Shown here: one piece after another, positions 1 through 64,000 of the stretch
How positions within the stretch are numbered: position 1 is the stretch's first letter
Layout: each line of letters begins with the position of its first letter
From: Pectinatus sottacetonis
GTDB taxonomy: Bacteria; Bacillota; Negativicutes; Selenomonadales; Selenomonadaceae
Direction: 5' to 3'
DNA: 64,000 nucleotides
Assembly: GCF_015732155.1 (NCBI RefSeq)
Contig: NZ_WIQK01000002.1
Location: forward strand, 1-64,000
Notes under the pieces: model-generated
Told to the model about the DNA's origin: nothing
The model's database searches: none
What the model saw: the letters and a program-made list of their open reading frames with translations, nothing else
Made by a program: the position numbers and the translations under genes

Positions 1-435
1 AAAAAATATTATAAGGACCAATTACATCTGACTATAGTCTGCGGTAAATCAGCTGAAAAAGTATTATCACCATTGCTCAACAGTTTCAAAATAGATAATT
101 TATATATTAATACCTTAGCAATAATAAATAATTTTTTTGGTCCTGCTGTTACAGTAACTGGATTACTTACCGGGCAGGATATTTTAACTGCTTTGCAGAA
201 ACAGGAAAATTCTTGTGATGGGGTAATTTTACCTTCATCAGCTTTGCGCACAGGAGAAAATATTTTTTTAGATGATTATTCATTGGAAGAACTACAAAAA
301 AAGTATCCCCACGAAATAAAAGTGGCTGCAGATGCCAAAACATTATATGAATTATTGACAAAATGGCATAATACTAAAAGCATCGTTAAAAAAGATATTT
401 ATACATGGCAGAGTAATGCTGCTTATACAAAATAA
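1..435 (+). CDS. DUF512-family protein, C-terminal fragment
   Basis: The reading frame is open from the first base of the window and ends at TAA 433-435, so only the last 144 residues are present. The visible part carries the DUF512 signature region: VTVTGLLTGQDI around residues 49-60, then GVILPSSALRTGE and FLDDYSLEELQKKYP. Full-length members combine a PDZ-like domain, a radical-SAM-like core and this C-terminal domain, and are commonly encoded next to der in Firmicutes, as here. The biochemical function is not established. Family assignment is good; the start lies outside the window. Confidence 0.85.
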   Translation, partial: KKYYKDQLHLTIVCGKSAEKVLSPLLNSFKIDNLYINTLAIINNFFGPAVTVTGLLTGQDILTALQKQENSCDGVILPSSALRTGENIFLDDYSLEELQKKYPHEIKVAADAKTLYELLTKWHNTKSIVKKDIYTWQSNAAYTK

Positions 436-453
436 AAGGTAGGTGCATAGAAC

Positions 454-1776
454 TTGAGTAAACCCATAGTTGCAATAGTTGGCCGACCTAATGTCGGTAA
501 ATCAACCTTGTTTAATCAAATAGGGAAAAAGCGTGTTTCTATAGTTGAAGATTTTCCAGGGGTTACACGTGACAGAATCTATATGGATGCAGAATGGCTT
601 GATAAAAAGTTCACCATAATTGATACTGGTGGTATAGAACTTGAAGGACAAGACACGATATTATCTTCTATTAGGATACAAGCCCAATTAGCTATAGAGG
701 AAGCTGATGTTATAGTTTTTTTGACTGATGGACGTGCTGGTATGACTAATACTGACGAAGAAATAGCACGAATTTTACGCAATACACGGAAACCTGTAAT
801 TCTTGCAGTAAATAAAATTGATACTCCTAAACAAGCTCTTGATATTTACGAATTTTATAATTTAGGATTAGGTGAACCTACGGCAATTGGTGCATCTAAT
901 GCTTTGAATATTGGCGATCTACTGGACCGTATAGCTGAAGCTTTTGGTAAAATTGAAATTATAGAAGAAGACCCGGATGAAATACACATAGCAGTAATAG
1001 GAAGACCTAATGTAGGGAAATCATCACTAGTCAATGCTATGTTAGGAGAAGACCGAGTTATCGTAAGCAATATTCCAGGAACTACACGTGATGCTATAGA
1101 TACACATTTTGTCAAGGATGATATAAAATATACTTTGATTGATACTGCCGGTATGCGCCGTAAGGGTAAAATCGATGAGCCTATAGAGCGCTATAGTGTT
1201 ATAAGAGCCCTTAGGGCTGTAGATCGTAGCAATGTAGTACTAATGGTAATAAGTGCACCCGAAGGAGTTACTGAACAGGATAAGAAAATAGCAGGCTATG
1301 CCCACGAATCAGGTAAAGGCTGCATAATTGTTGTCAATAAGTGGGATTTAATAAAAAAAGATTCAAAAACACCACTGCGTTTTACCGAAGATATTCGTGA
1401 TGGACTTGGTTTTTTACAATATGCACCCATTATATATATTTCTGCGCTTACCCGCCAAAGAATACATCGGATACCAGAACTTGTAAAATATGTAGCAGAA
1501 CAGCAAAATATGCGTATTCAGACAAGTGTCCTTAATCAGCTTATAATGGATGCTTTATCTGTTAATCCTCCGCCATCACATAAGGGTAAACAATTAAAGA
1601 TATTTTTTATGACGCAGGCTGATGTAAATCCACCTAAATTTATAATTTTTGTCAATGATCCAGAACTCATGCATTTTTCCTATGTTCGTTTTATTGAAAA
1701 TAAACTGCGTGAAAGTTTTGGCTTTGAGGGTACACCTCTGCGTTTGATAGTGAAAGGGAGAAAGGAAGAAGAGTAA
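454..1776 (+). CDS. der: Ribosome-associated GTPase Der (EngA)
   Basis: Der is an essential GTPase acting in late maturation of the 50S subunit. The 440-residue protein has two tandem G domains: P-loop GRPNVGKS near residues 10-17 with NKID near 118, and a second GRPNVGKS near 183 with NKWD near 292. A C-terminal KH-like domain follows, which is the usual length and layout. The start is TTG with AGGTAGGTG a few bases upstream. The stop overlaps the plsY start by one base (TAATG), so the two are translationally coupled. Confidence 0.97.
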   Translation: MSKPIVAIVGRPNVGKSTLFNQIGKKRVSIVEDFPGVTRDRIYMDAEWLDKKFTIIDTGGIELEGQDTILSSIRIQAQLAIEEADVIVFLTDGRAGMTNTDEEIARILRNTRKPVILAVNKIDTPKQALDIYEFYNLGLGEPTAIGASNALNIGDLLDRIAEAFGKIEIIEEDPDEIHIAVIGRPNVGKSSLVNAMLGEDRVIVSNIPGTTRDAIDTHFVKDDIKYTLIDTAGMRRKGKIDEPIERYSVIRALRAVDRSNVVLMVISAPEGVTEQDKKIAGYAHESGKGCIIVVNKWDLIKKDSKTPLRFTEDIRDGLGFLQYAPIIYISALTRQRIHRIPELVKYVAEQQNMRIQTSVLNQLIMDALSVNPPPSHKGKQLKIFFMTQADVNPPKFIIFVNDPELMHFSYVRFIENKLRESFGFEGTPLRLIVKGRKEEE

Positions 1777-2387
1777 TGAGCTATCTTTCTACTTTGATCA
1801 TAGGATATTTTATTGGAGCCATTCCTAATGGACTCATTATAGGTAAATTAATCTGGCACACTGATTTGCGCCAACATGGGAGCCATAATATAGGTGCCAC
1901 TAATGCATGGAGGACATTGGGAAAAAAAGCAGGAATTTCTATATTTTTGCTGGATTTTTTTAAGGGTGTACTAGGTGTACTGACTGCTGTCATTGTAAGT
2001 AATTACAACATGATCGAGCCAACACCTTTTTTGCTTATCCTGGGTGGTATCATGGCTATTATTGGGCATTCCTGTTCCATTTTTCTTTTATTCAAAGGAG
2101 GAAAAGGTGTAGCAACTGGACTTGGCGTTATAGCAATGCTCATGCCCAAAGCTGCTTTATGCGTATTCATATTATGGTTCATAATTGTACTGTTTACACA
2201 TTATGTTTCTCTGGCCTCTATAGTTGCCGCTGTATCAGTTCCCTTGCAAGCATATTATTGGGATAAATCATGGCAATATATTATTTTTGGTATTTTAGCA
2301 GCTGCATTTGTAGTTTACAGACATCATGAAAATATTCAGCGGCTAATAAATGGAACAGAAACAAAAATAAATTTTCATGGTCGATAA
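1776..2387 (+). CDS. plsY: Acyl-phosphate:glycerol-3-phosphate acyltransferase PlsY
   Basis: PlsY is an integral membrane enzyme that transfers an acyl group from acyl-phosphate to sn-glycerol 3-phosphate, the first committed step of phospholipid synthesis. The 203 residues contain several hydrophobic segments and the family motifs GSHNIGATNAWRTLG (about 36-50) and FKGGKGVATG (about 106-115). The ATG overlaps the der stop. A bidirectional terminator follows directly, so der-plsY ends here. Confidence 0.96.
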   Translation: MSYLSTLIIGYFIGAIPNGLIIGKLIWHTDLRQHGSHNIGATNAWRTLGKKAGISIFLLDFFKGVLGVLTAVIVSNYNMIEPTPFLLILGGIMAIIGHSCSIFLLFKGGKGVATGLGVIAMLMPKAALCVFILWFIIVLFTHYVSLASIVAAVSVPLQAYYWDKSWQYIIFGILAAAFVVYRHHENIQRLINGTETKINFHGR

Positions 2388-2430
2388 AAAAGGAGTATCG
2401 CACTGATTATAAGGCGATACTCCTTTTTAT
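2386..2430. terminator. Bidirectional intrinsic terminator between plsY and hfq
   Basis: A perfect stem AAAAAGGAGTATCGC / GCGATACTCCTTTTT with a 12-base loop. It has an A-run on the left and a T-run on the right, so it can end both the plus-strand der-plsY transcript and the minus-strand miaA-hfq transcript. Confidence 0.9.
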
Positions 2431-2441
2431 TAAATTAATTA

Positions 2442-2684
2442 TTAATCAACAATTTTCTTCTCGCTCGCAGCGGCCATTGTCAAAGTATGTGCTGGAGTAA
2501 TTGTTGATATAGCATGTTTATATACCAGCTGTTGTTTTCCATTACTGTCTAAAATAACCGTGAAGTTATCAAACCCTGTAACATTACCGCGTAATTGAAA
2601 CCCATTTACAAGATAAATGGTAACACTTATATTTTCTTTACGTGCCTGATTTAAAAAAGCATCTTGCAGATTAATAGCCTTCAC
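2442..2684 (-). CDS. hfq: RNA chaperone Hfq
   Basis: Hfq forms a hexameric Sm-like ring that binds small RNAs and mRNAs. At 80 residues it matches Firmicute Hfq lengths. The N-terminal [12 protein letters not shown] segment, the Sm1 region ([21 protein letters not shown]) and the Sm2 YKHAISTI signature are all present. It lies 67 bases downstream of miaA on the same strand, a classic miaA-hfq arrangement. It is preceded by GAGGAAATTT ahead of the ATG. Confidence 0.96.
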
Positions 2685-2750
2685 AAAAATTTCCTCCTCG
2701 ATTTTGTTGTATATGATAAAATTAATATATATTATATTTTTAATAAAAAT

Positions 2751-3722
2751 CTATTTATCTTCAAATTTTTTTATTATAAATTCATAGACTTTTTTCCATA
2801 ATAGTTCTGATGAGATTTTATCAACTTCAAACCATTTGATATAAGGCATTTTTTTATACCAGGTAAGCTGTCTTTTAGCAAAATGCCGTGTAGCTTTTTT
2901 TATATCATCAATAGCTTCCGGCAAAGTAATTTTATGTTCTAAGTAAGTGGTAAGCTGACGATAGCCTATTGCCTGCATCGCATGACAAGAAGGATGTACA
3001 CCGCCTTTCAGTAAAGATGCCACTTCATTTACCCAACCATCCTTTATCATTAAATCCACGCGTTCATTAATACGCGCGTATAGATTATCACGGTTGCGGT
3101 TCAAGCCAATAACTGCAGCATCATACAATAACTCATTATTGGTGAATGATTTTTTATGGGAAATTTTATCTTTATTGTATTTATATACTTCCAGCGCACG
3201 TATTATTCTGCGAAAGTTATTAATATGCAATCGCTGTGCTGTTTCAGGATCTACTTTTTTTAATAAATTTAATACATATTCTCGACCATATTTTTTCGCT
3301 ATAGTTTCCAGATATGATCGATATTCAGGATCTTCTGGAGCTGTATTAAACTGATATCCTTCTACTAGTGATTTTATATAAAGACCTGTACCGCCAGCAA
3401 TCACAGGAATAATATTTTTTTTATTTAATTCAGTTATTATAATTTTGGCTCTAGTACAAAATTTAGTCACATCAAACGATTCTTCCGGCGATAATATATT
3501 AACTAAATGGTGTCTTACACGTGTAAGTTCTTCTGGAACTGGTTTTGCTGTTCCAATATTAAAATTTTTGTACACCAGCATAGAATCACCTGAAATTATT
3601 TCTGCCTTTAAATTTTGTGCCAATTTTAAACTTAATTCAGTTTTTCCTACTGCTGTTGGGCCAAGTATAATAACAACTTTTTCTTTGTATCTGTTATTTG
3701 ATAAATTGAGGATTTTTGTCAT
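2751..3722 (-). CDS. miaA: tRNA dimethylallyltransferase MiaA
   Basis: MiaA adds a dimethylallyl group to N6 of A37 in tRNAs reading UNN codons. The 323-residue protein has the P-loop GPTAVGKTELS near residues 20-30, the SGDSMLVYKNFNIGTAKP substrate loop, AGGTGLYI near 110 and the C-terminal ATRHFAKRQLTW segment. The usual Gln of DSMQVY is Leu here. The ATG overlaps the stop of the upstream hydrolase by one base (TAATG), so the two genes are coupled and hfq follows. Confidence 0.96.
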   Translation of the reverse strand: MTKILNLSNNRYKEKVVIILGPTAVGKTELSLKLAQNLKAEIISGDSMLVYKNFNIGTAKPVPEELTRVRHHLVNILSPEESFDVTKFCTRAKIIITELNKKNIIPVIAGGTGLYIKSLVEGYQFNTAPEDPEYRSYLETIAKKYGREYVLNLLKKVDPETAQRLHINNFRRIIRALEVYKYNKDKISHKKSFTNNELLYDAAVIGLNRNRDNLYARINERVDLMIKDGWVNEVASLLKGGVHPSCHAMQAIGYRQLTTYLEHKITLPEAIDDIKKATRHFAKRQLTWYKKMPYIKWFEVDKISSELLWKKVYEFIIKKFEDK

Positions 3723-4396
3723 TATTTACTTAAATCCAATGATTCACCTGGTTTTACTATATGAACTTTAACAGCAGCAATACTTTCTGCTGTCTGCTTG
3801 AAAATTTTGGGGTCCTGTTTTATTACCGGCCATGTGTTATAATGAACAGGAATAACATTATGCGCTTTTAAAAACTGAACTGCACGAGCAGCGTCTTCAT
3901 TGCCCATCGTGAAATTGTCACCAATAGGCAAAATAGCATAATCTATCCGTTCTTTTGCACCTATAATCTGCATGTCGGAAAAAAGAGCAGTATCACCTGA
4001 ATAATAAACTGTAGGCCCGTTTTTAAATTTTATTACGAAGCCACAGGCAAGACCTCCGGCAACACCACTGCTATGAATTGCCATAGTCATTCTGATCCAG
4101 CCAAAGGAAAAACTTAATGATCCGCCAATATTCATCGGTTGTACTTTCTTTATACTACTGCATAAAGCTAGGACTTCAGGAATTGCTACAATTACAGCCC
4201 CATTTTTTTTAGCAATAAGTTCAGCATCTCCTAAATGATCAAAATGGGCATGACTGACAAGTATATAATCACAGGAAATTTCCTTTGGTTTTATATCTGT
4301 CAAGGGATTTTCCTTGAAAAAGGGATCTACTAGAATAATTTCTTTACCTGTATTTAAAGAAAAACAAGAATGTCCATAAAAATTAAATTTAATCAT
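3722..4396 (-). CDS. UPF0173-type metal-dependent hydrolase (metallo-beta-lactamase fold)
   Basis: The 224-residue protein has the metallo-beta-lactamase metal motif SHAHFDHLGD (around residues 50-59), an early HSCF segment, YYSGDTALFSDM and a late VIPVHYNTWP. This matches the UPF0173/YtkL-like small metal-dependent hydrolases; the substrate is unknown. I chose the ATG at 4396 because GGAGG sits six bases before it; a GTG seven codons upstream has no good ribosome site. It is the first gene of a hydrolase-miaA-hfq unit. Confidence 0.9.
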   Translation of the reverse strand: MIKFNFYGHSCFSLNTGKEIILVDPFFKENPLTDIKPKEISCDYILVSHAHFDHLGDAELIAKKNGAVIVAIPEVLALCSSIKKVQPMNIGGSLSFSFGWIRMTMAIHSSGVAGGLACGFVIKFKNGPTVYYSGDTALFSDMQIIGAKERIDYAILPIGDNFTMGNEDAARAVQFLKAHNVIPVHYNTWPVIKQDPKIFKQTAESIAAVKVHIVKPGESLDLSK

Positions 4397-4520
4397 AAAA
4401 ATCCTCCATTCTGTCACAAAATATCTATATCTAATAGTATATAATTATACAAAAAATTTAAAAGTCCTGCTAATTTAATAATAATTATCAATAAACATTT
4501 AATTTATTTGAGGCGATATT

Positions 4521-5234
4521 ATGTCTTACAAAATATTTTTACCCCAGCTGGCTGTAACTTTACATAAGGATAGGGAAATAACCACAAAAATTTTACTCAT
4601 TACAGGTGGTCGAACCCCTGATACCGCATGGCTTAAAAGAACTGCTAATCAAAGGATTATCTATTGTGCCGATCACGGTCTTGATATATGCATTGATGCA
4701 GGGTTGATCCCTGATTATATATTAGGTGATGGTGACAGTGTCGATAGTTTAAATTGGCAATGGGCAGAATCTATAGGCATTCCTGTAGATAAATATCCCT
4801 CTGCCAAAAATTTTACTGATACACAGTTGGCACTTGAGCAAATAAATCAAAAATATCCACAGTCAGATATTATCATCACCGGAATGTTTGGCGGTCGATT
4901 TGATCATTTATATAGTAGTATTTTTTCTGCAGCAGCAGTTTTGACCGAAAGTAATGTTATCTGCGCTGCTGATGATAAAGAAATACTTATTTACCTCAAA
5001 GCAGAATCAGCTGTTTTAAAATGTGAGAAAATACCGGAAAGCATTTCTTTACTACCCTTAGAAGAGAAGTGTCACGATGTCAGTATAAATAATGTCAAAT
5101 GGCCTTTAGACAAAGTTATTTTGAAACAAAAAACACCTTACGCAATAAGCAATGTTCTAAAAAATGACAATAAAATAAAAGTAAAAACAGGACGAGGCAT
5201 ACTAGGTGTATATTTTTACTGGCCTAACAATTGA
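4521..5234 (+). CDS. thiN: Thiamine pyrophosphokinase
   Basis: This enzyme transfers pyrophosphate from ATP to thiamine to make thiamine diphosphate. The 237-residue protein has the family pattern: CADHGLDICIDAGLIPDYILGDGDS around residues 50-75, the KNFTDTQLALE motif and the GMFGGRFDHLYS signature. The C-terminal beta-rich thiamine-binding part is more divergent. The gene has 103 bases of AT-rich upstream DNA with no thiamine riboswitch that I could recognise, and appears to be monocistronic. Confidence 0.92.
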   Translation: MSYKIFLPQLAVTLHKDREITTKILLITGGRTPDTAWLKRTANQRIIYCADHGLDICIDAGLIPDYILGDGDSVDSLNWQWAESIGIPVDKYPSAKNFTDTQLALEQINQKYPQSDIIITGMFGGRFDHLYSSIFSAAAVLTESNVICAADDKEILIYLKAESAVLKCEKIPESISLLPLEEKCHDVSINNVKWPLDKVILKQKTPYAISNVLKNDNKIKVKTGRGILGVYFYWPNN

Positions 5235-5241
5235 ATAAACA

Positions 5242-5378
5242 AGAGACCGCTGCATATAATAAATGATTAAATAAATAACAGTTTCTTTTGATATCTTGTC
5301 AGAAGAATTCGGTACTCGTCAAAATGAATTACTGAATACCTGCATATTTATAAAAGCAATATATGCGGCAGCCCCCTT
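5242..5378 (+). repeat. Dispersed MITE-like repeat, copy A
   Basis: This intergenic stretch shares its right-hand 40 bases with three other places in the window. The core is TGCATATTTATAAAAGCAAT followed by ATATGCGGCAGCCCC; compare copies B (11208-11325), C (24738-24881, inverted) and D (27216-27342). The ends form an imperfect inverted repeat (CCGCTGCATATA against TATATGCGGCAG). There is no coding capacity. It lies between the convergent thiN and M18 aminopeptidase genes. Confidence 0.6.
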
Positions 5379-5394
5379 AATTTTGGTTATTTCA

Positions 5395-6798
5395 TTATGC
5401 TTCTATTAAAAAAGCACAATAACCCTTCTTAGTTTCATACACATCAATTTTACTTGTTACTTCCCACGGTGCATGCATATTAAGAACAGCGACACCACTG
5501 TCAATTACCTGCATTCCGTATAAAGCCATGATATAGGCAATAGTTCCTCCACCGCCTAAGTCAACACGGCCGAGTTCTGAAAATTGAATATTAACATTAT
5601 GTTTATCCATCATAGCACGTATTTCACCTAAATATTCTGCATTAGCATCATTAGAACCAGATTTTCCCCGTGAACCAGTAAATTTATTAAAAGCCATTCC
5701 TTTACCAAGATAAGCTACATTTTTTTTGTCAAAGGAAGAAGCATAAAGGGCATCATAACCTGACGTTACATCAGAAGAAAGCATTTTAGAATTAGCCAGA
5801 CAACGCCGCATATTCAATTCATTATATGTACCCAATAAATTCATTACTTCAGCTAAAGCATTTTCGAAAAATTTTGATTGCATACCCGTAGCACCAACAC
5901 TGCCTATTTCTTCTTTATCTACCAGCAAACAGCAGGCAGTTTTTTTAGTATTCTTAGTTTCCAACATTGCGACTAAAGAAGTGTATGCACATACTCTGTC
6001 GTCCTGTCCATAAGAAATTATCATGCTGCGGTCAAAACCTAATTCTCTCGCTCCTCCGGCTGGTACGATTTCTAATTCGGCTGATAATAGATCATCTTCT
6101 TCAATATCATAGGTCGATTTTAATAATTTAAGCACATTTTCCTTCACAGCTTCTTTTTCTTCACCTTTTAAAGGTAGAGAACCGACTAGTAGATCCAATG
6201 ACTCACCGGAAACAGCATCACTGGCAGTCTTCTTCATTTGATCCTGGGCGAGATGGATCAATAAATCAGTTACACAGAAAACAGGATCAGTTTCTTTTTC
6301 ACCTATGGTAATATCTATTATTTTACCATCCTTTTTTACAACTACACCATGGATAGCTAGAGGAATCGTTACCCATTGATATTTTTTAATGCCTCCATAA
6401 TAATGGGTATCCATATATGCTAGCCCACCATCTTCATAAAGTGGATTTTGTTTTATGTCAAGTCGTGGACTGTCAATATGTGCCCCTAATATGGACATAC
6501 CACTTTCTAATGGTTCACTGCCAATATTAAACATAACAACTGATTTTTTCATGCATATAGCATAAACTTTATCTCCAGTATGGATACTACCCTTACTATC
6601 AATTATTGTCTGTATATTTTTATAACCACTTTCTTCTGCTTGGCGGATTATTTCTTCTACACATCTACGTTCGGTTTTCCCGACAGTTAAAAATTTGCGA
6701 TAATTATCGCAAAGAATTTGTAAATCTCCTTTTTCTTTTTTGGTGTATTTTTCCCAAACTGACTTTTTATCATCTTTTTTACTTTTTTCTTTAGCCAT
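5395..6798 (-). CDS. M18-family aminopeptidase
   Basis: A 467-residue zinc aminopeptidase of family M18 (aspartyl aminopeptidase/LAP4 type). Visible motifs are GAHIDSPRLD (metal-binding His), HYYGGIKKYQW, VDKEEIGSVG with the catalytic Glu pair, and FSELGRVDLGGGGTIAY near the C-terminus. Length and motifs fit the bacterial, clostridial-type branch. I place the start at the ATG followed by GCT-AAA-GAA (AGGAGTG nine bases upstream); a longer frame of 26 hydrophobic residues upstream has no ribosome site. It appears to be a single-gene unit. Confidence 0.93.
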   Translation of the reverse strand: MAKEKSKKDDKKSVWEKYTKKEKGDLQILCDNYRKFLTVGKTERRCVEEIIRQAEESGYKNIQTIIDSKGSIHTGDKVYAICMKKSVVMFNIGSEPLESGMSILGAHIDSPRLDIKQNPLYEDGGLAYMDTHYYGGIKKYQWVTIPLAIHGVVVKKDGKIIDITIGEKETDPVFCVTDLLIHLAQDQMKKTASDAVSGESLDLLVGSLPLKGEEKEAVKENVLKLLKSTYDIEEDDLLSAELEIVPAGGARELGFDRSMIISYGQDDRVCAYTSLVAMLETKNTKKTACCLLVDKEEIGSVGATGMQSKFFENALAEVMNLLGTYNELNMRRCLANSKMLSSDVTSGYDALYASSFDKKNVAYLGKGMAFNKFTGSRGKSGSNDANAEYLGEIRAMMDKHNVNIQFSELGRVDLGGGGTIAYIMALYGMQVIDSGVAVLNMHAPWEVTSKIDVYETKKGYCAFLIEA

Positions 6799-7379
6799 AT
6801 ATATCACTCCTGTTTTTAATAGATATAATCCTAATATATAATAAATTGTGTTGTCAATATAGAAATAGCAACTCATTCACAAGATTTATTATACTATTCA
6901 TAAACATATATAGCAATTGATAAAGGTTAATATATTCATAATCTAATACCTTCTATTTTGCTATGCATTTATACGCTAATATAAATATAGTATATAATTA
7001 TATTAACATATTAAACTCTATAAAAAAACGACATTATATTCTCCAATAAATAAAAAATATTATTTATTTTTTTATAACAATTATTTAACGATATTTCTTA
7101 TTAGTTTAATATATTAAAAGTAGATTTTTCGTATTTATTTATTATTAATATTAGTTTTATTTATTAATAATTTAATATATTTTACTTTTAAATAACTGCT
7201 ATTGTTTATATCAATTAATACTAATTAACATAAAAATTCGTTATTATCGATATAAGGCGTTTTATATGTTTACGTTATTCAATATATCAAAGAATAAATA
7301 AAATTGCTTAAAACAAAGATAGTTAATAGAAAAAATAGTATTTATTAATATACTTTTCTTTTATAAAAAAATTTGTTAC
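6799..7379. other. Very AT-rich intergenic stretch
   Basis: Roughly 580 bases between two diverging genes. The DNA is strikingly AT-rich, with many TTTAATATATT-like words and short imperfect inverted repeats around 7090-7200. I see no ORF with a plausible ribosome site, no tRNA and no terminator. It holds the promoters of the aminopeptidase and the recombinase, but neither can be placed with confidence. Confidence 0.5.
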
Positions 7380-7439
7380 AATATATTCATATTCTAAGTC
7401 CTATTTTTTATGAAGTAGGACTTAGAATATGAATATATT
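7380..7439. repeat. Perfect 24-bp inverted repeat in the leader of the tyrosine recombinase
   Basis: Arms 7380-7403 and 7416-7439 are exact reverse complements (core CATATTCTAAGTCCTA / TAGGACTTAGAATATG) separated by 12 bases. The repeat ends five bases before the AAGGA ribosome site of the recombinase and overlaps a possible TACAAT -10 box at 7377-7382. It lacks a terminal T-run, so it is not an ordinary terminator. It could be an operator, a translation-controlling hairpin or a recombination site. Confidence 0.85.
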
Positions 7440-7458
7440 ATATAAGGATATTTTAATA

Positions 7459-8454
7459 ATGAAAAAAACACCAACTGCTATTCCAGAAGCTTTTATGGCT
7501 ATCCCAGATTATATACCTGAACATGAAATAAACGATACTACCTTTGTGCTTAATTATAAGAAACTTTTAGAACGGTATTTATCTCATGGTAAACCATCAG
7601 AAGATACATTACGCAATTATTATTCTTCCATAGATAATTATTTGGAATGGTGCCGTTATAACAAGAGACATCCACTGCGGATAACTGAATATGAATTTAC
7701 ATATTATCGTGACATGCTCATAAGGTTAAAAATGAAAAAAAGCAGCATAAAAAGTAAGCTCAATGCAGTTAAACAGTTTTATAATGCAGCATTGAAATTA
7801 AAACTTATTTCAGATAATCCTGCTAAAGACATAGGCATAAAAGCTTATGAACCTAATGATATTTCACCCTTAAAATTTTTAAAATTGGAGCAGCTTAAGT
7901 ATTTATTGGCGAAAATTCCTGACGATAATGAGGATGCCGTACGTGACAAAACCATAGTCATGCTTATGGCACTAGAGGGACTGCGTACAATAGAGGTTTA
8001 TCGTATGTCCACCACTGATATTGATTGGAAAATAAAAACTATTTATATCCATGGCAAAGGACATAATGATTTTATTTATCCACGTGATGATGTATTGAAA
8101 TATTTGTATAAATATATACAGCAGCGCTATGTAGACAAAAATAAATATGATAAACTAGGAGAACCAATATTTACATCTTTGAGCAATAGAAATAAAGGTG
8201 GGCGCATGGATAGACGCAATATTCGGCGTAACATTGATAAATGGCTCTCTCTGGCTGGATTTAAAAAAGCAGGTATAAGTTGTCATATGCTGCGTCATAC
8301 ATGTGGTACCTTACTTTATAGTAAAACAAAGGATCTGCAGGTTGTTAAACAAGTGCTACGACATAGTGATGTCAATATCACCAGTAAATATGCTCATGTT
8401 TTCAGCCAAATGGATAATCGGTATACATCTGACATTAATTTGAATAACAAATAA
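7459..8454 (+). CDS. Solitary tyrosine recombinase (XerC/D-like integrase)
   Basis: A 331-residue DNA breaking-rejoining enzyme. The N-terminal SAM-like core-binding domain spans about residues 20-120 and the catalytic domain about 140-320. The whole catalytic set is present: Arg in ALEGLRTIEV, Lys in IHGKGH, HMLRH (H-x-x-R), LRHSD and the nucleophile Tyr in TSKYAHVF. I chose the ATG at 7459 (AAGGA ten bases upstream); an in-frame ATG at 7429 lies inside the inverted repeat. No phage, transposon or plasmid genes are adjacent. It could be an orphan integrase, a promoter-inverting recombinase or a single-recombinase Xer system; the sequence does not decide. Confidence 0.92.
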   Translation: MKKTPTAIPEAFMAIPDYIPEHEINDTTFVLNYKKLLERYLSHGKPSEDTLRNYYSSIDNYLEWCRYNKRHPLRITEYEFTYYRDMLIRLKMKKSSIKSKLNAVKQFYNAALKLKLISDNPAKDIGIKAYEPNDISPLKFLKLEQLKYLLAKIPDDNEDAVRDKTIVMLMALEGLRTIEVYRMSTTDIDWKIKTIYIHGKGHNDFIYPRDDVLKYLYKYIQQRYVDKNKYDKLGEPIFTSLSNRNKGGRMDRRNIRRNIDKWLSLAGFKKAGISCHMLRHTCGTLLYSKTKDLQVVKQVLRHSDVNITSKYAHVFSQMDNRYTSDINLNNK

Positions 8455-8492
8455 CAAACATGTATATATATTAGTAAGCATGTAATTCAATT

Positions 8493-8555
8493 TATTAACG
8501 CAGTATATTTACTAAATAATATTTAATATTTTATAGCAAATATACTGCGTTAATA
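8493..8555. repeat. Perfect 18-bp inverted repeat downstream of the recombinase
   Basis: Arms 8493-8510 (TATTAACGCAGTATATTT) and 8538-8555 (AAATATACTGCGTTAATA) are exact reverse complements around a 27-base AT-only-rich loop. It begins 39 bases after the recombinase stop and lies 107 bases before the recG stop. It could act as a weak terminator for the convergent genes, but there is no clean T-run on either side. Confidence 0.8.
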
Positions 8556-8661
8556 TTTTATAGTATAATATATGTGGTATAATAAATAATAATTTTTATG
8601 AAATATGATTTATACATATATAAAAAAGTGTGTGAAAGAAATAATTCTGAAAATTCATTCG

Positions 8662-10722
8662 TTAAACATCTGTAATCTTAAAAAAATTGTTTTTATATTG
8701 AAGTTTGATTGTTTGTATAATAGAATTCATATCATTACTTTTATTATTGCACCATTCTTCTGCTGCTTTTCTAGCATCAAGCAGTATCGCAGCATCACTT
8801 AAGACATTGGCGATCTTTAAATCAGGCAGTCCGTGCTGCATAGAACCAAAAAATTGTCCTGGTCCTCTTAATAATAAGTCTTCTTCTGCAAGCTGAAATC
8901 CGTCACTTATTTTTTCCATTAAGGATAACCTTTGCCGTGATTTATCATTTTTATTATCAGACAACAATATACAATATGATCTGTATTGGCCCCGGCCAAT
9001 ACGACCGCGCAATTGATGCAGTTGTGCCAAGCCAAATCTGTCTGCTCCTTCTATTACCATTATAGATGCATTAGGTACATTTATTCCTACTTCTATTACA
9101 GTAGTAGCAATAAGCAATTGTATTTTGTTATCAAGAAAATCTTGCATAATTTTTTCTTTTTCTCTCGATGGTAATTTACCATGCAAAAGAGCACAGTTTA
9201 CATCTTTAAATATACCTGAAGAAAGTTCTTTAAATACGGCCTCTGCTGAAATGGCATTAATATCGTCTGATAACTCGATAAGCGGGCAAACAACATATGC
9301 CTGCCGACCCTCATCTATTTTATCATGGAGAAACTTATATATTTTAGGACGTGCTGTCCTAGTACGTAAAAAAGTCCGGACGGGTTTCCTACCAGGAGGC
9401 AGATGTTTTAACGACGAAACATCAAGATCTCCATAGACTGTTAGTGTCATCGTACGCGGAATAGGAGTAGCAGTCATTATCAAAACATCAGGTGTACATT
9501 TTGCTTTTGTTTCTAAATTAGCCCTTTGGGCAATACCAAAACGGTGTTGTTCATCAGTAACTACGAGTCCAAGATTAAAAAACTTTACCTTATCTTGAAT
9601 TAATGCGTGGGTTCCAATAACGATTTGCCACTGCCCATTAGCAATTTTTTCCAAAGCATTTTTGTGCGCTTTTGCTGGTAAACTGCCAACGAGAATACCT
9701 GTTTTTATATTCAAATTTTGCAATATTGTACAAAAAATATTAAAGTGTTGCCTGGCAAGAATTTCTGTCGGGGCCATCAATGTTCCCTGGTAGCCATTTT
9801 CTACAGCTTTTACTAATGCTAACATAGCAATAACTGTTTTACCGGAACCTACATCTCCCTGTAAAAGGCGTTGCATGGGGATAGCAGACTCCATATCATG
9901 ACAGATTTCTTTCCATGCTCTGGATTGATCATTAGTAAGTTGAAATGGTAATTTCTGTTGAAGCTGCCGCACAAGTTTATTATTGCCCAGGCAGCGAATA
10001 CTGTGCTTATTTTTATCGTTGAGTCTACGTATATATATAAGCCCACATTGAATCATAAACAACTCTTCAAATATAAGCATTTTACGCGCTGTAGCCAATT
10101 GATTACGGCTGGCCGGAAAATGAATTGCTCTAAGTGCGTCTTCTTTTGCTAGCAGCTGATTTTTTTTTCTTAGTGGTTCTGCCAAGGCACATGGAATATT
10201 ATCTATTTTTTCTAAAACGCGCTGTATTAATTCACGAAAAAATTTTGGCTTTATGATTTCCGGCAGCAAATAAACTGGCAGAAATTTATTTCTTTTTTTC
10301 CCCGCTGTATCCAGGGAAAAATATGAAATCACTTGTTTAACGGCAAGCTGTCCATATCCACCATAAGCATAACCAATTTTGCCTTGAACAAATAAGTGTT
10401 CATTTATTTTTATAGTTTTTTTTACAAAGGGCTGATTAAACCAAACCAGTTGTATAGAGCCTGTATCATCAGCCAATATTGCTGTAGTTATTTTCATGCC
10501 CTGCCGTGAAGCACGTTCTTGTATATTTAAAATACGACCTGAAATATTAACAACTTCATCAGCTTTCACGGAAGAGATATTTTCTATCTCACTTTGATCA
10601 TTATATCGTTTTGGGTAATACGTTATAAGGTCATATATATTTTTTATACCTAATCTGCCTAGGGCATATGCCTTTTTAGGTCCGACACCTTTTAAATACT
10701 GAATATTTTTTTCTATATCCAT
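8662..10722 (-). CDS. recG: ATP-dependent DNA helicase RecG
   Basis: RecG is a branch-migrating helicase that regresses stalled forks and processes Holliday junctions. The 686-residue protein begins with a helix-hairpin-like KGVGPKKAYALGRLGI segment, followed by the OB-fold wedge (about residues 60-150). The motor has Walker A GDVGSGKT, the DEQHRFG box and MTATPIPRTM, and a QLRGRIGRG motif VI. I chose the internal ATG because AAGGG lies seven bases upstream; an ATG 14 codons earlier has none. It follows trmO on the same strand with a 61-base gap. Confidence 0.96.
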   Translation of the reverse strand: MDIEKNIQYLKGVGPKKAYALGRLGIKNIYDLITYYPKRYNDQSEIENISSVKADEVVNISGRILNIQERASRQGMKITTAILADDTGSIQLVWFNQPFVKKTIKINEHLFVQGKIGYAYGGYGQLAVKQVISYFSLDTAGKKRNKFLPVYLLPEIIKPKFFRELIQRVLEKIDNIPCALAEPLRKKNQLLAKEDALRAIHFPASRNQLATARKMLIFEELFMIQCGLIYIRRLNDKNKHSIRCLGNNKLVRQLQQKLPFQLTNDQSRAWKEICHDMESAIPMQRLLQGDVGSGKTVIAMLALVKAVENGYQGTLMAPTEILARQHFNIFCTILQNLNIKTGILVGSLPAKAHKNALEKIANGQWQIVIGTHALIQDKVKFFNLGLVVTDEQHRFGIAQRANLETKAKCTPDVLIMTATPIPRTMTLTVYGDLDVSSLKHLPPGRKPVRTFLRTRTARPKIYKFLHDKIDEGRQAYVVCPLIELSDDINAISAEAVFKELSSGIFKDVNCALLHGKLPSREKEKIMQDFLDNKIQLLIATTVIEVGINVPNASIMVIEGADRFGLAQLHQLRGRIGRGQYRSYCILLSDNKNDKSRQRLSLMEKISDGFQLAEEDLLLRGPGQFFGSMQHGLPDLKIANVLSDAAILLDARKAAEEWCNNKSNDMNSIIQTIKLQYKNNFFKITDV

Positions 10723-10783
10723 TTGAATCCCTTGTCTTATAATCTGTGTTGTATGAAACAGCATGTGAGCTATAAAGGAACTT

Positions 10784-11179
10784 TTAAATTTCTGCTATAG
10801 AAGGTTTTATATCAATAATTGGAGTGTCATTGAGCATATCAACACCGGTAAAATATACTATGTTTTTTTCTATTTTCAATATTTTTACCTTAGAAATACC
10901 TATATGATTTGGTCGATGTGGCGAACGTATAGAAAAAACACCTTTTTTCTCTATTCCGCAACAAGGATATTGAAGTAATGGGGCTTTATCCGATTTATTG
11001 AAATAAAAAACTATTTCAATAAATTGTCCTGCCTGCAGCCCTTGTAACCCTAATGCGTACTCTTCGTCTATAATAGCACATGCTTTTTTATCTTTCCCAT
11101 ATATACTCTGACGCGGAATATCCGTAGTTACTTTAAAATCTGATTTGATAAGACCTATAGGTTTTATTGCTATATCCAT
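10784..11179 (-). CDS. trmO: TrmO/TsaA-type tRNA methyltransferase (UPF0066)
   Basis: A small 131-residue SAM-dependent enzyme of the UPF0066 family. The E. coli member TrmO methylates N6 of t6A at position 37 of tRNA-Thr. Signature residues are present: IGLIKSDFK near the N-terminus, and FSIRSPHRPNHIGISKVKIL around residues 85-104. Bacterial TrmO proteins often carry an extra C-terminal domain that is absent here, so the exact substrate is uncertain. The ATG at 11179 has AGGAG eight bases upstream; a GTG three codons earlier overlaps that site. Confidence 0.82.
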   Translation of the reverse strand: MDIAIKPIGLIKSDFKVTTDIPRQSIYGKDKKACAIIDEEYALGLQGLQAGQFIEIVFYFNKSDKAPLLQYPCCGIEKKGVFSIRSPHRPNHIGISKVKILKIEKNIVYFTGVDMLNDTPIIDIKPSIAEI

Positions 11180-11207
11180 ATTATTCACTCCTATACTTTT
11201 AGTAAAA

Positions 11208-11325
11208 AAGGCTGCGACACGTCAAGACATTTCATTTACAAACATGCATATTTTCTCACTCGCCGCCTATCTTGGAAAGCAAGGATGCATTTTTATAAAG
11301 TCAATGTTACTCGTGCGGCAACCTC
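11208..11325 (+). repeat. Dispersed MITE-like repeat, copy B
   Basis: It starts GGCTGCGACACGTCA and ends with the family core TGCATTTTTATAAAGTCAAT then GTTACTCGTGCGGCAACCTC. The two ends are imperfect reverse complements. It fills nearly all of the gap between aspS and trmO on the minus strand and has no coding capacity. The match to copies C and D extends over the right-hand 40 bases, with weaker similarity at the left end. Confidence 0.7.
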
Positions 11326-11329
11326 ATAA

Positions 11330-13129
11330 TTATTCTTTATTTTTTTTTGCAGCAACAGTAGTTCTTATTGCCAGATCTCGTAATTGTTTAGCATCAACTT
11401 CAGAAGGTGCCTCTGACATTAGGCAAGCCGCACTTTGCGTTTTAGGAAAAGCAATTACGTCACGAATTGAATCACGTTTGGCCATAATCATAACCAAACG
11501 GTCAAGTCCAAATGCCAATCCGCCATGTGGTGGTGTACCATATTTAAATGCATCAAGCATGAAACCGAATTTCAAACGGGCTTGTTCTGGGGTTAAACCA
11601 ATAGCTTCAAAAACTTGTTCCTGGAGTTCACTATTATAAATACGTAAACTACCGCCGCCAATTTCAGTACCATTCAATACCATATCATATGCTTTTGCCT
11701 TAACACGGCCAGGATCACTTTTAAGATACTGTATATCTTCTTCACAAGGAGCTGTGAATGGATGATGCATAGCTTTCCAGCGTTTACCTTCTTCATCATA
11801 TTCAAACATTGGAAAATCAATTACCCATAAAAAGGATAGTTTATCCGGATCAATCAGATTTCTCCTGCGTCCCATCTCCAATCGCAATTCTCCCAGGGAC
11901 TGTGCAACAACAAGTGGTTTATCAGCAACAACTAATAATAAGTCACCTGTTTCAGCATGTACTGCTTCTTTTATTTTAAGAAAAGTTTCTTCGGAATAAA
12001 ATTTCTTAAACGGTGATTTTATTTCTTTTTCCGTATATTGTATCCACGCTAAACCTTTAGCACCATAATTTTTAACATATTCTACCAAACCGTCCAGTTC
12101 GCGGCGAGGGATATTCGCATAACCATCTACTTTTATAACTTTTACCTGTCCGCCATTTTGCAATACAGATTCAAATACTTTGAATTCAGAGCCACGCATA
12201 TAATCGGAAATATCCATTAACTCCATACCGAAACGCAGATCAGGTTTGTCAGAGCCAAACCTATCCATAGCATCCTGCCAGGTCATGCGTAAAAATGGCC
12301 CGGATATTTTAGCATTAATAGACTTATCAAACAGCTCAATAATCATTTTTTCCATTAGGTTTAGAATATATTCCTGATCGACAAAGGACATTTCAATATC
12401 AAGCTGAGTAAATTCAGGCTGACGATCCGCACGTAAATCTTCATCACGAAAACAACGGACGATCTGAAAATACTTTTCATAGCCTGCCAGCATCAATATC
12501 TGCTTAAAAATCTGCGGGGACTGCGGCAAAGCGTAAAATTCCCCGGGATTCAATCGGCTGGGAACTAAAAAGTCGCGGGCACCTTCTGGTGTGCTTTTGG
12601 TGAGCATTGGTGTTTCTATTTCCAGAAAATCATTTCTGTCAAAATAATCACGCATAATTTTAGTAACACGATGTCTTAATATAATGTTTTTTTGCATTTC
12701 TGGGCGGCGTAAATCAAGATAACGATATTTCAACCGTAGGGTTTCATCTACATTAATATTATCCTGGATATAAAATGGTGGTGTTTTCGATTTATTTAAA
12801 ACACGCAGTTCTTCACAGTATATTTCAAATTTACCTGTTGCCATATGCGGATTAATAGTATCTTCCGAACGAAGTGATACCTTACCGCGAACAGCAATAA
12901 CAAATTCAGAACGAAGTGATTCTGCCTTTGGAAAAGCAGTTTTCCCCATTTTATCTTCTGCAAATACTGTCTGCACCAGCCCGGAACGATCACGCAGGTC
13001 AACGAAAATAAGACCGCCATGATCGCGTCGGCGTGATACCCAACCGCAAACTACAACTTCTTCTCCTACATTTTTTTCACTGATTTTTCCGCAGTGATGT
13101 GTACGAGACATTCCTTCTAATGTTTCCAT
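11330..13129 (-). CDS. aspS: Aspartyl-tRNA synthetase
   Basis: A 599-residue class II synthetase with the full bacterial layout. The N-terminal anticodon-binding OB fold is about residues 1-110. Motif 2 is in the FRDEDLRADRQPEFTQLD segment, a GAD insertion lies near 300-410, and motif 3 is GLAFGLDRLVMIMA near the C-terminus. RYLDLRRPEMQ and GTEIGGGSLRIYN are also typical. The start lies two bases after the hisS stop, so hisS-aspS form a tight pair, as in many Firmicutes. Confidence 0.97.
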   Translation of the reverse strand: METLEGMSRTHHCGKISEKNVGEEVVVCGWVSRRRDHGGLIFVDLRDRSGLVQTVFAEDKMGKTAFPKAESLRSEFVIAVRGKVSLRSEDTINPHMATGKFEIYCEELRVLNKSKTPPFYIQDNINVDETLRLKYRYLDLRRPEMQKNIILRHRVTKIMRDYFDRNDFLEIETPMLTKSTPEGARDFLVPSRLNPGEFYALPQSPQIFKQILMLAGYEKYFQIVRCFRDEDLRADRQPEFTQLDIEMSFVDQEYILNLMEKMIIELFDKSINAKISGPFLRMTWQDAMDRFGSDKPDLRFGMELMDISDYMRGSEFKVFESVLQNGGQVKVIKVDGYANIPRRELDGLVEYVKNYGAKGLAWIQYTEKEIKSPFKKFYSEETFLKIKEAVHAETGDLLLVVADKPLVVAQSLGELRLEMGRRRNLIDPDKLSFLWVIDFPMFEYDEEGKRWKAMHHPFTAPCEEDIQYLKSDPGRVKAKAYDMVLNGTEIGGGSLRIYNSELQEQVFEAIGLTPEQARLKFGFMLDAFKYGTPPHGGLAFGLDRLVMIMAKRDSIRDVIAFPKTQSAACLMSEAPSEVDAKQLRDLAIRTTVAAKKNKE

Positions 13130-13131
13130 TA

Positions 13132-14397
13132 TTATTTATTCACCTCAAAAATTAACTTTTCTATCAAAGTATCAAATGGTATTTCCATTTGTTGGCTATC
13201 CAGCATATTACGTACTATAGCAACTTTTTTATTCAGCTCATCATCACCTAAAATAACCGCATATTTTGCCTTAGTTTTATTAGCATGCTTCATTTGTGAT
13301 TTCATACTGTGGTCGGAATAATCCATTAAAGCAGTTACCTTTTGCCGACGCAGTTGCTGCAGCCATTTAAAAGTCGTTTGTCGCGATTTTTCTCCTAGAG
13401 CCACAAAAAATATGTCGCAATTATTTTCTTTAGCTGGCAGTAACTTTTGTGTTTCCAATGCCAAAAGAAGCCGTTCTAATCCTGTAGCAAAACCTACTGC
13501 TGGTGTCGGATTACCGCCACATTCTTCAACCAGCCCGTCATAACGGCCGCCACCTAGTACAGCACTCTGAGCACCTAATGGAGTGTATTTAAATTCAAAA
13601 GCCGTTTTGGTATAATAATCCAGACCGCGTACCAGCTGTGGATCAAGAATAAATTTTATACCAACTGTCGTTAAATATTTCTGCAGTTGAGAAAAATGTT
13701 CTGCACATTCATCACATAAACAGTCTGTAATTTTAGGTGCATCGGCAGCTATTTCTTTGCAGTGAGGATTTTTACAGTCTAAAATTCTCAGAGGATTACG
13801 ATCAAATCTTGATTGGCAATCTTTACATAATTGATCAAGTTTATTGCGGAAAAATGCCTGCAATTTTTCTCTGTAAACAGGCCTACATTTAGGACAACCA
13901 ACAGAATTTATCTTCAATAGTATATCTTTTAATCCAAGTTCGGTTAAAAGGTCAGCTGCCAAGCTTATTACTTCGGCATCAACCATAGGATTTTGTTCTC
14001 CTAAAGCTTCTACGCCGAACTGGTGGAATTCGCGGTAGCGTCCTGCCTGTGGTTTATCATAGCGAAACATTGATCCGATATAAAAAAGTTTTGTTATATT
14101 GCCATCCGCATATAATTTATTCTGCAAATATGCTCTGACTACTGAAGCTGTGTTCTCCGGCCGCAGAGTAATACTGCGCCCGCTTCTGTCAGAAAAAGTA
14201 TACATTTCTTTTTCCACGACATCTGTTGTTTCACCTATACCCCGCAAAAATAATTCTGTGTGTTCAAACACAGGTGTGCGGATTTCTTCAAATCCATATA
14301 CAGCGCAAAGCTGTCTTATTTTATTTTCCAAATACAGCCACTCGTGCACAGTATTCGGCAAAATATCCTTTGTCCCGCGTGGAACACTTGTAAGCAT
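13132..14397 (-). CDS. hisS: Histidyl-tRNA synthetase
   Basis: A 421-residue class II synthetase. Motif 2 and histidine-binding segments are RPENTASVVRAYL and GRYREFHQFGVEALG, and the active-site loop is LGGGRYDGLVEECGG. A cysteine-rich stretch (CxxC-type pairs around residues 168-230) is seen in some Firmicute HisRS. The anticodon-binding domain lies at the C-terminus. It starts 12 bases after hemZ and ends two bases before aspS. No T-box leader is visible, since the gene is embedded in an operon. Confidence 0.96.
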   Translation of the reverse strand: MLTSVPRGTKDILPNTVHEWLYLENKIRQLCAVYGFEEIRTPVFEHTELFLRGIGETTDVVEKEMYTFSDRSGRSITLRPENTASVVRAYLQNKLYADGNITKLFYIGSMFRYDKPQAGRYREFHQFGVEALGEQNPMVDAEVISLAADLLTELGLKDILLKINSVGCPKCRPVYREKLQAFFRNKLDQLCKDCQSRFDRNPLRILDCKNPHCKEIAADAPKITDCLCDECAEHFSQLQKYLTTVGIKFILDPQLVRGLDYYTKTAFEFKYTPLGAQSAVLGGGRYDGLVEECGGNPTPAVGFATGLERLLLALETQKLLPAKENNCDIFFVALGEKSRQTTFKWLQQLRRQKVTALMDYSDHSMKSQMKHANKTKAKYAVILGDDELNKKVAIVRNMLDSQQMEIPFDTLIEKLIFEVNK

Positions 14398-14409
14398 AAA
14401 TATCTCCCC

Positions 14410-15906
14410 TTATTTTCCGTACACTTCTTCCATTAAAGAAGCACGCTTTCTAATATATTTATCTGCATTTTCCAAATAAGTTTTTAAGTCTTTAGGATTA
14501 AATAAAGTTTTTAAATATGTTCCTGATGGTGCAACTATTTTTGTTGATGCATTGCCGCCTATCCCCAAAATAGTCTGTCGCTCACTCATTATTTGTATGT
14601 TATAAATACTGGCAGCGTCTTTTTTGCAGTAACCAATGTTTTCCAATTGTCCGCTCATATAGCCTTGTCTATATAAATAATATGGGATATAAGAATTTTT
14701 TTGCAGTATTAGCTGAGTAATTTCAGCCATTTGACACACTACCGGATCACTTGGTAAATTGATATCTGATTGATGAAGTTTTAAATAAGATCCCTTTTTT
14801 ATTGCTAAAGCATGGACTGTTATATCATCTGGATTCAATGCAGTAACCTTATTTAATGTATCACGTACATCTTCGACTGACTCGCCTGGTAATCCTAAAA
14901 TTAAGTCCATATTTATTTTAGCCCTGCTCACTGCCCTGATCTTATTATATACAGTTATTATATCAGCAGGTGTATGCTTGCGGCCAATAACTTGTAATGT
15001 TTTTTCCTGCATAGTTTGAGGATTGACACTAATTCGGGTAACTTTAAACTGTTCCATGGCGGTAATTTTGGCAGCAGTAATAGAGTCAGGTCTTCCTGCT
15101 TCAACAGTGAATTCAATTGTTTCCCTTGTTTTTAAGTTGTTTACAGCACAAAGTAAGTTGTAAAATTCTTCTTCTGGCAGACTGGTGGGTGTCCCGCCTC
15201 CGATATAAATAGCCTGCACCTTTAATTTATATTGTTCTATAATTTTTTTTATTGATACTATTTCCTGATAAAGTGTGTCCATAAAAATTTTCAAGGTATT
15301 ATTATCAGGCAATATATTAGAGGGAAAAGAACAATACAGACATCTTGATAAACAAAAAGGTATACCAATGTATATACTTATAGTACTTTGGTCTGTTGTA
15401 GCCATTATTGGTAGTTGCCTATAAGCAATATCTGCCAGTAATAAAGCTTTTTCCCTTACAACAGCATAATTGTCAATAAGTTTTCTTATGATTTCGGACT
15501 TGTGCAAGCCACGTTCAATATATCTATGAACTATTTTTGTGGGACGAACTCCGTGCAAAATCCCCCATGGTGCAGTTGTTTTGCCAAATACTTCGGTAAA
15601 TAAATAATATAAATTCCATTTTATAAGTCTGTTAACTGCGGCACGTGGATTTTCATCTATGTCCGCCAAAGAAGTTTTTTCCATATTTTTACTTAATTTA
15701 TCATTTTTCAGCAAAATACTGGTTGTTACACTAAGACAACTGCCATCAACGATGCTATTGGAAATCTCAAGACTGTCGAAATCATATATATCGACAATTT
15801 CATCAGCTGTATTTATTTGAAACAATACCAATATTTCCCTTACTATCTTATGTATTACTTCTTTTTTACTGTTTACGATTATTTTTTTTATTTCTGTTTT
15901 TGACAT
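14410..15906 (-). CDS. hemZ: HemZ-type oxygen-independent coproporphyrinogen dehydrogenase
   Basis: A radical-SAM protein of about 498 residues. The 4Fe-4S ligands are in CLSRCLYCSFPS (C-x3-C-x2-C), followed by AIYIGGGTPTSLPEEE, PDSITAAKI and the N-terminal WGILHGVRPTKIVHR segment diagnostic of HemZ. It acts in anaerobic heme biosynthesis or a related coproporphyrinogen reaction. The start overlaps the end of fur, either by 19 bases from this ATG or by 28 from a TTG three codons upstream. Position directly behind fur suggests iron-linked expression (inference). Confidence 0.9.
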   Translation of the reverse strand: MSKTEIKKIIVNSKKEVIHKIVREILVLFQINTADEIVDIYDFDSLEISNSIVDGSCLSVTTSILLKNDKLSKNMEKTSLADIDENPRAAVNRLIKWNLYYLFTEVFGKTTAPWGILHGVRPTKIVHRYIERGLHKSEIIRKLIDNYAVVREKALLLADIAYRQLPIMATTDQSTISIYIGIPFCLSRCLYCSFPSNILPDNNTLKIFMDTLYQEIVSIKKIIEQYKLKVQAIYIGGGTPTSLPEEEFYNLLCAVNNLKTRETIEFTVEAGRPDSITAAKITAMEQFKVTRISVNPQTMQEKTLQVIGRKHTPADIITVYNKIRAVSRAKINMDLILGLPGESVEDVRDTLNKVTALNPDDITVHALAIKKGSYLKLHQSDINLPSDPVVCQMAEITQLILQKNSYIPYYLYRQGYMSGQLENIGYCKKDAASIYNIQIMSERQTILGIGGNASTKIVAPSGTYLKTLFNPKDLKTYLENADKYIRKRASLMEEVYGK

Positions 15907-16340
15907 TCGCTGCAATATCCATAAAAAGTTACTTGGTGGTCAATTATTTTAAATTTACTTTTTTTCATTATATCCATTTCCAAATCATCCAGTAAATCAT
16001 CTGCAAATTCAGATACCTTGCCGCATTTCAAGCATATAAGATGATGATGCTGATGAGCATTAGGATTAGCTGTATTGAGTTCATAACGCCTGCAGCCATC
16101 CCCAAAATCAATTTTTTGTAAAATAGTAAGCTCCGATAAAAGTTCTAAACTGCGATAAACAGTAGCCAGCCCAATATCATATCTTTTATCGCGTAGTATA
16201 TAATGAACATCTTCTGCACTTAAATGTTCACCTGGATTTTCTATAAAAACCTGTAAGACTATTTTTCTCTGTGGCGTAATTTTATGATGAGGGCCCTTTA
16301 ATTTTTTTGTTAAATCGTCAATGGTAATTTTTTTATCCAT
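15888..16340 (-). CDS. fur: Fur-family metalloregulator
   Basis: A 150-residue winged-helix regulator: the DNA-binding domain covers about residues 10-90 (ITPQRKIVLQVF, AEDVHYIL, GLATVYRSLELL). It is followed by a metal-binding dimerisation domain with the HQHHHLICLKCGKV stretch and two CxxC zinc pairs (CLKC, CSEC). The HHH region and Zn pairs fit Fur better than PerR, but the metal cannot be assigned by eye. The ATG at 16340 is preceded by AAAGGGG. It is first in a fur-hemZ-hisS-aspS run. Confidence 0.92.
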   Translation of the reverse strand: MDKKITIDDLTKKLKGPHHKITPQRKIVLQVFIENPGEHLSAEDVHYILRDKRYDIGLATVYRSLELLSELTILQKIDFGDGCRRYELNTANPNAHQHHHLICLKCGKVSEFADDLLDDLEMDIMKKSKFKIIDHQVTFYGYCSECQKQK

Positions 16341-16412
16341 GCCCGTAATCCCCTTTCCCACAGCAATTTACTATAATATTACTATCAACTAAATATTTTA
16401 CCAAAAATAGAT

Positions 16413-16449
16413 ATATATTACAAAGTATTTTTAATACTTCGTAATATAT
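16413..16449. promoter_or_regulatory. 16-bp inverted repeat upstream of fur, possible operator
   Basis: Arms ATATATTACAAAGTAT (16413-16428) and ATACTTCGTAATATAT (16434-16449) match as reverse complements with one mismatch around five bases. It lies 73 bases upstream of the fur start codon. It does not look like a canonical Fur or PerR box. A regulator site or a leader hairpin are both possible. Confidence 0.4.
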
Positions 16450-16521
16450 TTAGGAAGTATTTTTAATATGTTGATTATTTACATACCAATATGTAGAAAA
16501 AATTATCTTACAAATAAATTA

Positions 16522-16566
16522 AAAGAGACTGTTATTAACTAAATAGAAGTCTTTAACAGTCTCTTT
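16522..16566 (-). terminator. Putative terminator of dapL
   Basis: Stem AAAGAGACTGTT / AACAGTCTCTTT with a 21-base loop, located between the dapL stop and the fur start on the minus strand. The following bases TTTTAATTT form only a weak T-run. Confidence 0.6.
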
Positions 16567-16708
16567 ACCAATATCGAGTAAAAACGGGATTGTTGTAATA
16601 TAATTCATCGGTTGTTCCGGTTGATAGTATTTGGTTAAAATATTCATTGTTCTATGACCGTATCATAGCAGTATCACTATAAATACTAGAAAAATCTATC
16701 ATATTCTG

Positions 16709-17947
16709 TTAAATTTTCAATTTTGTTTTTATACGTTCAACAGCCTTTATCGTATTTTTAGTATCACCAAAGGCCGTAAGACGAAAATAACCTTCACCAG
16801 CCGGGCCAAAGCCAGATCCCGGTGTACCTACAATATGTGCCTGCCTCAGTAATTTATCAAAGAATTCCCATGATTTCATATTGTTTGGTGTTTTTAGCCA
16901 AATGTAGGGTGCATTTATACCCCCAAAATACTCTATACCGGCCTGTGAAAGACCTTCTCTTATTATACGGGCATTATTCATATAATAATTAATGGTTTTT
17001 TTTATTTCTTTTTGTCCTTGATCGGTCAAGACTGCTTCAGCTGCACGCTGAATAATATATGCTGTTCCATTGAACTTAGTTGTATGCCGACGATTCCATA
17101 AGGGATTAAGAGCTTGCTTTACTCCGGCTTTAGTATAGCCAGCAACCGTTTTGGGGACTACTGTATAGCCACAGCGCATTCCTGTAAAACCAGCTGTTTT
17201 AGAAAAGGACCTGAATTCTATAGCAACTTTTTCAGCTCCTTCAATTTCATAAATTGTTCTTGGTACATTTTCTTCCATAATATAATATGCATATGCAGCA
17301 TCATATAATATTATGGCATTATTTTCCTGTGCATATTGTACCCATTTGGTAAGCTGCTGTTTTGATAATGTTGTTCCTGTGGGATTATTAGGACAGCATA
17401 TATATATCATATCAACATGCTTATCAGGTATTGCTGGTACAAAATTATTTTTTGCTATGCAGGGCATATACACTACATTTCTAAAAATCCCAGCATCCTT
17501 ATCATAAGAACCTGTTCGTCCAGCCATAACATTGGTATCAAGATAAACTGGATAAACTGGATCCGTTATTGCAATAATATTATCAACACCAAATATTTCC
17601 TGGATATTACCACAATCACTTTTAGCTCCATCACTTACAAAAATTTCATCAGGACTAACAGCTGCTGTACATGGTTTGTAAATTGTATTTACAATAGCTT
17701 CACGCAAAAAATCATATCCTTGTTCAGGTCCGTAACCACGAAATGTTGTTGAATCTGCCATTTCATCGACAGCTTTATGTAATGCACTGATGACTGTAGG
17801 AGCAAGCGGCTGAGTTACATCGCCTATTCCTAGACTGATAACTTCAGCCTGTGGATTTTCTTCCTTAAAAGCCTTTACCCGATGAGCTATTTCTGCAAAT
17901 AAATAACTGCCCGGCAGTTTTAAATAATTTTCGTTAACTAGTGTCAT
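16709..17947 (-). CDS. dapL: LL-diaminopimelate aminotransferase
   Basis: A PLP-dependent class I/II aminotransferase, 412 residues. It converts tetrahydrodipicolinate directly to LL-diaminopimelate, a short route to lysine and peptidoglycan precursors. Diagnostic features are [13 protein letters not shown] near residue 37, [16 protein letters not shown], and the PLP lysine in [17 protein letters not shown]. The start at 17947 has GGAGGCAG upstream; an 11-codon upstream extension has no ribosome site. It is transcribed separately from the ribosomal-protein operon, which ends at a terminator just upstream. Confidence 0.95.
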
Positions 17948-17998
17948 ACACTGCCTCCATAAATTTATAAACTTTAACAATACTTATTTTTTACAAAA

Positions 17999-18035
17999 AA
18001 AGCTGTGCATAATTCTAACTATTATGTACAGCTTT
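17999..18035 (-). terminator. Intrinsic terminator of infC-rpmI-rplT
   Basis: On the minus strand the stem is AAAGCTGTACATAAT / ATTATGCACAGCTTT (one mismatch) followed by a run of T. It sits 17 bases after the rplT stop. Confidence 0.85.
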
Positions 18036-18051
18036 AAACTCACTTTTATTA

Positions 18052-18405
18052 TTACTGATTTTCTTTTGCCACAGCAACTAATTTAGTAAATGCGGTAGCA
18101 TCATTAATTGCTAAGTCTGCCAGCATTTTGCGATTTACTTCAACACCGGCTTTGGTAAGTCCATAAACCAAACGGCTGTAAGACATTCCATTAATACGCG
18201 CAGCGGCGTTAATGCGGGCAATCCATAATTTACGGAAATTACCTTTTTTGGCGCGACGATCTCTTCTGGCATAATATAATGCCTTCATTACTGTTTCATT
18301 AGCTTTTTTAAATTGTTTACTTTTAGAACCCTTATAGCCCTTAGCTAATTTTAATATTTTTTTATGACGTGCATGTGCTGTAACGCCTGTCTTAACTCTT
18401 GGCAT
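18052..18405 (-). CDS. rplT: 50S ribosomal protein L20
   Basis: A 117-residue basic protein with the L20 sequence pattern: [24 protein letters not shown] at the N-terminus, [19 protein letters not shown] in the middle and [23 protein letters not shown] near the end. L20 binds 23S rRNA early in 50S assembly. In Firmicutes it represses its own operon by binding the infC leader, which is visible here at 19191-19283. It is the last gene of infC-rpmI-rplT. Confidence 0.98.
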
Positions 18406-18430
18406 TTATTTTTTCCCCCTGATGTTTTTA

Positions 18431-18628
18431 TTAAGCGTATGGAAGCATTCTACGAACACGCTTATGATCGGCAGATGTAGCAATAGCTGCTTTTCTGAGA
18501 TTACGTTTGCGTTTAGGTGACTTTTTTTCCAGAATATGACTTTTAAAAGATTTATTACGTTTATATTCGCCTGTCCCGGTTATTGTAAAGCGTTTAGCCG
18601 CTGCACGGCGGGTTTTCATTTTTGGCAT
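18431..18628 (-). CDS. rpmI: 50S ribosomal protein L35
   Basis: A 65-residue, very basic protein beginning [14 protein letters not shown] with the [18 protein letters not shown] core of L35. It begins two bases after infC and is followed 25 bases later by rplT, the invariant order of this operon. Confidence 0.98.
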
Positions 18629-18630
18629 TA

Positions 18631-19158
18631 TTATTTTCCTCCCTTAATCTGTTTTGGTGCTAAAATCATTATCATGTTTCTTCCTTCAAGTTTTGGTGTG
18701 CGTTCTACAGTCACATACTCGGAAAGATTATCAGCAACCTTAAGCAGTAAAACACGTCCCAATTCTGGGTGTGATAATTCTCTACCGCGAAACATGATAG
18801 TAACTTTTACTTTATTTCCATCATTAATGAAACGTAAAGCATTTTTTGCCTTTACATCAAAATCATGCTGCTCGATATTAGGCCGTAGCTTAACTTCTTT
18901 TATCGTTATAACTTTTTGTTTTTTGCGTGCTTCTTTTTCTCTTTTTTGCTGTTCATAACGATATTTACCAAAATCCATGATCCGGCAAACTGGTGGTTTT
19001 GCTTTCGGGGCAACTTCTACCAAATCCAAATGTACTTCTTCGGCGCGGGATAAAGCTTCCCGTGTAGGCATTATCCCCAGCTGGTTTCCATTGGCATCCG
19101 TTACGCGTACTTCTCTGACACGGATTTCTCCATTGATTCTTAAAGATTCTTTACTAAT
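18631..19158 (-). CDS. infC: Translation initiation factor IF-3 (AUU start)
   Basis: IF-3 prevents premature subunit joining and proofreads start codons. The conserved N-domain begins upstream of the first ATG (19071): the codons before it read [18 protein letters not shown], typical of IF-3. The only well-placed initiation codon is ATT at 19156-19158, seven bases after AGAGGTG, giving 175 residues, the normal length. An AUU start is the classical means by which IF-3 limits its own translation. The C-domain includes [16 protein letters not shown]. Gene finders restricted to ATG/GTG/TTG would truncate it by 29 residues. Confidence 0.95.
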
Positions 19159-19190
19159 AAAAATTCACCTCTCTAAAATAAATGTATATA

Positions 19191-19283
19191 CAAAAATGGG
19201 CAGCACACAGCCACCCATTTTTTTTTAAAGTATAAACCCGGCTGACTAAAAGTCATCAGGTGAGAAGCGGTGGCTCCTGCTTG
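19191..19283 (-). promoter_or_regulatory. L20-type autoregulatory leader of infC-rpmI-rplT
   Basis: On the minus strand the leader reads CAAGCAGGAGCCACCGCTTC, then a small hairpin (TGACTTTTAGTCA), GCCGGGTTTATAC and finally a terminator-like hairpin AAATGGGTGGC/GCTGCCCATTT with flanking T-run at 19191-19229. The GGAGCCACC and GGGTGGC segments can pair alternatively. This is the pattern of Firmicute L20 leaders, in which L20 binding favours early termination. Assignment is from recognised sequence and position; a covariance-model search would confirm it. Confidence 0.85.
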
Positions 19284-19538
19284 TTAAATAACGTTAATAA
19301 TATATCATATATAATTACTATTGTCAAATGTTTATTAATAATTATCCGCAAAATGATAAAAAAATATTATAATGAATTATTTTATAATATCAGATAATTT
19401 ATAAAATAATTCATTTATATTTTAAATTTAGTATAGTTTTTATATATAAAATTATGCTATAATAAATGATATAAATGTACATAATAAATATCATAAATTC
19501 ATATAATGTTTTGCTTATGAAAATTTGGGAGGATTATA

Positions 19539-20411
19539 ATGGAGCTCAAGCAGTTAGAATATTTTCAAATGACAAGCAGGTTAAAAAATATTACCAGAGC
19601 AGCTAAACGGCTACGTGTTTCTCAGCCTAATATAACAGTTGCCATAAAAAAACTGGAAGCAGAACTAGGTATTCAGTTATTTGATCGCAGTCAGAAACAA
19701 TTATCATTGACACCAGAAGGTGTTGTTTTTTTAAACAGAATTGATTTGGCACTGCGTAATATCCAAGATGCTGTATTAGAAGTAAATGATTATAAAAAAT
19801 TACAAAAAGGTACCATAAAAATAGGGATACCTTCAATGATAGGAGCTTTCCTTTTTCCTAAAATTTTTTCTAGTTTCCAGCAAAGATACTCTCATTTGGA
19901 TATTTATCTTTATGAAGAAGGTTCCATGACCATACGAGAACAAATTGAACGTGATGAACTTGATTTTGGTATTGTTATTATATCAGGAGCATCTTCCAGT
20001 CTGGAACTGCTCCTAATGTCAAAAAATCAATCTGTAGCTTGTCTACCGCTCAACCATCCTTTAGCAGAAAAAAAATCAATTTCCATAAGTGATATTGAAA
20101 ATCAAAATGTGATAATGTTAAAAGATGGTTCATATTTGAGAAATCTGCTGATGAAAAAAATGGCGGCTGAAAATATAAAAGCCAATGTTGTATTGGAATC
20201 AAACCAAATAGAAACAATCAAGGGGTTAGTCGCCAGTAATGTAGGTATGGCTTTTCTCCTTGATTTTGTTGTAAAAGATACTCCTGATATAAAGGTACTA
20301 CCTTTTGAAAATCCCATTTTTGTCGATGTAGGATTAGCCTGGAAAAAAGATAGATATATATCAAAAGCTGCTCAGTCTTTTATAGAGTTTTGTCAGGATA
20401 CTTTAAAATAA
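19539..20411 (+). CDS. LysR-family transcriptional regulator
   Basis: A 290-residue LTTR. The winged helix-turn-helix is at residues 1-60 (LKQLEYFQMTSRLKNITRAAKRLRVSQPNITVAIKKLE), followed by a periplasmic-binding-like effector domain. AGGAGGATTATA-like spacing precedes the ATG (GGGAGG at 19527). The nearest likely target is the YeiH-type transporter 717 bases downstream on the same strand; CysL/YeiE-type regulators are often paired with such transporters, but that link is inference. It ends at two consecutive terminators, so it is monocistronic. Confidence 0.93.
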   Translation: MELKQLEYFQMTSRLKNITRAAKRLRVSQPNITVAIKKLEAELGIQLFDRSQKQLSLTPEGVVFLNRIDLALRNIQDAVLEVNDYKKLQKGTIKIGIPSMIGAFLFPKIFSSFQQRYSHLDIYLYEEGSMTIREQIERDELDFGIVIISGASSSLELLLMSKNQSVACLPLNHPLAEKKSISISDIENQNVIMLKDGSYLRNLLMKKMAAENIKANVVLESNQIETIKGLVASNVGMAFLLDFVVKDTPDIKVLPFENPIFVDVGLAWKKDRYISKAAQSFIEFCQDTLK

Positions 20412-20420
20412 TTTGTATTT

Positions 20421-20471
20421 TTCAACAAAAGAACAGCAGAATGTTTTTTATTCTGCTGTTCTTTTGTTGAA
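20421..20471. terminator. Perfect 22-bp terminator hairpin after the LysR gene
   Basis: Arms 20421-20442 and 20450-20471 (core AAAAGAACAGCAGAAT / ATTCTGCTGTTCTTTT) are exact reverse complements around GTTTTTT. It starts ten bases after the LysR stop. The stem is unusually long for a simple terminator. Confidence 0.8.
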
Positions 20472-20506
20472 AAAACTGACTTATTATGACAATAAGCCAG
20501 TTTTTT
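20470..20506 (+). terminator. Second intrinsic terminator in tandem
   Basis: Stem AAAAACTGACTTATT / AATAAGCCAGTTTTT (one mismatch) with a five-base loop and a T-run, immediately after the first hairpin. It would catch read-through in either direction. Confidence 0.8.
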
Positions 20507-20642
20507 ATCCATACCATATATAGTTTTGTACTATAATAACTACTTCTTTAATGAAATATATACTACCATCACAGTTCTTGTAAAATACTCTTTCTAATTA
20601 TAGATTATTTTTAGAATTTACCGATTATTACATATATTATTT

Positions 20643-20843
20643 TTATCCCTGCAGAAATTCTGAACCAATAGCATGAAAGGCATGAATACAGTTAGTACAT
20701 TCCTTGCAGTCAAATCTATGCTCACATTCTTGTTTATAACAAACAGTTCTTCTTGGATTCACCTGCTGATAATAACGAACTACATTCACATTTTTTTGCA
20801 AATTAAGACAAAATGGTTTTTCTGTTTTAAAAACATGTTTCAT
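20643..20843 (-). CDS. Small cysteine-rich protein of unknown function
   Basis: A 66-residue reading frame. The ATG is preceded by AAAGGGAAGTG at a plausible distance. The C-terminal half has a dense cysteine cluster, CYKQECEHRFDCKECTNC, suggesting a zinc or Fe-S knuckle; there is one more Cys near residue 12 and no signal peptide or membrane segment. It lies alone between the LysR gene and the YeiH-type transporter, reading the opposite way. I do not recognise the family. The regular cysteine spacing argues for a real gene; short length leaves doubt. Confidence 0.55.
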   Translation of the reverse strand: MKHVFKTEKPFCLNLQKNVNVVRYYQQVNPRRTVCYKQECEHRFDCKECTNCIHAFHAIGSEFLQG

Positions 20844-21067
20844 TATAATGCACTTCCCTTTAATTTTTTCATATAACTATAATTTCGTTAAAAGAATATT
20901 ATCTCCTGCAAAAAAAACAATAAATATAAATATTTATTAGAAATATATAAAAAAAAATTATAATGTATATATTTTTTTTATACTATTAGCAAATAAATAT
21001 AAATAATGTAAATTATCAAATTTTATATAATAAGTATATACCTATCAAATATATAAAATTATATAAT

Positions 21068-21096
21068 TTTACATATGATAATATCCTTGGTACAAT
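21068..21096 (+). promoter_or_regulatory. Predicted sigma-A promoter of the YeiH-type gene
   Basis: TTTACA at 21068-21073 and TACAAT at 21091-21096 with a 17-base spacer, about 33 bases before the start codon. The DNA upstream (20880-21060) is almost pure A/T and could hold LysR sites, but none stands out. Confidence 0.55.
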
Positions 21097-21128
21097 AAAT
21101 TCCATAAATAAAAAGGAGTGATCTTTTA

Positions 21129-22106
21129 ATGCAAAATAATATTAAAGGAATTTTATTTTCGCTTATTTTTGCGGTTCCGGCATATTTTTTAGGAAAATTT
21201 TTTCCTATTATTGGCGGACCAGTTTTTGGTATTCTATTGGGAATAGCTGCTGCTGGTATAAAACGCCCAGTAAGTTTTGAACAAGGAATAATTTTCACGG
21301 GGAAAAAAATCCTGCAGTATTCAATAATACTTTTAGGTTTCGAAATGAATCTTTTTAGTGTTCTGGCTATAGGATCACATTCTTTTTGCGTAATGATATT
21401 TACACTGCTGACAGCATTTTTAGTAGCATGGATTGTGGGAAGATGGCTTGGTTTAGCACGCGATACAACAACATTGATCGGTGCAGGTACTGCTATCTGC
21501 GGTGGTTCAGCAATTGCTGCCATAGCTCCTGTAATAGGAGCCAAGGATAAGGATATTGCTTTTTCAATATCTACAATATTTTTATTTAATATAATTGCTG
21601 TTTTCCTATTTCCGTTTCTGGGCCATGTGATGGGAATGTCCAATACCGGATTTGGCATGTGGGCGGGTACAGCAATCAATGACACTTCTTCGGTTGTTGC
21701 CGCTGGATATTCGTATAGTAATGCGGCTGGCAGTTATGCTACAATAGTAAAATTAACTCGTGCACTTATGATAGTCCCCGCATGTATATTTTTTGCAGTT
21801 CTGACAGCACGTCAGCAAAGTAAAAATGGTAATTTTAATATTTATAAGATTTTTCCTTGGTTTATATTGTGGTTTGTAGTTGCCTCTATCGTTAACACAA
21901 CTGGTATCCTACCTATTCATATTTCACATATTTTAGGATCTACTGGTAAATTCTGCATAATTTTAGCCATGAGTGCCATCGGTCTTAATACTAATCTGCG
22001 GTCACTGATAAAAAATGGGATTCGTCCAATATTCTTAGGACTTTGCTGTTGGTTTGCAGTTGCAGTTGTTTCTCTCTTTGTACAGCATATAATGGGTTTA
22101 TTTTAA
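21129..22106 (+). CDS. YeiH/UPF0324-family putative transporter
   Basis: A 325-residue polytopic membrane protein with about ten hydrophobic segments. The family hallmarks are IGAGTAICGGSAIAAIAPVIGA near residues 116-137 and GTAINDTSSVVAAGYSY near 181-197. Members are annotated as putative sulfate exporters, but the substrate is poorly proven. AAAAGGAGTG precedes the ATG. The upstream LysR gene is a likely regulator by family precedent. A shared terminator with the convergent DUF6765 gene follows. Confidence 0.9.
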   Translation: MQNNIKGILFSLIFAVPAYFLGKFFPIIGGPVFGILLGIAAAGIKRPVSFEQGIIFTGKKILQYSIILLGFEMNLFSVLAIGSHSFCVMIFTLLTAFLVAWIVGRWLGLARDTTTLIGAGTAICGGSAIAAIAPVIGAKDKDIAFSISTIFLFNIIAVFLFPFLGHVMGMSNTGFGMWAGTAINDTSSVVAAGYSYSNAAGSYATIVKLTRALMIVPACIFFAVLTARQQSKNGNFNIYKIFPWFILWFVVASIVNTTGILPIHISHILGSTGKFCIILAMSAIGLNTNLRSLIKNGIRPIFLGLCCWFAVAVVSLFVQHIMGLF

Positions 22107-22107
22107 T

Positions 22108-22156
22108 AAAATATCCGTATTCCTATATTAATCTACCAAGGGAATACGGATATTTT
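22108..22156. terminator. Bidirectional terminator overlapping the end of the DUF6765 gene
   Basis: Perfect 16-bp stem AAAATATCCGTATTCC / GGAATACGGATATTTT with a 17-base loop. The right arm lies inside the last codons of the minus-strand gene that ends at 22128. Confidence 0.85.
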
Positions 22157-23201
22157 TTGTATAAAAAGCGTTCAATTTTAAATCTGCAAAATAATACTGC
22201 CATTTACTAAACAGATCTATAAATGTCTCTGGAATACCATTTATATCTATATCAAAGTCATCTAACCTGTTCTTAACCCATTGATAATGTTCCTGAATAG
22301 CTGAATAGAAATCTATTTTATATTCTTTATTATTTATGATAAAATTTTTATCGTAGTTTAAAGTTCTGTCTACCAGAGAAAATTTTTCAAATGCAAAATA
22401 ATTGTTGTTAATTAATTTTAACCATTTATTATTGCGTATATAACAATTTTTATCTTTAATGGTTTGCAGGCAATATGATAATTTATTCATTTTATCATAT
22501 TCCAGCGAATAACTTTTCTGTCTGTTATATAATGATAAAGCCTTATAAATTTCCGCTATTGCTTCTTGGAATTCTTGCCAGTTTTTTCTTCCATAGAAAA
22601 ATTTTTGGTGGCTCTGCCAATATGCATAGGGGCGATCTGGCCAATGTATGGCACTGGCATGCCCCAATGGTTTTAAATTAGTAAAAAAATCAGCCGTGTT
22701 GCTTTTCCAATTTTCGCTTAGTTTGTTATCTGCATTTATTATATTTATATCAGTAACGACGTTGAGACAGCTAGTTATACCTGAAAATTCTTGATGTGCC
22801 CATGTGTCAGCATATACATGCAGAATAATACCTATCCGGCAAAGATTAGTTTTTGCAAGTCTTTGATATATTTTTTGAATTAATTCATTAGAAAGAATGC
22901 TGTCTTTCTTGCATATCAACTTTTCTGCCATAGTTTTTCCTTCCAGTCCGGGTAAAAAATGAAAAGGAATCCACACGTTTTTGTTTCCCGTTTCCGATAA
23001 ATTTTCCCAGTTACGGTGACCAGAAAAACGTCTTATGCCAAAATCACATAATTCATATGATTTATTTACACTGGAAATATTATGATTTACATTATCATCA
23101 ACCAATTGTGAACTAGTAGCAATAATTTTAGCTTCCTTTCCAGTAAAACCAGCCCATCGGGATAAAATATAAATCACTGCAAAATGAAAATCAATATCCA
23201 T
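22128..23201 (-). CDS. DUF6765-like protein (His/Asp-rich helical)
   Basis: A 357-residue, apparently cytosolic protein. The N-terminus MDIDFHFAVIYILSRWAGF and the later LHVYADTWAHQEFSG motif recall the DUF6765 family, whose conserved His/Asp residues (DFH, DD, HVYADTWAHQ, H) resemble those of zinc-dependent phospholipase C-type helical enzymes. The enzymatic role is unproven. No signal peptide is visible, which argues against a secreted lipase. It is a stand-alone gene sharing a terminator with the YeiH-type gene. Confidence 0.7.
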   Translation of the reverse strand: MDIDFHFAVIYILSRWAGFTGKEAKIIATSSQLVDDNVNHNISSVNKSYELCDFGIRRFSGHRNWENLSETGNKNVWIPFHFLPGLEGKTMAEKLICKKDSILSNELIQKIYQRLAKTNLCRIGIILHVYADTWAHQEFSGITSCLNVVTDINIINADNKLSENWKSNTADFFTNLKPLGHASAIHWPDRPYAYWQSHQKFFYGRKNWQEFQEAIAEIYKALSLYNRQKSYSLEYDKMNKLSYCLQTIKDKNCYIRNNKWLKLINNNYFAFEKFSLVDRTLNYDKNFIINNKEYKIDFYSAIQEHYQWVKNRLDDFDIDINGIPETFIDLFSKWQYYFADLKLNAFYTKNIRIPLVD

Positions 23202-23310
23202 TTTAAACTCCTGTGTTAAGATAATAAATTCTTAGCATGTTTTAGTCATTTACCAAAACACATACCAAATATATTATTATCACAATATTTATAGGAATTA
23301 ACTGTTTCGA

Positions 23311-23374
23311 TACTGTCACGCAATAGTATTAATGCCGTCTTTGGAGTCAAATGAAATATTTACCCGCAGCAGTA
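23311..23374. repeat. Short palindromic element, possible degenerate relative of the MITE-like repeats
   Basis: Ends TACTGTCACGCAATA (23311-23325) and TATTTACCCGCAGCAGTA (23357-23374) are imperfect reverse complements. They resemble the GCTGTCGCACG-type ends of the dispersed repeats. It is only 64 bases long and lacks the conserved core, so membership is doubtful. Confidence 0.35.
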
Positions 23375-23440
23375 CCATAATTATGACTAATAGTACAACA
23401 TGAATTATAAATTCATTTACAAAAATATCTTTAATATATA

Positions 23441-24715
23441 TTAAAGATATTTTAATGCTTTTTGTCCAATATCTTTACGATAATACATGTCAGTAAAGCT
23501 TATCGTTTTTATATCTTTATAGGCATTTGCTATAGCTTCTTTTATATCATTTCCTATAGAAACGACTCCTAGGACTCTACCACCGTTAGTAACAATTTCC
23601 CCTTCCATTTCCTTTGTACCAGCATGAAAGACCAGTGTTTTATCAGCAGCGACTTTGTCTAAACCTTTTATGGTAATTCCCTTTTTATATTTATGCGGAT
23701 AGCCTCCGGATGCCAAGACTACACAAACTGCTGCCTTGTTACTCCAGTTTATTTTTTTCCCTTTTAGGGTCCCTTTGATACAAGAGAGCATTATTTCTGC
23801 TAAATCGCTTTGCAACAGTGGAATAACTACCTGTGTTTCTGGATCTCCAAATCGGGCATTGAATTCTATAACTTTAGGTCCGGTTGGTGTTATCATCAGC
23901 CCAGCATATAAACAGCCTTTATATTTTTTCCCTTCAGTTTTCATTGCTGCTATTATTGGTTCTAATATTTTTGTCTGAACAAAATCCATAACACTGTCAG
24001 TTACTACAGGTGCTGGAGCATAAGTTCCCATCCCACCAGTATTAGGACCTTCATCACCATCTAAAGCTCTTTTATGATCCTGCGAAGAAATCATAGGTAT
24101 TATAGTATCTCCATCTGTAAAAGCTAAAACAGATGCTTCTTCTCCGATGAGACATTCTTCTATCACAATTGAATTTCCGGCATCACCAAATGCCTTATCA
24201 CACATGATTTCATCTACAGCATCCAAGGCCTGCTGCATTGTATCTGCTACTATTACTCCTTTACCAGCGGCTAATCCGTCAGCTTTTACAACAATAGGGA
24301 TGCCTTCTTTTTTTATATATTCCTTAGCACTGTCCGCATCAGTAAATGTTTCATATTTTGCTGTAGGGATATTATATTTTTTCATAATATTTTTGGAAAA
24401 AGTCTTTGATCCTTCAAGCTGTGCAGCTTCTCTACTCGGACCAAATGCTGCAATTCCGGCATTTTCTAAATCATCAACAATCCCATTTATCAAGGGAACT
24501 TCTGGTCCAATTACTACCATATCAATATTTTTCTTTTTGGCAAAAGCTACAATAACATCATTATTTTCTATATCAATATCAGTAACACATTCAGCAATAT
24601 TTTTCATGCCAGGATTACCCGGAACAGCATATATTTTATTCACAATACTGCTTTGTGCCAGTTTCCATACTAAAGTATGTTCACGGCCACCTGAGCCAAT
24701 TACAATTATATCCAA
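23441..24715 (-). CDS. purD: Phosphoribosylamine-glycine ligase
   Basis: PurD joins glycine to phosphoribosylamine with ATP, the second step of purine synthesis. The 424 residues have MDIIVIGSGGREHTL at the N-terminus, the ATP-grasp lid VKADGLAAGKGV near 143-154, EGPNTGGMGTYAPAP, and EFNARFGDPETQV near 290. The start is TTG behind AGGAGG. It is the last gene of the pur operon; a repeat element (copy C) separates it from purH. Confidence 0.96.
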   Translation of the reverse strand: MDIIVIGSGGREHTLVWKLAQSSIVNKIYAVPGNPGMKNIAECVTDIDIENNDVIVAFAKKKNIDMVVIGPEVPLINGIVDDLENAGIAAFGPSREAAQLEGSKTFSKNIMKKYNIPTAKYETFTDADSAKEYIKKEGIPIVVKADGLAAGKGVIVADTMQQALDAVDEIMCDKAFGDAGNSIVIEECLIGEEASVLAFTDGDTIIPMISSQDHKRALDGDEGPNTGGMGTYAPAPVVTDSVMDFVQTKILEPIIAAMKTEGKKYKGCLYAGLMITPTGPKVIEFNARFGDPETQVVIPLLQSDLAEIMLSCIKGTLKGKKINWSNKAAVCVVLASGGYPHKYKKGITIKGLDKVAADKTLVFHAGTKEMEGEIVTNGGRVLGVVSIGNDIKEAIANAYKDIKTISFTDMYYRKDIGQKALKYL

Positions 24716-24737
24716 TATTTTTTCCTCCTGTATTATT

Positions 24738-24881
24738 AAAAGGAGCTGTCACATGATTACATTACCTTCATAAAAATACAGATCCTCACTTCTATTATTC
24801 GTGCTGTTTTTTAAACATAGACGCCAAAAATGAGATAGTGCATATTATGAACAAAAATGGTTACGTGCGACAGCTTCTTTT
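24738..24881 (-). repeat. Dispersed MITE-like repeat, copy C (inverted)
   Basis: This is the best-preserved copy. The ends AAAAGGAGCTGTCACATG and GTTACGTGCGACAGCTTC are imperfect terminal inverted repeats about 22 bases long. Read on the minus strand it contains CCATTTTTGTTCATAA, shared with copy D, and the family core TGTATTTTTATGAAGGTAAT then GACAGCTCC. It lies between purH and purD, so it is transcribed as part of the pur mRNA and could fold into a long hairpin. Confidence 0.75.
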
Positions 24882-24894
24882 AATTAAAACAAAA

Positions 24895-25488
24895 TTATTT
24901 ATCCAATTGCTTTGCTAAGTAATTTTGAATACAAGTGTCATATTCAGCAGTGTGTTCAAAAGCTTCCTGAGCAAGTTTCATTCTGAATTTATAAGCGACT
25001 TCATCATCCTTACTGATCATTGAGGCAACTTCATCATAATGATCAGGATTAACAACTACAGTCACATATTTAAAATTTTTAGCAGCAGCACGAATCATTG
25101 CCGGTCCGCCTATATCAATATTTTCAATTGCTTCCGCTAATTCAACGTCAGGTTTGGCAATTGTTTGCTTAAAAGGATAAAGATTAACTACTACCAAGTC
25201 AATGCCAGTAATTTTATGTTGCTGCATTGCCTTTTGATGCTCTGGATTATCTCGAACAGCTAAAATTCCACCATGAATGTAAGGATTAAGTGTTTTTACG
25301 CGCCCATCCATAATTTCAGGAAAACCAGTAACATCACTTACATATAATACAGGAATACCTGCTTCTTTTATTGCTTTCATCGTACCACCAGTAGATACTA
25401 TTTCTACTCCGGCATCATGTAGTTTTTGCGCCAGTTTAACAATACCTTTTTTTTCAGAAACACTAAGCAGTGCTCTTTTTATTTTCAA
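24895..25488 (-). CDS. purH: IMP cyclohydrolase (N-terminal half of PurH only)
   Basis: A 197-residue protein matching the MGS-like IMP cyclohydrolase domain of Pur[40 protein letters not shown]-type core, [10 protein letters not shown] and [17 protein letters not shown]. It closes FORMAICAR to IMP. Bifunctional PurH is about 510-520 residues; the AICAR transformylase domain is absent and the gene ends with a normal stop after [16 protein letters not shown] separate transformylase gene must lie elsewhere if the pathway is complete. TTG start behind TAGGTGGG. Confidence 0.93.
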
Positions 25489-25506
25489 AAAAATCCCACC
25501 TAAATA

Positions 25507-26118
25507 TTATTCTTTTATAAATACTCTGCGTCCCTCTATTTTTAGCTTTCCATCTAGGTACAGAGCAATAGCCCTAGGATATATTATATGTTCCTGTTTT
25601 AAAACGCGTGCTGCCAAGGTATCCTCAGTATCATCATCCATTACAGGCACAGCTGCCTGTATAATGATCGGACCACTATCCATCCCTTCATCAACGAAAT
25701 GCACTGTGCAGCCCGATATTTTAACACCATATGCCAAAACATCACGGTGAGCATGTGCTCCGGGAAATGAAGGCAAAAGAGCTGGATGAATATTGAGTAT
25801 ATGGTTTTTATATTCCCGGATAAAAACAGGACTCAATATACGCATAAATCCTGCTAAAACAATATGTTCTACATGATGTTTTCTCAATTCAGCAATAAGA
25901 CTCTGCTCAAAAACTTCACGTTTAGCAAATTTTTTTCGCTCAACACATATATTAGCTATACCCGCCATTTGTGCACGTTCTAGTGCCTTGGCTTTAGGGT
26001 TATCTGTTATTACCAAACCGATTTCAGCAGAAAACTGCCCCTCAGCAATAGCATCCATTATTGACTGCAGGTTTGTTCCCCGTCCTGAAGCCAAAATACC
26101 TAAAACCGGCTTACCCAT
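25507..26118 (-). CDS. purN: Phosphoribosylglycinamide formyltransferase
   Basis: PurN transfers a formyl group from 10-formyltetrahydrofolate to GAR. The 203 residues contain [14 protein letters not shown] at the N-terminus. The catalytic Asn/His lie in [16 protein letters not shown] and the Asp in [12 protein letters not shown]. It overlaps the end of purM by eight bases and precedes purH by 18, so it is tightly coupled in the operon. Confidence 0.96.
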
Positions 26119-27175
26119 TAAATACCCCGCCTTTTATATTGATCCTTTTTTCTCCAGCGGATATTTCGCCTATGATATAAGACTTTTCACCGTTAGCCTT
26201 TAAATCAGCCTGTATATTTTTAGCATCATCTGCCGTCACCACTATTATCATACCAATTCCCATATTAAAAGTACGGTACATTTCCTGCCATTTTACATTG
26301 CCCCATTTCTGCAGCAACGAAAAAACAGGCAGCATTGGCCAAGCAGCTGCGTCTATCTGAGCGGTACAATTTTTAGGCAGTATCCGTGGTATATTATCAT
26401 AAAAGCCACCGCCGGTCACATGAACCATTGCATGAATATCATATTTATCTATTATTGGCAAACATACTTTAGGATATAACCTTGTAGGTGTTAGCAATTC
26501 TTCTGCTAAAGTACATCCCAATTCTGGCATATACTCTTTTCCCGTAAAATTTTTACGTTCAAAACAAATTTTTCTGACCAGAGAATATCCATTGGAATGT
26601 ATACCGGTAGATGGTAATCCTATAAGCACATCTCCGGGAACTACCTTTTCTCCGGTGATTATTTTAGATCTTTCCACTGCGCCAACAGTAAAACCTGCTA
26701 TATCATACTCTCCATGAGAATAAAATCCTGCCATTTCAGCTGTTTCACCACCAATAAGTGCACAGCCTGATTCTTTACAGGCACTGGCAATTCCCTTGAC
26801 TATAGTAGCAACTTTTTCTGGTTCCAATTCACCTACAGCTACATAATCAAGAAAGAACAACGGTTCTGCACCTTGTACCAAAACATCGTTAACACACATT
26901 GCTACGGCATCTTGTCCAATAGTATCATGTTTATCAAACATAAAAGCCAATTTTAATTTTGTTCCCACACCATCTGTGCCAGAAACTAAAACAGGTTCTT
27001 TATATTTATTGTTATTTAATGCAAACAATCCGCCAAATCCGCCTAAATCACCCAATACTTCTGGACGATAAGTAGATTTTACGCTGTCTTTTATGAGTGA
27101 TACTGAATAATTTCCAGCATCAATATTAACTCCAGCGTCTTTATACGTTAAGCTGCTGTTGTTTTTATCAGGCAT
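26111..27175 (-). CDS. purM: Phosphoribosylformylglycinamidine cyclo-ligase
   Basis: PurM (AIR synthetase) closes the imidazole ring. About 354 residues with [14 protein letters not shown] near the N-terminus, [35 protein letters not shown] and [15 protein letters not shown] chose the ATG preceded by GGGGGATAGC; an in-frame ATG four codons upstream has no ribosome site. It overlaps purN. Repeat copy D lies between it and purF. Confidence 0.95.
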
Positions 27176-27215
27176 GCTATCCCCCATTAAATCATTAGTA
27201 CTTAGATTTTATACG

Positions 27216-27342
27216 ACTGGCTGGATTGCCGACATATAAACATTTTTATTCATAAATTACATTATGCCATTCCTTTATCCGCTCTTAAAAGCAGGAACAG
27301 ATTGCATTTTGTAAAGCCAATGTTATTAATGTGGTAGCTCCA
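27216..27342 (+). repeat. Dispersed MITE-like repeat, copy D
   Basis: It contains ACATTTTTATTCATAA (compare ACCATTTTTGTTCATAA in copy C, minus strand) and the family core TTGCATTTTGTAAAGCCAAT then GTTATTAATGTGGTAGCTCC. The left end is degenerate. It occupies the 184-base gap between purF and purM and is transcribed with the operon. Confidence 0.65.
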
Positions 27343-27359
27343 GAAGTCAGTATAATATA

Positions 27360-28796
27360 TTATTTTTTCTTTAAATGTTCAAACATATATTTATCTGCAC
27401 CGACAGGACTGTTTTGGGACATTTTTACTGGATAATAATTATTAAAACATGCATAGCACATATCATCGCTATTGGCATTTTTTATACTTTCTTGTAATCC
27501 ATCTAACGATAAAAAGTGCAATGCATCTGCCCCAATATACTCCCGAATTTCATCTACCGTTTTTGTAGCTGCAATAAGTTCCTTGCGAACGGAAGTATCT
27601 ATGCCGTAATAACAAGGATACCCTATTGGTGGTGAACTAACACACATTTTAATGGATTTAGCACCCGCCTTGCGCAACATACGAACAATTTTACCACTGG
27701 TAGTCCCACGCACAATAGAATCATCAACCATTATTACATCTTTACCCTTAATAGCAGAAACGATGGGACTTAATTTTAGTTTCACTGCTGTGTCACGTTT
27801 TTTCTGCGTAGGCTGAATAAAGGTCCGTCCTATATACCGGTTTTTTATTAGTCCTTCAATAAAAGGAATTTTTGATTCATAAGCAAATCCAGTAGCCGCC
27901 GTAGTACCAGAATCCGGTACAGAAATAACGATATCACCCTTAAAACCTGATTCCTTGGACAAAATACGTCCCATCATAAAACGTGCATCATGAACACTCT
28001 GTCCATCGATAACACTATCAGGTCTCGCAAAATAAATATATTCAAAAATACAAGCTGCCTTTTTTTCCACTTTAGCAAATTTATATGATTTAAGGCCATT
28101 TTCATCGATTACTACTAATTCGCCGGGTTCAACATCACGCACATATTTTACTCCGGCAACAGCCAGGGCACATGATTCCGATGATAATACCCATGAATTA
28201 TCTGATTTACCTATACATAAAGGTCTGAAACCGTGGGGATCGCGAGCACCAATAAGTTTGTTTTCTGTCATAATAGTAAGGCAGTATGCCCCTTTAATTT
28301 GTTTTAAGCTTTCTATTATTTTATTTTCAATGGTAGTTTCTTTAGATTTAGCAATTAAATTTACAAAAACCTCCGTGTCGATCGATGTCTGAAAAATAGT
28401 TCCCTGTTCTTCCATTTTCCTGCGAATTTGAGAAGCATTAGTCAGATTTCCATTATGGGCTAAACTTATCTTTCCGCCTGCATAATTCACCATTAAGGGC
28501 TGAGTATTTGCCAGTAAACTCGAACCAGTCGTGGAATATCTGACATGTCCGATAGCAATATACTGATTGTCCATATGAGGCAGCTGATGACGAAAAACTT
28601 CATTAACAAGTCCCATTCCACGGGAAACATCCATCCAGGCTCCATCAGTTATTGCAATGCCGGCACTTTCCTGTCCGCGGTGCTGCAAAGCATAAAGTCC
28701 CAGATAAGTCATTAAAGATACATCTTCGCTATGTGAATAAGCACCGAAAACGCCGCACTCTTCATGCCATTCGCTTGATGTGGAAATATCAACCAT
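27360..28796 (-). CDS. purF: Amidophosphoribosyltransferase
   Basis: PurF makes phosphoribosylamine from PRPP and glutamine, the first committed purine step. The 478-residue precursor has a short propeptide before the nucleophile Cys of ECGVFGAYS (residue 14). An Ntn glutaminase domain follows, then a PRPP loop VDDSIVRGTTS. Cysteines in CIFEYIYFARPDS, GYPCYYG and the CYAC pair near 448-451 match the 4Fe-4S ligands of the B. subtilis type, implying an oxygen-sensitive enzyme. Confidence 0.96.
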   Translation of the reverse strand: MVDISTSSEWHEECGVFGAYSHSEDVSLMTYLGLYALQHRGQESAGIAITDGAWMDVSRGMGLVNEVFRHQLPHMDNQYIAIGHVRYSTTGSSLLANTQPLMVNYAGGKISLAHNGNLTNASQIRRKMEEQGTIFQTSIDTEVFVNLIAKSKETTIENKIIESLKQIKGAYCLTIMTENKLIGARDPHGFRPLCIGKSDNSWVLSSESCALAVAGVKYVRDVEPGELVVIDENGLKSYKFAKVEKKAACIFEYIYFARPDSVIDGQSVHDARFMMGRILSKESGFKGDIVISVPDSGTTAATGFAYESKIPFIEGLIKNRYIGRTFIQPTQKKRDTAVKLKLSPIVSAIKGKDVIMVDDSIVRGTTSGKIVRMLRKAGAKSIKMCVSSPPIGYPCYYGIDTSVRKELIAATKTVDEIREYIGADALHFLSLDGLQESIKNANSDDMCYACFNNYYPVKMSQNSPVGADKYMFEHLKKK

Positions 28797-28814
28797 CTAT
28801 TATTTCTCTCCTAA

Positions 28815-29525
28815 TTAAGCTTTTTTACCAGTTAACCGATGTAAAATTTCTTTATATGCGTCTTCTACATGACCTAAATCTCTGCGGAAGCGATCTTTAT
28901 CAAGTTTTTCATGTGTATCGCTATCCCAGAAACGGCAATTATCCGGAGAAATTTCATCACCTAAAATGACTTTGCCATGATAACGGCCAAATTCAAGCTT
29001 AAAATCTATTAAATCGATATTTTTAGTTTTTAAATATTTTGTCATAATATCATTTATTTTTAAACCCATCTTTTCAATCTGAGCTAATTCTGCTTCTGTT
29101 GCCCAATTCATTGCTTTTATATGGAATTTATTAATCATCGGGTCATTCAGTTCATCACATTTATAATAATATTCTAAAACAGGTGAAGCCATTTTAGTAC
29201 CTTCTTTAAGACCAAGACGTTTAGCCAGACTACCAGCTGCTACATTGCGCAAAACTACTTCTAGCGGAATTATATCAAGTTTTTTTACAAGCATTTCCCT
29301 ATCACTGGGCATACTTATATAATGGTGTTCAATACCATTTTTAGCCAGCATGTCAAAGAAAAACGCAGAAATTTTATTATTAAGAATACCTTTTTCCATT
29401 ATGGTTCCTTTTTTTGCGCCGTTTCCAGCAGTAGCATCATCTTTATAATAAACTAACAATTCATCAGGATTATCTGTCGTATAAACAATTTTTGCTTTGC
29501 CTTCATATAATTTTTCTTTACTCAA
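28815..29525 (-). CDS. purC: SAICAR synthetase
   Basis: PurC joins aspartate to CAIR. About 236 residues: [11 protein letters not shown] near the N-terminus, [14 protein letters not shown], the [22 protein letters not shown] segment, and [14 protein letters not shown] and [14 protein letters not shown] near the C-terminus. I favour the TTG at 29525 because GAGAGG lies ten bases upstream; an ATG six codons earlier (29543) lacks a site and is the alternative. It sits between purE and purF with short gaps. Confidence 0.94.
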
Positions 29526-29555
29526 CTTAATAACGCCTCTCATATTAAATAAATT

Positions 29556-30044
29556 TTATTGTAATGCCTGAGCTACTTTTGCAGCCTTGGCTTCTACCTC
29601 TTCAACCATTTTTGCCCGATAATCAGACAATTTCTGTTGCAAATTATCATCACTTAACGCAAAAATTTCTATCGCAAAAATAGCTGCATTTTTAGCCCCG
29701 TTTATTGCCATAGTAGCAACGGGAATGCCTGAGGGCATTTGTACTGTACTTAAAAGGGCATCCATTCCATTTAATGCAGTTGCATTAATGGGAACTCCGA
29801 TTACAGGAAGTGTTGTATAAGACGCGATTACGCCTCCCAAATGAGCTGCTGCGCCTGCTGCTGATATAAAAGCACCCACGCCGCGTTCTCTTGCTGAAGA
29901 AACAAATTCACGTACTTTTGCTGGTGTACGATGTGCAGAAGCAACTATTACTTCTGTTTCTACTCCAAACTTGTGCAGTAGATCAATAGCCGGCTTTAAC
30001 ACCGGTAAATCTGAATCGCTGCCCATTACAACAGCTACTTTCAT
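29556..30044 (-). CDS. purE: N5-CAIR mutase, PurE
   Basis: PurE interconverts carboxyaminoimidazole ribonucleotides. The 162 residues begin MKVAVVMGSDSDLPVL and contain ASAHRTPAKVREF and GAAAHLGGVIASYTTLPVIGVP, typical of bacterial PurE. The start at 30044 has GGAGGAG eight bases upstream. First gene of purE-C-F-M-N-H-D. No purK is adjacent; whether one exists elsewhere cannot be seen. A strong promoter lies 40 bases upstream. Confidence 0.95.
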   Translation of the reverse strand: MKVAVVMGSDSDLPVLKPAIDLLHKFGVETEVIVASAHRTPAKVREFVSSARERGVGAFISAAGAAAHLGGVIASYTTLPVIGVPINATALNGMDALLSTVQMPSGIPVATMAINGAKNAAIFAIEIFALSDDNLQQKLSDYRAKMVEEVEAKAAKVAQALQ

Positions 30045-30083
30045 TAGAACTCCTCCTAAAAAAATAATAATCTGTACATGACA

Positions 30084-30112
30084 ATAATAGCAAAACAAAT
30101 GACAAACTGCAA
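30084..30112 (-). promoter_or_regulatory. Predicted promoter of the pur operon
   Basis: On the minus strand TTGCAG (30112-30107) and TATTAT (30089-30084) are separated by exactly 17 bases, about 40 bases upstream of the purE start. I looked for a purine riboswitch in the 390-base gap 30045-30436 and saw none; any PurR-type box could not be identified. Confidence 0.6.
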
Positions 30113-30436
30113 TATAATATACTATCTTAGGTGAATTTTTATGGTAATTAGTATAAAATTAGTTACATAATTTAACCTAGCAACAGTGAATTTTAATTTA
30201 CACTTTAATATAAAATTCTGTTCTCAAATAGATAAAAATAATTATAATTGATTTTTTTACGGGCAAATGGTAATATTTTTTGCTATAGCCTCTATACATA
30301 CGATTAGATTATGTTGTATAATGTAACAATTGTTATACATGATATAAAATTTTTTTTATATTTATGATAAGAGTTTTTAGTTGCAGGCAATAATTTTTAA
30401 TGTATTTGCAATTTAAAATTATTTAGGAGGATAAGG

Positions 30437-31666
30437 ATGGCACTGATTGTAAAAAAATTTGGCGGCAGTTCTGTCGGAACAACAGAAAAAATAATAAACA
30501 TTGCTAAGAGAATTACGGCAGAAAAAGAAAAAGACGACAAAATTGTTGTCGTTGTATCTGCAATGGGAAATACAACAGACGAATTGATAAAACTGGCTAC
30601 TCAAATAGATGAGGATCCTTATAAATACACCAGGGAAATGGACATGCTACTCACTACCGGTGAGCAAGTATCAATTTCATTAATGACGATGGCCTTTAAA
30701 ACTTTAGGGGAAGATGCAGTTTCCCTAACAGGAACACTTGCCGGTATAAAAACCAATGCCATTCACACAAAAGGAAAAATTTTGGACATAAAACCTCAGC
30801 GTGTTCTTGATGAACTAGACAAGGGCAATATTGTTATTGTAGCTGGATTTCAGGGCTGTGACCAGTCAGGGGATCCTGTTACTCTGGGACGAGGCGGATC
30901 AGATACTTCTGCTGTTGCATTAGCTGGTGCTCTGCACGCTGACGCATGTGAAATATATACCGACGTTGATGGAATTTATTCTGCTGATCCCAGAATCGTA
31001 CAAAACGCCCGCAGAATGAAAGAAATCACTTACCAGGAAATGCTGGAAATGGCCAGACTTGGCTCTGGTGTTATGCAGCCACGTTCTGTAGAAGTAGGTC
31101 AAATGATGGGGATTCCCATCCATGTTAGGTCTACATTTACCAATAAACCCGGTACAATAATAAGAGAGGAATATACAATGGAAGAAAAAGGATTCGTAAT
31201 AAGAGGGGTAAGCCACGACGACAAAGTCGCTAAAATCGCAGTCTTAGGTGTTCCCAATAATCCAGGAATAGCATATTCAATATTTTCAGCACTGGCAGAA
31301 AATAATATTGATGTTGACATGATTGTGCAAAGTATTCGTAATATAGAAAAAAATGTTACCGACATGGTATTTACACTGTCATTAGATGACCTAAACATGG
31401 CAAAAGAAGTTGTTGATAAAGTTGCCTCTGATCTTAACGCTATAGGTGTCCTTATTGAAAAAGACGTTGCAAAAGTTTCCATTGTAGGCGTAGGTATGCT
31501 GGGAAATCCCGGCATAGCAGCACGTATGTTCGGTGCGCTGTCGGATGCCGGAATAAATATTGATGTAATAAGTACTTCTGAAATCAGTATCTCATGCTTG
31601 ATAAAGAGTGCCAGAATGCAGGAAGCTGTTAATATTATCCACAATGAATTTTTCCCAAAAAACTGA
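30437..31666 (+). CDS. lysC: Aspartate kinase
   Basis: It phosphorylates aspartate, the entry to lysine, threonine, methionine and diaminopimelate. The 409-residue protein has the kinase motif VKKFGGSSVGT at the N-terminus and ACEIYTDVDGIYSADPR near 172-188. Two ACT regulatory domains follow after about residue 260, as in B. subtilis LysC/DapG-type enzymes, implying feedback control by an amino acid. No lysine riboswitch or T-box is apparent upstream. It is followed by threonine synthase, pointing towards threonine supply. Confidence 0.94.
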   Translation: MALIVKKFGGSSVGTTEKIINIAKRITAEKEKDDKIVVVVSAMGNTTDELIKLATQIDEDPYKYTREMDMLLTTGEQVSISLMTMAFKTLGEDAVSLTGTLAGIKTNAIHTKGKILDIKPQRVLDELDKGNIVIVAGFQGCDQSGDPVTLGRGGSDTSAVALAGALHADACEIYTDVDGIYSADPRIVQNARRMKEITYQEMLEMARLGSGVMQPRSVEVGQMMGIPIHVRSTFTNKPGTIIREEYTMEEKGFVIRGVSHDDKVAKIAVLGVPNNPGIAYSIFSALAENNIDVDMIVQSIRNIEKNVTDMVFTLSLDDLNMAKEVVDKVASDLNAIGVLIEKDVAKVSIVGVGMLGNPGIAARMFGALSDAGINIDVISTSEISISCLIKSARMQEAVNIIHNEFFPKN

Positions 31667-31693
31667 AAGCTACATAATAATAGATAAGCTATT

Positions 31694-31753
31694 TATAATA
31701 TAAGTGCTTTATTCACTATAGTTATAGTCAAAGTGTAAAGCACTTATATTATA
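31694..31753. repeat. Perfect 18-bp inverted repeat between aspartokinase and threonine synthase
   Basis: Arms 31694-31711 (TATAATATAAGTGCTTTA) and 31736-31753 are exact reverse complements; the 24-base loop itself contains ACTATAGTTATAGT, another small palindrome. There is no T-run after it. It ends 31 bases before the thrC start. It may be a partial terminator, an mRNA-processing hairpin or an operator. Confidence 0.75.
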
Positions 31754-31784
31754 TTAACAGCAGAAAGGTATTGAAACTTACAAT

Positions 31785-33281
31785 ATGAATTATATAAGTA
31801 CGCGAAACAAAAAAATCAAAGTAACTGCGGCCCAGGCTATAATAAAAGGAATTGCTGAAGACGGTGGTCTATTCGTACCAGAAGTTTTTCCCGTAATTGA
31901 TAAATCATTTTTGCAGACGCTATATACTTGTTCTTATCAGGAACGTGCTTACAAAATATTATCATTGTACTTAACCGATTATACTGAGCAAGAAATAAAA
32001 AACTGTATTGCCAATGCCTATGGAAATAATAAATTTGATACTAGCGGTATTGCTCCAGTAATTATTTTAAAAAACAACTATCAATGCCTAGAATTATGGC
32101 ATGGTCCAACCAGTGCTTTTAAAGATATGGCTCTGCAATTATTGCCACAGCTTATGTCTACTGCCTTAAAAAAGACTGACGAAGAAAATAATATTATTAT
32201 TTTAGTAGCAACTTCTGGTGATACAGGCAAGGCCGCTTTGGAAGGTTTTTGTGATGTTCCCCAGGTAAATATTGTTGTTTTTTATCCTGACCAGGGAGTC
32301 AGCGATATACAAAGGCAACAAATGATTACCCAAAAGGGAGATAACGTTAAAGTGGTTGCTATAAAGGGAAATTTTGATGACGCTCAATCAGGGGTAAAAA
32401 ATATTTTCAATGACAAAACATTTGCTTGTACATTAAAAAAAGCCGGTTATCAACTATCTTCGGCAAATTCTATAAATTGGGGAAGATTACTACCCCAGAT
32501 AGTATACTATTTCAGTGCTTATGCCGATTTAGTAAATAACCACAGTATCCAGACTGGCGATAAAATCAATTTTGCTGTACCTACAGGAAACTTTGGTGAT
32601 ATCCTGGCTGGTTTTTATGCTAAAAAAATGGGATTACCCATAAATAAATTAATCTGTGCTTCCAACTCTAATAATGTTCTTACCGAATTTTTAACCACAG
32701 GAAGTTATGATAAAAACCGCCAGTTCTTTAAAACAATATCACCTTCCATGGATATCCTTATTTCCAGTAATTTGGAAAGATTGCTTTTCTATTTAACGGA
32801 AAATAATGATAAACAAATAAACGAATGGATGGACAGCTTAAATAAGACTGGCCACTATGATGTCGGTAAACAATACCGCAGTAAATTACAAAACTTGTTT
32901 TTTGCTGATTGGATAAATGAAACTCAAACTTTAGAAATGATAAAAAAAGTTTATGATAAAAATAATTATGTAATAGACCCGCATACGGCTGTTGCCTGGC
33001 AGGCTGCAGAAAATTATAAAAAACGTACTGATGACAATAAAACACCTATGGTTGTTTTATCAACTGCCAGTCCATATAAATTTAATGATAGTGTACTTAC
33101 AGCTCTTAATGTAAATATCCAAGGGCAGAATGAATTTACACTTCTTAAAAAATTAAAAAAATATAATCAGCAAAATATTCCAGCAGGATTATCTGCTTTA
33201 GAGCATGCAGTAGTAAAGCATACAGATATTTGCCAACCGGAAGAAATGGCAGATATTATCAAAAAATATTTAAAAATTTAA
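31785..33281 (+). CDS. thrC: Threonine synthase
   Basis: A PLP enzyme converting O-phosphohomoserine to threonine. It has 498 residues, the longer class with the N-terminal MNYISTRNKKIKVTAAQAIIKG segment. The PLP lysine is in WHGPTSAFKDMALQLLP and the phosphate loop in VATSGDTGKAALEGF. The ATG follows GAAAGGT at 31764-31770, with weaker spacing. It lies 118 bases downstream of aspartate kinase and is probably co-transcribed, subject to the intervening hairpin. Confidence 0.95.
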   Translation: MNYISTRNKKIKVTAAQAIIKGIAEDGGLFVPEVFPVIDKSFLQTLYTCSYQERAYKILSLYLTDYTEQEIKNCIANAYGNNKFDTSGIAPVIILKNNYQCLELWHGPTSAFKDMALQLLPQLMSTALKKTDEENNIIILVATSGDTGKAALEGFCDVPQVNIVVFYPDQGVSDIQRQQMITQKGDNVKVVAIKGNFDDAQSGVKNIFNDKTFACTLKKAGYQLSSANSINWGRLLPQIVYYFSAYADLVNNHSIQTGDKINFAVPTGNFGDILAGFYAKKMGLPINKLICASNSNNVLTEFLTTGSYDKNRQFFKTISPSMDILISSNLERLLFYLTENNDKQINEWMDSLNKTGHYDVGKQYRSKLQNLFFADWINETQTLEMIKKVYDKNNYVIDPHTAVAWQAAENYKKRTDDNKTPMVVLSTASPYKFNDSVLTALNVNIQGQNEFTLLKKLKKYNQQNIPAGLSALEHAVVKHTDICQPEEMADIIKKYLKI

Positions 33282-33424
33282 GGGATATATTAATTATCAT
33301 ATTGTATAATCCTAAGTAAATATTGTAAAATAATTATTAAGACATTGTAAAATAAGTGTTAACATTGATTATCACATTATAATGTCTAAATAATTATTTG
33401 CTGTTGCAACTTGGGAGGAAGCCT

Positions 33425-34048
33425 ATGTTTCTTGTAAAAAAGAATACGGAATTTTATGATCTATTTGTCCAAAGTGCTGATTATTTTCATAAAGGTGCTT
33501 TAATTATCAATGAAGTCATGACAGATTACAGCAGGGCAGAAGAAAAAATGAAAACGATCACTGATTTAGAACATGCTGCTGATGATATCAATGACAAAAT
33601 AATTGTGAAGCTTAATCATACTTTTATAACACCAATAGATCGGGAAGATATTTATGCTATTGCTAATGGATTAGATGACGGAGTAGATTTTTTGCAAGGT
33701 ACATTACAGCGCGCTATAATGTACCGGATCGATGAAATACGCCCTACAGCCTTAGATATGTCACAGCTGCTAATTGAGGCAACTACTGATATCAGCGAGA
33801 TATTCAAACTTTTACATAGGTTACAACACAACGAGAAAAAAATTCTTAAATATACTGCCAGAATTTGCAAAATTGAGAGTGCTGGCGATAAACTTTACCG
33901 AGAAGAAGTAGCACAGTTATTTGCTACTGTAAAGGATCCTATTGAAATAATAAAATGGAAAGATATCCTTGAATATTTGGAAAATACATTGGATCATTGT
34001 GAAACAATAGCAGATATGATAAGAGGCGTGGTAATGAAATATGCATGA
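33425..34048 (+). CDS. DUF47 (PhoU-like) protein
   Basis: A 207-residue all-helical protein of the DUF47/PhoU-like family, recognised from the DLEHAADDINDKI, TFITPIDREDIYAIANGLDDGVDFL and KWKDILEYLENTLDHCETIADMI segments. Such proteins are encoded directly upstream of Pit phosphate transporters and probably regulate them. Here the last eight bases overlap the pit start, a strong sign of coupling. The ATG at 33425 follows GGGAGG; nine extra codons upstream are unlikely to be translated. Confidence 0.93.
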   Translation: MFLVKKNTEFYDLFVQSADYFHKGALIINEVMTDYSRAEEKMKTITDLEHAADDINDKIIVKLNHTFITPIDREDIYAIANGLDDGVDFLQGTLQRAIMYRIDEIRPTALDMSQLLIEATTDISEIFKLLHRLQHNEKKILKYTARICKIESAGDKLYREEVAQLFATVKDPIEIIKWKDILEYLENTLDHCETIADMIRGVVMKYA

Positions 34049-35039
34049 ACTCCAGGTAATTATGTTGTTAATTATACTTTTAGCACTGGTTTTTGATTTT
34101 ATAAATGGTTTTCATGATACCGCAAATGCTATTGCAACATCAGTGTCTACAAGGGCAATGAGTCCACGTATTGCCATTGTAATGGCATCCATATTAAATT
34201 TTTGCGGGGCTATGTATAGTACTGGTGTTGCTCGTACTATCGGCGGCGATATAGTGAAATCAGCTGATCATGTTAATGAATTAATTCTTATTGCGGCTTT
34301 GGGTGGTTCTATAATATGGAATTTATTAACCTGGTGGCTGGCTCTACCAAGCAGTTCTTCTCATGCTCTGGTCGGTGGCATAATTGGTGCCGTACTGGTA
34401 TCTACCGGGTCGATAGGTCTCAACTTCTATGGAATAGGTAAAATTGTTCTTTCCCTTATACTTTCACCAGTTATAGCCGCTGTTACCGGTTGTATAATTA
34501 TGACAATTTTATTTCTGTTGTTCGGGAAATTCAGACCATCTGCAATTAATAATAAATTTAAAAAACTACAGATAATATCAGCTGCCATGATGGCTTTTTC
34601 ACATGGTTCCAACGATGCACAAAAATCAATGGGTATCATAACGCTGGCACTTTTAAGTGCCGGTTATATAGATGCCTTCCAAGTACCGACTTTTGTGAAA
34701 ATATTGGCAGCAGTATCTATGGGCTGTGGTACTGCAATAGGTGGCTGGAAAATTATAAAAACAGTAGGCGGCAAAATATTCAAACTAGAACCTATAAGTG
34801 GTTTTGCCTCTGACTTAAATTCCTCACTTGTTATTTTTTCCGCTACATTAATGTCTCTGCCTGTAAGTACTACACACGTAGTATCAGGCTCTATAATGGG
34901 AGTTGGTACAGCAAAAAGAGTCAGGGCTGTCCGTTGGGGCGTTGCTAAACAGATGGCTATTGCCTGGATTCTGACAATTCCTTCCACTGCTGTTGTAGCT
35001 GCTATTATCTATAAGATATTAAAATTATTTTTTAAATAA
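34041..35039 (+). CDS. pit: PiT-family inorganic phosphate transporter
   Basis: A 332-residue membrane protein with two inverted PiT repeats: DFINGFHDTANAIATSVSTRAM near residues 15-36 and SHGSNDAQKSMGI near 188-200. About ten hydrophobic segments. It takes up metal-phosphate with protons or sodium at the inner membrane. It is translationally coupled to the upstream DUF47 gene. Confidence 0.95.
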   Translation: MHELQVIMLLIILLALVFDFINGFHDTANAIATSVSTRAMSPRIAIVMASILNFCGAMYSTGVARTIGGDIVKSADHVNELILIAALGGSIIWNLLTWWLALPSSSSHALVGGIIGAVLVSTGSIGLNFYGIGKIVLSLILSPVIAAVTGCIIMTILFLLFGKFRPSAINNKFKKLQIISAAMMAFSHGSNDAQKSMGIITLALLSAGYIDAFQVPTFVKILAAVSMGCGTAIGGWKIIKTVGGKIFKLEPISGFASDLNSSLVIFSATLMSLPVSTTHVVSGSIMGVGTAKRVRAVRWGVAKQMAIAWILTIPSTAVVAAIIYKILKLFFK

Positions 35040-35057
35040 AATATACTGTCCCACACT

Positions 35058-35092
35058 AAAAGTCTAAAAAGTATTTAAAACTTTAGGCTTTT
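35058..35092 (+). terminator. Weak intrinsic terminator after pit
   Basis: Stem AAAAGTCTAAA / TTTAGGCTTTT (one mismatch) with a 13-base loop followed by ATTTAATT. It lies in the 81 bases between pit and the nucleoside kinase gene. Confidence 0.55.
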
Positions 35093-35120
35093 ATTTAATT
35101 ATAGAGAAGAGTTGAAATCA

Positions 35121-36749
35121 ATGAGTATTCAACATATTAATAAAAAAATTTTTCATTTGATAAATGACAGGAAAAAGCATTATAATGAGTTTGTAGTTGC
35201 TATTAAAGCAAATAATACTTTAAGGGATTTACAGTCATCTCTTACGGAAGAAGATTGTAAGAAAATTGAATTTGTCGATATGCATTCCAGTGAGGGAATT
35301 ATTATTTACCGTCGCAGCGTTTTATTTATATTGATGGCGGCTTTAAAAAAAATTGCTGTTAACGCTCATGTAATAGTGGAACATTCTATAAACCATGGTA
35401 TATACTGCAAGATTGTTCCCATAAGTTTAGTTTCTCCAGAAAACATAGAAAAACTGTCTATACTGATGCGTGATATGATAACACAGGATATACCTATCAT
35501 AAAAAAAGTTTTACCGAAAAAAGATGCTATAGCTCTCTTTGCCCGCAATCGACAATTTTCTAAAATAGAACTTGTGAAATCATTAAAACAAGATTTGGTC
35601 AGTATATATTTTTGCAATAATTACTATGATTATTTATACGGACCTATGCTGCCCAGCACTAAAGATCTTGGCTTATTTGCTATAGATTACTATCCACCAG
35701 GCATTGTAGTAAGAACACCAGAACTTACTAGCCCCGAAAAACTGCCTCCGCACGAAAACCAAAAAAAATTGGCTACTCTTTTGACAGAAGCTGATAAGTG
35801 GGCCAACATATTACAATGTGATTATGTAAGCAACCTCAATAATTATATAAAAAAACAGCAATCTGGCGAATTGATCAGAATATCAGAAGCCTTACAAGAA
35901 AAAAAGATTGCTCAAATTGCTGATATAATAGTAAAAAACATTAACCATATTCGCGTTATCTTTATTGCCGGACCGTCTTCTTCTGGGAAAACCACTTTTG
36001 CCCAGAGATTGCGCATACAATTATTAGTTAATGGTATAAAGCCCGTTTCGCTATCCATTGATGATTATTTCCTGGACAGAGAATATACTCCCCGTAATGA
36101 AAATGGCGACTATGATTTTGAATCTTTTACTGCAATTGACAAGAGTTTACTCAATAAACAGCTATTGGATTTACTCACCGGAAAAAAAGTTAACATACCA
36201 CGATATAATTTTATTACAGGACAAAAAGAATGGAATGGACATTATTTACAATTAGCCAAAAATCAGCCTATAATCATCGAGGGAATACATGGTCTTAATC
36301 CCAGCTTAACAGAATCTTTGTCAGCGGAAAAAGTATATAAAATTTATATAAGTGCATTAACACAACTGGGAATAGACAGTCATAATAATATTCCTACTAC
36401 TGTGGCACGTCTTATAAGGCGTATCGTACGTGATTACCAGTTCCGCGGCTCATCAGCATTAAAAACAATACGACAGTGGCCTGAAGTCCGGGCTGGAGAA
36501 CAAAAAAATATTTTTCCCTATCAGGAAAATGCCAATATAATGTTTAATTCAGCTTTAATTTATGAATTAGCTGTACTAAAAAAATATGCCTGTCCGTTAT
36601 TGGAAAAAATAGGGACAGATGTTCCTGAACATAGTACAGCAAAACAACTTCTTGATTTCCTCGGTTTTTTTAAGGAGATCTATAATGAAAAAGATATTCC
36701 CAATAATTCTATTCTCCGTGAATTTATTGGAAAATCATGTTTTTTTTAA
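35121..36749 (+). CDS. Uridine-kinase-like nucleoside kinase
   Basis: A 542-residue protein. About the first 270 residues resemble the TGS/threonyl-tRNA-synthetase N-terminal-like region of this family, including the HSSEGIIIYRRSVLFIL and YYPPGIVVRTPE segments. The C-terminal half is a phosphoribulokinase/uridine kinase domain with Walker A AGPSSSGKTTFAQRL and the SIDDYFLDREYTPRNENGDYDFE substrate loop. Likely phosphorylates a nucleoside; the substrate is unproven. I prefer the ATG at 35121; a TTG three codons upstream overlaps the GAGAAGAG ribosome site. Confidence 0.88.
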   Translation: MSIQHINKKIFHLINDRKKHYNEFVVAIKANNTLRDLQSSLTEEDCKKIEFVDMHSSEGIIIYRRSVLFILMAALKKIAVNAHVIVEHSINHGIYCKIVPISLVSPENIEKLSILMRDMITQDIPIIKKVLPKKDAIALFARNRQFSKIELVKSLKQDLVSIYFCNNYYDYLYGPMLPSTKDLGLFAIDYYPPGIVVRTPELTSPEKLPPHENQKKLATLLTEADKWANILQCDYVSNLNNYIKKQQSGELIRISEALQEKKIAQIADIIVKNINHIRVIFIAGPSSSGKTTFAQRLRIQLLVNGIKPVSLSIDDYFLDREYTPRNENGDYDFESFTAIDKSLLNKQLLDLLTGKKVNIPRYNFITGQKEWNGHYLQLAKNQPIIIEGIHGLNPSLTESLSAEKVYKIYISALTQLGIDSHNNIPTTVARLIRRIVRDYQFRGSSALKTIRQWPEVRAGEQKNIFPYQENANIMFNSALIYELAVLKKYACPLLEKIGTDVPEHSTAKQLLDFLGFFKEIYNEKDIPNNSILREFIGKSCFF

Positions 36750-36800
36750 TGACTAATATATTTTAAAAACAATTAACATAAATTATCAGGAGGTTGTATT

Positions 36801-37808
36801 TTGGAAACTGACATTAGTCGGAAAATTATTCCCATAATTAAATTTACCCTGCCGGTAATTATAATTTTAGCTGTAGTAATAAATTTTTCCATATGGTTAT
36901 ATGGTCAATATCATGCCTATGCATCATTTTATGATGTCCGCGTAGTTGGAACTTTTGTTCATGCTAAAACACTTACAAATGGAAAACTGGAAAAAATACT
37001 AGTAAAAGATGGTCAACAGGTAAAAGCAGGACAAGTTCTCGCAGAAATACGCCCAAATGTCACACAAAAAGATATAGATAATCTAACACAGGCTTTTCAA
37101 CAGGCACAGGAACAATATAAGAATATGACAGCTTTAAACCAGCAAACCTCTATGCGGACTATAACTCAGCCTGAAAGGACTGCTCCGTCAGCAGAAGCCC
37201 GCAATAATTATGACGCAGCACTGGCTCACGAAAAAAAGATGGCAGATTTGTATTCGCTTGGTGCCGTGAGTAAAGCTGAATATATGACGGCTCAAGCAGA
37301 TGCAGCTACTGCCAAGGAAGCGTTAAACAATAGTGGTCATACATCATATACTCCAAAAGTCATAACAACAGGTACCTCCAGTGGTATTACCCCGCAGGAT
37401 ATTGCAGTGGCCAAGACAAAAATGAATCAGGCTAAGGCTGCTCTGGAAGAAGCCAAAAATAATAATAGACTTATCCCTATATGCGCTGATACAGATGGTA
37501 TTGTCTATTATACAAATTTAAAAAATAACATGTCCATTTCCGCTGGTCAAAATTTATTTAACATTGGAACATCTAATTATATGTGGTTAGAAGCAAAAGC
37601 AGTAAAAATGCAGACAGATAAAATTCAGGAAGGTGCATATGTAGACTGTATCATTAACAATGAACATATTAATGGAACTGTAGCAAAAATACTTCCTCCG
37701 ACAACCATAGAAAAAAAATATATCATAAAAATTTTTATTCCATCAGATAAAATGAAAAATATAAAGCCTAATATGATTGCTACTGTAAAAATAGCAACAA
37801 AAAAATGA
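36801..37808 (+). CDS. HlyD/EmrA-type membrane fusion protein, orphan
   Basis: A 335-residue periplasmic adaptor. There is one N-terminal transmembrane segment (about residues 12-34). Then come the first half of a biotinyl-lipoyl domain (ILVKDGQQVKAGQVLAEIRP near 74-93), an alpha-helical hairpin rich in Q/A/K (95-220), and the second lipoyl half with TDGIVYYTN. Such adaptors link inner-membrane transporters to outer-membrane factors in diderm cells. No transporter or TolC gene is adjacent; smc follows 41 bases later. TTG start with AGGAGG upstream. Confidence 0.88.
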   Translation: METDISRKIIPIIKFTLPVIIILAVVINFSIWLYGQYHAYASFYDVRVVGTFVHAKTLTNGKLEKILVKDGQQVKAGQVLAEIRPNVTQKDIDNLTQAFQQAQEQYKNMTALNQQTSMRTITQPERTAPSAEARNNYDAALAHEKKMADLYSLGAVSKAEYMTAQADAATAKEALNNSGHTSYTPKVITTGTSSGITPQDIAVAKTKMNQAKAALEEAKNNNRLIPICADTDGIVYYTNLKNNMSISAGQNLFNIGTSNYMWLEAKAVKMQTDKIQEGAYVDCIINNEHINGTVAKILPPTTIEKKYIIKIFIPSDKMKNIKPNMIATVKIATKK

Positions 37809-37849
37809 AGATTATATTTATTTTAATAAACAACTGCAGGTGAATTTAT

Positions 37850-40800
37850 TTGCTATTGAAAAGACTTGAAGCATACGGATTCAAATCTTTTGCGGACAGA
37901 ATCGAAATAGAATTCGATAAAGGAATAACCGCTATTGTTGGCCCAAATGGCAGTGGGAAGAGTAACATAACAGATGCCATACGGTGGGTTTTAGGTGAAC
38001 AGAATATCCGCAACCTAAGGGGCAGTAAAGCTGAAGATATTATTTTTACCGGCAGCTCAGTCCGCAAGGCATCCGGTATTGCTGAGGTATCCCTTACCTT
38101 CGATAACATAGATGGAAAATTACCCCTAGAGTTTCAGGAAATAAATATTATACGCCGCTTATTCCGTTCAGGTGAAAGCGAATTTTATATAAATAAAGCC
38201 CGCTGCCGCCTTAAAGATATTTATACGCTATTCGCTGATACTGGCTTAGGAAAAGATTCCATAAGTGTAATAAGTCAAAATAAAGTTGATGAGGTATTAA
38301 ATGCCCGACCGGAAAACCGTAGGCTTCTTTTTGAGGAATGCGCTGGAATAACTAAATACAGGGATCGAAAAAAAGAAGCGGTGCGGAAGTTAGAAAATAC
38401 TGAACAGAATGCTGTACGTATAAATGACATTATTACAGAAATTTCCAAGCAGCTTACGCCCTTGGCGGCAGAAGCAGAAAAAACCCAGCGTTATAACCAA
38501 TTAAAAAACAGCTATGATAGATGTAAGTTATCCCATATTTTATGTAAATACGAAAATTTTTCTACAGAGGATAATGTCATTTCAGCAGATATTCAGAAAT
38601 TGAAAACTAATATTGCTGATTTAGAGATAAAAAAAGCGGCTGTTGATGGAAAAACAGTCGCTTTAGATAATGAAATAACTATCATAGAAAAACAATTAGC
38701 TGATATGGAAAGCAACAACCGCAAAATTGCGGCAGAAATTGAACGCAACCGCAGTAATTGCCGTATTCTTGCCGAAAGAATAAAGCAAAACAGCCATTCC
38801 CTCAATATTCTGAAAGATCATTTCGTTAAAATCACTACCGAAAAAACTACAGCAGAAGATAATTTAGTTCAACTACAGGTGCATATCTCAGAATTGGCTA
38901 AAACAAAACTTTTCCGGCAAACAGCTTTAGAAAAAACTCATACTACTATCAATGGCTTAGAAAAAAATATTTCCGACGAGCAAAACCTCCTGGATAAATT
39001 AAAAACAGAATCGCATCAAAAACAGCTGCTGCTCGAACAACAGGAACGCAAATTAATAATGTTTCAGCGTGATATTGAAGAAAAAATGCGCTCCTTAGCA
39101 GAGAAAAAAACAATAAAAGATGATTTTGATAAAAACAAACGAATATATGCTGAAAAAATAGCTGCTGCTGAACAAGAAATAACAACATTAACAAAAAAAG
39201 AAAATTGCTTACAGACTGCTGGTACTAAGGCCATCAATAAATACAATGATATTCAGTCCCAATTGCACATTATTCAGGAAAAATGTACTGAATTAACACA
39301 TACTGCTGATCGAACGAAAGAACGCATTAAAATACTATCCAATATGCAGAAAGCCTATGAAGGCTTCGGCAAAAGCGTAAAAGCTGTACTAACTGCCCAA
39401 AATCAGGCTTGGTATAGTGGAATATGCGGTTCTGTTGCGGAATTGATAAAAGTTGCTCCCCCATATATAACAGCAATAGAAACTGCGCTGGGAAACAGTC
39501 TGCAGAATATAATTACTACAGACACTGACATTGCAAAAGCTGCTATTTCTTTTCTAAAAAGAGAAAAATCTGGTCGAGCCACTTTCCTGCCGATTACAAC
39601 AGTCAAACCATATCATCTTCATCGTGAAGATATGACCATATATACTGGTTTCATTGGTTATGCTGATCAATTGATCTCAACCCAAAACCAATATGAGAAA
39701 ATAATAGAAAGCCTGCTGGGACGCACTGTTATTGTTGACAATATAGATAATGCTTTAATTTTGGCAAAGCAAAAAAAATATACATTGCGCATCGTCACGT
39801 TAGCCGGCGAAATCATGCATGCCGGGGGTGCTATGTCTGGTGGAAGTACACGCCGCGAAATAAGCTTTTTAAATCGAGAAAATGATATACAACAGTTAAT
39901 CACTAAAAATAATCAATTAATAAGCCAGCTGTTATCTTACAAAACAAAACAAAGTCAGCTTATGTCCGATTTATCAAAAACAGATACGGCTATAAAAAGC
40001 AATAATAAGCAATTGCAGGATCTTTTTATTATAAAAGCCGAAAAAAAGACTAATTTCAGCCATTTACGTGATACTTATATCGATATAGAAAAAAGAGTGA
40101 CTAAGCTCATTTCGGATATAAGTTCGCTGGATAAACAATCAGCTGAATTACATCTTGCTTATGACAAAGAAAAACATGCTTTAGATACTGAGCGGACAAA
40201 TAAAAATATTGAATCAGAAAAATCTAGTAAAATTGAAGAAAAAATCGCAGCTTATCATTGTGAACAAAAAAAACAGCAGGCTCAACTGTTAAAACAGACA
40301 GCTGCATTTGCCTCCATAGAAGAAAGTCTATCAGGTAACAGGGAAAAATTAGAACTACTAAAAAATGAATGCCATCGCTGCTGTAATTCTTTAAAAAGCA
40401 ATACAGAAGAACAAACCCGCCTGCAGAATTCTATAAATGACAGTCTGCAGGAATTAGCCCAGCTCCAGCTGTCGACAAAAAATTTACAGCAGTTACATCA
40501 ATCCGGCAGTACAGATTATGATAAAACATATAGTATGTTAATGACTAAACGAGTAAAAAATAAAGAATATGCAACTAAACGCAAAGAAACAGCTGACCAG
40601 ATGAGTACCCTGCAAGAACATGTCCATGCACTTGAAATAAAAGCAGCAAAGACTCATTTTGAAGTAGAACAATGTGTACAAAGACTTCAGGAAGATTATG
40701 CTCTGTCGCCGCAGGAGGCTTTATCTTTAAAAGAAGATATTCCTGAGGAAATTCTTCTAAAAAATTTAAAAGAATTACAAGAACAATTAACCCGAATAGG

Positions 40801-41401
40801 TAGTATTAATCCTAATGCAATAAATGAATACAATGAAATAAATAAACGACATAAATTTATGGCAGCACAAATGGAGGATCTAACAACAGCAAAAGCTGAT
40901 TTACAGCAGATAATTACCCAAATGGACCTGACAATGTCAAAACAATTTAAAAAAGCTTTCATATCTATCCAAGAATATTTCAATGATATTTTTGGCAAAT
41001 TATTTGGCGGAGGAACAGCAAAACTTATTCTAACCGATGAAGAAGATATCCTTTCCTCTGGAGTAGAAATTGCTGTACAGACACCTGGTAAAAAGAAACA
41101 AAATCTGGTATTGTTATCTGGAGGCGAACGGACGCTTACAGTAATTGCCCTATTGTTCTCCTTTTTGCAATACAGTCCTGCACCATTTTCCGTATTAGAT
41201 GAAATTGACGCTCCACTTGATGAAGTAAACATAAAGCGTTTTAGTGCCTTTTTAAAAGATTATTCTTCAAATACACAATTCATAATAGTAACCCATAGAA
41301 AAGGTACAATGGAGGCAGCTGATGTTATGTATGGTGTTACGATGGAAGAAGCAGGTGTATCTAAAATAATTTCTGTTAAATTAGAAGAATCGGAGGCTTG
41401 A
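37850..41401 (+). CDS. smc: Chromosome segregation protein SMC
   Basis: An 1183-residue SMC ATPase that compacts and segregates the chromosome with ScpA/ScpB. N-terminal MLLKRLEAYGFKSFADR and Walker A VGPNGSGKSNITDAI (about 30-44). Long coiled coils flank a hinge around residues 510-650 (AEL..TAIETALGNSLQNI, GRATFLPI). C-terminal signature LLSGGERTLTVIALL and Walker B FSVLDEIDAPLDE. TTG start behind GCAGGTGA. It ends overlapping the ftsY ribosome site, giving the usual smc-ftsY pair. Confidence 0.97.
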   Translation: MLLKRLEAYGFKSFADRIEIEFDKGITAIVGPNGSGKSNITDAIRWVLGEQNIRNLRGSKAEDIIFTGSSVRKASGIAEVSLTFDNIDGKLPLEFQEINIIRRLFRSGESEFYINKARCRLKDIYTLFADTGLGKDSISVISQNKVDEVLNARPENRRLLFEECAGITKYRDRKKEAVRKLENTEQNAVRINDIITEISKQLTPLAAEAEKTQRYNQLKNSYDRCKLSHILCKYENFSTEDNVISADIQKLKTNIADLEIKKAAVDGKTVALDNEITIIEKQLADMESNNRKIAAEIERNRSNCRILAERIKQNSHSLNILKDHFVKITTEKTTAEDNLVQLQVHISELAKTKLFRQTALEKTHTTINGLEKNISDEQNLLDKLKTESHQKQLLLEQQERKLIMFQRDIEEKMRSLAEKKTIKDDFDKNKRIYAEKIAAAEQEITTLTKKENCLQTAGTKAINKYNDIQSQLHIIQEKCTELTHTADRTKERIKILSNMQKAYEGFGKSVKAVLTAQNQAWYSGICGSVAELIKVAPPYITAIETALGNSLQNIITTDTDIAKAAISFLKREKSGRATFLPITTVKPYHLHREDMTIYTGFIGYADQLISTQNQYEKIIESLLGRTVIVDNIDNALILAKQKKYTLRIVTLAGEIMHAGGAMSGGSTRREISFLNRENDIQQLITKNNQLISQLLSYKTKQSQLMSDLSKTDTAIKSNNKQLQDLFIIKAEKKTNFSHLRDTYIDIEKRVTKLISDISSLDKQSAELHLAYDKEKHALDTERTNKNIESEKSSKIEEKIAAYHCEQKKQQAQLLKQTAAFASIEESLSGNREKLELLKNECHRCCNSLKSNTEEQTRLQNSINDSLQELAQLQLSTKNLQQLHQSGSTDYDKTYSMLMTKRVKNKEYATKRKETADQMSTLQEHVHALEIKAAKTHFEVEQCVQRLQEDYALSPQEALSLKEDIPEEILLKNLKELQEQLTRIGSINPNAINEYNEINKRHKFMAAQMEDLTTAKADLQQIITQMDLTMSKQFKKAFISIQEYFNDIFGKLFGGGTAKLILTDEEDILSSGVEIAVQTPGKKKQNLVLLSGGERTLTVIALLFSFLQYSPAPFSVLDEIDAPLDEVNIKRFSAFLKDYSSNTQFIIVTHRKGTMEAADVMYGVTMEEAGVSKIISVKLEESEA

Positions 41402-41403
41402 AT

Positions 41404-42321
41404 ATGGGTTTTTTTAACAAATTAAAAAATAGTTTAAACAAAACAAGAAAATCCTTTACTGAAAAAATTGAACAACTGGTAATTGGCTATGCCGACATTA
41501 ACGATGAGTGTCTTGATGAATTAGAAGAAATTTTAATATCGGCTGACGTTGGTGTACAGACAACCATGAAACTAATGGATGATGTTCGTAAAGGCATAAA
41601 GAAAAAAGAAATTAACTCACCCCAGGATCTGCAGCCATTCTTGATAAAACGCATCAGCGAAATTTTATCCATTGGCGAAAACACCATAAATACTGCGGTT
41701 GCACCGCCAACTGTATTTTTAGTGATAGGTGTAAACGGTGTAGGAAAAACAACAACAATTGGTAAGTTGGCAAAATATTATAAAAACCAAAACAAATCTG
41801 TTCTGCTGGCTGCGGCGGATACCTTCAGAGCTGCCGCTATCGACCAGCTGCAAATCTGGGGGCAGCGGGCTGCCGCTGAAGTAATAGCTCATGAAGAAGG
41901 CGCTGATCCGTCAGCTGTTGTATTTGATGCGCTAAAAGCAGCATTAGCCAGAAAAACTGACGTTTTAATAATTGATACTGCCGGCCGACTGCATACTAAG
42001 TCGAATTTAATGGATGAATTGAATAAAATGTACCGGATAATAAAACGGGAAATCCCAGATGCTCCCCATGAAACACTTCTGGTTTTAGATGCAACAACAG
42101 GACAAAACGCTATTCACCAGGCTGAGCTATTTACTAAAGCTGCACCCATAACTGGAGTAATATTGACAAAATTAGACGGAACAGCTAAAGGCGGTGTAAT
42201 AATTGGCATAAAATCACAACTATCAATGCCTGTTAAATGGATCGGCGTAGGTGAAGGTGAAGATGATTTACAACCATTTATCGCTGAAGACTTTGCAACA
42301 GCTTTATTCAGTAAAAAATAA
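41404..42321 (+). CDS. ftsY: Signal recognition particle receptor FtsY
   Basis: The SRP docking GTPase at the inner membrane. The 305-residue protein has only a short N-terminal region before the NG domain, so the acidic A domain of E. coli FtsY is missing, as in most Firmicutes. Motifs: GVNGVGKTTTIGKLAKY near 113, DTFRAAAIDQL, DTAGRLHTKSNLMDEL, TKLDGTAKGG and GVGEGEDDL. I place the start at the ATG at 41404, seven bases after GGAGG; a TTG at 41398 overlaps the smc stop. Confidence 0.96.
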   Translation: MGFFNKLKNSLNKTRKSFTEKIEQLVIGYADINDECLDELEEILISADVGVQTTMKLMDDVRKGIKKKEINSPQDLQPFLIKRISEILSIGENTINTAVAPPTVFLVIGVNGVGKTTTIGKLAKYYKNQNKSVLLAAADTFRAAAIDQLQIWGQRAAAEVIAHEEGADPSAVVFDALKAALARKTDVLIIDTAGRLHTKSNLMDELNKMYRIIKREIPDAPHETLLVLDATTGQNAIHQAELFTKAAPITGVILTKLDGTAKGGVIIGIKSQLSMPVKWIGVGEGEDDLQPFIAEDFATALFSKK

Positions 42322-42346
42322 AAGAAAGTTGTCAGATATTTATTCA

Positions 42347-43642
42347 TTATGCTGGATTTTCTTCATTTATCTTATTGAATAAATTTGTCGCTGAATCGGC
42401 TACTTCCTGAGAAACCTGTCTAACATCATTAGAAGAAGATGTTAGCGCGCCTAAAGAAGTATCTATTGATGCTATCTGGACATGATTTTTATTTGTCGCT
42501 GCTGTAATTTTAGTTATTTCTCCTACACTGGCATTTATATCATCAACAATTTTAAACAATAATTGATTTTGCTCATCCATATTATTCACGACATTATTTG
42601 TTGATGCCGCGTTATGGGTTATAAGGTCATGAATTTTAGCTGCTGACTGACTGCTTTGTTCGGCCAGCTTTCTTACTTCATCAGCAACAACTGCAAACCC
42701 TTTTCCGGCTTCACCAGCTCTTGCTGCCTCAATAGCAGCATTCAAAGCCAGCAAATTTGTTTGTGATGCAATTTCTGTTATTGTTTCAGCAATATTATTA
42801 ACAGACTTGGTACTTTCATTAAGCTCCGCCAAATTATTTTTCATCTGTTTTACCTGATTGGTCAGCAGCCGTATCTCTTCAATGATTTTTTTAATCATTT
42901 TTTCGCCGCTTTCTGCCAAATTATTAGTTATACCGGATTGTTCCTTTACATTATCAGCAGATTCCTTAATCTTAATTACATTATCAGACATATTTTCAGC
43001 TGAAGAAGACATTTCTTCTGATAATGCAGCCAATGATTCTGATAATTCCTTTATCGTCTGCAATAAATCATTCTGCTTGTGCATCAATGCTTCTTCTTTA
43101 AGAACTTTATTTTTTAGATCTAGAATATAATCATCAATAAAAGTATGCATAACAATAGCCTGAATAAACTGTGTCTGATGGCAGAAGGCAAGGACAATAT
43201 GTTGAAGTCCTTCTATATTATTATTGTAAAGTTTAAAAATATACGGATATATAATTTGTTCGAGAACACCAAAAGACATAGAGAACCATTCCGGCGGTAA
43301 TTTTATTTTGTTATGTACTTTACCTATTTTATAAATTTTATCTATATAAGCATCAGTAATATTGGTTTCATACATCATTGATAAAAACATTTTAAATGTA
43401 TTTTTTAATTTCTCTACTGAGGAATTTTTTTCTATAAACATTTTTATTTCTGGTACTGAAGTTATTTTTTGATAAAATTTATTTGTAATTGTTTCCAGAT
43501 TTTTTTTTATAATAGGTTCTATCTGTTGCAAATAACCAATTTCAGCATCACTCATGGTCAAAAGTATTTTACTTGTTTTATCAGTTGCTGTAAAATTACT
43601 TATAGAAGATTCTGATTTTAGGGCCTTCCTTGTAAAAAACAT
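42347..43642 (-). CDS. Globin-coupled chemoreceptor (HemAT-like)
   Basis: A 431-residue soluble methyl-accepting protein. Residues about 30-185 match the protoglobin sensor domain, with a candidate proximal heme His in the [15 protein letters not shown] segment (around 110). After a helical linker, the C-terminal half is a cytoplasmic signalling domain with the hairpin tip [21 protein letters not shown]. There are no membrane segments. In B. subtilis the HemAT protein senses oxygen for aerotaxis. It is convergent with ftsY (25-base gap) and has no che gene beside it. Confidence 0.9.
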
Positions 43643-43827
43643 GTTTTTTCCTCCAATACTGATTATAATTTTGCCAGATAACTAACACTTTAAACTGTAC
43701 TGATTAATCTTAACCATGAAAATAAATCTTAAGTAAAATAAATATTATATATTCACTTCTATAAGATTTTTTATAATCCTTTAAAATAATTATAAACGAT
43801 AAAAAATTCTAACAACTTTTAAATAAT

Positions 43828-43869
43828 AAAAATCTCCTGTGAACATCAAAATATTCATAGGAGATTTTT
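43828..43869. terminator. Intrinsic terminator of amtB-glnK
   Basis: Stem AAAAATCTCCTGTGAA / TTCATAGGAGATTTTT (one mismatch) with a ten-base loop and U-runs both ways, 12 bases after the glnK stop. Confidence 0.88.
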
Positions 43870-43880
43870 ATTATTTTTTC

Positions 43881-44243
43881 TTATTCTTCATTATCTGTTA
43901 TAGCCTTGCTTCCCTGGGTCCCCGTTCTAATACGCATAGCATTTTCTACATTATAAACAAATATTTTACCATCACCAACCTGACCTGTACACAAAACTTT
44001 CTGAGCAACAGATAAAATTTCATCAACGGGAACATCGCAGACTACTGTTTCTAGTTTTATCTTAGGAACAAGATTTATAGAATATTCTCTACCGCGATAA
44101 ACTTCCTTATGTCCTTTTTGCAATCCACAGCCATAAACGGGAATAACCGTCATGCCCTCAACTCCAATACTATTTAAAGCACTTTTAAGTTCTTCTAGTT
44201 TATTAGCGCGTGTAATGATTTCAATTTTTGTCATTTTAGACAT
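43881..44243 (-). CDS. glnK: PII nitrogen regulatory protein GlnK
   Basis: A 120-residue PII signal protein: TKIEIITRANKLEELKSAL at the N-terminus, the T-loop GHKEVYRGREYSINLVPK with the potentially modified Tyr, the B-loop TGQVGDGKIFVYNVENAMRIRTG and a short C-loop. GlnK trimers bind ATP/ADP/2-oxoglutarate and block AmtB when nitrogen is ample. It lies 79 bases downstream of amtB with GGAGGCAGGAAT before the ATG, giving the standard amtB-glnK operon. Confidence 0.96.
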   Translation of the reverse strand: MSKMTKIEIITRANKLEELKSALNSIGVEGMTVIPVYGCGLQKGHKEVYRGREYSINLVPKIKLETVVCDVPVDEILSVAQKVLCTGQVGDGKIFVYNVENAMRIRTGTQGSKAITDNEE

Positions 44244-44322
44244 ATTCCTGCCTCCTAAATTATAATTTTAATTAGTTTATATTATAAAACAGTTTATTTG
44301 ATTTGCCACTAAAAATTATAAT

Positions 44323-45693
44323 TTAATTCATTTTATCAAAATCATCGGCTATTCCCAATGACTCGCCTGTCATTATCGACTGAGAATAGGCACGTTCACC
44401 ATGTTCTACTATATCAAGACCGGAAATTTCTTCAGTTTCATCGGCCCTAAACGGAGTAATAGCATTAATAATCTTATAAAGGACAAATGAACCTATACCA
44501 CCTAATAAATAAGCTACTATGATCGATATAATCTGAGCCATGAGCAGATTGCTATTACCATAAAACAAGCCATTGGCTCCTGCTGGATTAACTGTCGTTG
44601 ATGCCCACAGTCCAGTTGCAATAGCACCCCATGTACCACCTATTCCATGAACACCAAAAGCGTCTAAAGAATCATCATAGCCTAATTTAGTTTTCAAAAC
44701 AGCTACAGCAAAATAACACACTGCCCCACCGATAAACCCGATTATAACCGCTGGCATTGGAGCGACAAACCCAGCAGCTGGTGTTATTGCTACTAATCCA
44801 GCAATACATCCCGATGCTGCTCCTAAAATCGTAGGTTTTCCATTATGTACCCATTCACAAACTACCCATGATACTGTAGCCATCGCTGCTGCGGCCTGTG
44901 TGGTAATAAAAGCATTAGCTGCCAATTCATTTGCTCCTAAAGCACTTCCGGCATTAAAACCAAACCAGCCAAACCAAAGTAATGCTGCTCCTAAAACAGT
45001 CATTGGTAAATGATGCGGCAAAAGCGGCAACTTTCCATAGCCGCGTCTTTTCCCGATAAGAATACAAAGGGTAAGCCCGGAAACACCTGAAAGAATATGT
45101 ATTACCAATCCACCGGCAAAATCCAAAGCTCCCAGTGCAAAAAGCTTTCCACCACCCCATACCATGTGTGCCATGGGATTATAAATAAATATCGACCATA
45201 ACAATACAAACAAAACATATGCTTTAAATCTTACTCTTTCAGCAAAGGCTCCAGTAATAAGTGCTGGTGTAATAACCGCAAACATACATTGAAAAGCCAC
45301 AAAAGCAAGTTCAGGAATAGATGTACCTGTCCATATCTGCCCAATAGTTCCAGTCAGCCCTATCTTACTTAATGATCCGATTACTCCAGGAATTACACCT
45401 GTGGCATCATCGCCAAAAGCCATAGTATATCCCAATATAATCCATTCTACCGAAATCATTCCTACTATAAAAAAACTATGCATGATAGTTGTTAATACGT
45501 TTTTACTTCTAACCATGCCGCCATAAAAAAAGCCTAATCCCGGAGTCATAATAAAAACTAACGCTGCACTTACAAGCACCCATGCTGTATCTCCTGCACT
45601 GATTTGCGGTGCTTTAGCAGCAGCAAAAGCTGTTGGCACTGACAATACCATTAATATAAATGTTGACAAAAGCACAGACCAAAGTTTTTTCAT
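44323..45693 (-). CDS. amtB: Ammonium transporter AmtB
   Basis: A 456-residue ammonium channel with an N-terminal signal-like segment (MKKLWSVLLSTFILMVLSVP) and eleven hydrophobic helices. Conserved pieces: PGLGFFYGGMVRSKN near 46-60, the pore His in HMVWGGGKLF / GGLVIHILSG, and DDSLDAFGVHGIGGTWG with the second His. The start at 45693 follows AAGGAAGGAAAG; 13 further in-frame codons upstream lack a site. Expression is probably controlled through the leader described at 45807-45905. Confidence 0.96.
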   Translation of the reverse strand: MKKLWSVLLSTFILMVLSVPTAFAAAKAPQISAGDTAWVLVSAALVFIMTPGLGFFYGGMVRSKNVLTTIMHSFFIVGMISVEWIILGYTMAFGDDATGVIPGVIGSLSKIGLTGTIGQIWTGTSIPELAFVAFQCMFAVITPALITGAFAERVRFKAYVLFVLLWSIFIYNPMAHMVWGGGKLFALGALDFAGGLVIHILSGVSGLTLCILIGKRRGYGKLPLLPHHLPMTVLGAALLWFGWFGFNAGSALGANELAANAFITTQAAAAMATVSWVVCEWVHNGKPTILGAASGCIAGLVAITPAAGFVAPMPAVIIGFIGGAVCYFAVAVLKTKLGYDDSLDAFGVHGIGGTWGAIATGLWASTTVNPAGANGLFYGNSNLLMAQIISIIVAYLLGGIGSFVLYKIINAITPFRADETEEISGLDIVEHGERAYSQSIMTGESLGIADDFDKMN

Positions 45694-45812
45694 ATAAAAT
45701 CTTTCCTTCCTTTTTTTTGTAAAAGAATACATATTAATAGATATTGCTTTATAATAGTATTATAAGTTTAAATAATACTTTTATTCTTTCACAAATTCTT
45801 ATACAATAAAAA

Positions 45813-45854
45813 AACGCAGCCTACAGCAGAAAAAATCTGCATATAGGCTGCGTT
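45813..45854 (-). terminator. Terminator-like hairpin in the amtB leader
   Basis: On the minus strand AACGCAGCCTA pairs with TAGGCTGCGTT, with an inner GCAGA/TCTGC stem, followed by seven T (45814-45808). It lies 115 bases before the amtB start and about 20 bases after the predicted transcription start, so most transcripts should end here unless antitermination occurs. Confidence 0.75.
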
Positions 45855-45876
45855 GCCTTCATGTATGATGCTATTG

Positions 45877-45905
45877 ATTATATAATCTTGTCATTCTTTT
45901 GTCAA
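45877..45905 (-). promoter_or_regulatory. Perfect-consensus promoter upstream of amtB
   Basis: On the minus strand TTGACA (45905-45900), exactly 17 bases, then TATAAT (45882-45877). Predicted start near 45870. It would drive a leader of about 60 bases ending at the hairpin 45854-45813. Confidence 0.8.
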
Positions 45906-46061
45906 GCATTTTATTTATTTTGTTAGGAGAAAAATCATTTTTTTTATACAAATAAATGAATAATAAAAAAATAATTACAAAAAATAAAGTCTATTTCCAC
46001 TTTATACCAATTATAAAGTATTTTTTAAACTATTGATATTTTATCGATAAAAAGACTTGAC

Positions 46062-46090
46062 TTGACAATTTTTCGTAAGTAAAATATACA
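46062..46090 (+). promoter_or_regulatory. Predicted promoter of the yitT-like gene
   Basis: TTGACA at 46062-46067, 17-base spacer, TATACA at 46085-46090. It is 116 bases upstream of the start codon. The DNA between this and the amtB promoter (45906-46061) is AT-rich and shows nothing else I can name. Confidence 0.6.
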
Positions 46091-46205
46091 TTCAATGATA
46101 ATTAATAATTAGTTAATCTAATCATCACAGAGGACAATTATTAATTAAAAAACTCAGTTTAACCATCCCATGTAAAAAGTAACCACATATTTATGGAGGA
46201 TTATA

Positions 46206-47120
46206 ATGTTATTTGCTACTCATTTTAAACGTTATTTACAAATCTTTATCGGTTGTCTTTTAAGCGGTATTGCCATGAACATATTTTTGATACCAGCACA
46301 TTTGCTATCCGGTGGCTTAAGCGGAATCGCCATCATCTTATATTATCTTTTTAAACTTCCCATTGGTATACAATTAATAATATATAATTTACCAATAATT
46401 TACCTTGCCTACAAGGTCTTTGGCAAACTATATGCTGTTGATACCATAATAGGTATGACTCTTTTTTCTGTATGTATTGATGCTACAAGATTTCTCGGCA
46501 ATTATAATTTAGTTGATGACAGAATGTTATGTGCCATATTCGGCGGAGTTTTATCCGGTATAGGCTATGGTCTTATCTTCCGTGCTGTATCTAATACCGG
46601 TGGTCTTGATGTTATTGGGGCCGTGATAAAAAAATATTATTCATTTGACGTTGGTACGGCCATCTTTGCTTTAAATTTCATTGTTATTTTAATAGGTGTT
46701 TTTATTTTTGACTTTAAAACTGGTCTTTTTACTCTAATTTGTATGTATGCATCGGCAGAAATAACTAATAAGGTAGTTGCCGGATTCAATAGGAAAAAAT
46801 CAATAACTATCATGTCACCAAAAGTTGAACAGATGGCACCGCTTATTATGCAATATTTGAATCGCGGTGTAACTTTCTTCCGCGGTGAAGGTGCCTTTAC
46901 CAGACAACCAAAAAATATCATGTTTGTTGTTGTCAGTTTAACTCAAGTCGGAAAAATAAAATCTATAGTCTATGCCTTAGATCCAAGTGCCTTTATGATA
47001 ATTTCAGATACTTCAGAAGTAGCCGGGCGGGGTTTTACAATGAAAAATGTTCTTCCCCATGAAATAATAGATAATTTGAACATTGATATCGATGATGACG
47101 ACAATGACGATGATGAATAA
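46206..47120 (+). CDS. YitT-family membrane protein
   Basis: A 304-residue protein with about five hydrophobic segments (LSGIAMNIFLIPAHLLSGGLSGIAI near the start; GVLSGIGYGLIFRAVSNTGGLDVI in the middle). A C-terminal DUF2179 domain (residues about 215-285, ending in a GRGFTMKNVLPH segment) is followed by a highly acidic tail, DIDDDDNDDDE. The function of the YitT family is not established. GGAGG precedes the ATG. Confidence 0.9.
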   Translation: MLFATHFKRYLQIFIGCLLSGIAMNIFLIPAHLLSGGLSGIAIILYYLFKLPIGIQLIIYNLPIIYLAYKVFGKLYAVDTIIGMTLFSVCIDATRFLGNYNLVDDRMLCAIFGGVLSGIGYGLIFRAVSNTGGLDVIGAVIKKYYSFDVGTAIFALNFIVILIGVFIFDFKTGLFTLICMYASAEITNKVVAGFNRKKSITIMSPKVEQMAPLIMQYLNRGVTFFRGEGAFTRQPKNIMFVVVSLTQVGKIKSIVYALDPSAFMIISDTSEVAGRGFTMKNVLPHEIIDNLNIDIDDDDNDDDE

Positions 47121-47137
47121 ATAATTTAATGAATTCA

Positions 47138-47167
47138 TTGACAAGCTGTATCTGGTTATGGTAAAAT
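47138..47167 (+). promoter_or_regulatory. Predicted promoter of rplU-prp-rpmA
   Basis: TTGACA (47138-47143), 18-base spacer, TAAAAT (47162-47167), placing transcription start near 47174, just before the leader below. Confidence 0.7.
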
Positions 47168-47174
47168 TTTTTAG

Positions 47175-47278
47175 TATAAGTTTGTCTTATTGGCTGGCTT
47201 ATCAACCGCTCGGTGAGGTCTAATAGCTTTTGCTAACCAAAATCGGCGAGTATATAAAGAGGCAGGTGTAAATATTAT
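47175..47278 (+). promoter_or_regulatory. L21-type leader of rplU
   Basis: The leader contains ACCGCTCGGTGAGGTC, then AATAGCTTTTGCTAACCAAA and a complementary CGGCGAG segment able to pair with the CTCGGTG region, followed by GAGGCAGGTG. Position directly before rplU and these conserved-looking blocks fit the Firmicute ribosomal protein L21 leader. I recognise the pattern rather than having aligned it, so confidence is moderate. Confidence 0.6.
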
Positions 47279-47279
47279 A

Positions 47280-47591
47280 ATGTACGCTATTTTTAAAACA
47301 GGTGGTAAACAGTATCGTGTTTCTGAAGGTGATACCGTTATCGTAGAAAAGTTATCCGTTGAAGAAGGTGCTACTGTAACTTTTGATGAAGTTTTAACAG
47401 TTGTTAATGATGCAGATGTTAAAATTGGTACGCCATTAGTAAATGGTGCTAAAATTACAGCTAAAGTGGAAAAACAGGATAAGGCAAAGAAAATTTTAAT
47501 TTTCAGATATAAAGCTAAATCCAATTATCGCCGTCGTCAGGGTCATCGTCAGCCGTTCACAAAACTGACCATTGAAAAAATTGAAGCATAA
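47280..47591 (+). CDS. rplU: 50S ribosomal protein L21
   Basis: A 103-residue protein starting [18 protein letters not shown], with the [24 protein letters not shown] segment that contacts 23S rRNA. The stop overlaps the prp start by one base (TAATG). Confidence 0.98.
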
Positions 47592-47917
47592 TGATCAAAA
47601 TTGTCATTATGCACCGGAATGACAATAAGATCGCAGGTTTTTTATTAAAGGGACATTCCGGTGCCGGAGTACGTGGGACGGATATTATTTGTTCTGCGGT
47701 ATCAGCTCTTGCTCAATCGACTGCTTTAAGTTTAAGGGAACATTTGCATTCCCACATTTATTATGATGCTAAACCCGGATATTTAAAACTTAACTTAGAA
47801 GATTTACCAAATGAGCTTACAGAAGCAGTTTTTTCTGTTGCTGTATTGGGCTTTACAGAAATAGCAAAAAAATATCCTAAATACGTTAATATTTTAAACA
47901 AGCAGGGGGTGAATTGA
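47591..47917 (+). CDS. prp: Ribosomal-processing cysteine protease Prp
   Basis: A 108-residue protease (YsxB family). The catalytic pair is visible: His in LKGHSGAGVRGTD (around residue 20) and Cys in DIICSAVSALAQS (around 32). In Staphylococcus aureus Prp removes the N-terminal extension of ribosomal protein L27. Here it sits between rplU and rpmA with no gaps, and L27 does carry such an extension, so the function is well supported by context. Confidence 0.95.
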   Translation: MIKIVIMHRNDNKIAGFLLKGHSGAGVRGTDIICSAVSALAQSTALSLREHLHSHIYYDAKPGYLKLNLEDLPNELTEAVFSVAVLGFTEIAKKYPKYVNILNKQGVN

Positions 47918-48196
47918 ATGTTCAATTTTGATTTACAGCTTTTTGCTCATAAAAAAGGTGTCGGCAGTACACGTAATGGTCGTGACAGCCAGTCAAAGCG
48001 TTTGGGTGTTAAAGAACAGGCAGGTACTGTTGTTACTGCTGGAAGTATCTTAGTACGTCAAAGAGGTACTCATTTTCATCCAGGTAAAAATGTAGGTATT
48101 GGTAAAGATGATACTTTATTTGCAAAAGTAAATGGCAAAGTTGCTTTTGAACGCAATGGTCGTTATAAAAGACAAATCAGCGTTTATGCTGAATAA
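47918..48196 (+). CDS. rpmA: 50S ribosomal protein L27 with cleavable N-terminal extension
   Basis: The 92-residue protein begins [21 protein letters not shown]. The first nine residues form the Firmicute L27 leader that Prp cuts after the phenylalanine, leaving AHKKG as the mature N-terminus near the peptidyl transferase centre. The rest ([21 protein letters not shown]) is canonical L27. The start codon follows the prp stop immediately. Confidence 0.98.
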
Positions 48197-48251
48197 AGGA
48201 AATAACAAAAAGCACTCTTATATTACAAGAGTGCTTTTTGTTATTTCCTTT
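48195..48251. terminator. Perfect 25-bp bidirectional terminator between rpmA and ilvE
   Basis: Arms 48195-48219 and 48227-48251 are exact reverse complements (core AACAAAAAGCACTCTT / AAGAGTGCTTTTTGTT) around a seven-base loop. T-runs occur within the arms on both strands. It separates the plus-strand ribosomal operon from ilvE. Confidence 0.88.
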
Positions 48252-48282
48252 ATAAATGATTGCAAACGATAAATGATAGGAT

Positions 48283-49353
48283 TTATACTTCAGCAACAGT
48301 TTCCGTAAAGTTATGGACATCATTTTCTGCTCCGCACTGTATTCCAGTAACATAATCAAACATTTTTTGAGCAAAGGGACCAATTTCTCCATTATTAATA
48401 ATCATGTCTTCGCCTTTATAACCGAGAACTCCCACCGGGGAAATTACAGCAGCTGTACCCGAACCAAAAACTTCTTCCAATGTACCTTTTTTATAGGCAG
48501 CTTTTACTTCGTCAATGGAAATACGCTTTTCAGCAACAGGATAGCCCCATTCCTTAGCAACCTGAAGTACCGTACGCCGTGTAATACCACTTAAAATACT
48601 CCCATCCAGTTCAGGTGTTACGATTTCACCATTTATTTTGAAAAGGATATTCATAGACCCGACTTCTTCAATATACTTCCGTTCCACACCATCGAGCCAG
48701 AGTGTCTGGTCATATCCCTTTTGATGAGCTACAAGTCCTGCATGCAGGCTGGCTGCATAATTAGCCGGTGTCTTAGCTTCTCCCAGTCCACCTTTAGTTG
48801 CACGAACATATGTATCTTCCACCATGATTTTAACAGGCGCAAATCCATGAGCATAATAAGCAGCTACAGGAGATAAAATTATATACATTTTATATGATTT
48901 TCCTACGCTTACACCTAAGAAACCATCATCGGCATAAATAAATGGCCGTATGTATAAACTCTGACCACGTTTATCCGGTACCCATGCTTTCTCAATGCTT
49001 ATAAGCTGTTTTAAAGCATTATGAACTAGTTTTACATCAACTTGAGGAATATCAAGAATATGGGCAGAGTTATTCAAGCGGTTTAAATGATCAAGTGGTC
49101 GGAAAATAACTACTTTTTTACCCTGTCGAAACGCTTTCATTCCTTCAAAAATTGCCTGTCCATAATGTATAGTTGCATTAGCTGGGCTTATTTTTATATC
49201 ACTATATGGTATAATTTGAGGATCATGCCAGCCTTTTCCATCCGTATAAGTCATTTCAAACATATAATCGGTGAAATGCGTACCAAAGCCGATTTTAGAC
49301 ACATCAGGTTTTGTTTTCAATGTGTCAGTTTTTACAAACTTAACATCATTCAT
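48283..49353 (-). CDS. ilvE: Branched-chain amino acid aminotransferase
   Basis: A 356-residue fold-type IV PLP enzyme that interconverts leucine, isoleucine and valine with their 2-oxo acids. Recognisable segments: THFTDYMFEMTYTDGKGWHDP, HYGQAIFEGMKAFR, the YIRPFIYADDGFLGV stretch, the PLP Lys in GGLGEAKTPANYAAS, and EEVGSMNILFKI. This is the longer mitochondrial/Bacillus-like class. The ATG at 49353 follows AGGAGATATTTAT; a 14-codon extension upstream has no site. It is a single-gene unit without a visible T-box. Confidence 0.95.
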   Translation of the reverse strand: MNDVKFVKTDTLKTKPDVSKIGFGTHFTDYMFEMTYTDGKGWHDPQIIPYSDIKISPANATIHYGQAIFEGMKAFRQGKKVVIFRPLDHLNRLNNSAHILDIPQVDVKLVHNALKQLISIEKAWVPDKRGQSLYIRPFIYADDGFLGVSVGKSYKMYIILSPVAAYYAHGFAPVKIMVEDTYVRATKGGLGEAKTPANYAASLHAGLVAHQKGYDQTLWLDGVERKYIEEVGSMNILFKINGEIVTPELDGSILSGITRRTVLQVAKEWGYPVAEKRISIDEVKAAYKKGTLEEVFGSGTAAVISPVGVLGYKGEDMIINNGEIGPFAQKMFDYVTGIQCGAENDVHNFTETVAEV

Positions 49354-49528
49354 ATAAATATCTCCTATCATTTGTAGAATGAATACATTATACACCTCTT
49401 ATTTTTCAAACGCAAGAAAAAATTTACATAGTTACATTATTTTTTTATCTTCAGCAAAATACAAATCACCTACAAAAATAATATATTTTATTTGCTTTTC
49501 TGTGTATTTTTAGCCAAAAAATATAAAT

Positions 49529-49560
49529 AAAGACACCTTGACTTTAGTCAGAGTGTCTTT
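49529..49560 (-). terminator. Intrinsic terminator of efp
   Basis: On the minus strand AAAGACACTCTGACT pairs with AGTCAAGGTGTCTTT (with two mismatches), followed by an A/T tract ending in TTTTTT, 13 bases after the efp stop. Confidence 0.8.
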
Positions 49561-49573
49561 TCCATTAATTTTG

Positions 49574-50131
49574 TTAAGCACGTTCAATATAATTGCCAGT
49601 GCGCGTATCTATACGCAGTTTATCGCCGTCGTTTACAAAAAGAGGTACACGAACTTCATAACCTGTTTCTACCTTGGCCATTTTTGTTGCTCCAGTAGCC
49701 GTATCTCCCTTAACGCTGGGTTCACATTCCACTACTTCTAGAACTACAGAATTAGGCAATGAAATACCGATAATTTTATCTTTAAACAACTGCAGGCTTA
49801 TATCCATATTTTCCTTTAAGAAGTTTAAAGCATCACCTAACTGTTCTTTATTCAATTCAGTTTGTTCATATGTTTCATTGTCCATGAACGTGTACATGCC
49901 GTCACTTTCATATAAATACTGCATTTGTTTGGTTTCAAGATGAGCTGCCGGTAATTTTTCATTTGGATTGAATGTCCGTTCAACTACTGCACCACTTTGT
50001 ATGTTTTTTATTTTGGTGCGTACAAAAGCGGCACCCTTTCCTGGTTTAACATGTTGGAAATCGATAATCTGCCATACACCATTATCAATTTCCAGAGTAA
50101 GACCTGTACGAAAATCACTGCTTGAAATCAT
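49574..50131 (-). CDS. efp: Translation elongation factor P
   Basis: EF-P rescues ribosomes stalled at polyproline. At 185 residues it is of normal length: N-terminal KOW-like domain with the tip loop HVKPGKGAAFVRTK (Lys around residue 32), then two OB domains with the C-terminal GDKLRIDTRTGNYIERA. No modification enzyme (EpmA or EarP) is encoded nearby. It lies downstream of pepP on the same strand with a 155-base gap. Confidence 0.96.
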   Translation of the reverse strand: MISSSDFRTGLTLEIDNGVWQIIDFQHVKPGKGAAFVRTKIKNIQSGAVVERTFNPNEKLPAAHLETKQMQYLYESDGMYTFMDNETYEQTELNKEQLGDALNFLKENMDISLQLFKDKIIGISLPNSVVLEVVECEPSVKGDTATGATKMAKVETGYEVRVPLFVNDGDKLRIDTRTGNYIERA

Positions 50132-50286
50132 TAAAAATAAACCCCCAATTAATATTTTGGTGCCATTTATCCCTCTTAAAACAATATCAGGATAAATCTA
50201 TAGATAATATTTTCCACAAGCACCTTTATGTAAAAGAAATACTATTATCTGCTGCATAAATATAGACATCCACCATGAATATATTA

Positions 50287-51354
50287 CTATAATTCAATTA
50301 AATCCTTACGACTCTTTGTCAAAGGTTCTGCTCCTGCTTCTTTTACCAAAACAGTATCTTCTATTCTTACACCACCAAATCCAGGAATATATATACCTGG
50401 TTCCACAGTAATAAGCATATCCGGTTTAAATATTATGTCACCTGCCATCGGTGAAAGGCGGGGCAATTCATGGATTTCCAAACCTACTCCGTGTCCTAGA
50501 CCGTGTCCATAATTACTGCCATATCCCATATCACTTATATATTGACGTGATGGAGCATCAATACTTTTCCCATCCTTATTTATTTCAATGGATTTTATTC
50601 CCATGAGATGTGCCTTTAATACTATATCATAAAGCTTTTTCTTTTCAGGATCTGCCCTGCCAACACAAACAGTCCGCGTAATATCAGAATGATAGCCCTT
50701 ATACACTGCACCAAAATCCATTGTAACAAATTCTCCCGCAAGAATCAACTTTTCAGTAGCAACACCATGCGGCAAACTGCCTCTTTTCCCCGAAGCTACA
50801 ATAGTTGTAAAAGCTGGCCTTTCACTTCCCAGTTTACGCATAGTATTTTCCAGTTCTGCAGCTATGGCAATTTCTGATATTCCCGGTTTAATAAAATCAA
50901 TAATATGTTCAAAGGCTTTGTCACTTATAGCAACCGCTTTTTTTATAAGTTCAAGTTCCTCTTCATCTTTTTGTACCCGCAATCCATCAAGAATTACAGG
51001 AATCCATGCTGTGATTTCCGGCAGCATTTTCTGCAAAGCAGTAAACGAATCATATACAAGAACATTCGATTCAAAAGCTGTCCGTCGTATATTTTCCCCC
51101 AGTAAAGTTTCCTTTATTTTATTCAATAAACCACTTTTTTGTTCTAAAACAGTGAAACGGCTTTGTTCTTTGGCCTGCTCCATATATCTGGAATCTGTCA
51201 GCAGATATTGTTTATCCATTGTAATGACAAGTGCTGAATCGTCCCCATAAAATCCACTGAAATAATGGACATTTTCATTTTTGCTAATAATTACAGCTTC
51301 AGCATTTTTATCTAACAAAAATTTTCTTAAACGCATTAACCGATTATTTTTCAT
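50287..51354 (-). CDS. pepP: Xaa-Pro aminopeptidase (M24B)
   Basis: A 355-residue metallopeptidase that removes N-terminal residues before proline. An N-terminal creatinase-like domain (1-130) is followed by the pita-bread domain with all metal ligands: the Asp pair in [18 protein letters not shown], His in [16 protein letters not shown], and Glu in [18 protein letters not shown]. The start at 51354 lies within the end of aroQ (11-base overlap) behind GGAGTGG. The aroQ-pepP-efp order is common in Firmicutes. Confidence 0.93.
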
Positions 51355-51796
51355 TATTGACCACTCCATTCAGCTTAGTAATAATATAATATAATGCTGC
51401 CTGATAACTCCCAACACCTAGTCCAGAGATCTGTCCTTCAGCAACAGGCGCGATTACAGAATTATGGCGAAACTCTTCTCTTTTATGTATATTAGATAAA
51501 TGAACTTCAATTACAGGAACTGCCACTCCTGCTATTGCATCGCGAATAGCTACACTGTAGTGCGTAAATGCCGCGGCATTTAATATTATATAATCATATC
51601 CGGCTGATTGCTGAATGCGGTCAACAATAATTCCTTCATGGTTAGTCTGAAAAAAATCAATCCCAATATGTGCTTTTTCAGCTTGTTCTTTTAACATATT
51701 ATTTATATTATCAAGGGTAGTATGTCCATATATTTCCGGTTCACGTGTACCTAACAGATTAAGATTAGGTCCATGGAGTACAAGTACCTTATTCAT
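51344..51796 (-). CDS. aroQ: Type II 3-dehydroquinate dehydratase
   Basis: It dehydrates 3-dehydroquinate in the shikimate pathway. 150 residues, the normal length of the dodecameric type II enzyme. Active-site pieces: [18 protein letters not shown] with the catalytic Tyr, [28 protein letters not shown] and [18 protein letters not shown] with the catalytic His. It overlaps pepP. Confidence 0.95.
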
Positions 51797-51851
51797 AAAT
51801 AATCACTATCCATTTAATTAAATTTATAAAATTATCATTACTTAGTTATAA

Positions 51852-52124
51852 TTAATATTTTATAGTAAAGCTACTAGTTTCATGCACTGTATTCATAGGT
51901 TTTATAGCTAATTCATCAACTTTTATAAACATATTGCCTTTTTTTACAGCAGCAAATAATTTATCGATTTCAGTCTGTTCTCCCTGCACTTCTATCGTAA
52001 CAGTACCATCATCCATATTCTTTACCCAGCCGGTTAATCCATATTTTTTAGCTGTAGTCTGGACAAAATAACGAAAGCCAACACCCTGAACACGTCCACA
52101 TGCTGTAGCAAAATATCTATTCAT
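51852..52124 (-). CDS. acyP: Acylphosphatase
   Basis: A 90-residue alpha/beta protein hydrolysing acyl phosphates. The catalytic signature GRVQGVGFRYFVQTTAKKYGLTGWV (positions about 10-34, split here as GRVQGVGFRYF and GLTGWVKNMDDGTV) holds the conserved Arg and Asn. AGGAGGGGTTTTT precedes the ATG. Confidence 0.93.
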   Translation of the reverse strand: MNRYFATACGRVQGVGFRYFVQTTAKKYGLTGWVKNMDDGTVTIEVQGEQTEIDKLFAAVKKGNMFIKVDELAIKPMNTVHETSSFTIKY

Positions 52125-52231
52125 AAAAACCCCTCCTAAATCTTTAATAATCCTGCTTTAAAATTGTATATTCCTCACTATAAATATTCATCTTATTATA
52201 TTCAATGAATATGGGAAAGCTTTATAAAAAG

Positions 52232-53458
52232 TCATACAATATCGCGACGAAGTATTGCATATTTTTCCACTGGATGGGCCATTTTCATTTTCACGTGTTG
52301 TTGTGGATGAGGAGCTACAGCAATTTTATTATCTTCATCATTAAACATTTGGTCAATAGTCTGATAATATGATGGCAGATTAGGTTGGAATAATTCTATC
52401 CGTTGACCTTGTTTCATATTGTTACGCTGTTCAACAATCGCGTAGCCTGTTTTTTCATTATAATCAAGTACAATTCCTACAAAATCAGCTGTTTGTGTAT
52501 AGGCAGATGTATTATATACATGATCTTCTGCCGTTGGGTTATGAAAAAAGAAACCAGCAGTATATTGACGATGCGAAATTTTTTCTAGTGATTCACGCCA
52601 CTTACTTTGCAGCTCCGAAAGCTTATGCGGTTTATTATAAAAAGTATCTATAGCTTCACGATAAACCTTTACCACTCCAGCAACATAATATATACTTTTC
52701 ATACGTCCTTCGATTTTTAAACTATTTACACCGCTTTTTATTATATCACTAATATATGGTAATAGACATAAATCCTTTGAATTAAAAATATATGTGCCAT
52801 GGCTATCTTCTTCAATAGGATAATATTCATCAGGCCTTTTTTCTTCAACTATCGAATATTTCCAACGGCAGGCCTGTGCACATTCTCCACGGTTTGAGTC
52901 GCGTCCCGTCATATAGTTACTCATTACACAACGTCCTGAATAAGATATACACATCGCCCCATGTACAAACATTTCCAATTCCGCGGATGACTTACAACGT
53001 ATTTTTTGTATTTCCTGCAATGAAAGTTCTCTGGCTAAAACTATGCGTTCTGCTCCCATCTTTTCCCATGCATTTACACTGGCCCAATTTGTAGTATTGG
53101 CCTGAGTACTTATATGCACAGGCAGCCCCGGTGCTGTAGTTTTAACAATAGAAAAGATACCCAGATCTGATACAAGTATTCCATCTACTTTCAATGCTTC
53201 CAACTTTAAAACATAATCTGCCAGCCCTTCTAAATCTTTATTATGGGCAAAAATGTTCACTGTCACATAAACTTTTTTCTTTCTACTATGGGCAAAAAGT
53301 ATTCCTTCTTCCATTTCTTTCAGGGAAAAATTACCGCCATACGTACGCAGGCCAAATCTCTTTCCACCTAAATATACAGCATCAGCACCATATATAATAG
53401 CAAATTTCAATTTTTCCAGATTTCCGGCCGGAGCCAATAGTTCTACTTTATTATTCAT
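52232..53458 (-). CDS. trhP: U32 peptidase-family protein, probable tRNA uridine hydroxylation protein
   Basis: A 408-residue U32-family protein with ELLAPAGNLEKLKFAI and GADAVYLGGKRFGLR at the N-terminus and the hallmark cysteine motif SGRCVMSNYMTGRDSNRGEC followed by CRWKYSIVEE. In B. subtilis the U32 proteins YrrN/YrrO (TrhP) are needed to make 5-hydroxyuridine at tRNA position 34 and lie beside trmR and mltG-like yrrL, exactly as here. A peptidase role is therefore unlikely. It starts three bases after trmR. Confidence 0.85.
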   Translation of the reverse strand: MNNKVELLAPAGNLEKLKFAIIYGADAVYLGGKRFGLRTYGGNFSLKEMEEGILFAHSRKKKVYVTVNIFAHNKDLEGLADYVLKLEALKVDGILVSDLGIFSIVKTTAPGLPVHISTQANTTNWASVNAWEKMGAERIVLARELSLQEIQKIRCKSSAELEMFVHGAMCISYSGRCVMSNYMTGRDSNRGECAQACRWKYSIVEEKRPDEYYPIEEDSHGTYIFNSKDLCLLPYISDIIKSGVNSLKIEGRMKSIYYVAGVVKVYREAIDTFYNKPHKLSELQSKWRESLEKISHRQYTAGFFFHNPTAEDHVYNTSAYTQTADFVGIVLDYNEKTGYAIVEQRNNMKQGQRIELFQPNLPSYYQTIDQMFNDEDNKIAVAPHPQQHVKMKMAHPVEKYAILRRDIV

Positions 53459-53461
53459 CTT

Positions 53462-54052
53462 TCAAATCCTTTTCTGTGACACAGCCAGACCATCACCGTC
53501 ATGGTATATTTCAGTGATAAATTCTGATCGACTGTCTAGCTCTTTTATATATTCACGCAATCTTTTTACTATTGTTTTATAACGGCGCGGTGGTTTTTCT
53601 TTGCTTTCCACATAACCACGAAATAAAACGTTATCAGCAGCAATTATGCCTTTATCAGCCAATAAAGGCATAATTGCTGCTAGATATTTAATATACTGTC
53701 CCTTAGCTGCATCTATAAAAACAAAGTCAAATTTCCCCGGCAAATTTTGCAGAAGCTGCCCCGCATCTCCTTTTAAAATCTCAATATTATTCCTATATAT
53801 TGAACGGTTGATAAAACTATGTGCCGTACTGATCCGCGCATCATTTATTTCTAAAGTAGTAATTTTGCTATTTCCGTCACTACTTCCTGCCATCAGCAGC
53901 GCGGAATATCCGATAGCTGTCCCTATTTCTAAAATTTTTTCCGGTTGATTTTGTTTAATATAACAACATAAAATATCTGCTGCCGCTTTTTTTATAATCG
54001 GAACATGATTTATAATTGCATATTCCTGCATTTCTTGTAATAATTCTTTCAT
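53462..54052 (-). CDS. trmR: tRNA 5-hydroxyuridine O-methyltransferase, TrmR-like
   Basis: A 196-residue class I O-methyltransferase of the catechol-OMT type: SAM-binding ILEIGTAIGYSALLMAG near residues 40-56, metal/substrate region FDFVFIDAAKGQYIKYL near 112-128, and AADNVLFRGYVES. B. subtilis TrmR (YrrM) methylates ho5U34 to mo5U34. The adjacent trhP-like gene would make the ho5U substrate, so the two form a two-step wobble-base pathway. Confidence 0.85.
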   Translation of the reverse strand: MKELLQEMQEYAIINHVPIIKKAAADILCCYIKQNQPEKILEIGTAIGYSALLMAGSSDGNSKITTLEINDARISTAHSFINRSIYRNNIEILKGDAGQLLQNLPGKFDFVFIDAAKGQYIKYLAAIMPLLADKGIIAADNVLFRGYVESKEKPPRRYKTIVKRLREYIKELDSRSEFITEIYHDGDGLAVSQKRI

Positions 54053-54072
54053 TATAAAAATCTATCCCAACA

Positions 54073-55137
54073 TCAATTCAAATTTTTTATTTTATTAAGA
54101 TGCTCCTGATATGTATGACTGTAATGATTATGTCCACTACTATCTGCCACAAAATACAAATAATCGTTTTTTTCAGGATAAAGAACCGCTTTTAATGAAG
54201 CCAGCCCAGGATTATCTACAGGGCCTGGAGGTAATCCGTAATGCTTATATGTATTATATGGAGAATCCATTTTAGTATCCTTTATAGAAATACTTGCTTT
54301 TCGATGCATCAAGGCATATTGAATAGTCGTATCTGACTGCAGTGGCATATTGATTTTTAACCTGTTAAAAAACACCTGCGCAATCACAGGTCTGTCTTCA
54401 TTGAATTTGGCTTCTGCTTCAACCAGGGAAGCCATTATTACAACACTATTAACCGATAAGCCCAAATTTCCTGCCCTGTTTCTTAATGTCTCATTAAATT
54501 TCCTGTTAAATTGTCCTGTCATTACATCCATAACATATTTTGCTGATGAATCTATTCTAAATTCATATGTGTCAGGAAAAAGATACCCTTCCACTGCATA
54601 TCTTATATATGGATTGGAATTTTTCATATAATCGTATGGTACATAAGTTTTTGCTAAAGCTAAAAACTTATCTCGGTCTACCACACCGTTTTCAGCTAAA
54701 AGATCCGCTATTTGTTCTACCGTATATCCTTCTGGTATTGTTATTTTAACTATTGACACACGAGGACCACTAATAAGAAGCTGCATAACTTCGCTATCAG
54801 TCATATTTTTATGCAGTACATACCGGCCAACTTTTAATTCCTTATCCAGTCCTTCTATATTAGCAAGAACACGAAAATATATATCGTGATATATAATTCC
54901 CTTATCTTTCAATAAAGACGCAATTTGTACTGTCTGCATACCTGGTTTTATTTCAATAACAACAGTACTAGCAGCTTTTTTATCATAGACAGAATGAAAA
55001 CCAATTATTATTGCTACTATAAATAATAAAAAAACACACATTATATACTTTAATGGAATACCGAAAAGTCTATTTTCTTTTATGTATAATACACATTTTT
55101 TAAGACTGCCTATCAGGCTATGCAAAACAGTCGACAA
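54073..55137 (-). CDS. mltG: Endolytic transglycosylase MltG-like (YceG family)
   Basis: A 354-residue membrane-anchored enzyme that cleaves nascent peptidoglycan. There is a cytoplasmic N-terminus of about 28 residues and one transmembrane helix (about 29-48). A LysM-like region follows (VVIEIKPGMQTVQIASLLKDKGI), then the YceG domain with VIMASLVEAEAKFNEDRPVIA containing the catalytic Glu, and YNTYKHYGLPPGPVDNPG. TTG start with GGAGGG seven bases upstream. First gene of mltG-trmR-trhP. Confidence 0.94.
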   Translation of the reverse strand: MSTVLHSLIGSLKKCVLYIKENRLFGIPLKYIMCVFLLFIVAIIIGFHSVYDKKAASTVVIEIKPGMQTVQIASLLKDKGIIYHDIYFRVLANIEGLDKELKVGRYVLHKNMTDSEVMQLLISGPRVSIVKITIPEGYTVEQIADLLAENGVVDRDKFLALAKTYVPYDYMKNSNPYIRYAVEGYLFPDTYEFRIDSSAKYVMDVMTGQFNRKFNETLRNRAGNLGLSVNSVVIMASLVEAEAKFNEDRPVIAQVFFNRLKINMPLQSDTTIQYALMHRKASISIKDTKMDSPYNTYKHYGLPPGPVDNPGLASLKAVLYPEKNDYLYFVADSSGHNHYSHTYQEHLNKIKNLN

Positions 55138-55244
55138 ATAATATCCCTCCGAATGAATCGTAATAAATTCATATTAATTATGATACTGCATGAATTGCAC
55201 TTAAGCAATACATCTTTATTTCATCAGTAAAGAATTTTTCACTC

Positions 55245-55280
55245 AAAAAAGCGGTACTCTTAAAACGAATACCGCTTTTT
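55245..55280 (-). terminator. Terminator of the outer-membrane candidate gene
   Basis: Perfect stem AAAAAGCGGTA / TACCGCTTTTT with a 13-base loop and T-run on the minus strand, 15 bases after the stop codon at 55296. Confidence 0.88.
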
Positions 55281-55295
55281 AATAAATGGAACTGA

Positions 55296-55796
55296 TTAAA
55301 ACTTAACAGTAGCACCCACACCTACACCATTTTCGCTATGGCCATGATCAGGATCAAAATTATGATAATTTACATTAAGGCTGATATTAGCAATAACATT
55401 CATATTTATGCCAACCTGTGTTTCATCAAAATCACTGCCTTTTACATATGATGCATAAGCCTGAGGCCCTATCATATTCGGAGTAACTACAGCTATCCCA
55501 CCATATCCATTTGAATTATCACCTGGTAGATTATTACGAAAACCGGCAATGGCTTTCAAATTAGAACCAAACAAATCATATTGTGCATATATATCATTCT
55601 GATGATTATATTCGTCTCTGTCTAAGTATTGATAACCAATAGTCAATTTAGGGGAGAACTTATGTTCTATATATGATTCTCTTGTTCCTATCCCCACTGC
55701 TGTTTCATTATTTGCTAAAGTATTAATAGGTGCTGCCATTGCCGTTGATGCACCTATCAAAAAAATCGCGGCAAAAACAAAAAATATTTTTTTCAT
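55296..55796 (-). CDS. Secreted beta-rich protein, probable small outer-membrane barrel
   Basis: A 166-residue protein with a clear signal peptide (MKKIFFVFAAIFLIGASTAMA, cleavage after AMA). The mature part alternates hydrophobic and polar residues in short strands (KLTIGYQYLDRD, NLKAIAGFR, ISLNVNYHNFDPDH) and ends GVGVGATVKF. A terminal Phe preceded by alternating residues is the typical beta-signal for outer-membrane assembly. I do not recognise the family beyond a loose YfaZ-like or porin-like feel. It has its own promoter and terminator, so is probably abundantly expressed. Confidence 0.75.
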   Translation of the reverse strand: MKKIFFVFAAIFLIGASTAMAAPINTLANNETAVGIGTRESYIEHKFSPKLTIGYQYLDRDEYNHQNDIYAQYDLFGSNLKAIAGFRNNLPGDNSNGYGGIAVVTPNMIGPQAYASYVKGSDFDETQVGINMNVIANISLNVNYHNFDPDHGHSENGVGVGATVKF

Positions 55797-55836
55797 AAAA
55801 AATCCTCCTCAAAGTTAACTTGCTGATACTTCCATT

Positions 55837-55865
55837 ATTATGAAGGATAAAATCAATTTATGCAA
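55837..55865 (-). promoter_or_regulatory. Predicted promoter of the outer-membrane candidate
   Basis: On the minus strand TTGCAT (55865-55860), 17-base spacer, CATAAT (55842-55837), about 40 bases upstream of the start codon with AGGAGG between. Confidence 0.6.
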
Positions 55866-55967
55866 ATATTTTTAATAAAAAAATCTTTAAATTAATATTA
55901 TTTTAAAAATATAATTTGCTATATTAATATATTACATTCACAATACTTATAACAAAAAATTTTTCTG

Positions 55968-58568
55968 TTAAATTTTTTGTACAAAATCGACTGGAATGGT
56001 TTTTATGAACCTACTTACGGTATTTGCCCGGCCATGTTCACTTATTCGGCTCCATGTCAAGAATAATTGCCTTTTAGCTCGTGTTATCGCCACATAAAAC
56101 AATCGTTTTTCTTCTTCGACAACCCCTTCCCTTATCGCCAGATAAGCCGGAAAGATCCCGTCCTGCATGCCGGCCAAAAAAACATAGTCAAATTCTGTTC
56201 CCTTGGCCTGATGAACTGTAATTATTGGTATACGTGGTACCTTCATAAGCATTCTATCCATATCACTATTTGATAAAGCACTGATTTTTAGTAAATTATT
56301 TAGAGCATCACGTGAATAGACTTTTTTATTATCAATTTCCCTGGCAATAAGATATAATTCTCTTATCCTGTCAATACGTTCAGGTTCATTTTTATAATAT
56401 TCTTTTATCTTTGTTAGATTCATTATCTTGGCAATAAGATCATATGGCCGAACAATATAGCTATTATCCGTAAGTTCCTGCATCTGAACAGCTATCCACC
56501 TAAACTGATCTATATACTTACTAATATATTTTTTTCTTATTAACACAGATGGCCCTATATTCTTTTTCACTGCATATAACAACAATCCCACTGTGGCCAT
56601 TACATCGTCAAGTGCATTATGTGTTGGTTTATTTTCTATAACGAAATATTCACTTAAAAAAGATAACTTGTGGTTAGCTAAATCTGGATAAAATCTTCTA
56701 AATATATCCAATGTGTCATAATAAGTGATAAAATCTGGCTTATTCATATTTAATCTATCAAGCTGACTGTAAAGAATACTTATATCATAGCCCACATTAT
56801 GCCCAACGATCACTGTATTACGGGAAAATTCTATAAACTCTTGTAATACCAATGCCGGTGGTTCACCTTTTTCTTTTAAAAATGCATCGGAAAAACCGTG
56901 TACATAAAAGGACTGTCCCACCTTTTTATTTGGCTTGACCATTCGGACAAATTTATCTATTATAGTTCCATTTTTGTCAATTTTTACAGCAGCAATTTGT
57001 ATAATTTCATCGCAGGCTGTATCAGTTCCTGTACTTTCAACATCAAAAACAACTACTTTATCTTTAGCAAGGGCATCAAGTAAAATACCGAACGGATCTC
57101 CGCTTGATTCATAAGTTTTTCTATCCAAAAAATCAATAATATTTATTCCTGCCTTATGATATTTTTTTGTCTCTATAGCTGCAATAGTTTTTTCACCTAT
57201 ACCGATAGCAAACTTTTTTAATATGCGTCTAAAACTGGTCTCATCATATCGGTTTGTTATAAGGCGTAAAAAAGCCAGTACATCTTTTATTTCCTGCCGC
57301 CGAAAAAATTTAAATTCATCAACTAAAATAAAATTAACTCTATCAGCATTAGGCAATCTATTGTTTAATATACTGAAGTTTTTACTGAGTCGCTGATTAT
57401 ACTTGTTGCTTCTGGTAAGTATGCCTATACGGGCAACATCTTTTATCCCTATTTTATGAATTTCTTCAAATATCCATTTTGCCTCATCAGCAACATTTTT
57501 AGTTTCTTTAAAAATAATCTTCTCTCCCTGGACTCTACTAACGGCTTTTATTTCATTTTTATATATAGCATATACTTTTTCTCCAAATAGTTTTTTCAAA
57601 CAACCATATGATGCCCGCAAAAGCATTTGAGTTGCTCGATAATTTTCATTAAAAACAATAAGACGGGGATTATATTTTGCCTTGAATTTTTTTAATATCG
57701 TATGTGGATTAGAACCACGCCATTCATAAATCGTTTGAAAATAGTCACCGCATAATAAAATATTATTGCCAGGGAAAATTTGTGCTAATATTTCATATTC
57801 CAATTCGCTAGTATCCTGCATCTCATCAATGTTTATATATTTATATTTATTCTGCCATGCCGTTTTTATAGTTTCATCCTGAAGAAATTTATATACTGTA
57901 ATTATTAAATCAGTAAAGTCCAGCCCATGCATTTCCTGTAACCTGTGATCATATGCTGTAACAATATCTGCACCATTTGCTTGCATCAATGCTTTCATCT
58001 TTTTATCAAGAAAATAATGCTGGTTAACACATACTCTGTCCAGCTTTCTATTTTCACTGTTGAATAATTTTTTTATCACCCTTGCATAATCTGTATGTAG
58101 ATTATTTGAATAAATATTATAAACAGCTCTGTTTTCTTTCACCAAATTTATAAAATTTTGCAACGACTTTGTTACAAATTTGTAAACATTGAATTCTTTT
58201 ATGATTTCCGCACAATCATCCTCGTCAAAAATAACAAAATCCGCAAATAAGTCAGAATTTTTTTTAGCTTCAATTTTTATTAAATTATAACAGAAACTAT
58301 GGAAAGTCATAATGGCAATATTCAGACTGTTTTCTCCCAGTACTGTTGCAGCGCGCTCCTGTATCTCATGGCAGGCTTTGTTAGTAAAAGTTAGGCATAA
58401 TATTTCTTCTGGAGCCGCCTTATTTTTATCAATTATATTCACCATCCGGTACAATAATGTATTAGTTTTCCCTGTTCCCGCAGAAGCACTAAGCAGTATA
58501 TTATTCTGTAGATCATTTACAACCTGCTTTTGCATCTTATTCAGCATATTAAATATTTTATTTTCCAT
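55968..58568 (-). CDS. UvrD/Rep-type helicase with an inserted DnaQ-type 3'-5' exonuclease domain
   Basis: An 866-residue fusion. Superfamily 1 helicase motifs run along the chain: SASAGTGKTNTL (I, about 28-39), LTFTNKACHEIQ (Ia), IDEMQDTSELE (II), LLCGDYFQTIYEWRG (III), FNENYRATQM (IV), VHQAKGTEFDYVFLAGMQDG (V) and EEEKRLFYVAITRAKRQL (VI). Between IV and V, about residues 500-680, a DEDDh exonuclease is inserted: VFDVESTGTD, VGHNVGYDIS and HNALDDVMAT hold all catalytic acids and His. Presumably unwinds and trims DNA ends in repair. It is a stand-alone gene. Confidence 0.9.
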   Translation of the reverse strand: MENKIFNMLNKMQKQVVNDLQNNILLSASAGTGKTNTLLYRMVNIIDKNKAAPEEILCLTFTNKACHEIQERAATVLGENSLNIAIMTFHSFCYNLIKIEAKKNSDLFADFVIFDEDDCAEIIKEFNVYKFVTKSLQNFINLVKENRAVYNIYSNNLHTDYARVIKKLFNSENRKLDRVCVNQHYFLDKKMKALMQANGADIVTAYDHRLQEMHGLDFTDLIITVYKFLQDETIKTAWQNKYKYINIDEMQDTSELEYEILAQIFPGNNILLCGDYFQTIYEWRGSNPHTILKKFKAKYNPRLIVFNENYRATQMLLRASYGCLKKLFGEKVYAIYKNEIKAVSRVQGEKIIFKETKNVADEAKWIFEEIHKIGIKDVARIGILTRSNKYNQRLSKNFSILNNRLPNADRVNFILVDEFKFFRRQEIKDVLAFLRLITNRYDETSFRRILKKFAIGIGEKTIAAIETKKYHKAGINIIDFLDRKTYESSGDPFGILLDALAKDKVVVFDVESTGTDTACDEIIQIAAVKIDKNGTIIDKFVRMVKPNKKVGQSFYVHGFSDAFLKEKGEPPALVLQEFIEFSRNTVIVGHNVGYDISILYSQLDRLNMNKPDFITYYDTLDIFRRFYPDLANHKLSFLSEYFVIENKPTHNALDDVMATVGLLLYAVKKNIGPSVLIRKKYISKYIDQFRWIAVQMQELTDNSYIVRPYDLIAKIMNLTKIKEYYKNEPERIDRIRELYLIAREIDNKKVYSRDALNNLLKISALSNSDMDRMLMKVPRIPIITVHQAKGTEFDYVFLAGMQDGIFPAYLAIREGVVEEEKRLFYVAITRAKRQLFLTWSRISEHGRANTVSRFIKTIPVDFVQKI

Positions 58569-58674
58569 AAACTCATCCTATTAATGATATTTTATATAAG
58601 GTTTTGTTAAAATTATATTATATATTGAATAAAAAATATACCATAGGAAAAATACAGCCCGTTTTATTATTACA

Positions 58675-58712
58675 AAGCAAGGCTTTCCAGCATCTATCAA
58701 TGCCAGAAAGCC
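58675..58712 (-). terminator. Putative terminator after the FAD/Fe-S dehydrogenase
   Basis: The sequence GGCTTTCCAGCAT...ATGCCAGAAAGCC forms a 13-base stem with central mismatches about 60 bases after the stop codon at 58769. The T-rich tail on the minus strand (TTGCTTTG) is poor. Confidence 0.45.
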
Positions 58713-58768
58713 CGCCCTATCACCGCGTATGATGAATTTTATTTTATGATAAATTCACTACATGTTAT

Positions 58769-61624
58769 CTATTCAGCACATTCATCAACTAAATAAGCTA
58801 TTGACTGGTAGCATATTCCGCTTTTGGCAGCAAGTCCGACTTCACAGGTTCGACTATTGGAGTATCCGTGTGTACAACCAGCTGGGATAGCTTCATTTAA
58901 ATGTTCCAATGCTGATTCATTAAGTGCAGGGATTTTAAATCCTTTATCACCGGCAAATCCACAGCAATGGACTTTTTCTGGGATGATTACCTTTTGGGCA
59001 CAAGCTTCAGCAATAGCTTTAAATTTTTCTAACAATCCCATTTTCCTAGCACTGCAAGTTACATGTATCATTACTGTTTCCGGCAATTTTTTTATACTAA
59101 GCTTATCCAACAGACAATCATGTATGAAGTCAACTGTATCATATATCTTTAATTTTTTATCCATAACTTTTTTCATACGATAGACACATGGACTAGTGTC
59201 ACATAAAACTGGATATTCTCCATCATGGCTGCATTCCAATAGTAATTTTTCCAGTTTGGCACTCATTTGATCGGCTATTTTGAAATATCCTTCACTTTCA
59301 AATGGCATACCGCAACAATATTTATCCATATTATCAGGCAGAATAACCGCATACCCGGCTTTTTCCATAAGAGAAATCATTACTTCGTTAAGCTGTCTTT
59401 GATCATAATCGTATTTAGCCGGTCCCATCATCCTTGTCACACAACTTGGATAATAAACCACCTTAGGTTTGTTTCTATCAGCTTCAGTAAGTTTATGAAC
59501 TGGAGTGCTGCCACTCTTAGGCATCCATTTTGTCCAGCGGGGAATTTTACCATCACTGGCCTTGCGCAGCTTTTTAGTTATATATTCCATTGCAGTTGTT
59601 CCCACTATTGTATGGGCAGCATTAGCACCTGTCAGCCCCAGTTTCATAGCCGTGCTGACACCTGAGAAATGATTATTAATAAAATTAGCTGCATTTTCTG
59701 TCTTTGGCGTAACCTTTAAAGAACGTTCATATTTAGTAAAATCTCCTGTATTTATGGAAACAGGACAAGTCAGCTGACATAATCCGTCTGCTGCACATGT
59801 TTCTTCTCCTAAGAATTCATATTCTTCCTCAAAACGTTTCAACAATGCCGGATTTTCACCTGTCAATTTCAAGCGGGCTATTTCCCGTTGGGATGCTATG
59901 CGCTGACGTGGTGAAAAAGTAAAATTATGAGAAGGACAATTAACTTCACAATAACCACATTCAATACATTTATTTATAATATCCTGTGTAGGCGGCATTG
60001 CCTTTATATTTTCTATAAACAAATTCCCATTTTCCGTAATAATTACATCAGGATTCAATATATTATCCGGATCAAAGGCTTTTTTTAGCCTTTTCATCAT
60101 TTTATAGGCTTTTTTACCCCATTCAAATTCAACAAATGGTGCCATATTACGGCCTGTTCCATGTTCTGCTTTTAATGATCCATTATATTGTTCAACAACA
60201 AACCGACAAATATCTTCAATAAATACTTTGTACCTGTTCTTATCTTCCTCTGAGCTAAATGACTGTGTGAATACAAAATGAACATTTCCATCTAAAGCAT
60301 GCCCGTAAATAATACCATCGCCATAGCCATGTTTATCCATACATTCTCTTAGAGTCATCACTGCATCTGCTAATGTATCTTTGGGGAAAGCTACATCTTC
60401 AATTATAACAGTAGTACCAAGGTCGCGAATTCCTCCTACTGCGGGAAAAATACCAGCACGGATTTTCCATAAACGTTCATATTCCGCCTTTACATCTGTG
60501 AACTCAATCGGACGTAGATTATTGATATCTGCTAATTTTGCTTTCACTTCGCCTATTTTTTTGTATAGATCGTCATTATTCTCTGCTCTTATTTCCACTA
60601 AAAGACCAGCTGCTTTTCCCGGTAGTGTTTTTATATAAGAAGGAACACCAGACCAATCTTCCACCGAGCGCAAGGCTATACGATCAAGTAATTCAGCCGC
60701 GGAAACCAGCGGCCGATATAAATTCATAACAGCAAGACACGCTGTTTTCATATCAGGAAAAATCATTAAAGCCGATGCTTTATATTTATGATCTATAATA
60801 GTCCTATATGTTATTTCTGTGATAAGTGCTAAGGTCCCTTCTGAACCAATGAGCAGATGCTTTAACACATCAAAGGGATCATAATAGTCAACAAAAGCAT
60901 TTAAGCTATATCCAGTGGTATTCTTTATTTTAAATTTTTGAGATATTAAAGCTTTAAGGTCACTGTCACCTTGGATTTCATCACGGAGTGTTTCTATTTC
61001 CTCAATGAGCTTTGTATGCGTTTGTTTCCATTCCTGACAAGAATCCTTATCAGCAGTATTTAAAACGGAACCATCAGAAAAAACCAATTTCATATCTTCA
61101 ACTGTTTTATAGCTGTTATCAGAAGTCCCACAACACATTCCGCTGGCATTATTAGCTGCCATACCACCTATCATGGCATGATCAATTGATGCCGGATCAG
61201 GTCCTATCTTACGGGAATAAGGTTTTAAATATACATTAGCGGCGGAGCCAATTATTCCCGGCTGCAGTGTAATTTGTTCCCCGTTATTATTTATAGAATA
61301 ATTTTGCCATCCCTCTGAAATTATAACCAAAACAGAATCTGTCAACGATTGTCCACACAAACTAGTACCGGCAGCCCGGAAAGTAAGCGATATTTTCTGC
61401 TGTGCTGCCTGTTTTATCAAAGAGGATACTTCTTTGATAGTTCTTGCTTTTATTACAATCTTTGGTGTCATCCTGTATAAACTGGCGTCAACACCATAGG
61501 CATAAGTAATAACAGGATCTATAAAAACTCTTTGTTTAGGTATATATTGGATAATATCAAGATAAAAAGTTTGGTACTGTGCTGGTAAACCAGCAAGATC
61601 ATTATAATTATTCTTTACTGCCAT
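58769..61624 (-). CDS. FAD-linked and 4Fe-4S dehydrogenase, D-lactate dehydrogenase-like
   Basis: A 951-residue fusion. The N-terminal VAO-type FAD domain includes RAAGTSLCGQSLTDSVLV and GPDPASIDHAMIGGMAANNASGM. An FAD-oxidase C-terminal domain contains YGHALDGNVHF and LKAEHGTGRNMAP. Then come two iron-sulfur segments (CIECGYCEVNCP near 555 and CAADGLCQLTCP near 615), and two CCG domains (CCGMPFES, CCGFAGDKGF). This layout matches bacterial D-lactate dehydrogenases of the Dld-II type and relatives such as YdiJ, so another 2-hydroxyacid is possible. ATG at 61624 follows AAGGGTGG. Confidence 0.85.
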   Translation of the reverse strand: MAVKNNYNDLAGLPAQYQTFYLDIIQYIPKQRVFIDPVITYAYGVDASLYRMTPKIVIKARTIKEVSSLIKQAAQQKISLTFRAAGTSLCGQSLTDSVLVIISEGWQNYSINNNGEQITLQPGIIGSAANVYLKPYSRKIGPDPASIDHAMIGGMAANNASGMCCGTSDNSYKTVEDMKLVFSDGSVLNTADKDSCQEWKQTHTKLIEEIETLRDEIQGDSDLKALISQKFKIKNTTGYSLNAFVDYYDPFDVLKHLLIGSEGTLALITEITYRTIIDHKYKASALMIFPDMKTACLAVMNLYRPLVSAAELLDRIALRSVEDWSGVPSYIKTLPGKAAGLLVEIRAENNDDLYKKIGEVKAKLADINNLRPIEFTDVKAEYERLWKIRAGIFPAVGGIRDLGTTVIIEDVAFPKDTLADAVMTLRECMDKHGYGDGIIYGHALDGNVHFVFTQSFSSEEDKNRYKVFIEDICRFVVEQYNGSLKAEHGTGRNMAPFVEFEWGKKAYKMMKRLKKAFDPDNILNPDVIITENGNLFIENIKAMPPTQDIINKCIECGYCEVNCPSHNFTFSPRQRIASQREIARLKLTGENPALLKRFEEEYEFLGEETCAADGLCQLTCPVSINTGDFTKYERSLKVTPKTENAANFINNHFSGVSTAMKLGLTGANAAHTIVGTTAMEYITKKLRKASDGKIPRWTKWMPKSGSTPVHKLTEADRNKPKVVYYPSCVTRMMGPAKYDYDQRQLNEVMISLMEKAGYAVILPDNMDKYCCGMPFESEGYFKIADQMSAKLEKLLLECSHDGEYPVLCDTSPCVYRMKKVMDKKLKIYDTVDFIHDCLLDKLSIKKLPETVMIHVTCSARKMGLLEKFKAIAEACAQKVIIPEKVHCCGFAGDKGFKIPALNESALEHLNEAIPAGCTHGYSNSRTCEVGLAAKSGICYQSIAYLVDECAE

Positions 61625-62095
61625 AAAAACCACCCTTTTCATATATTAGTAAGTTACTTAGTATAGTATACACAGATACTGACAACGATATATGTACTTA
61701 ATAATAAACCCCATTAGAGAAATATCAGCAGCTAGTTTACATACTAGTATTTATTACATATGATTCATATATAATATCAATCATCTTCTGTATATACTAT
61801 AAATCATTACTATTATAAGTCAATATCTGTGAAAATTTTAACAAATTGTCTTGAATAATTGCTCAATTCTTTTATCCTTTATTTTCCGGTAGTAACGTCT
61901 ATATATTAACTTTTTTGAAAAATATAATACTATTTTATTCAAAAATTCATTTTTATCTTACTATATAAAAAAAATATAATTGCCCGTCAGTATTGGTAAT
62001 GATAGCCTCTCCTTCTTTATATAAATATTTTTTATTGATTTTTATTGAATTGTAGATTATCCTTTCTTCTATAACAATACTATTTCATATGAATA
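61625..62095. other. AT-rich intergenic region
   Basis: About 470 bases between the dehydrogenase start and the pckA terminator. I see no RNA gene, no convincing promoter and no ORF with start and ribosome site. A GAAGGAGAGG word on the minus strand near 62005-62015 is not followed by a normal start codon. Confidence 0.5.
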
Positions 62096-62130
62096 AAAGG
62101 GCGTCTCCTATAAATCTTAAGAAACGCCTT
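62096..62130 (-). terminator. Terminator of pckA
   Basis: On the minus strand AAGGCGTTTC pairs with GGAGACGCCCTT (bulged, near-perfect in the outer seven pairs), followed by TTATTC. It lies about 125 bases after the pckA stop. Confidence 0.6.
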
Positions 62131-62255
62131 CTTATTTTTACTCACCAACCATTCTAAAATAATTGAAATGCTACAACTGTAACTCTTATTATAAATATAC
62201 TGACCGTATATTATCGCCTATTGTTTAAAAATGGACTGGTTTCTGTCATAATACT

Positions 62256-63827
62256 TTAAATTCGAGGACCTGTACTCAAAATATCGTCGTCCATTTCGCC
62301 TTTAAATTTCTTTACATTTTTAGCAAATAATCCTACTAATTTAGCAGCTTGTTTTTCGTAAGCAGCTTTATCTGACCATGTATTAACAGGCTTTAGCAAA
62401 TCAGTAGGAACATTTGGACAGAAATCAGGTACTTCAATACGGAAAATGGGATCAGCTGTCCATCCTACGTTATCAAGCTTATTTTCTAAAGCCGCAGTAA
62501 TCATTGCCCGAGTATATTTAAGCTTCATTCTCGACCCTATACCATATGGTCCACCAGTCCAACCCGTATTCACCAGATAAACTTTAGTATTATGCTGCTG
62601 AATTTTCTTTTCTAATAATCGTGCATATTTTAATGGAGAAAGTGGTAAAAATGGTTCACCAAAACCAATGGAAAATGTAGCCTGCGGTTCAACAATTCCT
62701 CGTTCTGTTCCTGCTATTTTACTTGTATAACCAGACAAAAAGTGATACATAGCCTGTTTGGGATTAAGTCTGGAAATAGGCGGAAGCACTCCAAATGCAT
62801 CAGCTGTTAAAAATATAATTGCTGTAGGATGTCCTGCCATGCTAGGATGAATGGCATTGGGAATATATTCCAGTGGATAAGCCGCACGCGTATTTTCCGT
62901 ATACCGCGAGTCATCATAATCTTCTTTACGAGTGCGTGGATCAAGGACAACATTTTCTAAAACAGAACCGTATCTTATGGCATTATATATTTCTGGTTCG
63001 GTTTCTTCTGTTAAATGGATGCATTTAGCATAGCATCCTCCTTCAATGTTGAATATCCCATTTTCACTCCAACCATGTTCATCATCGCCGATCAAACGCC
63101 GATTGGGGTCTGCTGACAACGTAGTCTTACCTGTCCCACTTAAGCCAAAGAAAATAGCCGTTTTTCCATCTTTTCCAACATTTGCCGAACAATGCATTGA
63201 TAATATTCCCTTTTGCGGCAGAATATAATTCATTACTGAAAAAATAGATTTTTTCATTTCGCCACAGTATTTTGTTCCGCCTATGATTACCATTTTATAG
63301 TCAAAATTAATAACAACAAAAGCTTCTGAATGAACTCCGTCTTCATGCGGATCAGCTAATACACTGGGAAAACATACAAGTGTAAAACCTTCTGGCGTAA
63401 CAGGTGGTTTATCAGGATTAATAAATAATTCTTTTAGAAAAAGATGTTGTGACGCATATTCAGTAATACATTTTACCTGTAATTTATGCTGAGGATCTGC
63501 CCCAACATAGTTATCACTTACATAAATTTTATGATTTTTCGCAAAGCATTTTATTTTATGATATAATTTTTTAAATGTGCTTTCTGTGCAAGGAGCATTA
63601 TTTGTCCAGCTCACTAGATTATGTACTGATGGTGTATCGACAATGAACCGGTCTTTAGGAGAACGTCCTGTATATTTTCCTGTATAAACACAGAGCGCAC
63701 CTCTTTGTGACAATATAGCTTCTTTATTTCGTATGGATTCTTCAAATAATTCAGGAACGGTGAGATCATATGCTACTATTCTAGCACCAGATAAAATATC
63801 TTCAGCTGAAAAATTTTTTTCTTCCAC
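62256..63827 (-). CDS. pckA: ATP-dependent phosphoenolpyruvate carboxykinase
   Basis: It interconverts oxaloacetate plus ATP with PEP plus CO2; in fermenters it often runs towards oxaloacetate, in lactate users towards PEP. About 523 residues with GALCVYTGKYTGRSPKDRFIVD near the N-terminus, the P-loop GLSGTGKTTLS near 245, LIGDDEHGWSENGIFNIEGG with metal-binding Asp, and the R-rich VNTGWTGGPYGIGSRM loop. Start is uncertain: I favour GTG at 63827 (AGAAG nine bases upstream); TTG at 63836 is in frame. Its neighbour, the D-lactate dehydrogenase-like gene, fits lactate metabolism. Confidence 0.95.
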   Translation of the reverse strand: MEEKNFSAEDILSGARIVAYDLTVPELFEESIRNKEAILSQRGALCVYTGKYTGRSPKDRFIVDTPSVHNLVSWTNNAPCTESTFKKLYHKIKCFAKNHKIYVSDNYVGADPQHKLQVKCITEYASQHLFLKELFINPDKPPVTPEGFTLVCFPSVLADPHEDGVHSEAFVVINFDYKMVIIGGTKYCGEMKKSIFSVMNYILPQKGILSMHCSANVGKDGKTAIFFGLSGTGKTTLSADPNRRLIGDDEHGWSENGIFNIEGGCYAKCIHLTEETEPEIYNAIRYGSVLENVVLDPRTRKEDYDDSRYTENTRAAYPLEYIPNAIHPSMAGHPTAIIFLTADAFGVLPPISRLNPKQAMYHFLSGYTSKIAGTERGIVEPQATFSIGFGEPFLPLSPLKYARLLEKKIQQHNTKVYLVNTGWTGGPYGIGSRMKLKYTRAMITAALENKLDNVGWTADPIFRIEVPDFCPNVPTDLLKPVNTWSDKAAYEKQAAKLVGLFAKNVKKFKGEMDDDILSTGPRI

Positions 63828-64000
63828 AACAACCAACTTCTTTCATTAATAGTTTATATTTCGACCTTTATTTTATTATATACTTCTCGTTTTTCTACTT
63901 TATTCCTGCTAATTTTTAAATAATTTAGATTAATCAAACATGTTTAATAATATATGATTTAAAATATACTTTGTAATTATTTGTTATTATAAATCTTAAC

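Follow-up and report, generated by a model that had tools for sequence, protein, structure and literature searches.

A UvrD-family helicase gene of Pectinatus sottacetonis with a predicted DEDDh exonuclease nested in subdomain 2B

The window analyzed here is a stretch of 64,000 nucleotides from Pectinatus sottacetonis (contig NZ_WIQK01000002.1, positions 1 to 64,000), and the gene of interest, referred to below as the exo-helicase, lies on its minus strand. It is a single uninterrupted open reading frame from ATG to stop that occupies exactly positions 55968-58568(-), stop codon included, encodes 866 amino acids and has homologs in our family, class and phylum samples. At the highest level of organization, the protein consists of two helicase modules annotated by Pfam. 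The N-terminal UvrD-helicase domain (residues 9-294, 57687..58544(-); E 3.5e-59, 201.2 bits against a cut-off of 23) carries motifs I, Ia, II and III, which contain invariant residues; the UvrD_C domain (residues 304-841; E 9.9e-99, 331.5 bits against a cut-off of 25.6) is interrupted by a third domain, RNase_T, which is nested within it (residues 506-662, 56583..57053(-); E 4e-29, 102.7 bits against a cut-off of 24). The match to RNase_T covers positions 1-163 of the 164-position profile, so the domain is complete.

The position of the nested domain can be delimited by alignment with three PcrA-type proteins that lack the exonuclease. The first part of UvrD_C (residues 304-480, 57129..57659(-)) comprises the start of subdomains 2A and 2B, with the conserved residues R386 and E426/K428 of the stretch QEIKD, and it includes the GIG motif of 2B (residues 456-458, 57195..57203(-)), whose role is described in PMC13238157. 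After this motif the three aligned proteins possess only a short loop, and it is here that the additional sequence enters. According to the alignment and the secondary structure of the predicted model, the inserted stretch spans about residues 481-674 (56547..57128(-), edges approximate) and is composed of a linker, the DEDDh exonuclease proper (about residues 503-665) and an exit helix; it adds about 190 residues to 2B relative to PcrA, UvrD and Rep. Downstream of the insert, 2B picks up again (about residues 675-775, 56244..56546(-), the least conserved part of the protein), and the protein closes with the final part of 2A (residues 776-866, 55971..56243(-)), which bears motifs V and VI, identified by Pfam and by invariant residues in TVHQAKG and in the stretch around R822/R830. 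The earlier note, made from the sequence alone, had located a full DnaQ-like exonuclease within subdomain 2, with motif IV ahead of it and motif V behind; this placement is right, and it can now be narrowed to subdomain 2B after the GIG motif.

Conservation was assessed in an alignment of 45 proteins of homogeneous exo-helicase architecture. The D-E-D-H-D set of the exonuclease – D509 (57042..57044(-)), E511 (57036..57038(-)), D595 (56784..56786(-)), H650 (56619..56621(-)) and D655 (56604..56606(-)) – is invariant in all 45 rows, and the same five positions are also invariant across the 57-58 rows of a wider alignment, in which the residue numbering is lower by 7 and the catalytic residues of the helicase part are likewise unchanged. 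On the helicase side, K34, D248, E249, Q278, R284, R311, R386, H786 and K789 are found in 45/45 proteins, and E820, R822 and R830 in 44/45, the remaining row having an unreadable X. Both catalytic sets are thus intact, as had been suspected from the single sequence. The two members from Bacteroidota replace R284 with L or M, and one of them replaces R386 with N, while R822 is absent from one fragment; the five exonuclease residues are kept in both Bacteroidota members and in Acetoanaerobium. The GIG motif is variable (G456 in 34/45, G458 in 43/45) and lost in the Chryseobacterium, Prevotella and Acetoanaerobium proteins. Measured as mean identity of 44 homologs to the window protein, the exonuclease (53.6%) belongs to the better conserved parts, together with residues 776-860 (57.4%); residues 9-415 reach 43.1% and the later part of 2B 33.7%.

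The AlphaFold model, computed from 45 sequences, is confident (mean pLDDT 89.0, pTM 0.83), and both folds are present in this one predicted structure. Its helicase part possesses the four-subdomain fold of UvrD and superimposes on the DNA-bound UvrD of D. radiodurans (4c30_D) with Z 37.6 and 3.0 A over 614 residues; structures of the open helicase give a poorer overall fit (3lfu, 13.5 A over 596 residues). For the predicted exonuclease fold, the matches are DnaQ and, at 1.9 A each, PolC (9qpc_A) and the DinG of S. aureus (9ii8_A); their Z scores are about 22 and their deviations about 1.8-2.2 A.

The taxonomic distribution was inspected in three overlapping samples. In the family sample, 70 of 121 genomes contain a match at E<=1e-60, and in 68 of these the matched range spans residues 509-655 (the matches in G082 and G089 are partial). 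The class sample yields matches in 60 of 200 genomes at the same threshold, of which 28 belong to the own family, 5 to family f4 and 27 to family f25; the phylum sample yields 20 of 299 genomes at E<=1e-70, 11 of them outside the class, with one match (G517) cut at residue 571. Four places in plasmid-collection records reach at least 80% query coverage, namely in Acetoanaerobium noterae, on a Chryseobacterium plasmid and in two Prevotella nigrescens records; RNase_T lies inside UvrD_C in the three of these places that were examined, two of which are Bacteroidota records. A single-protein query against the genome contigs returned 13 helicases, all of them lacking the exonuclease. A sequencing error that joins two genes, named in the earlier note as a ground for refutation, does not account for an architecture that recurs across genomes of the family, the class and the phylum; given the 68 of 70 family matches that span residues 509-655, a chance or frame-error join is ruled out. 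For 51 of the 121 family genomes no match was obtained at E<=1e-60; hence, the exo-helicase is dispensable.

A phylogenetic tree of 57 proteins, based on the helicase regions only and rooted at the midpoint, sets the exo-helicases apart from the PcrA-type helicases: the 30 exo-helicases are united by a branch that is supported at 99/99 and recovered in 98% of 200 bootstrap trees. The dataset includes five long rows, among them both Bacteroidota members and Acetoanaerobium, and a short AddA fragment (L006) was left out; because of the long branches, the placement of the Bacteroidota is less sure. The topology fits one old insertion event behind the exo-helicases. The exo-helicase is an old, widely inherited family and no local fusion. 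A mobile or phage origin is rejected: one viral scan found no relative, a second found no exonuclease inside a helicase frame among the best 80 of its 188 relatives, and of the 62 phage records with a match none reaches 80% query coverage. On one viral contig (L229:4860-8815(+)), the two parts are adjacent and unfused, an exonuclease-like frame (330 aa, 46 bits) preceding the UvrD frame (715 aa).

The gene neighbourhood is lineage-dependent, with mltG (YceG), comEC, recR or nitrite/sulfite-reductase-like genes next to the exo-helicase. Of the 5 loci from its own genus, 4 have mltG at a distance of 1.5 kb or less. In the window, a 166-aa frame (55296-55796(-)) separates mltG from the exo-helicase; it has a likely signal peptide, judged by eye, and no Pfam match, and one genus mate (L091) also has a relative. 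Among the 58 loci inspected with short flanks, 14 have comEC within 1.5 kb. The 11 loci examined in family f25 (of 27 matches) all have recR within this distance and a pseudouridine synthase on the opposite side; at locus L100, the three genes share a strand, with recR 271 bases upstream of the exo-helicase and the pseudouridine synthase 2 bases downstream of it. The labels recR, comEC and mltG (YceG) derive from Pfam, while the labels dnaX and holA given to neighbours are presumptive. No common partner gene was found across the loci compared. Because neighbours differ between lineages, the context does not fix the role of the protein.

The neighbourhood also bears on the possibility that the exo-helicase is an anti-phage defence protein, comparable to the reverse transcriptase-associated helicase or to the Gabija GajB helicases, which we consider improbable. 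Its top match in PADLOC is indeed RTasHel (428.7 bits, residues 7-863), and restriction- or defence-like genes adjoin the exo-helicase at three of the eight distant loci inspected (the Chryseobacterium plasmid, G355, and G351 with HSDR_N_2). However, the RTasHel model does not discriminate: the PcrA-like helicase of the same genome scores 410.4 bits, and 285 of 299 genomes match. Moreover, contig C2, to which the window belongs, contains no reverse transcriptase, all 11 RVT_1 matches being located on C1; on these grounds, a function as a DRT helper is rejected. The GajB models match the exo-helicase with scores below that of RTasHel, and no OLD-type nuclease was found by Pfam among ten window neighbours. 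The neighbours in the window are metabolic or housekeeping genes, and neighbours are lineage-stable in the own family and in f25, which likewise argues against a defence function.

Three features of these contigs are recorded here in their own right. Contig C1 of this genome (G000) carries eleven frames of 469 aa that are almost the same in sequence and match RVT_1; these are probably group II introns. In G355 (L108:3227-16464), four UvrD-like frames (645, 879, 438 and 872 aa), the exo-helicase among them, follow one another beside a 1452-aa helicase with a DUF559/MTES_1575 nuclease, possibly a defence island. On the Chryseobacterium plasmid (L086:39-8580), a type III restriction-like frame, a 1612-aa TmtA-like AAA protein and the exo-helicase follow each other in a row on one strand.

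The exo-helicase can next be compared with AddAB and RecBCD. These systems share with the exo-helicase the combination of an SF1A motor and a nuclease; they differ in the nuclease family and its position, and they are machines of two or three subunits. The nuclease of AddAB is of the PD-(D/E)XK type. The earlier note had envisaged a self-contained end-processing machine reminiscent of AddAB. Of this proposal, the union of a motor and a complete exonuclease in one chain stands, and AddA is also among the structural matches of the model (4ceh_A, Z 28.7), though with an rmsd of 10.3 A. The remainder does not: the genome is not devoid of addAB, since AddA (1178.9 bits, cut-off 707.65) and AddB (998.7 bits, cut-off 903.7) are both present, the nuclease belongs to another family, and it is placed in 2B rather than at the C-terminal exit. 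In addition, the exo-helicase scores far below the cut-offs of the AddA model (125.2 against 707.65 bits) and of the RecB model (128 against 696.05 bits), and a PD-(D/E)XK domain was not found among the 17 Pfam families listed at E<=1. We therefore regard a self-contained end-resection machine of the AddAB/RecBCD kind as quite unlikely, and a replacement of AddAB is rejected because both subunits are encoded in the genome. In the family sample, 116 of 121 genomes have an AddA match that scores above the cut-off. The two genes are unlinked in this genome, about 0.49 Mb apart (G000:C1:1413466-1417107(+) and C1:1902476-1905883(-)). A separate PcrA-like frame of 747 aa is found in the same genome; given the presence of AddA, AddB and this frame, the exo-helicase adds to them and does not replace them.

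With PcrA, UvrD and Rep, the exo-helicase has all helicase motifs, the four-subdomain fold and the GIG motif of 2B in common. Apart from the extra residues in 2B, it differs by its score of 330.7 bits against the PcrA equivalog model TIGR01073, whose cut-off is 911.2. One could suppose that the exonuclease is merely a passenger and the protein a PcrA/Rep-like accessory helicase with a regulatory or docking module; 2B is described as having a regulatory function in these helicases (PMC13238157, PMC6158625). A structural passenger, however, would have no need of five catalytic residues that are invariant in 45/45 proteins, and the chances of this explanation are slim.

The exonuclease of PolC is the best non-UvrD sequence match of the inserted domain (106 bits) and, as its fold match confirms, a close relative; like the latter it is a DEDDh exonuclease nested in another domain, but its host protein is a polymerase and the insertion is into PHP (PMC3919608). 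The PolC-type polymerase of this genome, a 1253-aa frame (G000:C1:1824365-1826866(-), L144, L146), lacks the exonuclease normally found in PHP. That the exo-helicase supplies in trans the proofreading exonuclease missing from PolC is the least probable of the readings considered and is rejected as compensation: among the family and class matches listed, every PolC starts at profile position 367 or later (longest frame 1350 aa), independently of the presence of an exo-helicase; apparently exonuclease-less PolC also occurs in genera without it, e.g. g8 and g12; the genome encodes two other RNase_T proteins; and the exonuclease-less PolC of some Clostridia and Negativicutes is already on record (PMC3919608). 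As the trait does not track the exo-helicase and has been published before, the two are not linked.

The nearest working analogy for the exo-helicase, and we use it as an analogy, is ExoDinG, the DinG of B. subtilis and S. aureus. Here, too, a DEDDh exonuclease is joined to a helicase (fold match Z 22.4), but the helicase is an XPD-like member of SF2 and the exonuclease is N-terminal (PMC11981726). The dinG_rel model matches the exonuclease part only (87.4 bits, cut-off 547.7). B. subtilis DinG degrades single-stranded DNA in 3'-5' direction as well as RNA in hybrids, according to PMC12525004.

Taken together, we favour as probable the view that the exo-helicase is a conserved chromosomal bifunctional protein, i.e. 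an SF1A 3'-5' DNA translocase that carries a PolC/DinG-type DEDDh 3'-5' exonuclease on its 2B subdomain and serves maintenance beside AddAB and the PcrA-like helicase. Architecture, conservation and predicted folds were observed; the two activities we infer. The UvrD/PcrA-like motor would load on single-stranded DNA and move in 3'-5' direction driven by ATP, while the exonuclease would ride on the 2B arm beside GIG, the element in contact with the duplex, and would trim a 3' end met at the junction or upon a swing of 2B. According to PMC13238157, 2B faces the duplex and the 3' end trails behind a 3'-5' motor. This layout suggests that the nuclease would act where a 3' end lies at the junction, or as part of a switch gated by 2B, and would not chop the tail in the manner of AddAB; the polarity of the motor argues against trimming of its own tail in the closed form. 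Candidate substrates may be 3' ends that are mismatched or form a flap, the 3' terminus of a strand undergoing displacement at a nick, or the RNA of an RNA-DNA hybrid. The putative role would be maintenance in replication and repair beside AddAB and the separate PcrA-like helicase, neither of which it would replace.

In helicases of the UvrD family, 2B turns through about 160 degrees and keeps the monomer inactive on duplex DNA, and Rep monomers unwind more when 2B is removed; UvrD1 of M. tuberculosis dimerizes through 2B-2B contacts in a stretch that includes Cys451. The match to UvrD1 ends at residue 467 of the window protein, which corresponds to residue 454 of the chain; Cys451 would therefore lie near residue 464, about 20 residues ahead of the insert, in what is an approximate mapping. 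This invites a speculation which we rate as possible but unlikely: the nuclease could be built into the motor switch 2B, close to the stretch used for UvrD1-type dimerization, such that the states of motor and nuclease are coupled and the coupling replaces dimerization or partner activators. A closed arm would then position the exonuclease at the junction, and an open arm would release the motor or withdraw the nuclease.

Helicase-nuclease fusions are usually built end to end; here the regulatory arm houses the nuclease, and it does so in the non-hexameric helicase family that has been studied best, a surprising placement of ordinary parts. In a literature search that covered few subscription journals, no description of a helicase with an exonuclease in 2B was found, and the protein is apparently a conserved UvrD-family variant with a built-in DEDDh exonuclease that is uncharacterised within the literature searched. 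Automatic annotation masks it as '3'-5' exonuclease' or 'ATP-dependent helicase'. The activation of UvrD-family helicases is still being worked out (PMC13238157). An old and conserved fusion points to real biology, and one that is easily purified as a single chain; control of a coupled activity by the motion of 2B would become directly testable. Common bacteria with a full AddAB thus keep a second helicase-nuclease.
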